NCBI GenBank assembly: GCA_902533795.1
Contig: CACAND010000001.1
Location: 324,732 to 388,731 of the forward strand
Source of the DNA: an uncultured Candidatus Actinomarina sp.
GTDB lineage: Bacteria > Actinomycetota > Acidimicrobiia > Actinomarinales > Actinomarinaceae
Reading direction: 5' to 3'
DNA: 64,000 nt
Shown: positions 1-64,000 of the stretch, one piece after another
Layout: each line of letters opens with the position of its first letter
Numbering within the stretch: the stretch's first letter is position 1
Program-made: the position numbers and the translations under genes
Notes under the pieces: generated by a model
Told to the model about the DNA's origin: nothing
Database searches by the model: none
What the model saw: the letters and a program-made list of their open reading frames with translations, nothing else

Positions 1-279
1 ATCAGTTAAATCAATTATTGAATTATATGGTTCAGAGATAAGCATCAATTTGAATCTGTCAATTGGACCTGTAACTTCCTTATTATCTTTATGAGCATTG
101 TCCCAAATAATTTCCACAGATTTATCTGGATCTTTAGAAAAGTTTTGATAACTTTCCATAATTTCAACCAATATCTCTTCTGGCTCTCTTATTTCTATAG
201 ATTGAGCAGCAGGCTCTGATTGATTACAAGTAATAAATAGTAAGGAAATTATAAAAAATTTTAAACTTTTTCTAACCAC
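1..279 (-). CDS. putative lipoprotein, N-terminal part (truncated by window edge)
   Basis: Reading the minus strand from GTG at 279: VVRKSLKFFIISLLFITCNQSEPAAQSIEIREPEEILVEIMESYQNFSKDPDKS...; signal peptide with lipobox-like LFITC; open to the window edge. Confidence 0.7.
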   Translation of the reverse strand, partial: MVRKSLKFFIISLLFITCNQSEPAAQSIEIREPEEILVEIMESYQNFSKDPDKSVEIIWDNAHKDNKEVTGPIDRFKLMLISEPYNSIIDLTD

Positions 280-367
280 GAAATACTAAAGTTACCACCA
301 AATAAAGATGCAATAAAAATGTTAGAAATATAAAAGACCAGAAAAGTCTTTTTTCTAATTTACTCAC
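272..367 (-). CDS. 31-aa single-TM small protein, paralogue of 364-471
   Basis: GTG start; V(M)SKLEKRLFWSFIFLTFLLHLYLVVTLVFRG*. Start overlaps the stop of the upstream small ORF; stop overlaps the start of the lipoprotein. Confidence 0.6.
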   Translation of the reverse strand: MSKLEKRLFWSFIFLTFLLHLYLVVTLVFRG

Positions 368-471
368 AACGAGATTGTGAGAAGCCCCATTGAATCAATT
401 ACTAGGTACATATGTAATACAAAAGCTACACCCATAAAACTCCAGAAGGTACGTTTTTCTAATCTACTCAC
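364..471 (-). CDS. 35-aa single-TM small protein, paralogue of 272-367
   Basis: GTG start; V(M)SRLEKRTFWSFMGVAFVLHMYLVIDSMGLLTISL*; shares the MS(K/R)LEKRxFWSF...LHxYLV pattern with the next ORF. Confidence 0.6.
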   Translation of the reverse strand: MSRLEKRTFWSFMGVAFVLHMYLVIDSMGLLTISL

Positions 472-511
472 AGTTGAATCCTAGTAATAATAAAAAGTTT
501 TACCTAATTAG

Positions 512-670
512 TTACTCTTGGTTTGCTCTTTCATATGCTTGGCTGTACAAAATTAATGTAGGAGCCCATAATCCAATATATATTGCAAGTTGTGAGTCAT
601 CCAAAACAACGTAAATAATTACAGATGCAACAACGGAAACAATACTTGCGTATAAACCTAATTTTATCAT
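512..670 (-). CDS. 52-aa small membrane protein, unknown function
   Basis: ATG start; MIKLGLYASIVSVVASVIIYVVLDDSQLAIYIGLWAPTLILYSQAYERANQE*; two hydrophobic segments. Confidence 0.55.
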   Translation of the reverse strand: MIKLGLYASIVSVVASVIIYVVLDDSQLAIYIGLWAPTLILYSQAYERANQE

Positions 671-724
671 TTATATCCTTTCAGTTAATATTATAATTTA
701 ACACGATTATTAATATTAATTTAT

Positions 725-868
725 ATGATTGAAACATTAACATCAAATCCATTAACGTTAGTCCTTATATTCCCTGTAGTGACGTTGACAATATTCGTTG
801 TTGGGATAATTAGGATGGATATTGCTAAATTTAATCAAAAACATGTTTTTGTCACTGAAGAAGAGTAA
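725..868 (+). CDS. 47-aa small single-TM protein, unknown function
   Basis: ATG start; MIETLTSNPLTLVLIFPVVTLTIFVVGIIRMDIAKFNQKHVFVTEEE*. Confidence 0.5.
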   Translation: MIETLTSNPLTLVLIFPVVTLTIFVVGIIRMDIAKFNQKHVFVTEEE

Positions 869-905
869 CTTTATTATTGTCACAATAAAATACTTATATT
901 AAATT

Positions 906-1406
906 ATGGACCTTAATAATATTGAAAACTTGGAAGATGTAGAGCTTTTTGATCTTCAAAATCAAATCACCGAAATTATAAAAAAAAGAAATCTTGAAAA
1001 GGGAGATATTGAAGAAATAATAGATAATTCATTCAACATAGGTTTTCCAAAAATTGATGGTGTTGGACTCAACCCATGGATTGATAATTCTTTAATTATT
1101 TGTCCTGGAGCAAGAATTGATAAAACTAAAACTCGTCATATTTGTAAGTTTATAGTCATTGACGAAGAGTGGTCTTGGGAGTCGCCTCATATGATAAGTG
1201 ATGTAATTAGAAGAGACCAATCGTCTAAAAATTTTAGACAACACTCTATTACTTTAATCTCTCCTTTTGAAGGGATGAAGGTTCAGGTAATATCTCAGAA
1301 ATCGCAACAAGGCAAACATCTTGTTGAAGGAGTCGATTCATTTGAATTTAGAAATGGAAAGTTAGAAAAAACAATGACCAAAACCTCTAGGTCTAGAGAT
1401 CACTGA
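906..1406 (+). CDS. hypothetical protein
   Basis: 166-aa ORF in an otherwise unexplained gap; no family recognised. Confidence 0.6.
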   Translation: MDLNNIENLEDVELFDLQNQITEIIKKRNLEKGDIEEIIDNSFNIGFPKIDGVGLNPWIDNSLIICPGARIDKTKTRHICKFIVIDEEWSWESPHMISDVIRRDQSSKNFRQHSITLISPFEGMKVQVISQKSQQGKHLVEGVDSFEFRNGKLEKTMTKTSRSRDH

Positions 1407-1435
1407 TTAATCAGTAAAGTTTTATAATTTAATAT

Positions 1436-2677
1436 ATGTTAAATGTAGTTGTAATTGGTGGTGGGTTTGGAGGACTTAAATTTCTTCAACGGGCTAGAAG
1501 TAGCAAAATTCAATTTACTCTTATAGACAAGCAAAATCATCATTTATTTCAACCATTACTTTATCAGGTAGCAACTGCAGTTTTATCTCCAGCTAATATT
1601 GCTTTTCCAATCAGAAGAATGTTTAAAAATTACAAAAATGTAAAAGTAATATTAGATGAAGCTGTAGATATAAATCGTGACGAAAAGACTGTGACCATAT
1701 CAAATGGCGACAATATAAAGTACGATCAACTAATTGTAAGTACTGGGTCAAAACATTCTTATTTTGGTAATGAAGATTGGTCTAAATATTCAAATGGACT
1801 TAAAGGAATTAATGACGCTTTACAAATTCGTGAAAGATTATTGAGGGCGTTTGAAAAAGCTGAGAATGAAAAAAATATTGATAAGAGAGCAAAATATTTA
1901 AACTTTGTAGTCGTTGGTGGCGGGCCTACAGGAGTTGAAATGGCTGGCTCAATAGCTGAGATTGCATTTAACAATATGAAGGAAGAGTTTAGAAATTTTA
2001 AGAGTTCAGATGCTAATGTTTATTTAATTGAAGCTACTGAAAAAATCTTACCAATGTATAGTGACAGGCTGTCTGGAAAAGCAAAAAAGTATCTTGAAGA
2101 CTTTGGAGTTGAAGTAAGAACAAATGAGAAAGTTGTGAAAATAGAAAATGATCTAGTCACGACGGACAAAGAAGACATACATACAGATAATGTTGTTTGG
2201 GCAGCAGGTAATGAAGCAAGCCCAATAATTGAGAAGCTAAATACGAAAACAGATAATGAAGGAAGAGCAATTGTTGACCCAGATTGTTCACTTAAAGACG
2301 ATGGAAACGTATTTGTTATCGGAGACGCTGCTAATTATAAAGATAAGAAAAACAACACTCTTCCAGGCATTGCCCCAGTAGCAATCCAACAAGGGAAATA
2401 TCTCGCAAAAGTTATAAAGAGTAAAACAATCAAGAAAGATAGGAAACCTTTTAAATACAATGATAAAGGAATGATGGCAACGGTGGGCAGGTATAAGGCG
2501 ATAGGTAAAATTGGAAATATAGAAGTATCTGGTTTTTTAGCTTGGCTCTTTTGGAGTGCAATTCACATTCTGTATTTAATAGGATATAGATCAAAAATAT
2601 TAGTTGTGATTGAGTGGATATTTTCCTACCTTTTCAATAAAAAAGGTACAAGATTAATTTACAGAGAACCAACTTAG
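1436..2677 (+). CDS. ndh: type II NADH dehydrogenase (NDH-2), FAD-dependent
   Basis: N-terminal GGGFGG dinucleotide fold, NHHLFQPLLYQVATAVLSP motif, second VVGGGPTGVE fold. Confidence 0.88.
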   Translation: MLNVVVIGGGFGGLKFLQRARSSKIQFTLIDKQNHHLFQPLLYQVATAVLSPANIAFPIRRMFKNYKNVKVILDEAVDINRDEKTVTISNGDNIKYDQLIVSTGSKHSYFGNEDWSKYSNGLKGINDALQIRERLLRAFEKAENEKNIDKRAKYLNFVVVGGGPTGVEMAGSIAEIAFNNMKEEFRNFKSSDANVYLIEATEKILPMYSDRLSGKAKKYLEDFGVEVRTNEKVVKIENDLVTTDKEDIHTDNVVWAAGNEASPIIEKLNTKTDNEGRAIVDPDCSLKDDGNVFVIGDAANYKDKKNNTLPGIAPVAIQQGKYLAKVIKSKTIKKDRKPFKYNDKGMMATVGRYKAIGKIGNIEVSGFLAWLFWSAIHILYLIGYRSKILVVIEWIFSYLFNKKGTRLIYREPT

Positions 2678-2680
2678 AAC

Positions 2681-4057
2681 TTACAAGAATAAAAGCGCAA
2701 TAGCCAGAAAGCCACCAAAACCCGCAATATCAGTAACTAATGTAAGAAATATATTTGATGCTAGTGCTGGATCAAATCCTAATTTTTTTAAAATCAAAGG
2801 TATTGATGAACCAAAAAAATTCCCAATAAATATATTAGTAAAAACAGCAGAACCTAAAGCTAAAGAAAAATCACCTAAACCAACAAAGCTCAATATAAGA
2901 AATGAAAAAGTGCCAACCAAGATGCCATTTATGATTCCAATCAGTGTTTGTTTTCCAATTACATCAAGAACTCTTGCCTCAGAAACATCATTTCGTGCCA
3001 AAGCTCTTATTACAATTGCTAAAGACTGAGCACCAGAACTTCCCCCAATTAATGCAACTACCGGCATTAAAGCAGCCAGTAATACATTACTAGTAATTGT
3101 TTCCTCAAATTGGAATATCAAAAACGAAACAATAAATGCCAAGACCATATTTATTGCTATCCATGGAAGTCGAGACTGTATTGATTTTTGAATAGGTGTA
3201 AAAATTGTTTCTTCAGCCCCTGCACCAAATGATTGAGAAAAATCTTCAGCAATTTCTGTTTGTATAACATCTAGTGCCGAATTTATAGTTATTTGACCAA
3301 TCAATTTATTATCTTTATCAATTACTGGGAGAGCTAGTAGTTCATATTGTCTTATTAATCCTGCCGCCTCCTCCTGATCAGATGAAGGATTTACAAATAC
3401 TGGATCTTGAATCATTACATTTTTGATTAAGTCGTCTTCATTTGCAAAGACAATTTCTCTAAAAGAAATCACTCCCGTGAGTCTATTTTCTTTATCTACT
3501 GAATATACATAAATTAAATCCTCTACGTTATTGTGAAGCGACTTAAGTTCTTTCAGAGCATCTTTAACAGTTAATCCAGTTGATATTTTTGCTACTTCTT
3601 CAGACATCTGTCTTCCTACAGAGTCTTCTGGGTAAGACAGCCTTCTATCTATATTTAGTTTTGTAGATTTGTCTAAAATTTCTAAAATTTCATCAGTTTC
3701 ATCATCAGTAGATCTTTCTAAAACATCAACAACGTCTTCTGTATCCATTTGCTTAAAAATCTCCTCAACATCTTTGTCATCCAAAGATTCAACAATTTCA
3801 ATAATTGCACGTGGACGCAGGGATTCAAAAATTTTTACCGCTGTTAAGGTTGGAAGCTCGGTAATTAATTTTCCCGCCTCAATAGATTCAAATTCTTCAA
3901 GTGCATCAGCAGAATCGAAAGGATCTTTAGTGGCTATTTGAATCCACAATTGTTTGTTTTCTTCAAGATACCTATAAGCTTTTTCTGGATTAGAACGGGC
4001 TAAATCTCTAAGTTCTTTACCTTTTGATGGATTAACAATTTCATTATTCATGAACAC
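2681..4057 (-). CDS. mgtE: magnesium transporter MgtE
   Basis: MgtE N-domain, CBS pair and C-terminal TM domain with LMPVVALIGGSSGAQSLAIVIRAL. Confidence 0.92.
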   Translation of the reverse strand: MFMNNEIVNPSKGKELRDLARSNPEKAYRYLEENKQLWIQIATKDPFDSADALEEFESIEAGKLITELPTLTAVKIFESLRPRAIIEIVESLDDKDVEEIFKQMDTEDVVDVLERSTDDETDEILEILDKSTKLNIDRRLSYPEDSVGRQMSEEVAKISTGLTVKDALKELKSLHNNVEDLIYVYSVDKENRLTGVISFREIVFANEDDLIKNVMIQDPVFVNPSSDQEEAAGLIRQYELLALPVIDKDNKLIGQITINSALDVIQTEIAEDFSQSFGAGAEETIFTPIQKSIQSRLPWIAINMVLAFIVSFLIFQFEETITSNVLLAALMPVVALIGGSSGAQSLAIVIRALARNDVSEARVLDVIGKQTLIGIINGILVGTFSFLILSFVGLGDFSLALGSAVFTNIFIGNFFGSSIPLILKKLGFDPALASNIFLTLVTDIAGFGGFLAIALLFL

Positions 4058-4097
4058 CTGATATTTACTTTAATTAGATTTTATAAGTTTATTTTGA

Positions 4098-5987
4098 CTA
4101 GCTAAGTTGTTTTTTATGCCAATTGATAATTGAATCAAATCTTTGAACTCTATGTTCTGGTTTGCCAGATCTAGAAAGTTCATGACTTTCATCTGGGAAC
4201 CTTATCATTGATGATGAAACACCTCTCCTTTTAAGGTTTGAAAATAATTGCTCAGCCTGCTCAATTGGGCACCTGTAATCTTTTTCCGAATGAATTATTA
4301 GTGTTGGGGTAATAATGTTGTTTGCATAAGTGATTGGACTTTTCTTTCTGTACAAATTCAAATTACTTTTTAGGTCATCCAAAAGATACATTTCAGGAAA
4401 TCCAATTCCAATATCTGAAGTTCCGACCATTGTTTCCCAGTTCAATAGAGCTCTCTCGACAACAGCAGATTTAAACATTTTTGGATAATGACTAATTACC
4501 CAAGAAGTCATAAAACCACCATATGAACCTCCCATAATTCCATAGTTTTTATTTTTTATTCCAAGCTTTTTTATCATCATTTCAAAGCTTTTAATTACAT
4601 CATAAGTGTCATTCTCACCCCATTTGTTCCCACAAACGTCTCTAACAAACTTGTGTCCTCTACCTGATGAACCACGAGGATTACAAGCTACAACATTAAA
4701 ACCAGAAGATGCAAAAACCTGAAACTCATCAAAAAACCCAAATCCATATTGACTGGCAGGACCACCGTGTATGTTTAGCAAAGTAGGTTTATTGATATCT
4801 ACAAGTATTCCCCAAGTATCAATTTGAGATTTTCCAGTTTCAAATCTTTCATATACACAATTATGAGTACGTACTTTATTGTGAAAATTATTATTAAAGT
4901 CTGAAAATTTTTTATCCTCATCATTTCTAATTAAATATACTTCATCTTTTTTATCGAATGAGCTTACTAGAGCATAAATATCTTCACCATCAACACAGAA
5001 ATCAGAGGTTAGGAGTTCTTTATCATATAAAATCTCAAAACTTTCAAAATCAGTTTTAAGTAGACTTTGTTTTCCAGAATCTTCATACAAAACATAAATT
5101 TTGTTATCACTAACTTTCGTTTTAACTACACCTCTATCAATAAAATTACTAACTTTGTTGGCAATACCTCTTTTGTTAATTTTGAAAATACTAATATTCG
5201 TCGGCCAGTCAAATCTCTTATCAAGACCGACACCGTATAAATTATCTTGATAAGAAAATAACTGGCTCCACATACCACCTGTATTTATAACTGTTAATTG
5301 TGAATCTGAAAATTTTATAATTTGATCTTCAAGCATCGTTCCATCTTGATTATGCTTGCTTGCTATAAAGTACATATCAGAGTTAATTTCAAGAAGAGAG
5401 GATATTGATAGAAACAGTTCTTTATCTCCATCTATAATTTTCTGACTTTTACCAGTAGAAGTCTTTACTTTATAAATATGAAATCTTTTATTGTATATAA
5501 CCCCTGTTGTATCAAATCGAAAAGGTAATTTATCAATTTCTAGAGGATGATCAGTTTTATTTTCAATTTTTTTATATTCACTCGACCACTCTTTTGTTAT
5601 TACGTAAATAAATTCATCATTAGAACTCCATAAATAGTTAACAATAGAATCATCAGTTTCAAATACTATTTTTTCTTTACCCCTATTTCTAAAAATAAGC
5701 TTATTTTTTTCTAGTTTTTTTTTCTTTTCTAATTTATCCAAAATTTCAGTAGATTTTGGTGTTTTGATAAATGCAAATGATTTTTTATTGTTTGAGTACT
5801 TCGGTGCTGAAAAATTCCAATACGAGGATTGTTTTAGTTCTCTCCATTGATTTTGTGAAAATTTCCATATTGAAGATTCGTATGAATTTTTATCCAGGTT
5901 CATTTTCGTTGACTTAAGTAGCAAGTCTGAGTTATTATTACTTATTTCAGACAGGCTTACAAAATCAGATATATTTTTTGGCTTCAT
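4098..5987 (-). CDS. S9 family peptidase (prolyl oligopeptidase/acylaminoacyl peptidase type)
   Basis: C-terminal GGSYGGFMTSW nucleophile elbow, HGGPASQYG, HSEKDYRCP, SHELSRSGKPEHR. Confidence 0.88.
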   Translation of the reverse strand: MKPKNISDFVSLSEISNNNSDLLLKSTKMNLDKNSYESSIWKFSQNQWRELKQSSYWNFSAPKYSNNKKSFAFIKTPKSTEILDKLEKKKKLEKNKLIFRNRGKEKIVFETDDSIVNYLWSSNDEFIYVITKEWSSEYKKIENKTDHPLEIDKLPFRFDTTGVIYNKRFHIYKVKTSTGKSQKIIDGDKELFLSISSLLEINSDMYFIASKHNQDGTMLEDQIIKFSDSQLTVINTGGMWSQLFSYQDNLYGVGLDKRFDWPTNISIFKINKRGIANKVSNFIDRGVVKTKVSDNKIYVLYEDSGKQSLLKTDFESFEILYDKELLTSDFCVDGEDIYALVSSFDKKDEVYLIRNDEDKKFSDFNNNFHNKVRTHNCVYERFETGKSQIDTWGILVDINKPTLLNIHGGPASQYGFGFFDEFQVFASSGFNVVACNPRGSSGRGHKFVRDVCGNKWGENDTYDVIKSFEMMIKKLGIKNKNYGIMGGSYGGFMTSWVISHYPKMFKSAVVERALLNWETMVGTSDIGIGFPEMYLLDDLKSNLNLYRKKSPITYANNIITPTLIIHSEKDYRCPIEQAEQLFSNLKRRGVSSSMIRFPDESHELSRSGKPEHRVQRFDSIINWHKKQLS

Positions 5988-6003
5988 TTAAATTTTCTAT
6001 TTA

Positions 6004-7383
6004 CTATTTTATTCTGTTGTAAGAAAGAGTACCAATGATAGAAAAAATAAACCCTACTCCAAATGTGTTAAGGTCTGCAAGCCCATAGAGATCAGTTGGT
6101 ATAAATATCCCACCTGGATTCAAATCTAAATCAATAAAATAAAATCTGTACAACACTGATGAAACAAAACCCAAAGATGTGGGGATCACTATACCCTGGC
6201 TAGTTTTTCTTGATTTAATTTTATAAAATGCAGGGAAGACCAAACATACAGCCAAAAGGTCAGCAAATAAAAATACTGAAAATATATTTGTTACATAAAA
6301 TGATAATCCTAAAGAGCCAAAAGTAATTATAAGTGTAATTATTTTTGCTTCAGACACACCTCTTTTTACAAGATCTAAAGCCATTGTTGAAGATATTGCA
6401 CTTTGAAGAGTATCAATACTTGACGCAACAAGCATTGTACAAAGTACAATTACAAGAATTCTTGAAAAGGTATTAAATTCTATTTGCTGGATAAAACTTA
6501 AGGAAGGATTTTCAATCCCAAAGCCTGCTCCAGATGAACCTGCAATTCCAAGAACGAGTACTGTTATAAAACAACCCAATCCAGCATAAATGGATGATTT
6601 TTTAATTACATTTTCATCAATTGCAGAATATGTTCTTTGCCAGTAACCCTGAGAGAATATTTCTGCTGCAGTTACTGCAAGAATTACAGCAAGAGCAGAC
6701 TTAAAACTGGCAAATGTAAATGTATTTAATCCTCCATCGTAAGAAGCTTCGATAATATTATTAATTCCATTTTGACTTATCCACAAAAATAAAACAATAA
6801 TGAGAAGTGCAATTATTGATATACCTTGGAATCTATCAGTGACAAGAGACGCCTTAAAGCCTGAAAGATTTAAGTAAAGAAAAGTCACGACTGCTATTGC
6901 TGTACAAACAATGAAACCAGAAGTCTCCGATATTTCAGGAAACAAAAAATTTATTGATGCGAATTCAGCAATTAGAAAAGCTGACATATAGATGGTTGCA
7001 ATTATTGAGACAAAAACTTGAGCAAAATTTCCATATTGTTGACTTATGTATTGAGGAAGAGTTGCTTTGTCTGGAACTGTTTGAACAATACGTGGTCCCA
7101 CAAAATACAACAACACAAAAGGGGTAGCGGCAGAGATTGCATAACCTATAACATCAAAACCTAAGCCATACCAGCCAACCTCTGCTGGAGAAGCAATAAT
7201 CCATAACCCCATACCACTTGCATAAAAACTCAAGGATAGATTGAGGGTCTTTTGAGATTTCAGCATAACAAAATAACTTTTATCTTCTGTTTTGTTTGCC
7301 AGCCTTCTTGTTAAGACAAGAAAGAGAAAAAGTATAAAGAATATAAGTATGTAATTAATTAAAACGTTTGTACCTAACTGCAC
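6004..7383 (-). CDS. sodium:solute symporter (SSS) family transporter, predicted thiamine-precursor/thiamine uptake (ThiV-like)
   Basis: SSS-type multi-TM protein (GTG start) directly downstream of a TPP riboswitch. Confidence 0.8.
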   Translation of the reverse strand: MQLGTNVLINYILIFFILFLFLVLTRRLANKTEDKSYFVMLKSQKTLNLSLSFYASGMGLWIIASPAEVGWYGLGFDVIGYAISAATPFVLLYFVGPRIVQTVPDKATLPQYISQQYGNFAQVFVSIIATIYMSAFLIAEFASINFLFPEISETSGFIVCTAIAVVTFLYLNLSGFKASLVTDRFQGISIIALLIIVLFLWISQNGINNIIEASYDGGLNTFTFASFKSALAVILAVTAAEIFSQGYWQRTYSAIDENVIKKSSIYAGLGCFITVLVLGIAGSSGAGFGIENPSLSFIQQIEFNTFSRILVIVLCTMLVASSIDTLQSAISSTMALDLVKRGVSEAKIITLIITFGSLGLSFYVTNIFSVFLFADLLAVCLVFPAFYKIKSRKTSQGIVIPTSLGFVSSVLYRFYFIDLDLNPGGIFIPTDLYGLADLNTFGVGFIFSIIGTLSYNRIK

Positions 7384-7409
7384 AATTACCTCATTTCATA
7401 AATGGGATA

Positions 7410-7500
7410 AGAGTTCCGAATATCCCTTCGTTAGAATTACCTAACAGGTTCAGACGGTCGGTTTTTACACCCTCTCAGCATTTTGCTCCCGTTAATACAA
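7410..7500 (-). promoter_or_regulatory. TPP riboswitch (THI element)
   Basis: Minus strand: ACGGGAGCAAAATGCTGAGAGGGTG...CCGTCTGAACCTGTTAGGTAATTCTAACGAAGGGATA, with the conserved CTGAGA, GAACCTG and CGAAGGGA elements. Confidence 0.9.
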
Positions 7501-7538
7501 TCCTACTCTATTTCCAATTTATCATTAGTATTTCAAGA

Positions 7539-8450
7539 ATGATTAATAATAATCAAATAAACAATAGACCATCCCTCATTCAAACTATAGGAGCAGTTTT
7601 AACGGCAGGAGTTATGTGGGGTTCTGCAAATGTAATTATTCGTAGTTTGCTTATTGAAGGGTTAAATGAAATTTTTTTAGTAACGGTCAGAGTATCAATT
7701 ATTGGTACTCTACTTTTCTTTTATTATTTAATTTTTAATAAAGAAAAATTTAATAAACAGCTTTTAAAAGAAGCTTCTTTTACTGGTTTAGCCTCAATAT
7801 TTTTTGTAAGCTGGGCCTTTATATTTTCTCTTCAATACATTTCCTCAGGATTAGTTACTTTATTGATAAGTTCTGCTCCAATTTTTACAGTTATGTGGGT
7901 AAAGCTAATCTTAAAAGAAGAAAAAATTTCAAAACTAAAATATTTCTCCGTATTGATTGGTTTTTCTGGAATAGCTTATTTATTTATTTCCCAGGAAACA
8001 GGTTTGTTGAATCAAGGAAATATTTTTTTGGGAGGTACATTGGCATTCTTAGGAGTTCAATGCATTGCTCTCGCTACTGTTCTCAATAGAAAATTTGCTC
8101 CTAAATATAAAGTAAGTAGCTGGTTAACCTATCAATATCCACTTGTAATAATTCTCACCTTTTTGACGTATTTAATTTCTGGAGTAGGTATAGATATATT
8201 AAATGTTTCACAGCTGATAAGACTTGGAGCATTAGTTGTATGCAATCTTGGAGCATTTTTATCTTTCACTTGGTTAATTCAAAGAGTAAGCGCATTACAG
8301 GTTGCATCTATTGATTATTTAGTACCAGTTGTAGGAGTAACAGCCGGAGTTATATTTTTAGGAGAAACATTTAATAGGAACATTCTGATTTGTAGTATTT
8401 TCATCTTTGTATCTTTATTACTTACAACAAAAGATGAATTTTCAAACTAG
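7539..8450 (+). CDS. EamA/DMT family transporter
   Basis: Ten-TM DMT-like protein MINNNQINNRPSLIQTIGAVLTAGVMWGSANVI...; start moved from the track's 7368 because the extension overlaps the antisense riboswitch. Confidence 0.8.
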   Translation: MINNNQINNRPSLIQTIGAVLTAGVMWGSANVIIRSLLIEGLNEIFLVTVRVSIIGTLLFFYYLIFNKEKFNKQLLKEASFTGLASIFFVSWAFIFSLQYISSGLVTLLISSAPIFTVMWVKLILKEEKISKLKYFSVLIGFSGIAYLFISQETGLLNQGNIFLGGTLAFLGVQCIALATVLNRKFAPKYKVSSWLTYQYPLVIILTFLTYLISGVGIDILNVSQLIRLGALVVCNLGAFLSFTWLIQRVSALQVASIDYLVPVVGVTAGVIFLGETFNRNILICSIFIFVSLLLTTKDEFSN

Positions 8451-9025
8451 AGATTATCAAAAGCAGTTTTAACTTTTTTTAAATCTTGCCAGGTTAACCA
8501 TTTTGGTTTCCCAGGCTCTTTCGAAGGGCTTCTTAAGAGATATGATGGATGAAAAATAGGCATAATTTTGATATTGTCCTTTATTATCCACTCACCTCTT
8601 ATCTTCGAAATTGGTTTTTTTATCTCAAGAAATGCTTCCACAGATGTTGATCCCGCCAAAATTATAATTTTTGGATTTAACAAATTAATCTGTTTTGTTA
8701 GCCAAGGCATACATGAATTTATTTCATTTGAATCAGGCTTCCTATTTTGAGGAGGTCTACACTTAACAATATTTGTAATATAACAATCCTCCAAAGGATC
8801 AATTTCAACAGACATTAATGCTGAATCAAGCATTTTTCCAGCTCTTCCAACAAACGGAAATCCTGTAATATCTTCTTGCTCCCCAGGTCCTTCTCCGATT
8901 ATTAAAATCTTAGCTTTAGAATTTCCCTTTGCTACAACAACATTATTTCTAGTTTGAGAAAGTTCGCAAGACTTACACTTTCTACATTCTTTATGTAGCA
9001 ATAAGAGATCTTGATTTGTTGTCAT
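8447..9025 (-). CDS. type-4 uracil-DNA glycosylase
   Basis: CRKCKSCELS iron-sulfur motif, IGEGPGEQEDITGFPFVGRAGKMLD, HPSYLLR. Confidence 0.9.
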   Translation of the reverse strand: MTTNQDLLLLHKECRKCKSCELSQTRNNVVVAKGNSKAKILIIGEGPGEQEDITGFPFVGRAGKMLDSALMSVEIDPLEDCYITNIVKCRPPQNRKPDSNEINSCMPWLTKQINLLNPKIIILAGSTSVEAFLEIKKPISKIRGEWIIKDNIKIMPIFHPSYLLRSPSKEPGKPKWLTWQDLKKVKTAFDNL

Positions 9026-9059
9026 ACAAAAATTCTAATAGAAAGTTGTTTTGGGAACA

Positions 9060-9077
9060 CCCCAGTAAGAACTGGGG
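9060..9077. terminator. perfect hairpin CCCCAGT-AAGA-ACTGGGG, possible terminator
   Basis: 7-bp perfect stem; the T-rich stretch is better on the + side (AGTTTTGT). Confidence 0.5.
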
Positions 9078-9188
9078 AGTTTTGTATACGTACTAATCGA
9101 ACAGGAATTAATTAGATATTTGATAATTATGAATACTTTTTTTAAACAGAATGTAAACACAAAGAAAACATATTTAAAAATGAGAAAA

Positions 9189-9238
9189 CCCTTGAATACT
9201 CCGCTTGTTTTGTTGCCAAAACTCACTTGCTTCAAGGG
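9189..9238 (-). ncRNA. structured intergenic RNA element (two nested perfect stems, GCAA tetraloop)
   Basis: Minus strand CCCTTGAA-GCAAGTGA-GTTTTG-GCAA-CAAAAC-AAGCGGAGTA-TTCAAGGG: 8-bp outer and 6-bp inner stems. Confidence 0.45.
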
Positions 9239-9355
9239 CTATCTCTTTTTCTTCTTGTAATGATTATCTATAAAGACTTTCTTCACAAAAAGTTAATATA
9301 AAATTACACTGAAAATAAATTTTTTTCAAAAAAAAATTATCTTTTTTTTCCCACT

Positions 9356-10282
9356 TTAATTCCGATTTTTAACCTTAATAAAAATGTTAAATAATCCAAC
9401 GATTACAACTATTCCTAATACTGCACTCAGAACTGTAGACAAGAAGTTATTGTTAATATTTTCTATACCGTAATCTTCTAAAAATAAAACAACTCCTGTG
9501 TCTTCATTAAAGCCAAATGATTCAGCTACAGACTCAAGACCATCAGGTGACGAAGAGGCGTAAGGAGTAATTAAAGTGAGAACTAAAATTAGTAGAATAA
9601 ATAATCCATAGAATGAAGTTACTTTGTTGCTTTTGTCGGTATTTTTATTTACATAAACTAAATCAGATCTAACTCTTAAAAGCAATGAAACTATCAAAGC
9701 GGTAATTATTCCCTCACCAATACCAATTAACAAATGGCTTGAGACCATAGCTATTAATACACTTCCAAGAGGTACTGCAACAGTACCTCCCAAAGAATAT
9801 TCAAGAACAAATGCAATTGAAGAAAATACAACAGATAATAGACCAGCTATGAATGATCCTGAAATTGTGGAAGAATAACTTTCACCAAATAATTTTTTCC
9901 ATGTAGATATTGTTATCCAGCCAATAAGAGAAGTAACAACTGCCATATTTAGTAAGTTAACCCCTAAGGCACTCAGGCCTCCGTCAGCAAAAAGCAATGA
10001 TTGAATTACTACAACTATTGATATGCATATAATTCCAAGACTAGGCCCTAATACGACAACAGCCAGCGCACCACCTAAAAGATGACCACTGGTTCCTGCT
10101 GCTATAGGGAAATTAATCATTTGTAATACAAAAATTAATGCCGACATCATTCCAGTAAGCGCAATTAAACGATCAGCTACTAAATTCTTAGCATTTCTAA
10201 TATATGCCCAAATAGTCGCCAAGCTTATCAAACCAGATGCAGCAGAAACCGGAGCATTTATAAATCCGTCAGGTACGTGCAT
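9356..10282 (-). CDS. cbiM: CbiM-type energy-coupling factor transporter S component fused to a PDGLE (CbiN-like) domain
   Basis: MHVPDGFI N-terminus, AAGTSGHLLGGALA, C-terminal SSPDGLESVAESFGF. Start taken at the MHVPDG Met. Confidence 0.85.
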   Translation of the reverse strand: MHVPDGFINAPVSAASGLISLATIWAYIRNAKNLVADRLIALTGMMSALIFVLQMINFPIAAGTSGHLLGGALAVVVLGPSLGIICISIVVVIQSLLFADGGLSALGVNLLNMAVVTSLIGWITISTWKKLFGESYSSTISGSFIAGLLSVVFSSIAFVLEYSLGGTVAVPLGSVLIAMVSSHLLIGIGEGIITALIVSLLLRVRSDLVYVNKNTDKSNKVTSFYGLFILLILVLTLITPYASSSPDGLESVAESFGFNEDTGVVLFLEDYGIENINNNFLSTVLSAVLGIVVIVGLFNIFIKVKNRN

Positions 10283-10336
10283 ACAAAAAGTATAAAATTT
10301 AATTAAGTTAATGCAAACAATTTGCAATAACAAATA

Positions 10337-11074
10337 TTAAATTATTTTATTATCTTTCATCCAATTGTGAATCTCACTCAAAACAAACATTCTTGTATCT
10401 TGATTTAGTATTTCATGAGCGGAGTTATTTACTTTTATGAATTTTACATTCTCTAGTTTCATTATTTTTTCATTACCATCAATTGGACAAACACGATCAT
10501 TGTCGCCATGTAAAACGATTGTAGGTATTTTTAAATTACTAATATTTTCTTGAACATAGTCCTGTATTCGAGTTATTTCTGAACCAAGCCTAAAAGAGAA
10601 AGTTCTGAAGACAAGGGGGTCTTTAAAATAGCTTGATACTACATCCCTATCTGTTGATAAATTTCTTTTTGTAATTGGAGAAAGTGTTCTAAATCTTGGA
10701 GCTATCTTGCCTAGTGGTTTTGATAGCGATCTTATAAATTTTGGATAGTTGTCTTTGAAGAGAGGAGCAGTCAATATTAAATAATCAGGTTTTACAACTT
10801 CATTAATCACTCCGTATACCGAAATCAAAGCACCATAGGAGTGTCCAAAAAGAATTTTTGTTGAAAAGCTATTTAGGCTCTCAAAGCCTTTTTTTAATGC
10901 AGACTCATTATCTTCCCAAGATTGTATATGCCCTTTTTTTATTGTATCTTCTCCATGACCAGGGAGATCTATTAAGTGTGGAGAAATACCTAAATTTTCA
11001 AACCAATCAAAGTTAATCTGATGTCTTCCTTTATGTTCAAACAATCCGTGAAGTAATAAAACTCCGGCGTCCAT
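10337..11074 (-). CDS. alpha/beta hydrolase (monoacylglycerol-lipase-like)
   Basis: LLLHGLFEH, DLPGHGED, GHSYGALIS, LHGDNDRVCP. Confidence 0.8.
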   Translation of the reverse strand: MDAGVLLLHGLFEHKGRHQINFDWFENLGISPHLIDLPGHGEDTIKKGHIQSWEDNESALKKGFESLNSFSTKILFGHSYGALISVYGVINEVVKPDYLILTAPLFKDNYPKFIRSLSKPLGKIAPRFRTLSPITKRNLSTDRDVVSSYFKDPLVFRTFSFRLGSEITRIQDYVQENISNLKIPTIVLHGDNDRVCPIDGNEKIMKLENVKFIKVNNSAHEILNQDTRMFVLSEIHNWMKDNKII

Positions 11075-11105
11075 AATTTTTCTCCTATATATAAACTTAA
11101 TACTA

Positions 11106-11825
11106 ATGAATTTAGATTACGTTAAGATTCCTTTTACAAACAATCCATCAATGACAAGATATGATGGCCCAATTTATAATAAAACTCCAGATAAAAATTA
11201 TTTATCTGAAAAAGCTAAACAGATGGAATACTTTGGAAACAGCATTTATGGTGAAACAGAAATTTCAAAAACAAATAATCTACTAAGTAAATTAATAGAT
11301 TATTTTGACTTTGATCAGCCATTAAGTATTAAAGAATTATCACTTAAATTAGAAGAAGATTTTGCAGTTATGTTTAAAGGAAAAATGGAACTTGGATCTA
11401 TATCTTTTCCAAGCGGGTGGGATTTTTCAGAAAAACTAGGTAAAGACTTATCATTTATTCATGATCCAGTTGCTGATAATTCAAAATTAGTATCTTCGAG
11501 TGTAAAGTTATCCGATTACATGTGCAAACAAACTATTCAGAGATGGGTTTGGACAGTTACAACAAGTTGCGAGTTAAGTGAACACCCAAAACTTACAAAG
11601 CCTGAATTATCAACTGCAGAAAATTTATTTTTTAGACTTGAAACTCAAACTTCAACACCTCTCGACAATATAACTAGTCTTTTTTTAATAAAGGTTGAAG
11701 TCATTCCACTAAAAGAAGTTTGGGATAAAAAAATATTGGAAAGCATTAATTCAATGAGTGAAGATATATTGAAATATAAAGGTTTAGTGAAAATTAAAAA
11801 ATTACTAAATACAATACAAATATGA
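11106..11825 (+). CDS. DUF3445 / heme-dependent oxidative N-demethylase family protein
   Basis: SISFPSGWDFSEKLGKDLSFIHDPV signature; RLETQTSTPL. Confidence 0.75.
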   Translation: MNLDYVKIPFTNNPSMTRYDGPIYNKTPDKNYLSEKAKQMEYFGNSIYGETEISKTNNLLSKLIDYFDFDQPLSIKELSLKLEEDFAVMFKGKMELGSISFPSGWDFSEKLGKDLSFIHDPVADNSKLVSSSVKLSDYMCKQTIQRWVWTVTTSCELSEHPKLTKPELSTAENLFFRLETQTSTPLDNITSLFLIKVEVIPLKEVWDKKILESINSMSEDILKYKGLVKIKKLLNTIQI

Positions 11826-12241
11826 AGAAAGCTTATATTGCAGGGCCTTTGTTTGATGATCATGAAAGAGTATATTTAGAAAAAATTACACAGATTGTTG
11901 AAAGTTTTGGCTTCAACACATTTCTACCTCATCGAGATGCTGGATTGGTTACTGGTGATTTTACATACGAAAAAAAAGTCAAGGTTTTTGATGTTGACAT
12001 GGAATACCTAAAGCCAGCTGATTTAGTGGTTGCTCTTTTATCTGGTAGGGATGTTGATTCTGGTACCGCTGCAGAGATTGGATATGCGTATAAAGCCGGT
12101 AAAAGATTAATCGGAGTAAGCGCAAACAGTATTAAACCAATAAATAATTTTGTTTGGGGAATATTTAATTATGGTAAAGATATTGTTGAAGATTTAGATC
12201 AACTAAAAAGTCTTTTATCTAAAGAATATTCTGCAACTTAA
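11822..12241 (+). CDS. nucleoside 2-deoxyribosyltransferase family protein
   Basis: KKAYIAGPLF, PADLVVALLSGRDVDSGTAAEIGYAYKAGKR. Confidence 0.85.
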   Translation: MKKAYIAGPLFDDHERVYLEKITQIVESFGFNTFLPHRDAGLVTGDFTYEKKVKVFDVDMEYLKPADLVVALLSGRDVDSGTAAEIGYAYKAGKRLIGVSANSIKPINNFVWGIFNYGKDIVEDLDQLKSLLSKEYSAT

Positions 12242-12267
12242 AACAATTTTCTTTATTATTAAATTAT

Positions 12268-13254
12268 ATGTTAAGCGATGAAGCAAAAAAAAGTATAAAT
12301 AAATACAAATCGTATTCAGGATTTATATCTTCAATGTATAAAAACCCTAACGTTATGAGTAAAAGACGAAGATTTTTCTTTCGCTGGCTTATAGACCTTC
12401 AGGGGACAATTGGACCAAAGGTTGAGGGTACTATTAAAGAAGAAATTGAACTTGGAGGGATTAAAACTTTAAAAGTATCTACACCTAAATCAGATCCAAC
12501 CAGAATTTTGCTCTACTATCACGGAGGAGCTTACTCAATGGGTAGCCCAAAATCTCACTTTTCCTTAGTAAGTTATTTAGCTGATATAACCCAAACAACT
12601 GTATTCGTCCCTGATTATCGATTAGGACCAGAACATAAATATCCAGCTCAATTAGAAGATGGTTTAAAAACATTTGAAGCTTTAATTGGTGACTATGGGT
12701 ATTCTGCTGATCAGATTTCAATGGGGGGAGATTCAGCTGGAGGAAATTTAGCCCTTATTACTATGCTAAAACTGAAGGAAGAAGGAAAAGAATTACCGAA
12801 TGCACTGGCATTACTCTCTCCATGGGCAGATCCAGCAGGAACAGGAGATACGTATAATTTAGAAATGGCTGATCGAGACATTCTTTTGGGACCAATGATT
12901 AAAAGAGTCTGGGAAAATAATGATCATCTTTATGATGGATATTTAAACGAAGAAGATGCTGATAATGATAATCCTTTAATTTTTCCTATTAAAGGAAACT
13001 ATGAAAATAGTCCTCCAATTATGATTCAGGTCGGAACAGAAGAGTTGTTATTGTCTGATTCTAGAACTTTAAAAGACGCATTAGAAAGAGATAATTGTAT
13101 TCATGAATATTACGAATGGGAAGGAATGTATCACGTATTCCATATTGACGTAACAATGCCTGAAACTATCTCAGCATTTAAACAAATTGGAAAGTTTTTA
13201 GAAAAATACTCTTCAACAAAAAATGAAATACAAACAGAATCAAATTTAGATTGA
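12268..13254 (+). CDS. alpha/beta hydrolase fold-3 esterase (HSL family)
   Basis: YYHGGAYSMGS, DYRLGPEHKYPAQLED, GDSAGGNLAL. Confidence 0.88.
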   Translation: MLSDEAKKSINKYKSYSGFISSMYKNPNVMSKRRRFFFRWLIDLQGTIGPKVEGTIKEEIELGGIKTLKVSTPKSDPTRILLYYHGGAYSMGSPKSHFSLVSYLADITQTTVFVPDYRLGPEHKYPAQLEDGLKTFEALIGDYGYSADQISMGGDSAGGNLALITMLKLKEEGKELPNALALLSPWADPAGTGDTYNLEMADRDILLGPMIKRVWENNDHLYDGYLNEEDADNDNPLIFPIKGNYENSPPIMIQVGTEELLLSDSRTLKDALERDNCIHEYYEWEGMYHVFHIDVTMPETISAFKQIGKFLEKYSSTKNEIQTESNLD

Positions 13255-13418
13255 GTCTACTTGATGCATTTATAATTGGGTTTTCAATAATTTTTGGCAT
13301 ACTTTTAGCATTGTTTTTTTCAGGAGCCATTAAAAATGTAAAACCTTTTTTTATAGTTTTTATATTTGCTGTAGCTTGGGTAAGTAACTCATTTCTAATT
13401 TATGTAATTTTTAGATAA
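13251..13418 (+). CDS. 55-aa two-TM small protein
   Basis: TTG start overlapping the esterase stop (TTGA): MSLLDAFIIGFSIIFGILLALFFSGAIKNVKPFFIVFIFAVAWVSNSFLIYVIFR*. Confidence 0.5.
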   Translation: MSLLDAFIIGFSIIFGILLALFFSGAIKNVKPFFIVFIFAVAWVSNSFLIYVIFR

Positions 13419-13468
13419 TCAACCGATTTTGTTTTCTTATTATTTATATAACTAACTAGATTGATTTT

Positions 13469-13906
13469 GTGAGAAACATTAAAAACTTTGATGATTTAGA
13501 TATCTTTGTGACTGAGTTCATGTCAAAATGGGGAGTTACATTACTTAGATACTCTTTAGGCATTATCTATATATGGTTTGGTGCTTTAAAACCTCTAGGA
13601 TTAAGCCCTGCTCAAGAACTTGTGGAGAATACAGTTTATTGGTTTGAAAATCCCAAAACATTTGTGCCAATTCTAGGTATTTGGGAAGTAGTTATAGGAA
13701 TTACGATGATAATAAAACCACTTATTCGAATATCCATAATTTTATTATTTATACAGATGCCTGGAACGTTTTTACCATTAGTTCTTTTTCCCGAGGTATG
13801 TTTCACTACTTTTCCTTTTGGGCTTACACTTGAAGGTCAATATATCGTTAAAAATTTAATAATTATTTCGGCAGCTTTAGTAGTGGGCTCAACCGTTAGA
13901 AAATAA
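13469..13906 (+). CDS. DoxX/DUF417-like membrane protein
   Basis: Four TM segments, LLRYSLGIIYIWFGALKPLGLSPA. Confidence 0.6.
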   Translation: MRNIKNFDDLDIFVTEFMSKWGVTLLRYSLGIIYIWFGALKPLGLSPAQELVENTVYWFENPKTFVPILGIWEVVIGITMIIKPLIRISIILLFIQMPGTFLPLVLFPEVCFTTFPFGLTLEGQYIVKNLIIISAALVVGSTVRK

Positions 13907-13907
13907 T

Positions 13908-14987
13908 TTAGATAAATTTTCCTAATTCTTTTTCAAACAGATCAGGCTCTAAAAGAAAACAATCATGACCTTTTGTTGAGCTTATTGTTTTATGAGTTAC
14001 ATTGATTTGATTTGCTTCCAAAAGCTTAACAAATTCTGACTGTTCTTCTGGATAAAAACATACATCTGAATCAACAGAAACTACTAAAACTTTAATATCT
14101 TTGAGTCTTTCAATTTTCTCTACATCTATAGAAAAGTTTTGCCAACCTTTAATTATTGAATTGTAAGATTCATGAGTGAATCTCTCAATGAACTTTTCTC
14201 CTTGATGCATCATATAAGACTCTTGTGATGTTGATAAGAAACCATTAACTATGTCTTCACCATACTTACTTTCACCTTTAGCCCTTGATGCAAGAAGCTC
14301 CAAAGAGATGTAAGTTTTATGTGCAATCATTCTTGCTAAAGCCAAATACTCATCTCTTCTGTCAGGTGAACCCTTTGCCAGATTTAAGACGTAAGCTTGT
14401 TCAAGGTTGTGAAGTAATTGAATTGTGGATAATTTATATCCACTTGAAATTGAGATAAGATTTTCTACAAAATCTGGATATAAAAGGGAAAACTCTAATG
14501 CCATTAAGCCTCCAATAGAGGGACCAATCACGGCCTTTAAAGATTTAACTCCTAGGTTATCTAATAATTGTTTTTGTGAAGTTTCTATATCCTTGAAAGA
14601 AATATTTGGAAAATTCTCGCCATATTTTAATCCAGTTTTATTATCAATAGAATTTGGGCCTGTGGTCCCGTAACATCCACCAAGATAGTTTGCACAAACT
14701 ACAAAATATTTTTCGGTATCAATAAGTTTATTTACACCAACAAATTCGTCCCACCAGCCAATTTCTAATTCATCATTCCAGGGAATTTCTGAGTTTTCTT
14801 CTTGCGAGTAACTTCCTGCCAACATATGACTTCCGGTTAGAGCATGAAATATTAATACAGCATTGTCGCCTTTTTCTGACAAAGTTCCGTAAGTAGTGTA
14901 AGCAATCTCTACATTCTCAAGCAGTTCACCTGAATCAAGTTTAAATTGTGGAATGTAAAACTTGCTTGTTTTATTTTGTACTTTCAA
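13908..14987 (-). CDS. metX: homoserine O-acetyltransferase
   Basis: IAYTTYGTL, LIFHALTGSHML, NYLGGCYGTTGP, GPSIGGLMALEF, KGHDCFLLE. Confidence 0.92.
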   Translation of the reverse strand: MKVQNKTSKFYIPQFKLDSGELLENVEIAYTTYGTLSEKGDNAVLIFHALTGSHMLAGSYSQEENSEIPWNDELEIGWWDEFVGVNKLIDTEKYFVVCANYLGGCYGTTGPNSIDNKTGLKYGENFPNISFKDIETSQKQLLDNLGVKSLKAVIGPSIGGLMALEFSLLYPDFVENLISISSGYKLSTIQLLHNLEQAYVLNLAKGSPDRRDEYLALARMIAHKTYISLELLASRAKGESKYGEDIVNGFLSTSQESYMMHQGEKFIERFTHESYNSIIKGWQNFSIDVEKIERLKDIKVLVVSVDSDVCFYPEEQSEFVKLLEANQINVTHKTISSTKGHDCFLLEPDLFEKELGKFI

Positions 14988-16251
14988 GAGCTTGAGATAG
15001 ATCTTCTATGATATCATCTATGTCTTCAATACCAATTGAAAGCCTTACTAACTCTGCAGGAGAACCTGCAGCTATTAACTGCTCGTCATCTAATTGTGAA
15101 TGTGTTGTGGATGCAGGGTGAATTGCTAAAGATCTAGTATCTCCGACATTCGCAACATGTCTAAACATTTTTAAATTATTAATAAATTTCTGTCCAGAAT
15201 CTTTTCCACCTTTGATACCAAAAACAACCATTGTTCCGCCAGTACCTTTCAAGTACTTTTCTGATAGGTCATAAGCAGGATCATCTTTGAGTCCTGGAAA
15301 CCTTACCCATTCAACAAGTTCATGGTTTGATAGATATTCAGCTGCCTTTATAGCATTTTCACAATGCCTGTCCATTCTAAGACTTAAAGTCTCAAGACCA
15401 CTCATAACTTCAAAAGCTGTCTCTGGAGACATACTTGCGCCAAGGTTTCTTAGTGGAACTGTTCTTAGCCTTAATGAATAAGCTACATTACTTAAATCAC
15501 CTAAATCATGTCCCCATCTCATTCCGCCGTAACTGGTATCAGGCTTGTCATATAATGGAAAATTTCCATTACCCCAATCAAAACCACCTTTTTCAATAAC
15601 TGCTCCGGCAATTACTCTTCCATGCCCAGACATCCATTTTGTAAGAGAATAAACTACAATATCTGCTCCAAAATCAAAAGGTTTACAAATTGCTGATGTA
15701 GTAAAAGTAGCATCAACTATTAAAGGGATACCTTTAGATTTAGCAATTTCTCCTAATCCAGAGATATCAGCGACAACTAATCCTGGATTAGTTATTGTCT
15801 CACAATATATTGCTCGAGTGTTCTCATCAATGGCATTTTCAACAGCAGTTAGATCTGTAATATCAACTTTTTTAGAGTCGATACCGTATTCAGGCAATAT
15901 ATTATCGAACATTGTATAAGTACCACCATAAAGTTGGTTTGCTGTAACAAAATTATCTCCCTGACTCATAATATTTATAAGAGAGTACATAACTGCAGAT
16001 GTTCCCGACGATAGAGCAACAGACATAGCGCCATCTTCTAGAGCCGTCAGCCTTGCTTCTAAGGCACCAACAGTTGGATTCCCGAGTCGAGAGTAAATGT
16101 TTCCAAACTCTTTTAAGGCAAACAAGCTAGCTGCATGTTCAGTGTCATTAAATTGATATGCAGTTGTTTTATAAATAGGAACAGTTATTGACCCCTCGGA
16201 GTCAGCATCTGAATCCCAACCTGCATGTATAAGTTTTGAATCAAACTTCAT
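14971..16251 (-). CDS. metY: O-acetylhomoserine aminocarboxypropyltransferase/sulfhydrylase
   Basis: PLP Cys/Met metabolism family; YSRLGNPT, VYSLTKWMSGHGRVIAG, HPASTTHSQL; next to metX and behind a SAM-type riboswitch. Confidence 0.92.
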   Translation of the reverse strand: MKFDSKLIHAGWDSDADSEGSITVPIYKTTAYQFNDTEHAASLFALKEFGNIYSRLGNPTVGALEARLTALEDGAMSVALSSGTSAVMYSLINIMSQGDNFVTANQLYGGTYTMFDNILPEYGIDSKKVDITDLTAVENAIDENTRAIYCETITNPGLVVADISGLGEIAKSKGIPLIVDATFTTSAICKPFDFGADIVVYSLTKWMSGHGRVIAGAVIEKGGFDWGNGNFPLYDKPDTSYGGMRWGHDLGDLSNVAYSLRLRTVPLRNLGASMSPETAFEVMSGLETLSLRMDRHCENAIKAAEYLSNHELVEWVRFPGLKDDPAYDLSEKYLKGTGGTMVVFGIKGGKDSGQKFINNLKMFRHVANVGDTRSLAIHPASTTHSQLDDEQLIAAGSPAELVRLSIGIEDIDDIIEDLSQALESTK

Positions 16252-16269
16252 AATATTCTCCTTTGTTTG

Positions 16270-16358
16270 GAGAAGGGCTTTGACTACTTAGTTGCATTTC
16301 TGCCACATCTTCAGGCACCTTGGATAGTCATCCAGGTTGCCGAGGTCTTAACCTTCTC
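16270..16358 (-). promoter_or_regulatory. SAM-I/IV-clan riboswitch upstream of metY-metX
   Basis: Minus strand GAGAAGG-TTAAGACCTCGGCAACCTGGATGACTATCCAAGGTGCC...GTGGCAGAAATGCAACTAAGTAGTCAAAGC-CCTTCTC; P1 7 bp, P3-like hairpin, P4 with GAAA loop, GACTA/TAGTC pseudoknot. Confidence 0.85.
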
Positions 16359-16471
16359 TTTATGCTTAAATGATTATATCAAATTTTATAAAATGAACTA
16401 AAACTTTTTATTTATTTCTTTGTATTTTAAAATTATTACTTGATTTTTATTTAATAGAATAATAATTAAAG

Positions 16472-17305
16472 ATGATTGACGATATAAATTTTACAAAATA
16501 TTCAAAAAATAAAATTTTTAAAAATCTATATAAAAGCAACGAAATTTTCGATGAGGAAATCAAAGATATTAACCAAATTATTTTTAGAATACCTAAAGAT
16601 CTTACCAAAATAGATAATTTGATTCTTTGTTACGATGGGCAGAATCTTTTTGATTCTTCAACCAGTCACTATGGAACAATTTTTGATTTAGAAAGTTTAA
16701 TAAATAGCTTTGAAGATCAAGTTAAAAAAAATTTTTTGATAATTAGTGTTACATCAAACTCTAAAAGACAATTTCAGTACAATCCCTATCTTACAGAGGG
16801 AGATAAAAATTTTGCCGAAGATCATATTGAAAATATTGTCTTAAAATTTATACCGTCAGTAAAAAATTTTTTAGGCATAAATTTTGATCAAACTAAATTT
16901 ATTGTTGCGGGAGCATCAATGGGTGGTTTAATGTCGATTAAAACATCCATACTTTATCCTGAGTTCGAAAATATAATCTCTTTATCTCCTGCATTTTGGT
17001 TTGGATACCCTGGCATACTAAATGATATTAAAAATCTTGGAAGTAACTCGACAACTTACCTTTATACCGGTAAAAAAGAGGGACATATTTTTGGTGATCA
17101 TGTTAAAAATATATTTCCAAAAAATCGAGATTTAGATTTTTCAAATAACGATAATTTTTATTTTTCAGGAGTAAAGAATGTAAATGATTCTTTTGAACTA
17201 AATAAAAAAAACGTAAAATTTTTTATAGATGAAAATGGACTCCACAATGAGACATCTTGGGCTTCTGCAATGCCAGAAATTTTTTTAAATCTATTAAACA
17301 ATTAA
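16472..17305 (+). CDS. esterase (enterochelin esterase/Fes-like family)
   Basis: LILCYDGQNLFD, VAGASMGGLMS. Confidence 0.75.
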   Translation: MIDDINFTKYSKNKIFKNLYKSNEIFDEEIKDINQIIFRIPKDLTKIDNLILCYDGQNLFDSSTSHYGTIFDLESLINSFEDQVKKNFLIISVTSNSKRQFQYNPYLTEGDKNFAEDHIENIVLKFIPSVKNFLGINFDQTKFIVAGASMGGLMSIKTSILYPEFENIISLSPAFWFGYPGILNDIKNLGSNSTTYLYTGKKEGHIFGDHVKNIFPKNRDLDFSNNDNFYFSGVKNVNDSFELNKKNVKFFIDENGLHNETSWASAMPEIFLNLLNN

Positions 17306-17348
17306 CAAATGAATTCTGGCTATACCTTATGATCTTTATTATTAATAT

Positions 17349-19133
17349 ATGGCAGTTAATTACAAAGCTCCTGTTAAAGATGTCATCTTCGCTTTTGAAG
17401 TTCTAAATTCTTACAAAACATTACAAAAAATAAATAGGTTTAGCGAATTTGGGCCAGATATTGCAGTGCCAGTAATAGAAGAGTGTGCTAAATTTGCGGA
17501 AGAAGTACTAGCGCCAATAAATTCTATTGGAGATACTCATGGTGCAACATTTAATGACGGCGAAGTTATTATGCCACCTGGATTTAAAGAAGCATATGAA
17601 AAATTTACTAAAGCAGGTTGGGCTTCAATGTCTCTTCCAAATGAAATAGGTGGCGGCGGTATGCCATATACACTTTCAGGTGGAACTTTAGAAATATTAT
17701 GTGCGGCTAATATGTCTTTTGTCCTTGGTCCTGGACTAAGTATAGGTGCAATTTCAGGAATAAATTTTAATGCTAGTGAGGATCAGAAGATTAAGTTCCT
17801 TCCAAAGTTGGTATCTGGAGAGTGGACAGGGACCATGAATCTAAGTGAACCTCAATCAGGATCTGACTTAAATAACATAACTACCAAAGCAGAACCCCAA
17901 GAAGATGGAAGTTACAAACTGACAGGAACAAAAATATGGATTGGGTCAGGTGAACATAACTTATCTGAAAATATTATCCACCTAGTACTTGCAAGAATTC
18001 CGGGAGCTCCAGAAGGCTCAAAAGGCATATCAATGTTTATAGTTCCAAAGATTTTGATAAATAAAGATGATTCTTTGGGAGACAAAAATAATGTAAATTG
18101 TATTTCAATAGAAGAAAAATTAGGTATACATGGTAGCCCCACATGTGTAATGGAATATAAAGAATCTATAGGTTATCTAGTCGGAGAAGAAAATCGAGGT
18201 CTTCATTATATGTTTACAACAATTAATGAAGCCAGAATTCGAGCTGGAGGTCATGGTTTAGCATGCACAATAGGAGCCTTCCAAGGTGCTGCTCAATATG
18301 CAAGGGATAGAGCTCAAGGTAGACCGGTTGGGATGTCAAAAGAAGATGCTAAAAAGTCTTCAATTATAGACCATGCCGATGTCAGAAGAATGCTTATGAC
18401 AATTAAATCATACTCTGATGCCATGAGGTATATGATGTATGACAATCAAATGATGCTAGATCTTTCATATTTTGGTGAAGGTGAGCTTAAAGAATTTGGA
18501 GAAGAAAGATGTTCCATAGTAACACCTATATCTAAAGCTTGGATCTCAGATTTAAGTGTTGAACTTACTTCGATAGCTATACAGGTTTATGGCGGTATGG
18601 GATACGTAGAAGAAACAGGTATTGCACAATATTTCAGAGATGCAAGAATAGCCCCAATTTATGCAGGAACAAATGGGATTCAAGCTTTAGATTTAATGTT
18701 TAGAAAAATTACCTTAGACAAGGGTAAACCAACCTATAAGCTTTTTGATGATATGTATGAAGTTTCTAAAGAATTAAAAAATGAAGATAACTTAAGTAAT
18801 CTTGGTCAGATTCTAAAGAAACACATTGATGACTTAAAGGAAGCTACAGAACACATGCTTTCTATATTAAATAATGGTGAATTATCTGAAGCAAGTGGAG
18901 CTGCGACACCATATCTTAAAATTTTTGGTCAGGTTTTAGGTGGATATTATATGGGCAAAGCAGCACTGATTGCTAATAAAAAAACAAAGGAAAACAATGA
19001 TGAATTTTATTCAGATAAGCTAATTCTTTCTAAGTTCTATATCGAACAGCTACTTCCTATAACAAGCGGATACTTAACGTCTATTAAATCAGGAAGTGAG
19101 GACTTATTTAAAATTAAGTCATCAAACATTTAA
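17349..19133 (+). CDS. acyl-CoA dehydrogenase
   Basis: MNLSEPQSGSDL, TGTKIWIGSG, QVYGGMGYVEETGIAQYFRDARIAPIYAGTNGIQALDL. Confidence 0.92.
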   Translation: MAVNYKAPVKDVIFAFEVLNSYKTLQKINRFSEFGPDIAVPVIEECAKFAEEVLAPINSIGDTHGATFNDGEVIMPPGFKEAYEKFTKAGWASMSLPNEIGGGGMPYTLSGGTLEILCAANMSFVLGPGLSIGAISGINFNASEDQKIKFLPKLVSGEWTGTMNLSEPQSGSDLNNITTKAEPQEDGSYKLTGTKIWIGSGEHNLSENIIHLVLARIPGAPEGSKGISMFIVPKILINKDDSLGDKNNVNCISIEEKLGIHGSPTCVMEYKESIGYLVGEENRGLHYMFTTINEARIRAGGHGLACTIGAFQGAAQYARDRAQGRPVGMSKEDAKKSSIIDHADVRRMLMTIKSYSDAMRYMMYDNQMMLDLSYFGEGELKEFGEERCSIVTPISKAWISDLSVELTSIAIQVYGGMGYVEETGIAQYFRDARIAPIYAGTNGIQALDLMFRKITLDKGKPTYKLFDDMYEVSKELKNEDNLSNLGQILKKHIDDLKEATEHMLSILNNGELSEASGAATPYLKIFGQVLGGYYMGKAALIANKKTKENNDEFYSDKLILSKFYIEQLLPITSGYLTSIKSGSEDLFKIKSSNI

Positions 19134-20882
19134 TTACTCGAGTAGCATTCCTTCAAAGTTACTAATTTCATTTGTTTTTTTAATGATATTTTCTAACTCT
19201 TTTCTTAAAGTTGGAATTGGATCTTTTGTTAATTTTATTTTTTTGTCTTCTTGAAGCTTGATTTTGACATTCACATTTTCGTCTTCATTTAAATCAATAA
19301 AATCTTCTCTTTGGTGAGCACCTCTACTCTCTTTTCTACTTAATGCACTCATCAATGTAGCTTCTGAAGAGACAAGAGAGGCCTCTAAATCCAACGCAAG
19401 CATTAAATCTTGATACCCTTCAGAATCAGGACGTACATCAAGATTTTTAGATGCTTCTTTAAGACTATCTATTTCAGACAAACCTTTAATTAATTTTTTT
19501 TCATTCTTAACAACACCACCATATTCCCACATAATATTTCTTAAAGATCTTTGAAGAGGTCTTGCAACTTCAGATCCATTTCTTATCAATGAATTAAGGT
19601 TTTCATGTGCCTGCTGTATTGCCTTTTTAGACCTAACTTGAACTTCAATTTCTTTTGATCGTTTTGTAGCTGCAGCCCCAGCTCTTTTTCCAAAAATAAG
19701 AATCTCAGCTAGTGAATTGCCCCCAAGTCTATTTGCACCGTGTAGTCCTGCTGTAACCTCTCCAGCAGCATACAGCCCTTCAACTCCCGTCCAATGATCA
19801 TGTGGGGTAACAACGATACCTCCCATTGAATAATGTGCTGTAGGTGAAACTTCCATTGGACTTTTTGAGATATCAATCATTAATGTATCTAGAAATTGTC
19901 TGTACATTCTTGGAAGTTTTTCAATGATAAAATCTTTACTTTTATGACTGATGTCAAGATAAACACCCCCATTTGGAGATCCTCTTCCCTCAACAATTTC
20001 TGTATAATTAGCCATTGCAACTCTGTCTCGGGTTGATAATTCCATCCTTTCTTTATCGTAATTTTCCATGAATCTATCACCGTCACTGTTAATTAGCTTT
20101 CCACCCTCACCTCTAACAGCTTCAGTTACTAAAGTTCCTGCCATCTCTTCTGGTATAACCATTCCAGTTGGGTGAAATTGAACCATTTCCATATCACTTA
20201 ATTTACAGCCGGCCTTTAAACCTAAGTAAAACCCATCACCTGTATTTTCATTTCTCCTTGATGAGCTTTTTCTCCATAATCTTGTGTGACCTCCTGCAGC
20301 AACAATGATAGAGTCTGCTAAGTAAACGGTTCTTTCACCACTTTGAATATCAAATGCCATTGCACCAAAACATACATTGTCATCAACCAATAGATCAGAA
20401 ACATATTGGGAATCTAAAATGGGTATATCAAGGCTTTTTGCTTTATTTATTAATGCAAAAAGTATTGATCTTCCTGTATAGTCGCCCGAGTAACAAGTTC
20501 TTCTGTATGTGTGAGCACCAAAAAACCTTTGGTCAATTTTGCCGTTATCAAGTTTTGCAAAATTGGCACCCCAATTATCAATTTCTTCTACAAGCTGGGG
20601 AGATTCTTTAGCCATAAGCTCAACAACCTCTGGCTCAGATAGTCCATATCCCTCAATATATGTATCTGCAAAATGTTGTTCCCAAGAATCTTCTTGATCG
20701 ACATTTCCAAATGCAGCATTTATACCTCCAGCGGCAAGGACCGTATGAACATCAGTTCTTTGTCTTTTGCCAAGTACAGTAACATCCATTCCTTCTTGTT
20801 TAGCTTCAATTGCTGCTCTGAGACCAGCTCCTCCACTACCAATAATTAATACATTTGAAATCTGAGTTGAGTGTTTATTCAT
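19134..20882 (-). CDS. FAD-binding succinate dehydrogenase/fumarate reductase flavoprotein-type protein
   Basis: GSGGAGLRAAIEA, RTCYSGDYTGRSI, QFHPTGM, HYSMGGI, HGANRLGGNSLAEILIFGKRAG. No iron-sulfur or membrane subunit adjacent. Confidence 0.82.
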   Translation of the reverse strand: MNKHSTQISNVLIIGSGGAGLRAAIEAKQEGMDVTVLGKRQRTDVHTVLAAGGINAAFGNVDQEDSWEQHFADTYIEGYGLSEPEVVELMAKESPQLVEEIDNWGANFAKLDNGKIDQRFFGAHTYRRTCYSGDYTGRSILFALINKAKSLDIPILDSQYVSDLLVDDNVCFGAMAFDIQSGERTVYLADSIIVAAGGHTRLWRKSSSRRNENTGDGFYLGLKAGCKLSDMEMVQFHPTGMVIPEEMAGTLVTEAVRGEGGKLINSDGDRFMENYDKERMELSTRDRVAMANYTEIVEGRGSPNGGVYLDISHKSKDFIIEKLPRMYRQFLDTLMIDISKSPMEVSPTAHYSMGGIVVTPHDHWTGVEGLYAAGEVTAGLHGANRLGGNSLAEILIFGKRAGAAATKRSKEIEVQVRSKKAIQQAHENLNSLIRNGSEVARPLQRSLRNIMWEYGGVVKNEKKLIKGLSEIDSLKEASKNLDVRPDSEGYQDLMLALDLEASLVSSEATLMSALSRKESRGAHQREDFIDLNEDENVNVKIKLQEDKKIKLTKDPIPTLRKELENIIKKTNEISNFEGMLLE

Positions 20883-20946
20883 ATATAAATTAAATTTTAT
20901 ATGTGGTTTGTAACTATCAATAATTCTCGTGTTTTAAACTTATGAA

Positions 20947-21228
20947 GTGGAGATAATAGGAACTTATTTTGAGAATCTTGTTTGGAACGAAATATCTAAA
21001 ATTCCTTTTGGAAAAACTACTACCTATAAAGAAATAGCAATAAAGATTGGTCATCCTAACTCATCAAGAGCAGTTGCAAATGCTTGTGGAAAAAATCCTT
21101 ACCCAATAATTATTCCCTGCCATAGAGTCATTTGCTCAAATGGGAAGTTAGGGGGTTATAGTGGTCCTGGTGGCATATCTGAAAAAAGAAGACTCCTAAA
21201 AAATGAAAACAACGAAACAAAGTTTTAA
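20947..21228 (+). CDS. methylated-DNA--protein-cysteine methyltransferase (short, C-terminal-domain only)
   Basis: PFGKTTTYKEIA, SSRAVANACGKNPYPIIIPCHRVICSNGKLGGYSGP. Confidence 0.88.
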   Translation: MEIIGTYFENLVWNEISKIPFGKTTTYKEIAIKIGHPNSSRAVANACGKNPYPIIIPCHRVICSNGKLGGYSGPGGISEKRRLLKNENNETKF

Positions 21229-21340
21229 CATCATTTTCTTTTCTAAATTGCGTCTGAGTTAAACTTAAATTTATGAATTTTATAAACAGACATCATAAAG
21301 GATGGTCAGCTATTTAGCCGGGTCTTTTTTGTATTGTTTA

Positions 21341-21366
21341 GATCCGGGTTTATCCCGGATTTTTTT
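21341..21366 (+). terminator. intrinsic terminator ATCCGGG-TTTAT-CCCGGAT-TTTTTT
   Basis: 7-bp GC-rich perfect stem and 6-7 T tract. Confidence 0.85.
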
Positions 21367-21385
21367 GTAACTTAAAGTTATCCCC

Positions 21386-21500
21386 TTGACTTTAAATTAT
21401 AAAAACTTAGATAATTGGTCTCCCTTTTATCTGAGTACGTACCGGAATTAAGGGCCTGTGGTAGTGGATATACCAGGCTCTTAATTCCAGGTTAATTTAA
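21386..21500 (+). ncRNA. candidate small RNA with promoter and long stem-loop
   Basis: TTGACT (21386) and TAGATA/GATAAT (21408-21415), then GGAATTAAG...CTTAATTCC (21444-21488), a 9-bp perfect stem with inner CCTG/CAGG and TGGTA/TACCA pairings. Confidence 0.45.
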
Positions 21501-21695
21501 AAGTGTTGGTTTCTAATTAAATAAAATTGCAAAAAAGATAACAAATATATAAATATAAACACTTATTGAACCTCCAATTTTTAACAAATTATTAAGTGGG
21601 ATTCCAATTTCATTACAGTATTTACAGTTGCTTAAAAGATTAGGTGGGAAAGCCTTCTCCCAGATTTCATTTTTGATGCATTGCTTGCAATTCAC

Positions 21696-21773
21696 TGGTG
21701 GGCCTAGTTAGATTTGAACTAACGACCTCATCCTTATCAGGGATGCGCTCTAACCAGGCTGAGCTATAGGCCC
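21696..21773 (-). tRNA. tRNA-Ile(GAT), CCA encoded
   Basis: Minus strand GGGCCTATAGCTCAGCCTGGTTAGAGCGCATCCCTGATAAGGATGAGGTCGTTAGTTCAAATCTAACTAGGCCCACCA. Confidence 0.96.
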
Positions 21774-21862
21774 TTTCGCTCTATCTACAATAGTAATAAA
21801 TACAAAATATTTCTAAAATTTTTTCATTTACGAGTCAATACAAGGCATAATAAATGATGCGA

Positions 21863-21935
21863 GGGGATGTAGCTCAGCTGGAAGAGCACCTGCTTTGCAA
21901 GCAGGGGGTCGTGGGTTCAAGTCCCATCATCTCCA
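21863..21935 (+). tRNA. tRNA-Ala(TGC)
   Basis: GGGGATGTAGCTCAGCTGGAAGAGCACCTGCTTTGCAAGCAGGGGGTCGTGGGTTCAAGTCCCATCATCTCCA. Confidence 0.96.
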
Positions 21936-21955
21936 CAAAAAGGTATTCTTATATT

Positions 21956-22141
21956 ATGGATAAAAAAGATTTTGAAAACTTATCTGAAAAAGAACTAAAG
22001 CAACTTAAAGACTCAATCGATGATGCAATCGAAGAAAAAAAGGTTCGTGATTCATTTAAAAAAAGCAATCCAAAAGCAGTTGCTATTGCATGGATACTAA
22101 TTGCCGTATTGATCTCAATATATAGATATATAACTTTTTAA
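21956..22141 (+). CDS. small single-TM protein
   Basis: MDKKDFENLSEKELKQLKDSIDDAIEEKKVRDSFKKSNPKAVAIAWILIAVLISIYRYITF; the track's upstream start translates tRNA-Ala. Confidence 0.65.
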   Translation: MDKKDFENLSEKELKQLKDSIDDAIEEKKVRDSFKKSNPKAVAIAWILIAVLISIYRYITF

Positions 22142-22375
22142 ATGGAATATTTAATAGCTTTATTAATTGGAGTTGTAATTTTTAGATTTTTAAAAAATTC
22201 GATTGGTTCACTAGCAAGTGTACCTCCAGAGATTGATCCAAGTGATGTTTTAGAGACGGCGCAATCATTTTTATGTAAAGCTTGCGGGACAGAATTAACA
22301 GTAAAATTACAATCTGTTGTAGCTAACGAGCCACCCAAGCACTGCAAGGAAGAAATGACGCCTATAGAATATTAA
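22142..22375 (+). CDS. small membrane-anchored protein with CxxC...HC motif
   Basis: N-terminal TM, then LCKACGTELTVKLQSVVANEPPKHCKEEM. Confidence 0.6.
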   Translation: MEYLIALLIGVVIFRFLKNSIGSLASVPPEIDPSDVLETAQSFLCKACGTELTVKLQSVVANEPPKHCKEEMTPIEY

Positions 22376-22403
22376 ATTTTTCAAAAAAATACTTTTTATT
22401 CAA

Positions 22404-22664
22404 CTAATTATATTTTGTAGTCATTAGAAAGCCTATACCTATACAGCCTAAGCCACTCCATAAGTACCATCTTGATACTGACCCGGGTAATAATGTTAGA
22501 TAATTTAATACTATTAACAAAACACCAATGATCATAAGTGAAGACATTGTAAGGACAAACCACCTAGGTGAAGGCCCACTTACATCAGACATCTGAGAGG
22601 ATATTTTTTTAGACTTAGTAGGTCCAAGATTTTTTGTTTTATTTCTTTTTTTAGAGACAGGCAT
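22404..22664 (-). CDS. crgA: cell division protein CrgA-like
   Basis: Lys-rich N-terminus, PSPRWFVLTMSSLMIIGVLLIVLNYL, two TMs, terminal GFLMTTKYN. Confidence 0.75.
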   Translation of the reverse strand: MPVSKKRNKTKNLGPTKSKKISSQMSDVSGPSPRWFVLTMSSLMIIGVLLIVLNYLTLLPGSVSRWYLWSGLGCIGIGFLMTTKYN

Positions 22665-22682
22665 AATTAAAAAATAGTATTC

Positions 22683-23513
22683 TTAAGAACTAATTTCAAT
22701 TAATTTCTTATTCTTTATAGTGACCATTCCTTCACTTTCAAGTTTTTCTAAAATATGTTCAAGTCTATTTTCTTCTGTTTCAATAATCATATTTAAAGAA
22801 GATATATCAACATTTTTGTTCACTATAAGGTGTTTAATAATTTTTCCTCTAATTTCTCGATCTGAACCTTTGAATGTTGTTTGAGTACTTTTTTTAACTT
22901 GTATGAACTTTTTACATTCATTATCAAATATGCATATATTGCACGAAGGACTTTTAGATGTACATATCTCAGAACCAAAGTCCATCAACACTTCATTAAA
23001 TTTTCTTGACTTTATGTTTTTTAATATATTTTTTTGGTTTTCAATTATAAATTTTTTTGGATCTTTAGTTCCAAAAAATCTACTAAACACCCTCAAAACG
23101 TTCGTGTCCTGAGTTATTACCTTGTCATTATAAGCAAATGATAAAATAGCATTTTTAGTATATTCTCCAACTCCAGGAAGGATGTCGAATTCTGGATAAA
23201 TTGAATCAAAGGAATTTTTGGACAAGATTTTTGAGGCTTCATGCAGCCTAATAGCTCTGCTGTTGTAGCCTAACCCAGACCACATTCCAAGGATTTCTTT
23301 TTTAGTAGCTTTAGACATTTCATTTGGGCTTGGAAACTTCCTTATAAATTTTTGATAATACTTATTAGCTCTATCTAATTGCGTTTGTTGAGAAATTACT
23401 TCTAGTAGAAGAATTTTCCATGGATCTTCACTGTTTCTCCACGAATATTCTCTTGTATTTTTTATGGACCAACTTAATAATTTTTTTTTAAATATATGTT
23501 GTTTACTCATCAA
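22683..23513 (-). CDS. mutY: A/G-specific adenine glycosylase
   Basis: SQQTQLDRANKYY, LPGVGEYTKNAI, C-terminal CTSKSPSCNICIFDNEC iron-sulfur loop. Confidence 0.88.
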   Translation of the reverse strand: MMSKQHIFKKKLLSWSIKNTREYSWRNSEDPWKILLLEVISQQTQLDRANKYYQKFIRKFPSPNEMSKATKKEILGMWSGLGYNSRAIRLHEASKILSKNSFDSIYPEFDILPGVGEYTKNAILSFAYNDKVITQDTNVLRVFSRFFGTKDPKKFIIENQKNILKNIKSRKFNEVLMDFGSEICTSKSPSCNICIFDNECKKFIQVKKSTQTTFKGSDREIRGKIIKHLIVNKNVDISSLNMIIETEENRLEHILEKLESEGMVTIKNKKLIEISS

Positions 23514-25272
23514 AGGTTAGCTCAACTACTCCTTCAGGCTCAAGAAATTCTCCTTTACGGGGCAACTGCTTTCTAACCAATCCATTAGTGTCACCACTTA
23601 CAGTTGCTACAAGTCCTGCTTCTTCTAGTGCATCAATTGCAGCTTGATAATTTAAACCTTCAACTTCTGGAACCTCAATTTTTATTCCAAGTGACACAAT
23701 AAGAGTAATTAATTCATCAGGAGTGATAATTTCACCAGCTTCCGGTAGAGTTCCAGAAATGAGCCCTTCTTCAGTATCTTCAGAAAATTCCTCAATTGTT
23801 TTAAATTCTAAACCCAGTGTTTCAAGAATTTGAGTGGCATCTTCAAGTGATTTTTTAGAAAGATCTCCAAGCTCAATCAAGCTAGGGCCAGATGAAATTA
23901 CGAGATCTACACTAGAACCGGGACTCATTTTTTTTCCAGCCATTGGATTTTGTGAAATTATAAAACCAATAGGAACATTGTCATCACTTACCTCTATTTT
24001 TTGACCAATTATAAAACCACTTTCTTCTATAACGTAAACAGCTCTATCTGTTTCTAAATCTACTACATAAGGTATTGGATATGCTTCTGGTCCAACGGAA
24101 ACAATTATTGTTACTAATGTATCAGGATTAGTTGATGTATTTGCTGGGGGTTGTGTTCTGATGACAGCTCCTGAAGGGACGTCTGGATGAGCTGAATTTT
24201 CTATCCCAACTTTAAATCCTAAACTTTGTAGATCATTTAGAGCTTCAGTTTGACTGCTTCCAGTCAAATCTGGAACGTTAATGATCACCTGGGTACCTCC
24301 ATCTACAGGTAATCCATCAAAAATTCGAGTTAACGTCCATACCGTTCCTATAACAATTGTTAAAGAGATTATGAGTGCTGGTAAGGTAAACCTATATTTT
24401 ATTTTTGGACTTGTTAGGTCAACTAGATTTTCTTGTGTTTGCATTGCTTGAAGCTGTGTTTTTTGCTGAAGGAGAACCGCTCTTAAATCTTCTGCATTTT
24501 TAAATCTATCTTTTGGATATTTATGAAGCAATTTCAATACTGCATTTTCAATACCTTTAGGAATGTCAGATCTGAAGACACTTAACTTTTCAGGTTTGTC
24601 AGTTATGTGCTTTGTTGCTGTTGCAATTGGTGTATCACCTTCAAAAGGAGGTCTGCCTGTAATAAGTTCATAAAGAACAGTCCCTAAAGAATATAAGTCA
24701 GATTCTTTAGATACAGGCTTACCCTGAGCCTGTTCTGGGGATATATAGCTCGCGGTACCAAGAATAGATCCTGTTTTTGTAATATCACTTTCTTCATTTT
24801 GAAGAGAAACAATGCCAAAATCAGTAACTTTTACTTTTCCTTCGGGAGTTATCATTATATTTCCTGGTTTTATATCCCTGTGTACAAGGCCTTTTGAATG
24901 GGCTGCTTGTAAGCCACTTGAAACTTGAGCTCCAATAAAGAGGACATCATTTAAACTTATGGTTCTTCTTTTAGCAATTATGGACGTTAGTGTATTCCCT
25001 TCAATATATTCCATTACAAAAAAAGGCTCATCACCTATTCCCCAATCAAAAATTTGAACGATGTTTGGGTGGTTTAAGTTGGCAGCTGTTTGAGCTTCTC
25101 TTTTAAATCTTTCTACAAACTTCTCCTGTTGAACATAATTTGGTTTTAGTGTTTTTATCGCAACAGTTCTTTTCAGTTGTTTATCATTTGCTTTGTAAAC
25201 ATAGGACATCCCACCTTCCCCTAGAAGTTGAATAATCTCGTATCTTTCTTTTATTATTTGTCCTATTTCCAT
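23503..25272 (-). CDS. PASTA-domain serine/threonine protein kinase (PknB family)
   Basis: Kinase motifs HRDIKPGNIM and DFGIVSL; TM; several C-terminal PASTA repeats. Confidence 0.93.
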   Translation of the reverse strand: MEIGQIIKERYEIIQLLGEGGMSYVYKANDKQLKRTVAIKTLKPNYVQQEKFVERFKREAQTAANLNHPNIVQIFDWGIGDEPFFVMEYIEGNTLTSIIAKRRTISLNDVLFIGAQVSSGLQAAHSKGLVHRDIKPGNIMITPEGKVKVTDFGIVSLQNEESDITKTGSILGTASYISPEQAQGKPVSKESDLYSLGTVLYELITGRPPFEGDTPIATATKHITDKPEKLSVFRSDIPKGIENAVLKLLHKYPKDRFKNAEDLRAVLLQQKTQLQAMQTQENLVDLTSPKIKYRFTLPALIISLTIVIGTVWTLTRIFDGLPVDGGTQVIINVPDLTGSSQTEALNDLQSLGFKVGIENSAHPDVPSGAVIRTQPPANTSTNPDTLVTIIVSVGPEAYPIPYVVDLETDRAVYVIEESGFIIGQKIEVSDDNVPIGFIISQNPMAGKKMSPGSSVDLVISSGPSLIELGDLSKKSLEDATQILETLGLEFKTIEEFSEDTEEGLISGTLPEAGEIITPDELITLIVSLGIKIEVPEVEGLNYQAAIDALEEAGLVATVSGDTNGLVRKQLPRKGEFLEPEGVVELTFDE

Positions 25273-25275
25273 AAT

Positions 25276-25929
25276 CTAAACTAAGTTAATTACAATTGCT
25301 GATACATTGTCTTTAGGATTTAATAACAACACCTCACTAACAAAGGTATCAGCACTTGTACCATCTTGCATTTTTTTCTTTATGTATTCTTCCCCAACTT
25401 CATTGTAAAGGCCATCACTACAAAGGAACACAACATCGCCAATCTGCAATTGAAAATCTACTTCTTGTATATTAAGTTTTTCATTTGATCCAAGTGCTTG
25501 TTTTAACACATTTTGATATCCTGGTACGTTTTGATCTTCTGTAACCTTGATCAAATTTCTATCTGACAATACATAGCATCTACTATCACCGACATGACCA
25601 ATTTTCAGAAGTGCATCACTATTTATAGATATTGAGGTCATTGTTGTTCCCATTCCAAGAGATGATGGATTTTTCTCCTGATATTCTAAAATATTTTTAT
25701 TTGCTTCTGTAATTATTTGATTTAAATCTGTAATTTCTTCTAAAAGAGTGTCGGCAGCAATTTTACTTGCAATATCGCCATTAACATGACCACCAAGACC
25801 ATCACAAACTGCTGCTTTAAAAGGTGGCTTTGAACTACCCGAAATAGGCGGAAATATGGTATCTTCATTTTTTTTTCTATTAGGCCCACACTCACTTTTT
25901 GCAGACCAAACAATTTTAAAATCTTTCAT
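25276..25929 (-). CDS. PP2C-family serine/threonine phosphatase
   Basis: VCDGLGGHVNGDIAS, GHVGDSRCY, LCSDGLYNEV, DNVSAIVI. Confidence 0.9.
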   Translation of the reverse strand: MKDFKIVWSAKSECGPNRKKNEDTIFPPISGSSKPPFKAAVCDGLGGHVNGDIASKIAADTLLEEITDLNQIITEANKNILEYQEKNPSSLGMGTTMTSISINSDALLKIGHVGDSRCYVLSDRNLIKVTEDQNVPGYQNVLKQALGSNEKLNIQEVDFQLQIGDVVFLCSDGLYNEVGEEYIKKKMQDGTSADTFVSEVLLLNPKDNVSAIVINLV

Positions 25930-25947
25930 TCACCAATAATCTTAGTT

Positions 25948-26988
25948 GTGAAATGTAATTGTATTTCTAGACTGTATAAAGAACAAGAATTAAAAAACAT
26001 TGAGAACTCTATGAATATAACACGGTATTTTATTGTAATAATTCTTAGCATTGGAATTGGATTTTTTGGATTACGTTTCTATGACAATTTTTCTGAATCT
26101 TCCGACCTAAATACTTTCCTCGAAGAAGCTTACGTGATCTCAACCCTTCACAATGAATCATCAAAAGACTACCAAAGGCTAATAAATTTTGATGAGCTAA
26201 ACAGAGACGAATTTGAATCAACGTTCATTGAGATCATTAGAAACGCTCAGGAAGCAAACAATATTTTGATTAACTCTGAGAGTCAATATAAAGGAAGCGA
26301 AAAAGAACTTTTAGAGATTGCAACTACATCTTGGCTTAAAGGATTGGAAACATTTCAAGTTTCAATATTAAATTTGGTTGACCAAGAATACACTCAAGCA
26401 TTAGAAGAATCCATTGCTGAAAGTATCTCAAGCTTATCAGTTGGAGATAAAGCTTATATTAATTTTTTGATTGAAATAAATAGTAAATCAGAAACCGAAA
26501 ATATTTTTTTGCCTGATTTTTTTAATATTGAGTACACAGGGATTGAATCAAATGCATATCAATTTGCTGAAGTAATTGTAGACAAAGCCTTGGAAAATAA
26601 AAGTGGCTTGTTTCTAAAAAGAGATATTTCAGTAACGGGTGTTGAGTTTGTTCCCGAATCAATTGCAACCACAGAAGAGGGATACAAGGTCTTACTAGAC
26701 AAAGAGGTTTCACTACAGTTAGTGATCGCTAATGAAGGAAATGTAGAAGAGACAGAAGTCCTAATTCTAATTTTAGTAACAGATGAATTTGGTGAAACGG
26801 TATTTGAGAAAAGAACAAAATTAAATACCATTGGACCGTTTGAGAGTAAAAGCTATTACACAGAACCGCTAAAAATTGAAAAAGGAATTGTCTATGAGTG
26901 GTTTATACTTGTCGAAGAAACAGAAAATGAAGAAGATTTTGAAGACAACATATATTCAGTCAAAGCATTCATACCTCCCGAGGATTAG
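25948..26988 (+). CDS. membrane-anchored hypothetical protein
   Basis: N-terminal TM (ITRYFIVIILSIGIGFFGLRF), C-terminal beta-rich CARDB-like segment; true start may be the internal Met of MNITRYF. Confidence 0.6.
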   Translation: MKCNCISRLYKEQELKNIENSMNITRYFIVIILSIGIGFFGLRFYDNFSESSDLNTFLEEAYVISTLHNESSKDYQRLINFDELNRDEFESTFIEIIRNAQEANNILINSESQYKGSEKELLEIATTSWLKGLETFQVSILNLVDQEYTQALEESIAESISSLSVGDKAYINFLIEINSKSETENIFLPDFFNIEYTGIESNAYQFAEVIVDKALENKSGLFLKRDISVTGVEFVPESIATTEEGYKVLLDKEVSLQLVIANEGNVEETEVLILILVTDEFGETVFEKRTKLNTIGPFESKSYYTEPLKIEKGIVYEWFILVEETENEEDFEDNIYSVKAFIPPED

Positions 26989-26991
26989 TAA

Positions 26992-28242
26992 ATGATCGAT
27001 CCCCAACTTTTAAAAACAAATATTGAAGCAATCGAAGAAAATATAAGAAAAAGAGACCTTAATATTGATTTAGATAAATTAAAACATCTTGATGAAAGTA
27101 GAAGAGCTTTAAAGTTTGAATCTGAAAAGCTACGATCTGAACAAAAAAAATTGGGCAAGGAAATTGCATCAGCATCCGAAAAAGACAAAGTTATCCTCTT
27201 AGAAAAGGCAGAAAAGATTAGCGATAAAGTAAAAAGTCTCTCTGAAGAAACACAGCAAAAAGATGAAGAATTTTTTGATGCATGGATAAAAATTCCAAAC
27301 ATAGTCAACTCTTCTTCTCCAGTGGGTAAGACTGATGAAGATAATAAAGAAATAAAGAAGGTAGGAGAGCCAAAGAACATTAAAAACCCGATGACACATT
27401 TAGAAATAGGTGAAAACCTTGGATTAATAGATGTAGAAAGAGCTTCTAAAATATCAGGTTCAAGATTTTCATATTTATTTGGAGATTTAGTAAAAATCCA
27501 ATTTAACTTAGTTTCGTATACATTAAATAAATTATCAGAAAAAGGTTTCAATCCAACAATACCTCCAGTTTTAGTTCGTGAAAATGCATTATTTGGAACA
27601 GGATTTTTTCCTGATGACTCTGACCAAGTTTATGAAGTTCAAAATGATGACCTATTTTTGGTTGGGACATCTGAAGTTTCATTAGCGGCACTTCATACTG
27701 ATGAAATCATAGACATGAAGAACTTACCATTAAGATATGCTGGTTATTCAACTTGTTTCAGAAGAGAAGCAGGAACTTATGGCAAAGATACAAGTGGTAT
27801 TTTTCGAGTTCATCAATTTGATAAAGTTGAGATGTTCTCCTTTTGTGATCCAGAAAAATCAAATGAAGAACATGAACATATTCTCGCAATTGAAGAAGAA
27901 ATACTTAAAGATCTTGAAATTCCTTACAGAGTTGTTGATGTATGTACCGGAGACCTAGGAGCGTCTGCAGCAAAAAAATACGATATAGAGGCATGGATAC
28001 CAAGTCAACAAAAGTATAGGGAAGTAACTTCATGTTCTAATACAACCGATTTTCAAGCAAGAAGATTAAACATGAGAACAAAAAATGAAGATGGAAATAC
28101 TATATTGCATACTCTAAATGGTACAGCTTTAGCAGTAGGAAGAATCTTAATTGCCTTACTTGAAAACAATCAGCAACCTGACGGAAGCGTAACGTTCTCT
28201 GATGATTTAGGAACGATACTTGGAGTAAATAAATTAAGCTAG
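26992..28242 (+). CDS. serS: seryl-tRNA synthetase
   Basis: Coiled-coil N-domain; FRREAGTYGKDTSGIFRVHQFDKVEMF; TSCSNTTDFQARRLNMR; NGTALAVGRILIALLENNQ. Confidence 0.96.
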   Translation: MIDPQLLKTNIEAIEENIRKRDLNIDLDKLKHLDESRRALKFESEKLRSEQKKLGKEIASASEKDKVILLEKAEKISDKVKSLSEETQQKDEEFFDAWIKIPNIVNSSSPVGKTDEDNKEIKKVGEPKNIKNPMTHLEIGENLGLIDVERASKISGSRFSYLFGDLVKIQFNLVSYTLNKLSEKGFNPTIPPVLVRENALFGTGFFPDDSDQVYEVQNDDLFLVGTSEVSLAALHTDEIIDMKNLPLRYAGYSTCFRREAGTYGKDTSGIFRVHQFDKVEMFSFCDPEKSNEEHEHILAIEEEILKDLEIPYRVVDVCTGDLGASAAKKYDIEAWIPSQQKYREVTSCSNTTDFQARRLNMRTKNEDGNTILHTLNGTALAVGRILIALLENNQQPDGSVTFSDDLGTILGVNKLS

Positions 28243-28785
28243 GAATAAACTTGCAACCATACTTAATGCAAGAATCACATAAACAATTCTTTCTAATTTT
28301 TGATTACCTATAAGAAAATTCTGAAGACTTTCTCCAAGAAAAAGCCAAGTTATAACGCAAGGTCCGCCTACCAGTAAATAAATGAGATTTGCTTGTAAAT
28401 GAGGTATCTGAAAAGCAGTCAAGCCTGATACTGCCATAACGACTCCTTTCGGATTAACCCACTGAAACAATGCAGCTTGTAGAAAAGTGAATGGTTTTTC
28501 TTCATCGCTACCTTCTTTTATCGTGGTTTTAGTTATTGCAACTCTATAAGCAATATATAAAATCACTATGTAGCCTGCATATTGTAGGTATTGAAAAATT
28601 ACCTCTGGAACGTATGAAAGTAAATTACCTCCTAAGAAGAACAAAAAATTGAAACCTAACCAAATACCAAAAAAATGAGGCAGTGATCTTTTCCTTCCAA
28701 ATCTTATTCCAGAAGCCATTAGCATTGAATTATTGGGCCCAGGAGTAATAGAAGTTACAAATGCAAAAATACCAAATTCAACCAT
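28234..28785 (-). CDS. LysE/RhtB family amino-acid exporter
   Basis: TPGPNNSMLMASGIRFGRKRSLPHFFGIWLGF. Confidence 0.85.
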   Translation of the reverse strand: MVEFGIFAFVTSITPGPNNSMLMASGIRFGRKRSLPHFFGIWLGFNFLFFLGGNLLSYVPEVIFQYLQYAGYIVILYIAYRVAITKTTIKEGSDEEKPFTFLQAALFQWVNPKGVVMAVSGLTAFQIPHLQANLIYLLVGGPCVITWLFLGESLQNFLIGNQKLERIVYVILALSMVASLFLA

Positions 28786-28831
28786 CAGAATATTGTAGGT
28801 TTATTTATGCTTTATAGAAGAGAATTTAAAG

Positions 28832-28920
28832 CGGAGGGAGTGGGATTCGAACCCACGGAGCCTTTAAAGACTCACGACATTTCGAGTGTCGCGCACTAGG
28901 CCGGACTATGCGATCCCTCC
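28832..28920 (-). tRNA. tRNA-Ser(CGA)
   Basis: Minus strand GGAGGGATCGCATAGTCCGGCCTAGTGCGCGACACTCGAAATGTCGTGAGTC...GGTTCGAATCCCACTCCCTCCG. Confidence 0.93.
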
Positions 28921-28938
28921 TAGAATAAGTTTAGGGAA

Positions 28939-29397
28939 ATGAATTATAAATCTGACATAGAAAAAATGGAAGTAGCCCTACAAGAAGCAAAAAGGGCTCT
29001 TGAAATAGATGAAGTTCCTATTGGTGCCGCTATTTTTGATGAAGAGGATAAGTTAATTGCAAAAGCTCACAACAGAAGAGAAATAGACCAAGATCCAACC
29101 GCGCATGCTGAAATTCTTGTAATAAAAGAGGCATCTAAAATTTTAAAAACCTGGAGACTTGAAGGAACTACCCTTGCAATAACATTGGAGCCAGATCCAA
29201 TGTGTGCGGGTGCTATTGTAAATGCAAGAATAAAGACACTTTTATATAGTTCTCCTAATTTAAAGTCAGGAGCCGCATACACCTTATATAATATTCCTCA
29301 AGATAAAAGGCTAAATCACTTTGTTGAGATAAGAGATAATATTTTGTCCCATGAATCTGAAGTTATATTATCCTCTTTCTTTGAAAGTAAGAGATAA
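28939..29397 (+). CDS. tadA: tRNA(adenine34) deaminase TadA-like
   Basis: EVPIGAAIFDEEDKLIAKAHN, TAHAEILVIKEA, LEPDPMCAGAIVNARI. Confidence 0.88.
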   Translation: MNYKSDIEKMEVALQEAKRALEIDEVPIGAAIFDEEDKLIAKAHNRREIDQDPTAHAEILVIKEASKILKTWRLEGTTLAITLEPDPMCAGAIVNARIKTLLYSSPNLKSGAAYTLYNIPQDKRLNHFVEIRDNILSHESEVILSSFFESKR

Positions 29398-29425
29398 GTA
29401 AACTTATATTTTAGATCTTTTACAT

Positions 29426-29514
29426 GGAGGGATCGCATAGTCTGGCCTAGTGCGCACGCTTGGAAAGCGTGTAAGGGTTTATCCCCTTCGAGGGTTCGAA
29501 TCCCTCTCCCTCCG
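29426..29514 (+). tRNA. tRNA-Ser(GGA)
   Basis: GGAGGGATCGCATAGTCTGGCCTAGTGCGCACGCTTGGAAAGCGTGTAAGGG...GGTTCGAATCCCTCTCCCTCCG. Confidence 0.93.
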
Positions 29515-29533
29515 CACAAAAGATTTTAAATTT

Positions 29534-29619
29534 GGAGGGATGGCCGAGCGGACGAAGGCGTTAGTCTTGAAAACTAATGTATGTATTCCATACCGTGGGT
29601 TCGAATCCCACTCCCTCCG
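29534..29619 (+). tRNA. tRNA-Ser(TGA)
   Basis: GGAGGGATGGCCGAGCGGACGAAGGCGTTAGTCTTGAAAACTAATG...GGTTCGAATCCCACTCCCTCCG. Confidence 0.94.
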
Positions 29620-29626
29620 CATGCTT

Positions 29627-29718
<92 letters not shown>

Positions 29719-29719
29719 A

Positions 29720-29793
<74 letters not shown>

Positions 29794-29821
29794 CAATTAT
29801 GTCTTTTTTAATTTGGTATTT

Positions 29822-30481
29822 TTAATAATTCCAAAGAGGTTCGGTTAGATTCCAATCTGGTGACTCACCCCATTTATTTAAATAAGTGACTTCTTCAACC
29901 GGCTTTCTTTCAGCAACACCCCATTTTCCAAGTGGATAACCTGCAGTTATTGTTGCATTTAATGTCCATCCTTTATCGGCTGGAATCCCAAGAACTTCAT
30001 ATACGTCATCTGTTTTAAAACTCATAACTGTGGTAAGGCAAGTCCCAATACCATGTCCTCTAGCAGCAAGCATTAAATTCCAAATAGCTGGATAAATTGA
30101 CGATCCAGTTGGATCATTTCTAGAAAAGGCAAGTACTAATAAAGGTACTTTATGATAGTTTTCTGCCAACCAACTTGCCGAATTACTTATCCTTTTTACT
30201 GATTCAATTTGATCTTTATCTTTCAAGTTTGATGCACCTAAATCCTCTGAATTGTTGTAAAAAGATTTCACATAATAATCCCAAGTTTCTTTATAAATGT
30301 CAGAAAGTTTTTCACGTACTTCTTTATCAGTTACAACAACAAATTTCCAATCCTGACGATTTGAGCCACTTGGTGCACGAATTGCTGAATCAATTATGGA
30401 CTTAATAACATCCTCAGGTATTGGATCTTCTTTTACTCTTCTCATAGCCCTTGTTGTATACAAAGCTTCAAATACATCCAT
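29822..30481 (-). CDS. nitroreductase family protein
   Basis: TTRAMRRVKEDPIPEDVIKSIIDSAIRAPSGSNRQDWKFVVV; HGIGTCLTT. Confidence 0.88.
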   Translation of the reverse strand: MDVFEALYTTRAMRRVKEDPIPEDVIKSIIDSAIRAPSGSNRQDWKFVVVTDKEVREKLSDIYKETWDYYVKSFYNNSEDLGASNLKDKDQIESVKRISNSASWLAENYHKVPLLVLAFSRNDPTGSSIYPAIWNLMLAARGHGIGTCLTTVMSFKTDDVYEVLGIPADKGWTLNATITAGYPLGKWGVAERKPVEEVTYLNKWGESPDWNLTEPLWNY

Positions 30482-30507
30482 GGAAATATCTTACTAAGAT
30501 TATTTAT

Positions 30508-31317
30508 ATGGAAGATAAATTAATAAAAGAAATTAAAGATGATGTTGCTTATATTTGGATTAACAGACCGGATAAAAAAAATGCATTAGATTTTGATGTA
30601 TGGTTTGGCATTCCTGACTTAATTGAAGAGATAGTAAAAAAAGAAGAAGCAAGGTGTATTTTGTTGGCAGGTAAGGGAGATGCATTTTCTGCAGGCATTG
30701 ACATAACAGTATTAATGCAAGACATGAATTTAAACGAGAATCTATCTTCTACTGCAAGTGATAGAAGAGAAACAATGAAACAAATAGAGGACCTACAAAA
30801 TGCATTTACCAGAATTGCAAATTCTCCAATACCAACAATTGCATTAGCCCATGGTTTTTGTATCGGTGGAGCTACGAGTATGGTCTCTGCTTGCGACATT
30901 CGACTTTCAACTCGAGACGCAGTTTTTTCTATAGGTGAAACAAAACTTGGACTTGTTGCAGATGTTGGAATCTTACAAAGGATGCCAAAAATTGTTTCAA
31001 AAGGAGATTTAAGAGAGCTAGCTTTCACAGGTAGAAAGTTTGATGGAGAACATGCGGAAAAAATAAGATTTGTAAGCAATACATATGAAAATGTTGAAGA
31101 ACTCCACAAAGCCGGGTTGGAGATGGCTAAAGAGATTGCTTCAAATTCAAAAAATATTGTTCAGGGTACAAAAGAAATTTTACATAAAGGGGAAGACTTA
31201 ACAACCGATCAAGCACTTGATTATGTTAGATTGTGGAACACATCCTATCTAATTTCTGACGACCTTAAAGAAGGCGTGTTGGCATTTCTTGAAAAAAGAG
31301 ACCCTGATTTTAATTAA
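30508..31317 (+). CDS. enoyl-CoA hydratase/isomerase family protein
   Basis: INRPDKKNALDF, GDAFSAGIDI, ALAHGFCIGGATSMVSACDIRLSTRDA. Internal Met start (MEDKLIKEI) preferred. Confidence 0.88.
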   Translation: MEDKLIKEIKDDVAYIWINRPDKKNALDFDVWFGIPDLIEEIVKKEEARCILLAGKGDAFSAGIDITVLMQDMNLNENLSSTASDRRETMKQIEDLQNAFTRIANSPIPTIALAHGFCIGGATSMVSACDIRLSTRDAVFSIGETKLGLVADVGILQRMPKIVSKGDLRELAFTGRKFDGEHAEKIRFVSNTYENVEELHKAGLEMAKEIASNSKNIVQGTKEILHKGEDLTTDQALDYVRLWNTSYLISDDLKEGVLAFLEKRDPDFN

Positions 31318-32290
31318 TTTTTCCAAAAGTTGAGATTGCGAACCTATCAGTCATCCCAGCAACATAATCAATAGAATTTTCAATATCATCTTCACTTTGT
31401 ATATAATTTTTTGGTAGTTCATTTTTATTTTCTATAAAATATTCGACAAGCGTTTGTACAATATTTTTACATTCTTTTCTTTGATCGTTAGTTTCTTTTC
31501 TGAGATAAACATTTTCGAACATAAACTCTCTTAATTCATTCATAATTTCTCCAATTTCAGAATCCATTACTAGTTCGTTACTATTTGAAGCTTTAAATAT
31601 TCCAGAAATCAAACTATTGATCCATTGCTTTCCAGGGGTACCAAGTTCTTTAGTAATTTTATTTGGAATATCACTAATTTTGATTACATTTGCCCTTAAT
31701 GCGTCCTCAACATCATGAGATAAGTAGGCAATCCTGTCTGCAAACCTACAAATCATTCCTTCTTGCGTGGAAGGCTTTTCAGTATATCTCCAAGGATGTT
31801 TTTCAATACCATCAATAGTTTCAACACTAAGATTAAGGTTTTCAATTTTGCTAAAAATTTTAACTGAGTTTTCAGAATGACTCCAGCCATCAGGATGCAT
31901 TTCATTAAGTATTTCTTCTCCAGTATGACCAAAAGGTGAATGACCAACATCATGACCTAGACATATAGCTTCAGTCAAATCCGGATTTAGCCCAAGGGTT
32001 TTTGAAATAGATCTTCCAACTTGAGTTACATTTAAGGTATGAGTCATCCTTGTAATAAAATGATCACCATCAGGGTTTATAAAAACTTGAGTCTTATGCT
32101 TCAGTCTTCTAAATGCTTTTGAATGAATTATTCGATCTCTATCTCTTTCAAAAATAGTTCTAAACTCGTCATGCTCCTCATGACTTAATCTACCTTTGGA
32201 ATTTTCAGAAAGCATTGCATTGGAAGATAAAGTTATTCTTTCGTTAGTTTCTCGCCATTTTCTGTCTCTAAGAATGAAGGAATCGTTCAT
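31310..32290 (-). CDS. dgt: deoxyguanosinetriphosphate triphosphohydrolase-like protein
   Basis: FRTIFERDRDRIIHSKAFRRLKHKTQVF, TRMTHTLNVTQVGRSI, LGHDVGHSPFGHTGE. Confidence 0.93.
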   Translation of the reverse strand: MNDSFILRDRKWRETNERITLSSNAMLSENSKGRLSHEEHDEFRTIFERDRDRIIHSKAFRRLKHKTQVFINPDGDHFITRMTHTLNVTQVGRSISKTLGLNPDLTEAICLGHDVGHSPFGHTGEEILNEMHPDGWSHSENSVKIFSKIENLNLSVETIDGIEKHPWRYTEKPSTQEGMICRFADRIAYLSHDVEDALRANVIKISDIPNKITKELGTPGKQWINSLISGIFKASNSNELVMDSEIGEIMNELREFMFENVYLRKETNDQRKECKNIVQTLVEYFIENKNELPKNYIQSEDDIENSIDYVAGMTDRFAISTFGKIN

Positions 32291-32306
32291 GATTTCAGAT
32301 TAATTG

Positions 32307-32852
32307 TTAAAGAGAATTTAATAAAGGAATTAAATCTTTCCATTCATTCAAATCAAGAACACCTGTTACCGGATCGTTGTATTCTCTTACAAATCTAATA
32401 ATAACTTTATTCTTTAAATTTTTAACATAATTATCGAGCTGATACGGCGCATCATCAATGTAAACATCGCAATCAATTTTCCATTTATCCTCAATGAAAT
32501 GTATTTCTTTTGTTGGAATTTTTTTTTCACCTAGCCACATCAATGTATCATGAATTGACCACCATGGCTTTGAGGATATGATAACTATTTCATGTCCCAT
32601 CTTCGATAAGTCATATAGAATTTCTAGAGAATCTTCGTAAATATCTAAATTTCTAAAAATTGACGAACCGTTTATATCTTTTGCCCATTTCCAAAAATCT
32701 ATCTCTTCTTCAAAATGAGTGAGTGGTTTTGATAAACCCCATTCGGTAATGTCTTTTTCAAGAATTTTTTTCCCAAACTCAGCTTCATACTGTGTCGTCC
32801 AACCTTTGGTGAAGTTTGCAACAACACCGTCTAAATCTACTCCAATTCTCAT
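32307..32852 (-). CDS. 5'(3')-deoxyribonucleotidase-like HAD protein
   Basis: MRIGVDLDGVVANF; IISSKPWWSIHDT; DVYIDDAPYQLDNY. Confidence 0.75.
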   Translation of the reverse strand: MRIGVDLDGVVANFTKGWTTQYEAEFGKKILEKDITEWGLSKPLTHFEEEIDFWKWAKDINGSSIFRNLDIYEDSLEILYDLSKMGHEIVIISSKPWWSIHDTLMWLGEKKIPTKEIHFIEDKWKIDCDVYIDDAPYQLDNYVKNLKNKVIIRFVREYNDPVTGVLDLNEWKDLIPLLNSL

Positions 32853-32911
32853 TTGACTAAGTTTAATTCTTCAGTGCACTATAGATGTGTAAGCTATTAG
32901 CATTTAGTAAT

Positions 32912-34435
32912 ATGGAACAAGCATTTTATAGAAAGTATAGGCCTCAAAACTTAGACGAGATGGTTGGTCAGGATGAAGCAGTAGCCCTTATTTCATCACA
33001 AATTTCGGATGATAAAATTGGTCATGCATATCTTTTTTCTGGACCAAAGGGTGTTGGAAAAACTTCACTTGCAAGAATAATTGCTAAAGAACTTGGATGT
33101 GACCCTATTTTTGATGTTTCTGAAATTGATGCTGCATCCCATAATAAAGTCGATGACATTAGAGACATGAACGAAAGCGTAAATTTTATAGCAACATCTC
33201 CTGGGAAAAAAAGAATATTTATTTTGGATGAGGTGCACATGTTATCGAATGCTGCATCTAATGCATTTCTAAAAACGCTCGAAGAGCCACCAGAGCACGT
33301 TATTTTTATTCTTGCAACCACTGAGCCTGACAGAGTAATTGAGACCATTAGAAGTAGAACAACTCAAGTTGTGTTTAAGAAAATTACGGATGAAAAAATA
33401 ATCAACGTTCTTGAGCAAATCTCAAAAGAAGAAAAGATTAATTTTAAAAAAGACATCTTACAGATCATTGCATCCTATTCTGACGGGTCACTTCGAGATG
33501 CAATTAACTTACTTGAGCAGGCAAATAATACATTTGGTTCTGGTCTAACAGTTGAGAATATTTTTAGCTTAGTTGGCAAACTAGGATCGTCAGAGATAGA
33601 TCAAATAATTGAATCGATTGAGTTTCAAGATACGAGCAAAATTTTGACTGTAATTAGAAATGCATATTCGAAAGGATTACAACCCTCCGATATAACTAAT
33701 TCTGTATCTGAATTTTTTAGAAATTTGTTTTATTTGAAATATTTACCTGACGATGAAAAACTAAAATCTCTGTCAGAGAATTTTTCAAAAAATTTAGAAA
33801 AAGCAAATGAAAAAATTTCTGCAAAGCAACTTGTAAGAATTCTTGATCTAATTGACGAAATAAATTCAACATTACCTGTTTCAAATTCTCAGCATTTAAA
33901 ACTTGAACTATTCATGATGAAATTAGTAAAGCCAGAATTTGGTTCAGACGTAAAGTCGATAGGATATAGGTTGGATCTTCTAGAAGGCCAATCAAATTTA
34001 TTACAGCCAAAATTAAATGATGAAAGTGATTTAAACGATTCAAAAAAACATACTGAGGTTAAGCCTGAATCGAAGAAAAAAGAAAAAAAATCAATAAAAA
34101 AACAATCTATCGAGGATTTTGATATATTCTGGCCCAAAATTTTAAATTCTCTGAAAGAGATACTGTCTTCAAGAAAATTTTCTTACTTGACATCAATTAA
34201 GCCTGAGGTTCGAGAGAATGGTGATCTTATTTTGTTAGTTGATAAAAATAACGAATTTCTTTTTGATGAATTAAAGAAGTCATCTGAGATAAATGACTTG
34301 GTTAAATCTGAAATAGCAAAATTGATGGGAATCGAAATAAGTGTAATTATAGAAATTAGTGAAATTACAAACAAAAGTGAAGATGGTGGGATAACAGCAG
34401 CGCAGGAAATTTTTGATGTTGAAGACTTAAGCTAA
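32912..34435 (+). CDS. dnaX: DNA polymerase III subunit gamma/tau (zinc module absent)
   Basis: FYRKYRPQNLDEMVGQ, FSGPKGVGKTSLARI, EIDAASHNKVDDIRDM, ILDEVHMLSNAASNAFLKTLEEPPEHVIFILATTEPDRV. Confidence 0.93.
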   Translation: MEQAFYRKYRPQNLDEMVGQDEAVALISSQISDDKIGHAYLFSGPKGVGKTSLARIIAKELGCDPIFDVSEIDAASHNKVDDIRDMNESVNFIATSPGKKRIFILDEVHMLSNAASNAFLKTLEEPPEHVIFILATTEPDRVIETIRSRTTQVVFKKITDEKIINVLEQISKEEKINFKKDILQIIASYSDGSLRDAINLLEQANNTFGSGLTVENIFSLVGKLGSSEIDQIIESIEFQDTSKILTVIRNAYSKGLQPSDITNSVSEFFRNLFYLKYLPDDEKLKSLSENFSKNLEKANEKISAKQLVRILDLIDEINSTLPVSNSQHLKLELFMMKLVKPEFGSDVKSIGYRLDLLEGQSNLLQPKLNDESDLNDSKKHTEVKPESKKKEKKSIKKQSIEDFDIFWPKILNSLKEILSSRKFSYLTSIKPEVRENGDLILLVDKNNEFLFDELKKSSEINDLVKSEIAKLMGIEISVIIEISEITNKSEDGGITAAQEIFDVEDLS

Positions 34436-34773
34436 TTATCTTTTAGGTTTAACTCACTCAAAGCCATAGTAATTCTTCTTGAACCTTGATTTTGTGCACT
34501 CTTACACAATTCTATAAAACTTCTAAGTTCACCTGTTCTAAATTTTTTTAATTCATCACCTGAAGATATATTTCCACTTCTTTCTCTTTCTAATAATTTA
34601 ATTTCGATTTCTTTAGCTCTTGCAAGATAGGTACTACTAACTTCAAAAAGAGTATCAATACCATCGGATATTGGAGGATTAATATGTCCCATCAAAACAT
34701 TTATGTACTCATTGATTTCATCATGAAGCTCATTAACATCTGATAAACCCTTTTTTAATGGAAATTTTTGCAT
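34432..34773 (-). CDS. hypothetical protein
   Basis: 113-aa ORF upstream of and convergent with dnaX; no family recognised. Confidence 0.6.
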   Translation of the reverse strand: MQKFPLKKGLSDVNELHDEINEYINVLMGHINPPISDGIDTLFEVSSTYLARAKEIEIKLLERERSGNISSGDELKKFRTGELRSFIELCKSAQNQGSRRITMALSELNLKDN

Positions 34774-36270
34774 TTATCTAACCTTATTTATTTTCACATA
34801 TTTCATTTTAATTACACTAACAGACACAATAAAAGATAATGCAATTATTGTTGTGGAAATAAATATGTATAAGAACTTACCAAAATTATCTATTGGTAGG
34901 AATTGAATAATTCCTAGAGTAACAAAATAAATAACTGAAGAAATTATCAAATCGCTAATCAAATTTTTATTCAGAATTTTTTCTCCATCAATTTTTAAAG
35001 TGGCTAATAAAATTAATGAATATAAAAATAAAGAAGAAATGATTATAGTTGCGTAACTAATTTCGGATTTATTTTCAGTATTCAAAATAATTAATGTAGC
35101 TAAAACAGTCGAGGAAGTTCCTACCAGAACGGGATACCAATAATTAGATTGTACATAAAATGATCTAGTAACGATTTGGTTTAATGACCATGGCAAAATT
35201 CCAAAAGCAACAATTGACATTATTGAACTAACCCGGAGAACATCACTACTATTAAATTCTCCTCTTTCATAAACAAGACTTATAATTTCAGCATTATTTG
35301 TAATAAGCACCAACACAATTGCTAGGTTCACAAAATATAATATTGCTATTTGTTGACGAATTAATTCTTTTAGTTCTTCAAATTTTTCCCTTACAAATAA
35401 ATTTGACATAGTGGGAAAACTAGCAACACCTACTGCCTGTGCCATAACGCCCACAGGTAAAATGGCGATTCTCCTTGCATATCTAAATGATGCAATTGCT
35501 CCAACACTTAACATGGAACCAAAAATTCTAAACAACTGTTCATCCATAACTGCAATTGATTGGCCAACAATTAAAGGAACTGAAACTTTAAAGTAATGTG
35601 TCAAGTCTTGAATCTTTGGTTTTATTATTTTTACATTTAGACCAATTTTTTTCAGCCCATATACTTGAATAACTATATGTCCTATAAAAGAACCTATAAA
35701 GCCACCAATGGCAAATCCATAAATTGTTGATTCCGGGGTAGAAGAATTTATCCAACCAAAGAAAATTATTGAAAGATTATATATTACTGGAGCTAATGCA
35801 GCATATTTAAACTCGCCCATGAAATATTGATAGGCCATCATGACTGCTCCAGAAAAGAAGAAAACCTGACTAAAAATTATTGGTGTAAATACTTGAACAA
35901 AAAGCTCAATATCAATTACTCCAAATATTTCACCAATTTCATATCTAAACATAAAGAAAATAATTGAAAAAATACCAAATATTAGGGTTAGACCACTTAA
36001 AAGTGAGAGAAAGTAATTATTTAAATCAACAAGTTTATCTTTTTGAATTTTGGACAAAATAGGTATTAATGTAATTGCTAAATATCCACCTGCAGAAAGA
36101 TAGAACAAAAAATCAGGAATTACAAAAGCAAGATCCAAAGTGTCTGTTGCTGACGAGACACCTGTCCATCTTGCAAGAAGAATCTCCCTAATAAACCCAA
36201 ATATTCTGCTCATCAAATAGGCTAGAGAAATAATTGAAATTGGTCCCAGCAGTTTTTTAAAGTTCCGCAT
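34774..36270 (-). CDS. murJ: MurJ/MviN-family lipid II flippase
   Basis: MSRIFGFIREILLARWTGVSSATDTLDLAFVIPDF; multi-TM MATE-like. Confidence 0.88.
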   Translation of the reverse strand: MRNFKKLLGPISIISLAYLMSRIFGFIREILLARWTGVSSATDTLDLAFVIPDFLFYLSAGGYLAITLIPILSKIQKDKLVDLNNYFLSLLSGLTLIFGIFSIIFFMFRYEIGEIFGVIDIELFVQVFTPIIFSQVFFFSGAVMMAYQYFMGEFKYAALAPVIYNLSIIFFGWINSSTPESTIYGFAIGGFIGSFIGHIVIQVYGLKKIGLNVKIIKPKIQDLTHYFKVSVPLIVGQSIAVMDEQLFRIFGSMLSVGAIASFRYARRIAILPVGVMAQAVGVASFPTMSNLFVREKFEELKELIRQQIAILYFVNLAIVLVLITNNAEIISLVYERGEFNSSDVLRVSSIMSIVAFGILPWSLNQIVTRSFYVQSNYWYPVLVGTSSTVLATLIILNTENKSEISYATIIISSLFLYSLILLATLKIDGEKILNKNLISDLIISSVIYFVTLGIIQFLPIDNFGKFLYIFISTTIIALSFIVSVSVIKMKYVKINKVR

Positions 36271-37132
36271 GTTTTGCTTTCATTTTTTCAATTAAGTTGT
36301 ATGGAATATTCAACTGATTATTCTCATATCCGAATCCTATATTTATATTAGGTTTATTCATACCGTGATAATCAGACCCACCACTTCTAAGCAAATTCAG
36401 AGTATTTGTAATTTCTTCTAGTGAGTTTGAAGTCGATTTAGAGTAACTGGAGTAATATGTCTCAACACCATCTATTCCTAGAGACTTTAATTTTTTTAGA
36501 ATTTCAAAAAATGATTCATTGTGCCAATTTTCTGAAAAAGAATAATTTTTATTACTTACCAAGGTGTGAGGATGAGCCAGAAATATTAAAGATTTAGATT
36601 CTTTAGCAACTTGAATAACATCTGTAATTTGGTTTTGATGAATTCGGGAATCACCAACTTTTCCATTACCCAAATATTTTTGAAAGGCTTCATTTAACGT
36701 ACTTACATATCCTTTTGATTTCATTAGGTTTGCAATATGAGGACGTCCTGGTACTTTTGTCTCAAAATTTTCTAATTCATCTTTCTCAATCTCGATACCA
36801 ATGTTTTTTAAATTATCTAGAATCTCATAATTTCTATTTTTTTTATCCTCTCTTATTTTGAAAAGCATTTTATCAAGAGGAGTATTCTTTTCTAAAAAGT
36901 AAATTAAAAGATGTATCCCGCTGTATGGATTCTGTGAATCAAGATCGTTCCAGCTTACACTCATTTCTACGCCAGAGATAATTTCAATTCCTTCAGCATT
37001 TACCTCAGATAAGTACTCATGATCAGTTACAGATATTGCTTGTAATTGCTGATCTTTCGATTTGCTAACAATCTCATCAATACTGTCTGTTCCATCAGAA
37101 TTTTTCGAATGAATATGAAGATCAATGCTCAT
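36257..37132 (-). CDS. PHP-domain phosphoesterase
   Basis: DLHIHSKNSDGTDSIDEIV, ISVTDHEY, FLAHPHTL, GGSDYHGMNKP. Confidence 0.88.
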   Translation of the reverse strand: MSIDLHIHSKNSDGTDSIDEIVSKSKDQQLQAISVTDHEYLSEVNAEGIEIISGVEMSVSWNDLDSQNPYSGIHLLIYFLEKNTPLDKMLFKIREDKKNRNYEILDNLKNIGIEIEKDELENFETKVPGRPHIANLMKSKGYVSTLNEAFQKYLGNGKVGDSRIHQNQITDVIQVAKESKSLIFLAHPHTLVSNKNYSFSENWHNESFFEILKKLKSLGIDGVETYYSSYSKSTSNSLEEITNTLNLLRSGGSDYHGMNKPNINIGFGYENNQLNIPYNLIEKMKAKHAEL

Positions 37133-37189
37133 TAAATCTAAGAATACTAGGTCTGTTAAATCTTTAATAAACTCATTAGAATGTTTCAG

Positions 37190-38398
37190 ATGAATTTAAT
37201 AGTACAAAAATTTGGTGGAACTAGTGTTGAGAATCCTGAAACACTAAAGATAGTTGCACAGAAAATAATTGACTGTAAAGAAGCAGGAAACGAAGTTATT
37301 GTTGTAGTTTCTGCTATGGGATCAAGCACAGATGAATTGATAAATTTAGCAAATGAACTTTCAGAAACACCATCACCAAGAGAAATGGATATGCTTTTAT
37401 CTGCTGGAGAAAGAATAACAATGTCACTATTAGCTATGCATTTAAATAATCTTGGTTACGAATCTTTCTCACTAACTGGCTCACAAGCAGGAATAACGAC
37501 TACTTCCAGACATGGAATGGCAGAAATTGAGGGCATTTCAGGAGAAAGGGTTAAAGAAGGAATAGAAGATGGAAAAATTGTAATAGTTGCTGGTTTTCAA
37601 GGAGTAAATAAAGAAACAAAAGAAATTACAACATTAGGCAGGGGAGGCTCGGATGCAACAGCTGTTGCATTAGCAGCTGCTCTTGATGCTGAAAAATGTG
37701 AAATATATACAGACGTTGAAGGAGTGTTCACAGCTGATCCAAGAATAGTTGAGAAAGCCAAGCTTATAAAAGAGATTACTTATGATGAAATGCTTGAAAT
37801 GGCCTCTTCTGGAGCGAAGGTTTTAATGGCTAGATCTGTAGAGTTTGGTAGAAGGTATAATGTACCAATAATTGTCAAACCTACGTTTAGTATTGGTGAA
37901 GGAACAATTGTAAAGGATAATGTTATGGAACAAGCCATAGTAAGTGGAGTTACACACAACGATAAAGAAATTAAATTTACTTTATTTGGGGTTCCGGATC
38001 AACCGGGTATAGCTGGTAAAGTATTTGGTCCACTTTCAGAAGCTGGTGTAATTGTCGATATGATCGTTCAGAATGTATCCAAAGACTCTAAAACTGATAT
38101 AAGCTTTACTTCACCAAGCGAACAAAAAAACGATGTAGAAACTATATTAGATAATTTATCAAGTGAATTGAATGCTGAAGGATCTGATTCTGATTCAGAC
38201 ATTGCAAGAGTTTCACTTATTGGAGCAGGGATGAAAGCTGAATCTGGAATAGCTTCGAAAATGTTCTCAATACTTGGCAAAAATAAAATCAATATCGCAA
38301 TGATTTCAACTTCTCCCATCCGGATTTCTTGTGTTGTTAGTAAGAGCGATATGCAAAAAGCAATTGACTCTCTCCATGAAGAGTTTATTGAGATATAA
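37190..38398 (+). CDS. lysC: aspartate kinase
   Basis: NLIVQKFGGTSVENPETL, TLGRGGSDATAVALAAAL, tandem ACT domains. Confidence 0.95.
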   Translation: MNLIVQKFGGTSVENPETLKIVAQKIIDCKEAGNEVIVVVSAMGSSTDELINLANELSETPSPREMDMLLSAGERITMSLLAMHLNNLGYESFSLTGSQAGITTTSRHGMAEIEGISGERVKEGIEDGKIVIVAGFQGVNKETKEITTLGRGGSDATAVALAAALDAEKCEIYTDVEGVFTADPRIVEKAKLIKEITYDEMLEMASSGAKVLMARSVEFGRRYNVPIIVKPTFSIGEGTIVKDNVMEQAIVSGVTHNDKEIKFTLFGVPDQPGIAGKVFGPLSEAGVIVDMIVQNVSKDSKTDISFTSPSEQKNDVETILDNLSSELNAEGSDSDSDIARVSLIGAGMKAESGIASKMFSILGKNKINIAMISTSPIRISCVVSKSDMQKAIDSLHEEFIEI

Positions 38399-39400
38399 AT
38401 GAATATTGCAATCGTAGGAGCTACAGGTCTTGTTGGGCGTAAAATAATCAAACTTTGTGAAGAATTTTTTGATATTAGTGTTGAGTTTCAATTATTTGCT
38501 TCAAAAACGTCTGAAGGAAAAATACTTTCAGTAAATGATAAAGATCTTGTAATTAAAGAATTAAATATTAAAAATATTGAACCATGTGATATTGCTTTAT
38601 TTTCTGCCGGAGGGGTTAGATCAAAAGAATATGCAAATGAATTTGTTGACAGAGGTGCTTTTGTGATTGACAACTCTTCAACATTTAGAATGAATGATGA
38701 TATACCACTAGTTGTTTATGGAATAAATGAAAATACGATTAATGAAAAAACAAAAATTATTGCAAACCCAAACTGTACAACAATGGCTTTAGTAATGGCT
38801 TTGAAACCTTTACATGATATTTTTAAACTTGTTGGAATTGTTCCTGTTTCCTATCAAGCAGTTTCAGGTTCAGGAAAAGATGCTGTTGAATCTCTTAATA
38901 ACGAGTTATTAAACCTTCAAAATTCTGGATCTGCACCAGATGAAAAATATTATAAAACTCAAATAGCTAAAAATGTAATACCAGTCGCAGGAAATATGAC
39001 TGAAAATGGATACACAGATGAAGAAATGAAGTTTTCCAATGAATCAAAAAAAATACTAAATATCCCAAATTTAATTGTGGAGCCTTCAAATGCTCGTGTG
39101 GGGGTCGAAACAGGACATGGTATTTTTTGTAGTGCTACATTTGAGGAAGATGTAGATGTAGATAAAGCTATTGAGTCAATTAATTTATTCGAGGGTGTTG
39201 AATATTGGGCAAACGACTATCCAACCCCTGTTGATGCTGAAGGAAACAGAAATATCTTTGTTTCCAGAATGAGATCAGGTTTATCAAGTAACAAAATTCT
39301 CAATTTTTGGGCTGTTGGAGACAATCTTTTAAAAGGAGCTGCTCTAAACGCAGTACAAATAGCTAGCTATATTCAAAAAAATGATATCTATTCCAGATAA
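38399..39400 (+). CDS. asd: aspartate-semialdehyde dehydrogenase
   Basis: IVGATGLVGRKI, DNSSTFRMNDDIPLVV, NPNCTTMALVMALKPLHD, SYQAVSGSGK. Confidence 0.95.
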   Translation: MNIAIVGATGLVGRKIIKLCEEFFDISVEFQLFASKTSEGKILSVNDKDLVIKELNIKNIEPCDIALFSAGGVRSKEYANEFVDRGAFVIDNSSTFRMNDDIPLVVYGINENTINEKTKIIANPNCTTMALVMALKPLHDIFKLVGIVPVSYQAVSGSGKDAVESLNNELLNLQNSGSAPDEKYYKTQIAKNVIPVAGNMTENGYTDEEMKFSNESKKILNIPNLIVEPSNARVGVETGHGIFCSATFEEDVDVDKAIESINLFEGVEYWANDYPTPVDAEGNRNIFVSRMRSGLSSNKILNFWAVGDNLLKGAALNAVQIASYIQKNDIYSR

Positions 39401-40052
39401 GGTACCAAGAAAAAAAAGAATTGTTTTGGGACCGCTAAGCAGGAAGTTGCTTCAACTTTCAAAATGGGATATTACTGGAGAGTTTCCCAATTATAAAAAA
39501 ATAATCTTAATTGGAGCTCCACACACTGCAAACAGAGATGCATGGTATGCATTACTTGCTATTTTGGCCTTAGATTTGAAAATTAATTTTTTCGGAGCGA
39601 AATGGATCTTCACCAGGCTTCCAAGCTTATACACTTTTTCTAAAGACGTTGATAGATTAGGAATACCATGGCCACTTGGTTGGTTACAAAAAATAATTCT
39701 CCTAAAACTTGGTGGAATCCCTGTTTATAGAAACAAATCAAAAGGATTGATCAAAGGGGCCATAGAGGAATTTTCAAAAATAGATGAATACGTACTTTGT
39801 ATAGCCCCTGAAGCGGGAACAGAACAGGTCAAAAAATTTAGGAGTGGTTTTTACTACCTTGCTAAAGAATTAAATATTCCATACTTACCAGTAGAACTAG
39901 ATTTTAAAAATAGACGTTTCCATGTACAAAAAGAGCAATTTGTAACAATGTCTTTCGAAGAAGAATCTGAAAAAATTATTTCACTCTTTGAGGGAGTAAA
40001 TGGAGCGTTAAGAGAATTTACAATGCTAGAAGAAACGGAACAAAGAGACTGA
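39381..40052 (+). CDS. 1-acyl-sn-glycerol-3-phosphate acyltransferase-like protein
   Basis: LIGAPHTANRDAWYALLAIL (variant HX4D), APEAGTEQVKKFRSGFYYLA. Confidence 0.75.
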   Translation: MISIPDKVPRKKRIVLGPLSRKLLQLSKWDITGEFPNYKKIILIGAPHTANRDAWYALLAILALDLKINFFGAKWIFTRLPSLYTFSKDVDRLGIPWPLGWLQKIILLKLGGIPVYRNKSKGLIKGAIEEFSKIDEYVLCIAPEAGTEQVKKFRSGFYYLAKELNIPYLPVELDFKNRRFHVQKEQFVTMSFEEESEKIISLFEGVNGALREFTMLEETEQRD

Positions 40053-40701
40053 GCATGTAATTTCCTACAGGAATTTTTTTTAACCCTAAAAGATTTATTC
40101 CAACACCTATTAGTAAAACTCCTCCTATCCCTGCGATTGAATCCGAAATCTGTTGTTCAATATTTGTGTTAATCAATAAAGCTAATAAAGTAAATGCTCC
40201 TTGATAAATCAAAATGGAGATTCCCGAATATACCGCCCCTTTGCCACCACTAGATGTGATAAATATTACAAGAAAACAATCAAGTGCTGTTTTTATTAAC
40301 AAAAGCTCTAGGTTGGATTCTACAACATCAAAAAAAGGTCCAATAATTGCTAGAGGGCCAGTTATTACAATCAAAGTTGTTGTAAGGTAGCTCTCAATAA
40401 ATTTTGTTTTGTCGCCCTCACCTTTTTCAAATCTTAAATAAATTTTATCTCCAAATGTTTTAATTCTGTTTTCAATTTTCAAGTAGCTACCAACAATTGC
40501 TCCAACTAGTACCGCAAACAATGTGAATATAAAATCTGGGCTCTTCAATGTTTCTCTAAATCCTAAGGCTAAAACTAGGAGACCAAGAGGAAGAAGGTTT
40601 TCTTCAAAGTTTTTTAACTCTTTTTTAAAAATTATTCGTGCGAGAATACCCGATATTATTACACCAAAGCCATTAATTAATGTACCTATTCCAGGAATCA
40701 T
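40018..40701 (-). CDS. DUF554 family membrane protein
   Basis: MIPGIGTLINGFGVIISGILA; multiple TMs; IAGIGGVLLIGVGINLLGLKKIPVGNYM. Confidence 0.8.
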   Translation of the reverse strand: MIPGIGTLINGFGVIISGILARIIFKKELKNFEENLLPLGLLVLALGFRETLKSPDFIFTLFAVLVGAIVGSYLKIENRIKTFGDKIYLRFEKGEGDKTKFIESYLTTTLIVITGPLAIIGPFFDVVESNLELLLIKTALDCFLVIFITSSGGKGAVYSGISILIYQGAFTLLALLINTNIEQQISDSIAGIGGVLLIGVGINLLGLKKIPVGNYMLSLFVPFLLAL

Positions 40702-41264
40702 TCTTTATTGAAATCATTATGGCTCTTACTTGGTGTGGGCCCTTCTTGACCTTGATACTTGCTACCATAACTTTCATCTCCATACATTGATACTGAAGGG
40801 GAATTTAAATAGTAAAAAGAAATCTGTCCAATTTTCATTTCCGGATAGATTTTTATTGGTAAATTTGCAACATTTGAAAGTTCTAAAGTCAAATAACCTG
40901 AAAATCCTGGATCAACGAAACCTGCTGTAGAGTGAATTAATAAACCTATACGCCCTAGAGATGATTTTCCTTCAAGCCTTGCAACAATTTTGTTTGATAG
41001 CGTAACTTTTTCATATGTAGTTCCCAAAACAAATTCACCTGGATGAAGAACGAAAGGCTCATCTATTGTCGCCTCAACCAGAGTAGTCAAATCTTCTTGT
41101 GGTGACTTTGGATCAATATGACTGTATTTGTGATTCTCAAAAACTCTAAACTCTTCACCAACCCTTAAGTCAATACTTGAAGGCTGTATATAGCTTGTAT
41201 CTAATGGACTAATCTCAATTAATTTATCTTCCAAAGCTTTATTTATATCATTATCTGAAAGCAT
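40698..41264 (-). CDS. dcd: dCTP deaminase
   Basis: MLSDNDINKAL, SSIDLRVGEEFRVF, ARLEGKSSLGRIGLLIHSTAGFVDPGFSGYLTLELSN. Confidence 0.94.
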   Translation of the reverse strand: MLSDNDINKALEDKLIEISPLDTSYIQPSSIDLRVGEEFRVFENHKYSHIDPKSPQEDLTTLVEATIDEPFVLHPGEFVLGTTYEKVTLSNKIVARLEGKSSLGRIGLLIHSTAGFVDPGFSGYLTLELSNVANLPIKIYPEMKIGQISFYYLNSPSVSMYGDESYGSKYQGQEGPTPSKSHNDFNKE

Positions 41265-41309
41265 GATTCCTCTTGTTTAAAGAATATACTAATCTAAAAA
41301 TTTTTGTTT

Positions 41310-41546
41310 TCAGTTATTTATCAATGAGACAATTGTCCAAAATGTAATAATAAAACCTACAATTCCCAAAAAAATTGTTCTTGATTTGTAAAAGTTTTCT
41401 TTATTTTTATTTTTGTTGATGTAAGCAAGAAGACTCCCAACAAACATAGCTGAACCTAGTCCTAACAATAAAAGTCTTATGGTTAAATCGAGAGCAAATG
41501 GGTCATTCATGACATTATTGTTATCATAATAAAATAATGGATACAA
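41310..41546 (-). CDS. small membrane protein
   Basis: 78-aa, two TM segments. Confidence 0.55.
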   Translation of the reverse strand: MYPLFYYDNNNVMNDPFALDLTIRLLLLGLGSAMFVGSLLAYINKNKNKENFYKSRTIFLGIVGFIITFWTIVSLINN

Positions 41547-42382
41547 GAAAAATAATTAATATTTTTAATGAGTTTGATATTTCATCAACTAAAGATGAAA
41601 GCAAATATAAGATTTCAAAATTAGAAAGTATTACTAATCTAAATCATAAAGTGGAGGTCGATGATAAAAAATATATAATCAGAATACCTGGAGATAATCC
41701 TGATTTAATTAACAGATCGTCCGAGAGAGTTAACCAAGAGTTAGTTAAAAATATTGGAATAACTTTACCAATAATTCTTTTCGAAAAAGATACCGGAATA
41801 AAAATCTCTGAATTTTATGAGGATTTGTACACCTTTACATCATCAGATTTAAAAAATAAAAAATTTAGAGATGATGCTTTAGATCTTCTAAACCGTCTCC
41901 ACAATTCAGATTTAAAATTTCAAGAAAACTTTTCACCATTAAATGTTTTTAAAACATTAGCTAAAAACAATGAAAAAATTGAAAATGAATCAAAAGCAAT
42001 AGGTGAAGAAATAATAAAAAGACTTATTGAAATTGGGCTTGAAAGCAAGCCTTGTCATCAAGATTTGTATCATGCAAATTTCGTTTACTTGAAAGAAAAA
42101 CCTTATTTAATTGATTGGGAATATTCCTCACAAGGTGATCCAATTTTTGATTATGCAGATTTAATTTGGCAGAATGAATTAGAAGAAGACCAAGATTCAA
42201 TCAATGATATTTATAAAATAATCGATATAAAAGACGAAAAAATAAAAGTTAAATTTGAATTATTTCAAGTTCTTTCAATGATAACTTGGGGATTTTGGGC
42301 AAAAAGAAAGTCTCCACAAGGGAATAAAGGTGAAGAAGTTCTTCTTTTAGCTATAAAAAGATATGAAAATAATTTTTCATAA
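41537..42382 (+). CDS. choline/ethanolamine kinase-like phosphotransferase
   Basis: CHQDLYHANFVYLKEKPYLIDWEYSSQGDPIFDYADLIW. Confidence 0.82.
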   Translation: MDTRKIINIFNEFDISSTKDESKYKISKLESITNLNHKVEVDDKKYIIRIPGDNPDLINRSSERVNQELVKNIGITLPIILFEKDTGIKISEFYEDLYTFTSSDLKNKKFRDDALDLLNRLHNSDLKFQENFSPLNVFKTLAKNNEKIENESKAIGEEIIKRLIEIGLESKPCHQDLYHANFVYLKEKPYLIDWEYSSQGDPIFDYADLIWQNELEEDQDSINDIYKIIDIKDEKIKVKFELFQVLSMITWGFWAKRKSPQGNKGEEVLLLAIKRYENNFS

Positions 42383-42451
42383 AAGCTATTCATTTATTAA
42401 CCTACATAGGTTAGAATTTCGCAGTTAGGAAAAAAGGAAAAATTTTTATTT

Positions 42452-42547
42452 ATGGGATCTTTGATTAAGAAAAGACGTAAAAAAATGTCTAAACATAAGT
42501 ATAGAAAACGTCGTAAATCAAATAGACATAAAAAAAAGGCTTCTTAA
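42452..42547 (+). CDS. 30S ribosomal protein bS22 / AURKAIP1-COX24 domain protein
   Basis: MGSLIKKRRKKMSKHKYRKRRKSNRHKKKAS*; matches the actinobacterial MGSVIKKRRKRMSKKKHRK pattern; preceded by AAAAGGAAAAA. Too short for the ORF track. Confidence 0.85.
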   Translation: MGSLIKKRRKKMSKHKYRKRRKSNRHKKKAS

Positions 42548-43396
42548 AATTCTCCACCTTCATTATTAAGAAAATCTTCTATTTGCTCAACAAGATTATC
42601 TTCTGAGAAGCTGTCTTCAATATTTACTTCAGCCTCTTCTAACTTTGAAACATATTCTGCAAGATCTTGAGAATTTTCCATTGCTTTACTAATTTTTGTT
42701 TCAAACTGTTGACCTTCGGATTGTATTCCTGAGTCATCAATATCAATTTTTTAAGATTTCTGATGTTTTATTTAATAACGCACCTATTCCTTTTGGATAA
42801 GCACCAGAACTAAGATAATGAGGGACAGCAGCCCAAAGTCCAGAAGTTTCTATACCATTTTTTCTCAAGTCATGGCCAACTACACTTGTAATGCCTGTTG
42901 GCCCAGAATAGTTTGTTGGAAGCACATTAAATCTAGAATGAAACGTCGGATCATCACTTACGCCAAAAATTGGCACTGGCAGTGTATGAGCTACTTGGCC
43001 AAAGAATGCACCTAAAGTAACAGCTCTTTTCACTCCAAGATCCATTAAAGTATTTGAAATATTTTCTGAATATTTTTTCCATTTCATTGATGGTTCTTCA
43101 CCAAAAACCATTATTATTTCTCTTTTTAATTTGTAATCTTCAATAGAGTAAAACGATGTTTGTGGCCAATGGAAGTTACGCTCACCTATAGCTTTAACCT
43201 CAACTACAGGTCTTCTCATTTGATAATTGTAAAAACCTTCAGAGTTTAATTCTGCAAATGGTTCGACATCATAATTTCCACATATATTCTCAATACAACC
43301 ACTGGCAGTGTTTCCTGCATCACTCCATCCCTCGAAAGCCAAGATAGCTACAGGATCAGATAAGAGTGGTTTTCTATACCAAACAACATCTTCCAT
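42544..43396 (-). CDS. PAC2-family protein, apparent +1 frameshift at 42747-42752
   Basis: 42743-43396 carries the PAC2 domain (AILAFEGWSDAGNTASGCIENI). Frame 42544-42750 carries an acidic tail (SEGQQFETKISKAMENSQDLAEYVSKLEE...DNLVEQIEDFLNN) resembling actinobacterial PAC2 C-termini. Confidence 0.75.
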
Positions 43397-43436
43397 ATTG
43401 AAAGATTAATATTTAAAATAATTTATCTTAAAATTT

Positions 43437-45515
43437 TTAAAGTTTTCTTGATGAATTTATTACAACGGACAAACTTGACATGGCCATAGCTAATGCTGCC
43501 ATACTTGGGACAATATTCCCTGTAACTGCAATAGGGATCATAATTATGTTGTAAATAAAAGCTAAAAACAAATTCTCACTAATTCTTCTATTTGCATTTT
43601 TTGAAATTTTGAATATTGAGTTTAACTTTTCAAAGCCTCCTCTAAAAATAATTATATCACTAACACTTTGTGCAATTTGTGTACTCTGAGCAAATGTCAA
43701 ACTTACATTAGCTTGTTCCAGCGCAGGAGAGTCATTAATTCCATCACCTATAAAGCCAACAGTTTTATCTTTCTGTTTGTTCTTTATATATTCTAATTTT
43801 TCTTCTGGTGACTGATTTCCAAGGGCAACATCTATTTGTAAGTCCTCTCCAATTTTTTTAACTTTCTCGGGCTTATCTCCAGATAAAATTTCAATTTCAT
43901 ACTCATTTGAAAGATTTTCAATAACATCTTTATTTAAAGTTTTATCTTCAACCAAAGTAATTAGATACTCCTTAGCATCAATCTTTAAAATCAAATCACT
44001 ATCTAAATCTTTATTTGATTTTTCAACTTCCACATTCTTATTGTCTACAATTCCTGTAACACCTTTACCGGGAATTTCATTAAATTCATCAACAGGTGAG
44101 AGTTTTAAGTTTTTTATTTCTGACTCCAAAAGGATACTTTTAGCAATAGGGTGGTTTGATTTCTGTTCAACAGAAGCCAGTATCCTTATAATTTCATCAT
44201 CGACAACGAGGTCATTCTCATTTGTAATTTTTTCGATTTTAAAAATCCCGGAGGTTAAAGTTCCAGTTTTATCAAATATTAGTGTATCCAGCTTGGTAAA
44301 TTTTTGAAGATAGTCAAAATTTTTAAAAATAAATCCATTTTTATTTGAAATAGATGCAGTACGAAATAAAACAATTGGAGTTGCAAGACCAAGAGCACAG
44401 GGACATGCAATAACTAAGATTGCAATTGTTGAGCTAATTGTCACTGAAAAATCATTTCCAAGAATAAAGAATTTTATTAAAAAATTTATAAAGCTTAAAA
44501 GCAAAATTGAAGGAACAAAAATATTTGTTATCTTATTAACAATTTCTTGAACGTCAGGCTTCGTAGTTTGTGCTTTTAAAATTAATTTTTCAATGTAATT
44601 TATTGTTGTTTCACCATCTTCTTTTGTTACTTTAACTTCAATATCGTTTCCAAGATTGATAGAACCTGATATGACTGTATCTCCTTCTTTTTTTAAAATT
44701 GGTTCAGATTCTCCGGAAATAATACTTTCATCAACTTCAGATTGACCATAATCAATCTCACCGTCTAAGGGAATAATTTCTCCCTTTTTCACAATGATTA
44801 CCTGATCTATGGTTATTTCATTGATAGGCCTACGGACGATTTTTTTATCGTCATAAACATTCACATCTTTTGGAATACTTTCAATAATTGAATCAGATAT
44901 AGAGATTGAAGACTTTATAGAAATATCTTCTATTGTTTTTCCTATAAGTATAAAGCTTATAATGAAACCACCAGTCTCGAGATACATCAGTTCTCCATTA
45001 TTAGGCATTACACCAATAACGAAAGATGACAAGCTCCCAATCGAGATTAGCGTATCCATATTAAAATTAAGTTTTCTAATACTCTTTAATGCTGATAAGT
45101 GGAATGTTCTACCAAAAATAAATATTACTATTGAACTAATTCCTAATGCTACGAAATCTTGATTAGCTTCAATAAGTGGGTTGAGGGCAAGAGTTGACAG
45201 AAGTGAAATGATTGGAATAAAAAATCTTTTAAAATTTTTAATATCTTCAACTTGTATCTCTTCTTGAGCTGAGTATCCAACTGATCTAATTTTTTCAATA
45301 TAATTATCAGAATTTACATCTTCAATATTCAATTCGATTACAGCTTTTTTTAAGGGAAAGTTAACAACTACATCCTCAACAGATTCTTCTTTATTTAAAA
45401 CTCTTTCAATCCTTGCTGCACAAGCCGCACAGGTCATTCCTTCAACGGATAGAATAAGTGTTTTTGAATCAGCTGACAACTGTGTAGCCTTGTTCATCAA
45501 GGAGTGACTTAACAA
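43437..45515 (-). CDS. copA: copper-translocating P1B-type ATPase (start probably ATG at 45497)
   Basis: HMA motif GMTCAACAARIE, CPCALGLATP, DKTGTLTSG, GDGINDSPAL. Confidence 0.92.
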   Translation of the reverse strand: MLSHSLMNKATQLSADSKTLILSVEGMTCAACAARIERVLNKEESVEDVVVNFPLKKAVIELNIEDVNSDNYIEKIRSVGYSAQEEIQVEDIKNFKRFFIPIISLLSTLALNPLIEANQDFVALGISSIVIFIFGRTFHLSALKSIRKLNFNMDTLISIGSLSSFVIGVMPNNGELMYLETGGFIISFILIGKTIEDISIKSSISISDSIIESIPKDVNVYDDKKIVRRPINEITIDQVIIVKKGEIIPLDGEIDYGQSEVDESIISGESEPILKKEGDTVISGSINLGNDIEVKVTKEDGETTINYIEKLILKAQTTKPDVQEIVNKITNIFVPSILLLSFINFLIKFFILGNDFSVTISSTIAILVIACPCALGLATPIVLFRTASISNKNGFIFKNFDYLQKFTKLDTLIFDKTGTLTSGIFKIEKITNENDLVVDDEIIRILASVEQKSNHPIAKSILLESEIKNLKLSPVDEFNEIPGKGVTGIVDNKNVEVEKSNKDLDSDLILKIDAKEYLITLVEDKTLNKDVIENLSNEYEIEILSGDKPEKVKKIGEDLQIDVALGNQSPEEKLEYIKNKQKDKTVGFIGDGINDSPALEQANVSLTFAQSTQIAQSVSDIIIFRGGFEKLNSIFKISKNANRRISENLFLAFIYNIIMIPIAVTGNIVPSMAALAMAMSSLSVVINSSRKL

Positions 45516-45672
45516 GATCTAAATCAATTTCTTCTGAAGATTCTAATTTAACGTCTTTAGTTTCTATATTTACTTCAACTAATTCAATATCATCGACAGT
45601 TGATAGGGTTTCGATAATTGTACTTTTGCAATGATCACAACTTATTTCAGGAACAGTAAATTTTGTAGTCAT
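45469..45672 (-). CDS. copZ: heavy-metal-associated (copper chaperone) protein
   Basis: TVPEISCDHCKSTI HMA motif, overlapping copA start. Confidence 0.88.
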   Translation of the reverse strand: MTTKFTVPEISCDHCKSTIIETLSTVDDIELVEVNIETKDVKLESSEEIDLDLVKSLLDEQGYTVVS

Positions 45673-45721
45673 AAGTCGATAATAATTGAAAAAGGGTTAT
45701 ATTGTTAAATTGATTTTTTAA

Positions 45722-45928
45722 TTAAGCAGTTTCTTGAAGAATTCTTCCTCTAACTCTTGGATATTTAACAGGAGCGTGATTAAAACAATGCTCTCTTTTG
45801 TTATATATACTCAATTGAGTTTTACAAGACTCTTCTTTACAAGTTCTACCCTGGTCAAAACTTTTTGAAGGTCTTATACCACCTTTAATTTGACTTGCTT
45901 TTAATCCGTCAGTCATAAATTTCCCCAC
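45722..45928 (-). CDS. small Cys/His-motif protein (putative zinc-binding)
   Basis: CKEESCKTQLSIYNKREHCFNH (Cx4C...CxxH). Confidence 0.65.
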   Translation of the reverse strand: MGKFMTDGLKASQIKGGIRPSKSFDQGRTCKEESCKTQLSIYNKREHCFNHAPVKYPRVRGRILQETA

Positions 45929-45931
45929 TTT

Positions 45932-45949
45932 GTGAATATATTCACAAGG
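45932..45949. promoter_or_regulatory. CRP/FNR-type operator palindrome TTGTGAATATATTCACAA
   Basis: Perfect 18-bp palindrome containing TGTGA-N6-TCACA between divergent genes. Confidence 0.65.
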
Positions 45950-45960
45950 TTAACAAAATA

Positions 45961-45975
45961 TTGCATAGCATGCAA
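45961..45975. promoter_or_regulatory. second palindrome TTGCAT-AGC-ATGCAA
   Basis: Perfect 6-bp arms with 3-nt spacer in the same divergent intergenic region. Confidence 0.4.
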
Positions 45976-46021
45976 GTTTTTACAAACCTTTTTATACAGA
46001 TACATATAGTAACATTTGATT

Positions 46022-46258
46022 ATGAAAATCAAACTAGAATTTTGTATAGTTTGAAACTATACACCCCGTGCAGTTAGTACGGTTGAAGACATACTTGAAA
46101 AATATGGTAAAGATGTAACATCAATTGATTTGATACCTGGAACTGGTGGAGTATTTGAACTTTATGTTGATGAAGTATTAATCTATTCTAAGCTTGAAAC
46201 TGGTCGACATACTAACGAAGGTGAAATTTTACAGTTGATGGAAAAAGCGATTAGTTGA
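46022..46258 (+). CDS. SelT/SelW/SelH (Rdx) family selenoprotein, in-frame TGA = Sec at codon 11
   Basis: MKIKLEFCIVUNYTPRAVSTVEDILEKYGKDVTSIDLIPGTGGVFELYVDEVLIYSKLETGRHTNEGEILQLMEKAIS*; CxxU redox motif and PGTGGVFE core; hairpin CCGTGC-AGTTA-GTACGG 17 nt after the TGA. Confidence 0.85.
46066..46082 (+). promoter_or_regulatory. candidate bacterial SECIS hairpin
   Basis: CCGTGC-AGTTA-GTACGG, 6-bp stem (one G.U); loop has G in its first two positions and lies 17 nt 3' of UGA. Confidence 0.6.
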
Positions 46259-46986
46259 CATATCCATTCGATCTATCTTTACTTGAATTAATTTTTATTT
46301 CATTCCTGTTGTTTGCAAGTGCAGCCATACAAGGCATTTTAGGATTTGGTTTTGCAGTTATTTCCTCACCGATATTAGTTCAAATCGAACCATTGCTTGT
46401 TCCACAAATACTTAGCCTTTTGGCATTACCAATGACTTTTAGAATCTACCAAAGAGAAAAAAGCAAGGTAGATTGGAAACCATTCAAATTTTTATTTTTA
46501 GGAAGAATTATTGGAGGACCATTAGGCTTACTGCTTTTGATAAATTTAAGTGAACAACTACTCTCCATAAGTGTCGGAGCAATTGTTCTATTTGGCGGGC
46601 TTGCAACACACTATGGTTGGATTGTAAAAAGAGATAATAAAACATCTTGGATTGCAGGGACATTGTCGGGAGTATTCGCAATGATTGCTGGTGTAGGAGG
46701 TCCCCCAATCGCAATTCTATACAGAGGTACCTCTGGTAATGAATTTAGACCCTCACTCAATGCTGTATTTACATTTGGAATAACAATAACTCTTGGTCTT
46801 CTGCTAATCAGTGGAGAAATATTTAGTGATCATCTTACTCTTATATTATATCTCGCTGTTCCGGTGGCAATTGGGTTAAGACTTTCTTCATTTTTTTCAA
46901 ATATATCTGAGATGGCTATTTCAAGAGGGGTTACCTACTTTTCAATCATGTCAGGTTTATTTGTAATACTTAGAAATATAATTTAG
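46255..46986 (+). CDS. TSUP (TauE/SafE) family permease
   Basis: ASAAIQGILGFGFAVISSPIL, VFAMIAGVGGPPIAILY; TTG start overlaps the selenoprotein stop (TTGA). Confidence 0.85.
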   Translation: MTYPFDLSLLELIFISFLLFASAAIQGILGFGFAVISSPILVQIEPLLVPQILSLLALPMTFRIYQREKSKVDWKPFKFLFLGRIIGGPLGLLLLINLSEQLLSISVGAIVLFGGLATHYGWIVKRDNKTSWIAGTLSGVFAMIAGVGGPPIAILYRGTSGNEFRPSLNAVFTFGITITLGLLLISGEIFSDHLTLILYLAVPVAIGLRLSSFFSNISEMAISRGVTYFSIMSGLFVILRNII

Positions 46987-47021
46987 TTTTGGAATTCGAA
47001 ATCATAGTTAACATTGAATAG

Positions 47022-48512
47022 ATGTATATAAGAGTTTTCATTTCAGCAGTTTTATTTTTTTTAAGCTTTCCACCATTTAATTTATGGTTCTTCATTTTTC
47101 CAGCACTATTCTTTTTTTACTATGCACTTTTAATTAGTGAAGCTCCATTTATAACTGGATTTATATTTGGTTCAATTTCATTTGGTGTTATTTTATTTGG
47201 AATCCAATCAATTGGTTATGAAGCATGGATTCCTCTAGTTATTTTGATGGGCCTTCTTTATGCTTTTCTTGGAAAGATATTTAAATTTATAGCTATCAAG
47301 ACGAGTAATAACTTTTTCGTTCTAATAGGAGTGTTAAGTATTTTTGATTTACTGAGAGCCTATTTTCCATTTGGTGGATTTCCTTGGGGTTCAACCTCAA
47401 CCGTTCTTTTAACAGGGTACAGGGACAGTTTATTCAATTTACTGCCAAGCTTGTTTAAAACATTTGGACCCACTGGATACTCATTAATCATTCAATCAGT
47501 GACTTTAATTTTTGTTTTATTAATTATTGATAACCAAAAAAAATATTTTTACTTGAAAGATTCACTAATATTTTTTACTTTTTTATTCATCCCACTGTCT
47601 ATATATTTAGCAAATAGCAACTTAAATTTATTTTTAAATAATTCAATAAATGAAAAAGTTAGTGTATCAATTATTCAAGGTAACAGCCCTTGTCCTGGAG
47701 CCAAAAATAATTGTAACGACGAAAGAAAGCGAATATATGAAAGTCATTTAAATTTAACAAGAAGCATACAGAACGATAAAGATTTAATCATTTGGCCAGA
47801 AAGCTCAACTGGATTTAGAAATGATCCATTGATCCACGAACGAGTATTAAATGACATTTCTTACGAAGCTCAAAGGCTTAATTCTTACTTTTTAATTGGA
47901 GGAGATAGGCCAATTGAGGATAAATATTTTGAAAATTATGGTGTTTTTATAAATAACAACGGACTGATCGTTGATCAGTATCTGAAACAACATCCTGTTC
48001 CATTCGGAGAATATATTCCATTTAGAGACTATTTAGACTGGATTCCTTCTCTCTCACTTGTCCCAAGAGATATGATCAGGGGAGACAAAGAAAAGATATT
48101 TCAACTTGGCTCTTACAAACTTTCTACAGTAATTTCTTTCGAGGGTTCATTCCAGAGATATATAAGAAATAGCATTCAAGAAGGTGCTGAAATTATCGTA
48201 ATATTAACAAATCAAGCTAGTTATGGCCAAAGTGGAATGTCTGAACAGTTTTTGCTTATGTCACGTGCTAATGCAATATCAAACGACAGACCAATTATTC
48301 ATTCGGCAATTACAGGAAAGTCAGCATTTATAGATAATGATGGAAATATTTTATCTGATACAAATCTTTTTACAGCAGAAATTCTTAATCAATCAATACA
48401 ACCAATTGACTCCCAAACACCATATAGTTTATTCGGCAACTACTTCAACTTTTTCGTTATTGGCTTTGGCTTTTTAGTTTTCTTAAGAAGAAAATATAAA
48501 TTCAGTCTTTAA
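47022..48512 (+). CDS. lnt: apolipoprotein N-acyltransferase
   Basis: N-terminal TMs with FLSFPPFNLW and FGGFPWGS; nitrilase domain VSIIQGN, IIWPESS, PVPFGEYIPFR. Confidence 0.85.
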   Translation: MYIRVFISAVLFFLSFPPFNLWFFIFPALFFFYYALLISEAPFITGFIFGSISFGVILFGIQSIGYEAWIPLVILMGLLYAFLGKIFKFIAIKTSNNFFVLIGVLSIFDLLRAYFPFGGFPWGSTSTVLLTGYRDSLFNLLPSLFKTFGPTGYSLIIQSVTLIFVLLIIDNQKKYFYLKDSLIFFTFLFIPLSIYLANSNLNLFLNNSINEKVSVSIIQGNSPCPGAKNNCNDERKRIYESHLNLTRSIQNDKDLIIWPESSTGFRNDPLIHERVLNDISYEAQRLNSYFLIGGDRPIEDKYFENYGVFINNNGLIVDQYLKQHPVPFGEYIPFRDYLDWIPSLSLVPRDMIRGDKEKIFQLGSYKLSTVISFEGSFQRYIRNSIQEGAEIIVILTNQASYGQSGMSEQFLLMSRANAISNDRPIIHSAITGKSAFIDNDGNILSDTNLFTAEILNQSIQPIDSQTPYSLFGNYFNFFVIGFGFLVFLRRKYKFSL

Positions 48513-49710
48513 GACCTTCATTAAAGTGTAAATTTTTCATCGCTGCTGCTTCAACAATCCCATCTTGATAAGCTCTTAAATCAAATTTATGAAGTACTGC
48601 AAGTAGATGATCAAAAATATCTGATTGGATTTTTTCGTATTCAACCCAGTCTGTAGTTTTTGTAAAAGTATATATTTGTATAGATACTCCTTGGTTTGTC
48701 GGCGCTAATTGTCTTACCAAGAAAGTCATATTTTGTGTATCTAAGCTTTCATTTTGTCTTAAATAATTTTCTACATATGCTCTAAAAGTCCCAATATTTG
48801 TTAAATTTCTTTGTTCTATTTGAGAAGTATCATTTGATGAGTCATTATTAAACATTTCCACTTCCTTAATTTTTTCATCTAAATAACTTTTGATAGGTGG
48901 GATCTTTTTTAAATTCTCAATATCTTGGATGGATAAAAATTTAATACTTGAAATATCAACTGTTATCGATCTCATTATTCTTCTACCACCAAATTCAGAC
49001 ATGCCTCTCCAGTTTTTAACAGAGGTTGAAATAATTTTTGATGTCGGAATGGATGTTATAGTTTTGTCCCAATTTTGTACTTTTACAGTATGTAGAGCTA
49101 TATCTATAACATCTCCATCTGCACCGTATTCAGGGACCTCAATCCAATCACCATTATTTATTATGTTATTTTGTCCAATTTGTACTGAAGCAACGAAAGA
49201 TAATATTGTATCTTGAAAAACTAGTAAAAGTACAGCAGTTAGTGCACCAAGCCCACTTATATAATATGTAACTGATTGTCCAGACAATATTGCAAAAACA
49301 ATTATGAAGATAAATGCATTCAATATGATCTTAATAATTTGTATGTAACCTTTGATAGGCCTATCTTTTAAAGCATCATATTTGCTAGATGCATTATTAA
49401 GAATTGAAAGTAATTCATTCAATGTAAGCCCTAAAAAGATTGCCAAAAATGAACTGATTATTCTTTGACCAACTTCACTGTTCATTAAGTCAATTGAAAA
49501 TTCTGTAAAAACTATTCCATTAAGAAATGTAAATACAGCAACAAAAGATAGTCTGTTTAAAAACTTTTTTTCTAAAAAAAGATCATCGATGATTGTATTA
49601 GTTTTTTTTGCAATTCGCTTTAGAGCTGGGAAAACTAAGACTCTTAGTATTAAAAAAATACCAAAGCTGCTTCCAATAATTGCTAACAATCTTAAATTTT
49701 CATCCGTCAT
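48502..49710 (-). CDS. MscS-family mechanosensitive ion channel
   Basis: FVASVQIGQNNIINNGDWIEVPEYGADGDVIDIALHTVKVQNWDKTITSIPTSKI. Confidence 0.88.
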   Translation of the reverse strand: MTDENLRLLAIIGSSFGIFLILRVLVFPALKRIAKKTNTIIDDLFLEKKFLNRLSFVAVFTFLNGIVFTEFSIDLMNSEVGQRIISSFLAIFLGLTLNELLSILNNASSKYDALKDRPIKGYIQIIKIILNAFIFIIVFAILSGQSVTYYISGLGALTAVLLLVFQDTILSFVASVQIGQNNIINNGDWIEVPEYGADGDVIDIALHTVKVQNWDKTITSIPTSKIISTSVKNWRGMSEFGGRRIMRSITVDISSIKFLSIQDIENLKKIPPIKSYLDEKIKEVEMFNNDSSNDTSQIEQRNLTNIGTFRAYVENYLRQNESLDTQNMTFLVRQLAPTNQGVSIQIYTFTKTTDWVEYEKIQSDIFDHLLAVLHKFDLRAYQDGIVEAAAMKNLHFNEGLKD

Positions 49711-49728
49711 ATAGCTATATTACCTTAG

Positions 49729-50412
49729 TCAGAATCCTCTTTCCTGACCTTTCCAAGGAGGAGAGACATTATTTTTAAATTCTTCAACGCTTGGTCCCTT
49801 TAGGTTTTTTAATTTTCTTAAACCCAAAAAATATGAAACAATCAAAAGTATTAAAGTTGTCTGATTAGAAGTTGATAATTTTATAATTGCAAGAATTTCA
49901 GGATTATTAAAAAACAATACCTGAAGACCTCCCTTTAGAGAAAGAAAAGCTACCCACAAAATAGCAACTTGATTGTAAGCTGGCTTAACAGAAGGCAATA
50001 AATACCATTCCATAGGCCATTTTCTAAAATATTGTGATGAGTAAATAGTAAAAGGTCTTCTAATCAATATTGATATAAATCCAATAAAAGCAATGCTTAG
50101 GTCTCTAATAATTCCTGGCAGAAAAAAACCTGATGCACTTCCTTGAAATCTAGCAATTAGTAATGCAACTATCGTTCCAACTACACCAATAAATGCAAAT
50201 TTTAGATCATCTTTTCTCAGCACTCTATAAATGATTGTAAAAACGACTAAGAACCCCGTTCCTATAATTGCAATATTTAAATCAAAAAATCTATTTAGTA
50301 AAACAAAAAAAACTGGTGCAAGGATTGAATCAAATACATTATTTTGGGATTCGTTCAGTCCAAGAACTTCACTTTTTATTTCTGAGAATTGTTTTTTGAA
50401 TCTCTTAAACAA
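49729..50412 (-). CDS. DUF3159 family membrane protein
   Basis: Multi-TM; IIGTGFLVVFTIIYRVLR, GFFLPGIIRDLSIAFIGFISILIRRPFT. Confidence 0.72.
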   Translation of the reverse strand: MFKRFKKQFSEIKSEVLGLNESQNNVFDSILAPVFFVLLNRFFDLNIAIIGTGFLVVFTIIYRVLRKDDLKFAFIGVVGTIVALLIARFQGSASGFFLPGIIRDLSIAFIGFISILIRRPFTIYSSQYFRKWPMEWYLLPSVKPAYNQVAILWVAFLSLKGGLQVLFFNNPEILAIIKLSTSNQTTLILLIVSYFLGLRKLKNLKGPSVEEFKNNVSPPWKGQERGF

Positions 50413-51688
50413 TTGAATTTATTTTTTCTTCAAAGTTCTCATTTGTTTTTTCAGAGAGAATTTCATTTGTTATGCTTTTTAATTCTTCAATTGAAACACT
50501 CTCAAAATTTTCTGAAAGCGTAGTTAAGTAATCATCTAGATCATCAAATTCAAATGATTGTGATTGAATAAATCTATATGCTTCATCTCTATCAACTCCT
50601 TTAGTAATGAGATGTGAAAGACAAGCCTGAGTTAATATACTTACTCTTGCTAAGTCAATATTGGAATTAATCTTTTCGTGGTTTATTTGAATATTGCTAA
50701 ATAATTTTTCCATTTCAATAGTTGCAAAGGAAATGAGGTTGAAACCATCAGGAAAAATAATTCTTTCTACTGAAGAATTTGAGATGTCTCTTTCGTGCCA
50801 TAAAGAGATATTTTCTAAAGAAGTGATAACGTAACCTCTTAAGATTCTTGATATTCCTGAAACTCTCTCAGAAGTTATTGGATTTTTTTTATGAGGCATT
50901 GCTGAAGAGCCCTTTTGTTCTTTTGAAAAAGATTCAAAGATCTCCCCAACTTCTGATCGTTGATACCCGCGAAGATTTTGTGATATACGATCAAAACAAC
51001 TTCCAAGCATTCCTACAGCAATTATTACTTCTGCATAACGATCACGACTTACAATCTGTGAAGCAAAAAGTTCAGGTTTTAGATTCAAGCTACTTAATGC
51101 TCTTTCCTCTATTTCTTGATTTAATATAGAGTAATTTCCAACTGCACCACTAAATTTACCAACAGAAATATTTTCTTTAGCTTTTACAATTCTTTGTTTA
51201 TTTCTATTAATTTCAAGAAGCCAATTTGAAAATATATTTCCCAGAAAAGTAATTTCCGCAAACACACCATGTGTTCTTCCAATTATTTTTGTATCCTTTT
51301 CTTTTATCGCAAGATTTTTTAAGGTTTCTATTAATTTATCAATTTGAATTAATAGAAAATCTAAAGACTCAATTATTAAAAGACTGTTTGAAGTGTCAAC
51401 AATATCCGAACTTGTCAGTCCATAATGTACCCACTCTGAGTTTTTTTGAATTTTATTTTGCAAAATATCAACAAAAGATGCAACGTCATGATTTGTGATA
51501 TTTTCTCTTTCTTCTAATTCTTCTAATGAAATATTTACCTTAAGTATTTCCGCGGACAAACCTTTTGGAACAATTCCTGCATCTTCAAGTTGTTTAGTAA
51601 CGGAAGATTCAACTTTTTTCCAGGTAGATATTTTGTTATTTTGATTCCAAATATCTTCAATTTCGTTTATCAAGTATCTTTTTATCAT
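50405..51688 (-). CDS. purB: adenylosuccinate lyase
   Basis: HYGLTSSDIVDTSNSL, GRTHGVFAEI, GSSAMPHKKNPI. Confidence 0.95.
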   Translation of the reverse strand: MIKRYLINEIEDIWNQNNKISTWKKVESSVTKQLEDAGIVPKGLSAEILKVNISLEELEERENITNHDVASFVDILQNKIQKNSEWVHYGLTSSDIVDTSNSLLIIESLDFLLIQIDKLIETLKNLAIKEKDTKIIGRTHGVFAEITFLGNIFSNWLLEINRNKQRIVKAKENISVGKFSGAVGNYSILNQEIEERALSSLNLKPELFASQIVSRDRYAEVIIAVGMLGSCFDRISQNLRGYQRSEVGEIFESFSKEQKGSSAMPHKKNPITSERVSGISRILRGYVITSLENISLWHERDISNSSVERIIFPDGFNLISFATIEMEKLFSNIQINHEKINSNIDLARVSILTQACLSHLITKGVDRDEAYRFIQSQSFEFDDLDDYLTTLSENFESVSIEELKSITNEILSEKTNENFEEKINSIV

Positions 51689-52960
51689 TTATCTAATTAT
51701 ATTTTGCTTTCTTTCTGGTCCAACAGATATATATTTAATTGGTATTTCTGTAAATTCTTCAATGAAATTTATATAAGTTTGTGCACTTTCTGGAAGTTTA
51801 TTAAATTCTGTAATTGAAGATATATCATCATTCCACCCCTCAAACGATTTATATATAGGTGTTGATTTTTCTAGAATATCCTCAACTAAAGGGTAATCAG
51901 TTAATTCCTGATCTTTAAATTTATAACCTACACAAATATTGACCTCATCTAAACCAGTTAAAACATCTAACTTTGTAATAAACAATTCACTCAAAGAATT
52001 TATTCTTGCTGAATATTTAAGTGAAACAAGATCTAACCAGCCACATCGTCTTCGTCTACCAGTCACTGTTCCAAATTCAGCACCTTTCTCGATTAAATAA
52101 TCTCCTATTTTATTACTCTGTTCAGTCATGAAAGGACCAGTGCCTACTCTAGATATGTAAGCTTTTGTAACACCAACAACCTTTTCAAAATTTAATGGTC
52201 CTATTCCAGAACCAATTGAGGCATTCCCCGCGCTGGTATTTGAACTTGTTACAAATGGATAAGTTCCATGATCAATGTCTAGTAATGTACCCTGAGCTCC
52301 TTCAAAAAGAATATTTTTATTTTCTTTTATAGAATTTGAAATAAATAATGAAGTATCTGTCGATAAGGATTCAATTAATTCGCGAAAAGTTTCATACTCA
52401 GATAATATTTCATCAAAATTTAAAGCTTTTCCTTTATAAATTTCTTCAATAATTTTATTTTTTTCGTTTAAGTTTTCTTGTAATTTGGATTTAAATTTTT
52501 CCGGTGATAAAAAGTCTTGTATTCTTATACCTTTTCTTTGAATTTTATCTCCATAACATGGGCCTATGCCTTTTTTAGTGGTGCCTATTTTTCGATCGCC
52601 TAAGCTTTCTTCTATCAATTCATCGAGGACTTTGTGATAAGGCATAATAATATGTGCGTTGTAAGAAAGTTTTAAATTTGAAGTATCAATATTTTTCTGA
52701 TTTAAACTATCAATTTCTTTTTTGAGAACTTCAAAATCAACTACACAACCTGAAGCTATTACTGGGGTACAAGTATCGTACATAACCCCTGATGGAACCA
52801 TAGATAATGCAAATTTTTCATCATCAACCACGATTGTATGACCAGCGTTGTTACCACCTTGAAAACGTACAACTAGGTCAGCTTTTGATGCAAAAAAGTC
52901 TGTGACTTTACCCTTGCCCTCATCGCCCCACTGAGCGCCTAAAACAATGGTAGTTGACAA
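51689..52960 (-). CDS. purA: adenylosuccinate synthetase
   Basis: VLGAQWGDEGKGKVTD, QGGNNAGHTIVV, GTTKKGIGPCYGDK, EGAQGTLLDIDHGTYPFVTSSNTSAG. Confidence 0.97.
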   Translation of the reverse strand: MSTTIVLGAQWGDEGKGKVTDFFASKADLVVRFQGGNNAGHTIVVDDEKFALSMVPSGVMYDTCTPVIASGCVVDFEVLKKEIDSLNQKNIDTSNLKLSYNAHIIMPYHKVLDELIEESLGDRKIGTTKKGIGPCYGDKIQRKGIRIQDFLSPEKFKSKLQENLNEKNKIIEEIYKGKALNFDEILSEYETFRELIESLSTDTSLFISNSIKENKNILFEGAQGTLLDIDHGTYPFVTSSNTSAGNASIGSGIGPLNFEKVVGVTKAYISRVGTGPFMTEQSNKIGDYLIEKGAEFGTVTGRRRRCGWLDLVSLKYSARINSLSELFITKLDVLTGLDEVNICVGYKFKDQELTDYPLVEDILEKSTPIYKSFEGWNDDISSITEFNKLPESAQTYINFIEEFTEIPIKYISVGPERKQNIIR

Positions 52961-53143
52961 CTTTGCTCCTTGAAATACAACATTGGATAATACAGGTATT
53001 TTGTATCTATATGAATATTTTTTTTAACTATAAAAGAATCAATTTGTAGGGTTTTGTAAACTATATTAGATTAATACATAGACAGAAACTTTAAGTAATT
53101 CTATTTATTGTTTTTGTCTGCTTTTATATAAAAGGAGAAAACA

Positions 53144-54220
53144 TTGAGTAAAAAAGCAATCGTTTCTTTACTTGTACTTTCTATGGTTGCTGTTGCATGT
53201 GCAACAGATACAGCCGAAGAGGAAGTTGCAGTTGAAGAAGAACACGATCACTCTGATGAATCAACACTTGAAATGGTCCTTGAAAGAGGATTCGTAAAGT
53301 GTGGAGTCAGTGGTAGTGCTACAGCTTTTTCCGAGACAGGTGCAGACGGTTCAATAACTGGTTTTGATGCTGATTATTGTTATGCCGTTGCAGCAGCTCT
53401 TTTTGGAGATTACAGTAAAGTTGAATTCAAATCACTTACATCAGCAGAAAGGTTCACCTCTCTAGCAGCTGGTGACATTGATGTTTTGATTAGAAACACA
53501 ACTTGGACTCAAAGCCGTGATACCGAACTTGGTAACGATTTTGGTCCTACTACATATTTCGACGGTCAACAATTAATGGGTAGAAATTCTGATGGTATAT
53601 CAAGTTCTTCTACACTTGCTGATATTGACGGTTTGAGTGTATGTACAAATGCTGGTACTACAACAGAAAAAAATATTACTGAAGGTGCAGGACTTGTTGG
53701 TGCAACCATCACGCTTGTAACAGTTGAAAAATTCTCAGAAGCTATGGATAAGTTCATTGCTGGAGAGTGTGACATTGTTACAACTGACGGTTCAGCTTTA
53801 GTTGGTAGAAGAGCAGTTAACGACGCTCTTAATGATTGGTCAATATTTCCACAATCACCAATTTCTAAAGAACCATTAGGACCTGTTTACAGATCAAACG
53901 ACAGTATGTGGGGAGACGTCATTAACTGGGTTGTTTATGCAACCATCATCGCTGATGAGTATGGCGTAACTAGTGCAAACGTTGATTCTGTTGACACCGA
54001 TGCTTTTCCAGAGCTTGGAAGACTTTTTGGAGCTAATGACGGCGAGTTACAGACCGTTATGGGACTTAGCGCAGATGCATTTTATAATGTCATCAAGCAA
54101 GTTGGTAACTACGACGAAATTTACTCCAGAAACCTTAATCCTGTAGGATTATTCCGTGAAGGTGGAGCAAATGATAGATGGACAAATGGTGGTCTAATTT
54201 ACGCACCTCCTGCTAGATAA
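53144..54220 (+). CDS. aapJ: general L-amino-acid ABC transporter substrate-binding protein (AapJ-like lipoprotein)
   Basis: Lipobox VAVACAT; VLERGFVKCGVSG, GFDADYCYAVAAALFGD; TTG start after AAAGGAG. Confidence 0.9.
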   Translation: MSKKAIVSLLVLSMVAVACATDTAEEEVAVEEEHDHSDESTLEMVLERGFVKCGVSGSATAFSETGADGSITGFDADYCYAVAAALFGDYSKVEFKSLTSAERFTSLAAGDIDVLIRNTTWTQSRDTELGNDFGPTTYFDGQQLMGRNSDGISSSSTLADIDGLSVCTNAGTTTEKNITEGAGLVGATITLVTVEKFSEAMDKFIAGECDIVTTDGSALVGRRAVNDALNDWSIFPQSPISKEPLGPVYRSNDSMWGDVINWVVYATIIADEYGVTSANVDSVDTDAFPELGRLFGANDGELQTVMGLSADAFYNVIKQVGNYDEIYSRNLNPVGLFREGGANDRWTNGGLIYAPPAR

Positions 54221-54238
54221 TTTATCATTATAAATTTA

Positions 54239-54268
54239 AAGAAGAGGGCTTTATGCCCTCTTCTTTTT
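54239..54268 (+). terminator. intrinsic terminator GAAGAGGGC-TTTAT-GCCCTCTTC-TTTTT
   Basis: 9-bp perfect stem and T5 tract between the substrate-binding protein and permease genes (likely partial attenuation within the operon). Confidence 0.88.
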
Positions 54269-54322
54269 ATGTTTTGGGCAATCTAACTATCTTATTTCTG
54301 TTCAATTTGGTAAAATTCACTA

Positions 54323-55882
54323 ATGTTGGGAAAAGTTCTAAAAAATTTTGATATTAGAACGTTTTGGCGAGATGTCAGATTTTTAAAATGGGCCGGGCAG
54401 GTTTTATTTTTAATACTTTTTGCTTATTCATTAGTGTTGTTCGTTCAAACTGGTATCAATAATCTGCAGTCAACAAATATACCATTTTCATTCGATTTTT
54501 TAGGTGACACTCCCGGCGTTTCAATCGCTGAAGGTTTTGAGACACTTCCTGACTCTGGACTCAGAATGCTTCATGTTGGTATGTTTAACATGATACGAAT
54601 AATGATCGGTGGAATAATAGTTGCAACTATTTTTGGAACGCTCCTTGGTATTGCAAGATTATCAAGCAACTGGATTGTTGAAAAAGCAGCAACAGCTCTT
54701 TTAGAAGTTGTAAGAAATGTCCCACTTTTAGTACAAATCCTTTTCTTCCAGGCATTTCTTTTAGCATTCCCAAGGCTCGAAGAAAGAGATAGGGGAGAAA
54801 TTATGTTTCATGTGAGCTCAAAAGGAATTGCTTACCCCTGGCCGGAACGTCAAGAGTCTGCTTTTATGTTCTTTGGGTTTCTTTTACTTACAATTTATCT
54901 TGCTCGAAGAGTATTCAAGTGGAGAGTAAGCTTGTTGGAGAAAGAAGGAAGAGATACAAATCCATTTCTTTGGTCGTTTTTAACATTCCTTGTTTTAACT
55001 TTTGGCAATTGGGCAGGTGGTTATAAATTAATGGGTATTATTGGACTGATATCTGGTTATATTTCTGCCATTTTTGATTCTATTCCAAGCATTGCATACC
55101 AAGGTTTATTTTCGGCAATAGCAGTTTTTTTTGCATTTAGATACATCAGAAAACAAATTAGAAATACTGACACAGGCGAAATAAGAGGAATTCTTTCCGA
55201 TGATGATTATTTTCGAATTATATTATCAGGAGTAGTAGCAGTATTTGTTGTTTTATTAATGTTTATGCCATTTGGTCAAAATATAACTTATTTTTTAGAG
55301 GGGGATGAACTATTTTATAAATCAAACTGGGGTATGCCACAATTTTTTGATGGCGTAGCAAAAAGATTTGACTTTAACATATCAGGACCTCCAGTGATTA
55401 TGAGCTATCCCGAAATAGTACAAGCTGGAACAACAAAATTTACAAGATATTCTCCTGACTTAGGAAAGGTAACTACTGTTGGTTACTTTGCAACTTGGTT
55501 TGGAGTAACTTTATACACTGCCATATTCATCTCAGAAGTTGTTCGTTCTGGAATAATGGCAATCTCAAAAGGACAGTCTGAGGCAGGTTTGTCTCTTGGC
55601 TTGAGAAGAAGATCACTATTAAGACTGATAATACTTCCACAAGCCTTCCGTGTTATGTTGCCTCCTATGGGAAATCAATATTTAAATCTTGCAAAAAATA
55701 CTTCATTAGGAGTAGCAGTTGCCTATCCAGAAGTTGTTGCTGTTGGTCAGACTTTATATAACCAAGAGGGTCAAACACTGCCAGTCTTTCTCGTTTGGAT
55801 GATTTTCTACTGCTCGATAAGCTTGTCAATCTCATCAATTATCAATTATTACAATAGAAAAATGAAAATAGTTGAACGATGA
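54323..55882 (+). CDS. aapQ: amino-acid ABC transporter permease (AapQ-like)
   Basis: VRNVPLLVQILFFQAF; EVVRSGIMAISKGQSEAGLSLGL; PQAFRVMLPPMGNQYL. Confidence 0.88.
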   Translation: MLGKVLKNFDIRTFWRDVRFLKWAGQVLFLILFAYSLVLFVQTGINNLQSTNIPFSFDFLGDTPGVSIAEGFETLPDSGLRMLHVGMFNMIRIMIGGIIVATIFGTLLGIARLSSNWIVEKAATALLEVVRNVPLLVQILFFQAFLLAFPRLEERDRGEIMFHVSSKGIAYPWPERQESAFMFFGFLLLTIYLARRVFKWRVSLLEKEGRDTNPFLWSFLTFLVLTFGNWAGGYKLMGIIGLISGYISAIFDSIPSIAYQGLFSAIAVFFAFRYIRKQIRNTDTGEIRGILSDDDYFRIILSGVVAVFVVLLMFMPFGQNITYFLEGDELFYKSNWGMPQFFDGVAKRFDFNISGPPVIMSYPEIVQAGTTKFTRYSPDLGKVTTVGYFATWFGVTLYTAIFISEVVRSGIMAISKGQSEAGLSLGLRRRSLLRLIILPQAFRVMLPPMGNQYLNLAKNTSLGVAVAYPEVVAVGQTLYNQEGQTLPVFLVWMIFYCSISLSISSIINYYNRKMKIVER

Positions 55883-57702
55883 TAAGAGATAGCAAATTTT
55901 TCATTGAAAATCCTTACGGAAGGTGGGTTAGAGATAATTTATTCTCCTCTTCGAGTTCTGCATTTTTAACTTTCTTCGCAGGTTTTATGGTTATTTATTC
56001 TTATAGAGGAATTGTTGGCTTCATATTAAATCCTGAAAGAATGTGGACATCAGTAACTTACAATATGAAGCTATACATGATTCTGGCTTATCCTGATGAA
56101 GCTATGATCAGAGTTTGGTTATCTGTAGGGCTTGCATTAATTCTTGGAGGTTTATCTATAGGATTTTACAATAGTGGTAAGACTATTTCTTTGGGTGGAA
56201 TTTTTCAAAAGCTATTTACAATATCTGCAGTAATAGCTATTTTAATTGCTTTAGCTCCAACAAATACAAATGTTATCCAAAATGATGGAAGTATAGAAGT
56301 TGTAGAAATAATTCCTCAAGATGTAAGAATGCTTATTCTAGTCCCGTCCTTGGTGCTAACTTTGGCATTCTTTTTTTTGAGGAATGTAAAAATTAAGAAT
56401 TTATTTAATACAGCAAAAGTAAATCTGACATATTTTGGATTAATTATTGCATCTTTATATTTTATTAAAATTCCAACAATATCACTTGATTCAAGCGGTG
56501 AAAGGATAATTCCAGATCCATTTCTTCCAATAGCCAGCACCACTTATATCCCATGGACAATCCTCTATGTTGGCATGTTATTATTCTTTTTTATTGGTTC
56601 ACTTTTAAAGAACAGAGATATAAAAATTATGGCAAGACTTATCCCGATTTCATGGTTCTTGTGCCCACTTTTTATATTCTCGTGGATTTTTAAGAAGCCA
56701 TTAGTTGAATTGAATACAGTTTTCAGTGCAGATATTCCTTCCATACTCGTTTTTGGAGTTATTGGATTTTTAATAATTAGATTTAGTGATAACGAATCTG
56801 TAGGAGTTTATAGAACTCCAATCAATATTGGGTTTTTAGTCTTGAGTATTGTAGTTTTTCTTTTACCCCTTGTATTTATCTTCAAAGCAACAATGGTACT
56901 TCTACTTTTACTTCTTATTGTTTCACCAGCTATCGCAACAACGAAAGAAGGTAAAAGACAGCTTTTTATTGTTTGGGTGGTTTCATTATTTGTTTTAACT
57001 TTTTTGATTAGGGGAGCAAGCTCTGACACGATGCTAGTAACTCCTACTGGAAGTATCTTTGGAGGATTTTCTTTGACATGGTTGCTTGCAATTTTTGGAA
57101 CTTATGCATCATTTCCGCTTGGACTTGCTTTAGCTTTAGGAAGGACATCAACCTTACCCGTAATTAGAATTATATGTACAGGAATAATTGAGATAGTTCG
57201 TTCGGTTCCTTATATTACTTGGTTATTTTTTGCTAGCGTTATGCTTACAGTTTTTCTTCCAGCGGGAGTTGAATTTAACTTGATAATAAGGGTTTTGATA
57301 TTAACTGCATTCTTTAGTGGGGCCTATTTTGCAGAATATATAAGAGGTGGTTTGCAATCAATACCAAAAGGACAATATGAAGCCGCCAATGCTATTGGAA
57401 TGAATCCATTTCAAAGAATATTTTTAGTAATAGTCCCACAAGCTCTTCGTACAATAATCCCTACCCTTGTAGGAAGTGTTATAACATCATTTAAAGACTC
57501 AAGTTTGGTAGCGATTATTGGATTATTTGATATTCTAAGAATCGGAACCTCAGTTATCCCAGCTCAATCACAACCAGTTGTATTTATAGGTAGAAACCTA
57601 GAACAATTAGTTTTCTTGTCTTTCTTCTTTTGGGTATTTACTTTTGTATTTTCAAGAAGATCGATGAAATTTGAGAAGCGTTTAGGTTTAGGAGAAAGGT
57701 AA
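55879..57702 (+). CDS. aapM: amino-acid ABC transporter permease (AapM-like)
   Basis: EIVRSVPYITWLFF; FFSGAYFAEYIRGGLQSIPKGQYEAANAIG; PQALRTIIPTLVG. Confidence 0.88.
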   Translation: MIRDSKFFIENPYGRWVRDNLFSSSSSAFLTFFAGFMVIYSYRGIVGFILNPERMWTSVTYNMKLYMILAYPDEAMIRVWLSVGLALILGGLSIGFYNSGKTISLGGIFQKLFTISAVIAILIALAPTNTNVIQNDGSIEVVEIIPQDVRMLILVPSLVLTLAFFFLRNVKIKNLFNTAKVNLTYFGLIIASLYFIKIPTISLDSSGERIIPDPFLPIASTTYIPWTILYVGMLLFFFIGSLLKNRDIKIMARLIPISWFLCPLFIFSWIFKKPLVELNTVFSADIPSILVFGVIGFLIIRFSDNESVGVYRTPINIGFLVLSIVVFLLPLVFIFKATMVLLLLLLIVSPAIATTKEGKRQLFIVWVVSLFVLTFLIRGASSDTMLVTPTGSIFGGFSLTWLLAIFGTYASFPLGLALALGRTSTLPVIRIICTGIIEIVRSVPYITWLFFASVMLTVFLPAGVEFNLIIRVLILTAFFSGAYFAEYIRGGLQSIPKGQYEAANAIGMNPFQRIFLVIVPQALRTIIPTLVGSVITSFKDSSLVAIIGLFDILRIGTSVIPAQSQPVVFIGRNLEQLVFLSFFFWVFTFVFSRRSMKFEKRLGLGER

Positions 57703-57711
57703 TATAAACAT

Positions 57712-58440
57712 ATGAGCATAATCAAAACTGTAGATGTTAAAAAGTGGTTTGGAGATTTCCAAGCTCTAAAAGGGATATCTATGGAAGTCGCTGAAGGAGA
57801 AGTATTAGTAATATGTGGACCTTCAGGATCAGGTAAATCGACTTTTATTAGGTGCATAAATCGGCTTGAACAACATCAAGAAGGCGAAATAGTTGTTGAT
57901 GGAATTGAGCTAACAAATGACCTAAAAAACATTGAAGCAATTAGGTCTGAGGTAGGCATGGTTTTTCAAAGTTTTAATTTGTTTCCACATTTAACAGTAA
58001 TGCAAAATATCACTCTTGCCCCGATATGGGTAAGAAAAAAAAGTCGTAGTGAATCAGAAGAAAAAGCTATGGAGCTATTAGAAAGAGTAGGCATACCAGA
58101 ACAGGCACAAAAATTTCCAGGGCAATTATCTGGTGGCCAGCAGCAGAGAGTAGCTATTGCAAGAGCTCTTGCTATGGAACCTAAAATTATGCTTTTTGAC
58201 GAGCCAACTTCTGCCTTGGATCCAGAAATGATTAAAGAGGTTCTTGATGCAATGAAAGAGCTTGCAGAATCAGGAATGACAATGATCGTTGTAACACATG
58301 AGATGGGATTCGCTAAAGAAGTAGCTGATAGGGTAATGTTATTTGATGAGGGGTTGATGGTTGAAGAGAATACTCCAAACGAATTTTTTGATAATCCAAA
58401 AAATGATAGAACGAAACTATTTCTAAGTCAGATTCTTTAA
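57712..58440 (+). CDS. aapP: amino-acid ABC transporter ATP-binding protein (AapP-like)
   Basis: [53 protein letters not shown]. Confidence 0.95.
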
Positions 58441-59577
58441 AGTTTCTCCCAAAGATTATTTTCAGCTAAATCAATAATTGTAGCTCCCATGCCATAAGCT
58501 CCATCAAATATGGCCTTGTGCCCACTTTCTGTTGTGGTTGCAGCTGCGAATTCTGGTTGATGATTCACAGCTCCATTTGCTTCGATTGATATCATTGGAT
58601 GAATTGAAGGCATAGCAAAAGATATATTACCCATATCCGTTGACCCTAAGCCTAAATTTCCAGGATCCTGGAGAGGCATATCTCTTCCAATTTCAGTACA
58701 GTTATTCATAAATAGTTCATACATTGTTTGATTATTAAGAATTTCTTTATACCTAAAGTCGGGAGAGGTGATATCTGATTTGCACTTAGTTGATATTGCT
58801 GCAGCATTTACGAAGTTTAAAAAGTCTTGTTCTAATTTGTTTAGCCCCTCATCATTCAATGATCGAAGATACCATTCAGATGAGGTATATGATGGAATTA
58901 TATTTGGCTTAAATCCACCATCTTTAATCACTCCATGCATACGATCAGTTCTCAACATTTGCTGTCGATACGTAGAAGCGTTTACAAACAACTGTATTTG
59001 AGCATCCAATGCATTAATACCTTCTTCCGGAGCACCTGCAGCGTGTGCATCTTTCCCAAAAAATTCAACTTTATATTGTTGAATAGTAGAAAAGGTAGGG
59101 TTTGCTACATCATATGGACCGGGATGAATCATCATAGAACATTTAGCGTCCTCAAAAGCACCTCTCTCTAATAATATAATTTTTTCCACCTCCACCCTCT
59201 TCAGCAGGAGTACCTAGCAACTTAACCCTGATTCCTAATTCTTCGACTAGGTTTCTCAAGCCTAACCCAGCGCCAATAGAGCAAGTTGCAATTATATTGT
59301 GCCCACAGGCGTGCCCAATTTCAGGAAGAGCATCATATTCAACACAAAGAACAATCAAAGGTCCCTCTTTTCCAAAAGTTATTTCAAATGCTGTATCTAA
59401 TTCAGAGGTAGGATACAAAACATTTTCATCAAATTGCTTTATATAATTTACAAGGTGCTTTGAAGTTTCGAATTCTTCAAATCCTGTTTCAGGATTTTCA
59501 TACATCCAATCATTAACTTCAATTAGACCAGAGTGAAGAGATTCAAGTTCTGATTTAAAATTATTTTTTAAAGTCAT
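58437..59577 (-). pseudogene. M20-family amidohydrolase split by an apparent +1 frameshift at 59180-59185
   Basis: ORF 59152-59577 ends ...GHACGHNIIAT...GTPAEEGGGGKNYIIRERCF*; ORF 58437-59195 continues KIILLERGAFEDAKCSMMIHPGPYD...; removing one A of A6 fuses them. Confidence 0.8.
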
Positions 59578-60854
59578 GAATCAATCTTACTAAAATACTC
59601 CAAATTATACGAAGAAGATACGTTCCAAATTAACCACCCTAAATCTTTATCCTCAGCAGCACGTATATTCTCTCTAACCTCAAAGTCTGTATGCCAGAAG
59701 CCTTGCAAGAAAGGCCTTAACTTATAAGGTTGAACATCTCTATCAAGAGCATCTTGCAATGCTGAAGAAATTACTCCATAAGGATTTCTATTTGGGTTCG
59801 AAAACCCAAATGAACCTGAGTTGTAATGAGACGGATAAACCATTGGGGATATAAAATCTAAATTTTCAATCATTGTTTCAAGGTTTTGGCCAATCCCACC
59901 ATCAAATTTGTTAGTTAAGATAAAGCCAAAAACATCTGCTGACAGGAAACAACCTAGAGAATTTATTTCTGGCTTTGCCAAGCTTAGAAATGAATTAATA
60001 TTTTTTATCCTATTTTCATATGTACTCTCATTTTTAAATTTCATGTATTGGTGACTTGAGTCAGGGTATCTTATGTAGTCAAATTGAATTTCATCAAAAC
60101 CCAGCTCACAGGCTTCTCTTGAAATATCAATAATATAGTTTTGGGCTTTTTTACTACTAGGATCAATAAAGTACTGACCATCTTGAGAGTAAATAGTATT
60201 TTTAGCAGTATCAAAAACAGCTTCTTCAGGATATTTTTTTGCAAATAATGGGTCTTGAAATACAACAACTCTTCCAATTAGATATAGATTTTTATCACTC
60301 TTAAATTCTTCAAGAGAAGCTTTGTTATATTTACTTCTTACATTATTCATTTCAATAGCAAGGGGATTATTTGTCTCAAAGAGTATATGACCATTATCCG
60401 TTTTTATATCTATCACAAGAGTATTCACATTTGTATTTTTAAAAACTGACTCTATCAGATCCATCTTGTTTTTATTATTAAAGTGATATCCGTTTAAATA
60501 TATTCCTTTAATTCCCCCGTGCCTATCACTAAATTCAGCATATTGATTTTGTTTAATTAAAAATCTCAACTCTTTATTTAATTGAACTAGCTCTTTTTCT
60601 AAATCAAGAATAAAATTTGATCTGTATTCTTCTTCTTTAATAAGAATTTTTTCATTTGATTCCTTAGTGTTATCTTTTGCAATTATTTTGGAAATTTTAA
60701 GATCAATATTTTCTTTATATATAGTTGTATTTGTCGGCAAGTTATTTGATAATAAATATTGATCTTCTATTTCATTGGAAATGTCGTTTGAAATAAAATT
60801 AATTAAAGCAAATATAAATATAGATATAAGAAAAAAATTTGTTACCCTGTTCAT
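59574..60854 (-). CDS. DUF4015-type putative glycoside hydrolase
   Basis: GIKGIYLNGYHF, NTLVIDIKTDNGHILFE, EACELGFDEIQFDYIRYPDS, DFISPMVYPSHYNSGSFG. Confidence 0.85.
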   Translation of the reverse strand: MNRVTNFFLISIFIFALINFISNDISNEIEDQYLLSNNLPTNTTIYKENIDLKISKIIAKDNTKESNEKILIKEEEYRSNFILDLEKELVQLNKELRFLIKQNQYAEFSDRHGGIKGIYLNGYHFNNKNKMDLIESVFKNTNVNTLVIDIKTDNGHILFETNNPLAIEMNNVRSKYNKASLEEFKSDKNLYLIGRVVVFQDPLFAKKYPEEAVFDTAKNTIYSQDGQYFIDPSSKKAQNYIIDISREACELGFDEIQFDYIRYPDSSHQYMKFKNESTYENRIKNINSFLSLAKPEINSLGCFLSADVFGFILTNKFDGGIGQNLETMIENLDFISPMVYPSHYNSGSFGFSNPNRNPYGVISSALQDALDRDVQPYKLRPFLQGFWHTDFEVRENIRAAEDKDLGWLIWNVSSSYNLEYFSKIDS

Positions 60855-60911
60855 CTTCTTATTTTAAGATTACTAATTCTATTCTCTTAAAGCTAGTTTT
60901 ATACTATCTAT

Positions 60912-61662
60912 ATGGAAAACTCAGCCACTTCTTATTCAAAAGTTGAAAAGTTTTATGAAATACCAGTCTTTATTGCTCTAGTTTCTTTAATCCCTGTAAT
61001 CATAATTGAATATAGAGACTCACCTTTAAAGGAGTTAGCAAACTTTGTAAATTGGGGAATATGGATAATATTTTTACTCGAATATGTCCATCTTTTTTGT
61101 ACTTTCGGGAAACAAAAAAGAATACTTTTTAAATCATAAAATTGAGTTATTTATTGTATTAGCTTCAATTCCTTTTGTACCTCGTGGACTTGAGTCATCA
61201 AGATTTTTAAGATTTATTAGACTTCCAAGATTGTTAAGACTATTCCAATTATTTAGGCTTGCCGCAGTTCTCGCAAAGTTCGGAACAGCTATAAAAACAA
61301 TATTTAATAGTCGAGGACTTAGATTTATCGTGTATGCGACTATATTTTTAATCATTTTTTTTGGGTTTCTTTTTTATATAGCTGAACCAGAAGTCGAAAC
61401 CTTCACTGATGGCATTTGGTGGGCTCTAGTTACAATAACAACTGTTGGGTATGGGGACATAACACCATATACTGCACTTGGAAGAATTGTCGCAAGTTCT
61501 CTTATGATTCTTGGTATAGGATTTATAGCAACTATTACTGCAGCTGTATCTACTTATTTCTTATCCAACTTTGGTGACAAAGAAACTACACTTGACGATA
61601 TTGTCAAAAAGCTTGATAATATCGAGAAAGAATTAGAAAAAATTAAGGATAATAAAAAATGA
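60912..61662 (+). pseudogene. voltage-gated K+ channel split by an apparent +1 frameshift at 61114-61119
   Basis: ORF 60912-61139 (S1-S2) and ORF 61084-61662 (S3-S6, S4-like RFIRLPRLLRLFQLFRL, filter TVGYGD) fuse if one A of A6 is removed. Confidence 0.8.
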
Positions 61663-63347
61663 ACGAAAATCTAAAAGCCTTATCTGAAGATTTTTTTCAA
61701 AACTCTTTATCCACCTCCCCAACATCAGCAATGATGAGGGGATATAAGGAATATTTTGATCAATTAGAAGAGCTTACAGACGAAACTTTTGAAGAGGAAG
61801 CTCATAGAGTTGACGGTTTCATTTCAAGATTAAAGAATATAGATCCAAGCTCCTTATCAAATCGAGAAAAGGTAACACACGGAATGCTGGATTTTGCTTT
61901 AAGCTCAAGCAAAGACTCCCTTTTAGACAGAAGTTGGGAATTTGGTGCTGGCGTGTCAGGATATACGGGATATTTGATAGATTATAATCAACAGATGTTT
62001 GTACCTGATTTAGAGGCAGCAGACATGCTTTTAAAAAGACTAGAACTTTATGAAAGATTATATATTCAAATTGCGGCGGTCCAAAAAGAGGGTCTAAATA
62101 ACAATAGAGTTGCTACAGAAAGAAACTTGTTAAGAACTATTGATCAATTACAAAACTATTTGAAGACATCAGCTGACAGTGACCCATTGTTATTAATAAA
62201 TTTTTCACCAGAGATATCTGATTCTGAAATATCAAGCTGGAAAGAGAAAGCAATAGAAATTATTACAGCGAAAATTAGACCAACTGTATTAGATTATCTT
62301 GAACAGTTGAAAACAGAGCACCTTCCCAAAGGACGATCGGACGAAAAATCCGGAATTATGTGGATTGAAGGTGGGGAAGATCTTTATTTAAGGGCATTAA
62401 GAAAATATACAGGACATAAAAATACTACAGTAAAAGAAGTCCATGAGATTGGTTTATCTGAAATTGAAAGATTAAAAATAGAATTTTTCGAAGTTGGAAA
62501 AAATGTTTTTCAAAATGTTTCTACACCCGAAGAAGTCATATCAAAAATGCAAACTGACCCTTCTATGAGATATGAAAGTAAAGAACAAATGTTGCAGATT
62601 GCTATTGACACTATAGAAAGAGCATACAAACCTCTTGCAGAGTGGTTTACTGTTTTTCCAAAATCTCCATGTAAGGTCTTACCTGTGCCTGAAGCATCTG
62701 AACAGCATGCACCTCCTGCATATTATTATCCACCACTTCCGGATGGATCAAGAGACGGAACATATTTCCTTAATACATATAAAGCTGAGTCAAAAAGTAT
62801 ATTTGAAGCAGAATCAGTAGCTTTTCATGAAGCAATTCCTGGCCATCATCTTGATAGAACAATTGCAGTTGAATTAAAAAATGTTCCAAATTTTCAAAAA
62901 TATGTAGCGTCAACAGCATTTGTAGAAGGCTGGGGACTGTATTCAGAACAATTAGCTAATGAAATGGGACTTTATTCTAACGATATACAGCAACTTGGAA
63001 GACTTGGAAATGACGCATGGAGAGCATGTCGTTTAGTTCTTGATACTGGAATGCATGGAATGGGATGGTCAAGAGAAAGTGCAATAAAATTTTTCAGAGA
63101 AAATTCACCGATTGAAGAGATAAATTCAAATATTGAAACTGATAGATACATTGCCTGGCCTGGCCAAGCTTGTTCTTATAAAATGGGTCAATTGAAAATT
63201 GAAGAGTTAAGAAGGAAAGCGGAAAATGAGCTAGGTGATAAATTTGATATTAGATACTTTCATGATGAAGTTTTGTGCGATGGGGGAATTACTCTTCCTA
63301 TTTTGGAAAATAAGATTGAATCCTTTATTCAAGAACACAAAGTATAA
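61659..63347 (+). CDS. DUF885 family (putative metallopeptidase-like) protein
   Basis: AVAFHEAIPGHHLDR-type motif (SVAFHEAIPGHH), FVEGWGLYSEQLANEMG, DTGMHGMGWSRE. Confidence 0.9.
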   Translation: MNENLKALSEDFFQNSLSTSPTSAMMRGYKEYFDQLEELTDETFEEEAHRVDGFISRLKNIDPSSLSNREKVTHGMLDFALSSSKDSLLDRSWEFGAGVSGYTGYLIDYNQQMFVPDLEAADMLLKRLELYERLYIQIAAVQKEGLNNNRVATERNLLRTIDQLQNYLKTSADSDPLLLINFSPEISDSEISSWKEKAIEIITAKIRPTVLDYLEQLKTEHLPKGRSDEKSGIMWIEGGEDLYLRALRKYTGHKNTTVKEVHEIGLSEIERLKIEFFEVGKNVFQNVSTPEEVISKMQTDPSMRYESKEQMLQIAIDTIERAYKPLAEWFTVFPKSPCKVLPVPEASEQHAPPAYYYPPLPDGSRDGTYFLNTYKAESKSIFEAESVAFHEAIPGHHLDRTIAVELKNVPNFQKYVASTAFVEGWGLYSEQLANEMGLYSNDIQQLGRLGNDAWRACRLVLDTGMHGMGWSRESAIKFFRENSPIEEINSNIETDRYIAWPGQACSYKMGQLKIEELRRKAENELGDKFDIRYFHDEVLCDGGITLPILENKIESFIQEHKV

Positions 63348-63357
63348 AGCTCGATAG

Positions 63358-63741
63358 TTATTTTCTTATTGATTTATCTGACTTCTTGACAATTTCGTTT
63401 TTATAACTTTGGTGAATTTCTTTTTCTTTATTTTTAGATTCTACTTTTTGGTTAGAAATTTCGTTCTCAAGTAACAATACTTTTTTTTTCAGATTATCTA
63501 TTGTGTCTTTCATTTCATATATAATTTTTATTCCATCTAGGTTTATACCTCTTTGTGACAAATCCTGAATTTGTATAAGTTTATCAATATCATTTTGAGA
63601 ATAACGTCTGGTTCCTCCACCGGTTCTAAATGGTTTAATAAGACCTTTATTTTCATAAGTTCTAATAGTTTGCTGATGAATACCTGATAGCGATGAAGCT
63701 ACTGAAATAAAATATATTGCGTTTGACTCTTCGCTATTCAT
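63358..63741 (-). CDS. hspR: MerR-family regulator, HspR-like
   Basis: YFISVASSLSGIHQQTIRTYENKGLIKPFRTGGGTRRYSQNDIDKL; start overlaps the stop of dnaJ. Confidence 0.85.
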   Translation of the reverse strand: MNSEESNAIYFISVASSLSGIHQQTIRTYENKGLIKPFRTGGGTRRYSQNDIDKLIQIQDLSQRGINLDGIKIIYEMKDTIDNLKKKVLLLENEISNQKVESKNKEKEIHQSYKNEIVKKSDKSIRK

Positions 63742-64000
63742 CTAAATACTTTCTTGGAGAATCTCCAGATTCAAACTGGTCTCGAAATTTCTCTAAATGT
63801 TTTTTAGCTGATCTAGATAAATTTGTCGGAGGTATTATAAACACTTTTACATACAGGTCCCCAGATCTTCTTCCTTGAGGGGTAATTCCCTCTCCCCGGA
63901 TTTTGAATGTTTTTCCACTAGGGGTACCTGAAGGAATCTTTAAAGTAACAGATTTACTGAGTGTTGGAATCTTAATACTTGCACCTAAAGCTGCTTCTGT
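63734..64000 (-). CDS. dnaJ: chaperone DnaJ, C-terminal part (truncated by window edge)
   Basis: Minus strand TEAALGASIKIPTLSKSVTLKIPSGTPSGKTFKIRGEGITPQGRRSGDLYVKVFIIPPTNLSRSAKKHLEKFRDQFESGDSPRKYLDE*. Confidence 0.92.
   Translation of the reverse strand, partial: TEAALGASIKIPTLSKSVTLKIPSGTPSGKTFKIRGEGITPQGRRSGDLYVKVFIIPPTNLSRSAKKHLEKFRDQFESGDSPRKYLDE

Follow-up and report, generated by a model that had tools for sequence, protein, structure and literature searches.

A clade-specific tandem pair of conserved single-helix microproteins beside a lipoprotein gene in Candidatus Actinomarina

At one edge of the window, the 64,000-nucleotide stretch of DNA analysed here, two very short GTG-started reading frames (copies A and B) run head to tail into a lipoprotein gene. 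The locus raises the question of whether frames of this size are genes at all, how the pair arose and what its products might do. The source contig spans 389 kb, with a GC content of 32%, and belongs to a genome of 0.98 Mb; its close relatives among named records are uncultured Candidatus Actinomarina, which bears out the marine actinobacterial host suggested in a preliminary description of the locus. That description had also reported the two frames and a lipoprotein start at 279 as a series of overlapping GTG-started genes, and all three were found as described (Table 1). A and B overlap by 4 nt (GTGA) and B and the lipoprotein gene by 8 nt, and the DNA repeat reported across the pair is likewise present, ending at 368 and 472 if the shared final A is counted. 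Because the median intergenic spacer in this order is about 2 bp (PMC7771536), gene overlaps are unremarkable here in themselves. The GTGA overlap of A and B is identical in all nine genomes that carry both copies.

Table 1. Coordinates of the features of the locus and of related sites (window positions unless a locus or genome label is given).
Feature	Position	Strand	Detail
Lipoprotein, NTF2-like / DUF4864-like (assigned with caution), GTG start at 279	1..279, truncated by window edge	-	
Lipoprotein, whole gene in host contig	L002:4815-5279	-	154 aa
Copy B, 31-aa paralogue of A, GTG start	367-272	-	MSKLEKRLFWSFIFLTFLLHLYLVVTLVFRG
Copy A, 35-aa single-helix membrane protein, GTG start	364..471	-	MSRLEKRTFWSFMGVAFVLHMYLVIDSMGLLTISL
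-10-like hexamer TAGGAT (TANNNT)	478..483	-	ends 6 nt before GTG of A
-35-like hexamer TTAGGT	502..507	-	18-nt spacer to -10
52-aa two-helix membrane protein, GIFVGLWxP family	512..670	-	next gene upstream of A
47-aa one-helix membrane protein, divergently transcribed	725..868	+	same module
166-aa protein	906-1406		
GIFVGLWVPSI family loci	window 512-670; L128-L139, L152-L181		
Distant copies of the 47-aa protein	G025:C2, G032:C11, G009:C4, G004:C8, G003:C12, G020:C6, G034:C1, G018:C4		
Empty site	L094/L095 around 1461-1501 (G019, G008)		

Of the proteins encoded around the block, the 166-aa protein shows strong conservation within the genus, distant members retaining 75% identity, and had no Pfam or NCBIfam match. 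On the other side, the region adjoining the lipoprotein gene (L002:858-4826) holds an apparent MacA/MacB-like efflux set of membrane-fusion protein, ABC ATPase and permease, as well as a gene for a 210-aa protein with two CMREEG...FPDP repeats, which converges on the lipoprotein gene with a 12-nt overlap.

We identified relatives of A and B in 30 of 42 Actinomarina genomes using a family profile (E=1e-14 to 1e-19); nine carry the tandem pair and 21 a single copy, and A as query also recovers B in its own genome (E=1e-6). Within-group pN/pS lies at 0.12-0.19 (A, 0.187 in nine genomes; B, 0.124 in nine genomes; single-copy clade, 0.16 over codons 2-28 of 13 sequences), and none of 200 column shuffles gave values as low. 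Other frames mostly exceeded 0.7, with the other forward frames at 0.8-4.6; the -1 reverse frame was lowish (0.34-0.37), as expected because its third positions align. The preliminary description had predicted both conservation beyond this genome and codon-structured substitutions, and both hold. Judged by this pattern of conservation, A and B are genuine conserved genes of Candidatus Actinomarina. That they are spurious frames and the repeat a non-coding duplication, as extreme brevity, GTG starts and an AT-rich genome might suggest, is already refuted at the level of sequence comparison by the third codon positions, which hold most changes (10, 5 and 26 variable columns of A at codon positions 1, 2 and 3), by the conserved start and overlaps, and by the presence of the gene in 30 genomes.

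Outside the genus, a search of the class (296 genomes) gave only matches with E >0.06 and no relatives of A or B, so that function cannot be transferred from a homologue. Comparison with Pfam, NCBIfam, PHROGs and PDB returned nothing usable, the JTB and phrog matches being weak and apparently compositional, and profile comparison gave no support for kinship with the 47-aa protein.

The AlphaFold2 model of A is one continuous helix (residues 3-34, mean pLDDT 90). Both proteins combine a basic N-terminus (MSKLEKR), aromatic residues (FW/FF) at the edge of the membrane and a single transmembrane helix bearing an invariant F..H.YL motif. Besides the start, the residues K6, F9, F12, F17, H20, Y22 and L23 are invariant in all A, B and single copies. 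The positive-inside rule relates a basic N-terminus to an N-inside orientation, and on this basis the N-terminus of A and B is predicted to face the cytoplasm.

We compared the 60 nt that precede the leading copy, or the only one, in 27 genomes, all but three deep ones. Exactly five columns are invariant (-36T, -35T, -12T, -11A and -7T), and these positions are hallmarks of a sigma-70-type promoter (TT..., an 18-nt spacer and TANNNT). The TANNNT ends 6 nt before the GTG or ATG in 27 of 27 genomes, within the distance of about 6-9 nt typical of leaderless genes, and this would place the transcription start at or beside the start codon. No conserved purine-rich Shine-Dalgarno motif was found 5-10 nt upstream, an AGGA-like sequence occurring in one subclade only. 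Leaderless genes are common in Actinobacteria (PMC3160421), and in mycobacteria a GTG or ATG at the 5' end of the mRNA is sufficient for leaderless translation (PMC4633059); the mRNA of A is likewise predicted to be leaderless. As a control, we examined 205 first-in-operon genes of the host contig: 49 have a TANNNT with a 6-nt gap, against a baseline of about 10 at most of the gaps from 10 to 29 nt. This genome-wide peak at 6 nt points to leaderless transcription being widespread in Candidatus Actinomarina. A would then be expressed from its own promoter, with the GTG itself as predicted start point, and B and the lipoprotein would be translated by coupling through the overlapping stop and start codons. 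The arrangement resembles that of mycobacterial leaderless small proteins (PMC4633059), in which a small GTG or ATG frame at the predicted start point feeds an overlapping gene. It differs in that the Actinomarina start point is deduced from sequence conservation only, and in that the peptide forms a conserved membrane helix and has a paralogue in tandem.

The resemblance of A to B had been explained by duplication in tandem of a gene for a small membrane protein, next to the lipoprotein gene. This is correct, with the refinement that the single-copy state is the commoner one and the pair marks one clade. In a tree of the lipoprotein and 52-aa proteins, the two-copy genomes occupy one side of a single branch with 100/100 support, and a tree of the neighbouring 166-aa protein recovers the same split at 97/96. 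In the tree of the small genes, which is indicative only because the sequences are short, A copies and B copies group apart (79/87 and 93/99), and a long branch of 1.39 changes per site leads to the B clade. The duplication thus happened once, in the ancestor of the nine-genome clade, long enough ago for strong divergence of B, and both copies have been constrained since. The gene just before the lipoprotein is B in the two-copy clade and the single copy elsewhere. One ancestral 31-aa Actinomarina gene would have given rise to A and B by this clade-specific event, after which B may have specialised for one partner and A may have kept the ancestral role. The idea that the promoter was co-duplicated and became the C-terminal tail of A was rejected, local alignments of the upstream regions being no better than shuffles (p 0.06-0.63).

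Conservation extends beyond the pair to its neighbours. In the genomes read, the gene order is the divergent 47-aa gene, the 52-aa gene, one or two small genes and the lipoprotein gene, so the proposed adjacency of the small genes to the lipoprotein proved to be conserved; the 52-aa gene lies directly upstream of A or of the single copy in the genomes examined. Twelve of the 42 Actinomarina genomes lack the small protein. Two of these (G008 and G019) have long contigs that cover an intact syntenic site, where just about 40 nt lie between the flanking genes for the 210-aa and 166-aa proteins, so that the lipoprotein, small, 52-aa and 47-aa genes are all absent: the empty site is clean, with the whole module of about 1.1 kb missing. 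Both genomes lie beside carriers in the 166-aa tree, which favours loss (support modest, 83-93). In a third (G026), the lipoprotein gene is at a contig edge. The remaining nine non-carriers also lack the 166-aa neighbour and are therefore probably incomplete in this region; their completeness is 69-90%. The 52-aa and 47-aa proteins belong to one module with A, B and the lipoprotein, inherited as a block. Three genomes (G013, G014 and G060) keep the trio of 47-aa, 52-aa and small genes in another setting without the lipoprotein; it is dispensable to the trio there, and a complex including it would not be obligatory. The 47-aa protein also recurs as a second, distant copy elsewhere in eight relatives (31 residues matched, E about 1e-10).

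For the lipoprotein, Cys18 is invariant in 14 diverse relatives at the end of the hydrophobic stretch, in the lipobox region, and lipid attachment is predicted. Its AlphaFold2 model (pLDDT 85.5) has five short helices followed by a four-stranded sheet (H-H-H-H-H-E-E-E-E). Eight of the 14 relatives match DUF4864 (PF16156) weakly (best E=0.0018), and Foldseek returned weak matches to MlaC/Ttg2D-type and NTF2-like proteins. The helix-then-sheet model and these weak sequence and structure matches may liken the protein to DUF4864 and NTF2-like proteins. Against this, the window's own lipoprotein has no Pfam match, not reaching the gathering threshold for DUF4864 / NTF2-like families, and Foldseek TM-scores stay below 0.5, at 0.3-0.45 for the NTF2-like folds. 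With caution, we regard it as NTF2-like.

The 52-aa protein reaches further. A profile built from Actinomarina 52-aa proteins alone has weak yet convincing matches in other Acidimicrobiia (E down to 1e-6); these relatives share a GIFVGLWVPSI segment, and the alignment has invariant columns S, SV, I, G, W and P. By its profile match and invariant G-x-W-x-P segment the window's protein is a member of this family, which a mixed profile detects in 42 of 297 genomes of the phylum. Matches of the 52-aa protein to choline-binding (TIGR03414) and DUF2061 models fell far below cut-off. GIFVGLWVPSI proteins apparently form a small membrane protein family across Actinobacteriota that has no existing name. 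In most of the loci from Acidimicrobiia and their relatives, several other families among them, a small one-helix frame (MSE.VIF..G...F) directly follows the 52-aa relative, and the two usually overlap by 4 nt. A second group of loci of the family (AIFVGLWAPTIL) is mostly without such a partner. The Actinomarina locus shares with this hairpin unit the upstream 52-aa family member and the short single-helix gene directly after it. In place of the 4-nt overlap it has 40 nt between the two genes, with a promoter; it adds the lipoprotein and the duplication, and its small gene has no detectable homology to the partner frame. A and B match that frame (MSE.VIF.xG..) in position, but profile comparison gave an hhalign probability of 0.1%, and we do not claim homology.

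The most likely role of A and B is as accessory helices in a small envelope complex, a reading supported by three features: the genes of the block are inherited together, a hairpin protein is encoded alongside, and one face of the helix is constrained. In this small membrane complex the helices would be accessory or assembly subunits; their partners would be the 52-aa helical hairpin, the NTF2-like lipoprotein on the extracytoplasmic side and, probably, the 47-aa protein. On balance, we favour the view that A and B are translated single-pass membrane microproteins that arose by clade-specific duplication, with A leaderless, and act as accessory helices of an envelope complex. A wider proposal is more tentative: the locus may encode an envelope module of three micro membrane proteins and an NTF2-like lipoprotein, with a core of hairpin and overlapping one-helix partner that is old in Actinobacteriota and a one-helix subunit that was duplicated and specialised in one clade even though the genome is extremely streamlined.

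Three other functional readings rank below this one, in the order coupling leader, redox subunit, toxin-like peptide. A and B could be leader or coupling peptides that bring ribosomes to the lipoprotein start, their products doing little. They do precede and overlap that start, and mycobacteria commonly have leaderless short frames that feed the genes after them (PMC4633059). What makes this unlikely is the strong constraint on the amino-acid sequence itself, with its seven invariant residues, together with the retention of the gene in the three genomes without a downstream lipoprotein and the presence of a second constrained copy, which would be superfluous for coupling.

The invariance of H20 and Y22 in all copies would suit small helical subunits of a respiratory or redox complex, in which the membrane His or Tyr is functional, for example as a heme ligand, and two genes away (1436-2677) lies a gene for what we take, from its sequence, to be an NADH dehydrogenase-like flavoprotein. 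That gene is on the opposite strand, however, and outside the block lost as a unit, A and B resemble no subunit in Pfam, NCBIfam or PDB, and one His per helix is no proof of heme binding; we consider this role improbable. A and B might also be a pair of small hydrophobic toxins or bacteriocin-like peptides, to which the lipoprotein or the 52-aa protein would confer immunity. Short peptides with a cationic N-terminus, one hydrophobic helix and membrane-protein neighbours would fit, but this reading is very improbable: the position is stable throughout the genus, selection is purifying and not diversifying, neither mobile nor antitoxin features occur, and the viral contigs searched gave no relatives.

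A and B belong to a kind already known, that of short, leaderless, conserved membrane proteins. Genes so short, GTG-started and leaderless are easily missed in annotation, and the open reading frame track of the window omitted both; comparative evidence alone fixes the genes, their start codon and their promoter. Few known bacterial genomes are as streamlined and as poor in paralogues as this one, and 44 paralogues were reported for a 1.1 Mb genome of the order (PMC7771536). The surprise is that a tandem paralogous pair is retained, under selection, in a genome otherwise so poor in paralogues. Beyond the pair itself, the locus brings to light a two-gene unit of small membrane proteins, unnamed and present across the phylum, whose function is testable in cultivable actinobacteria.
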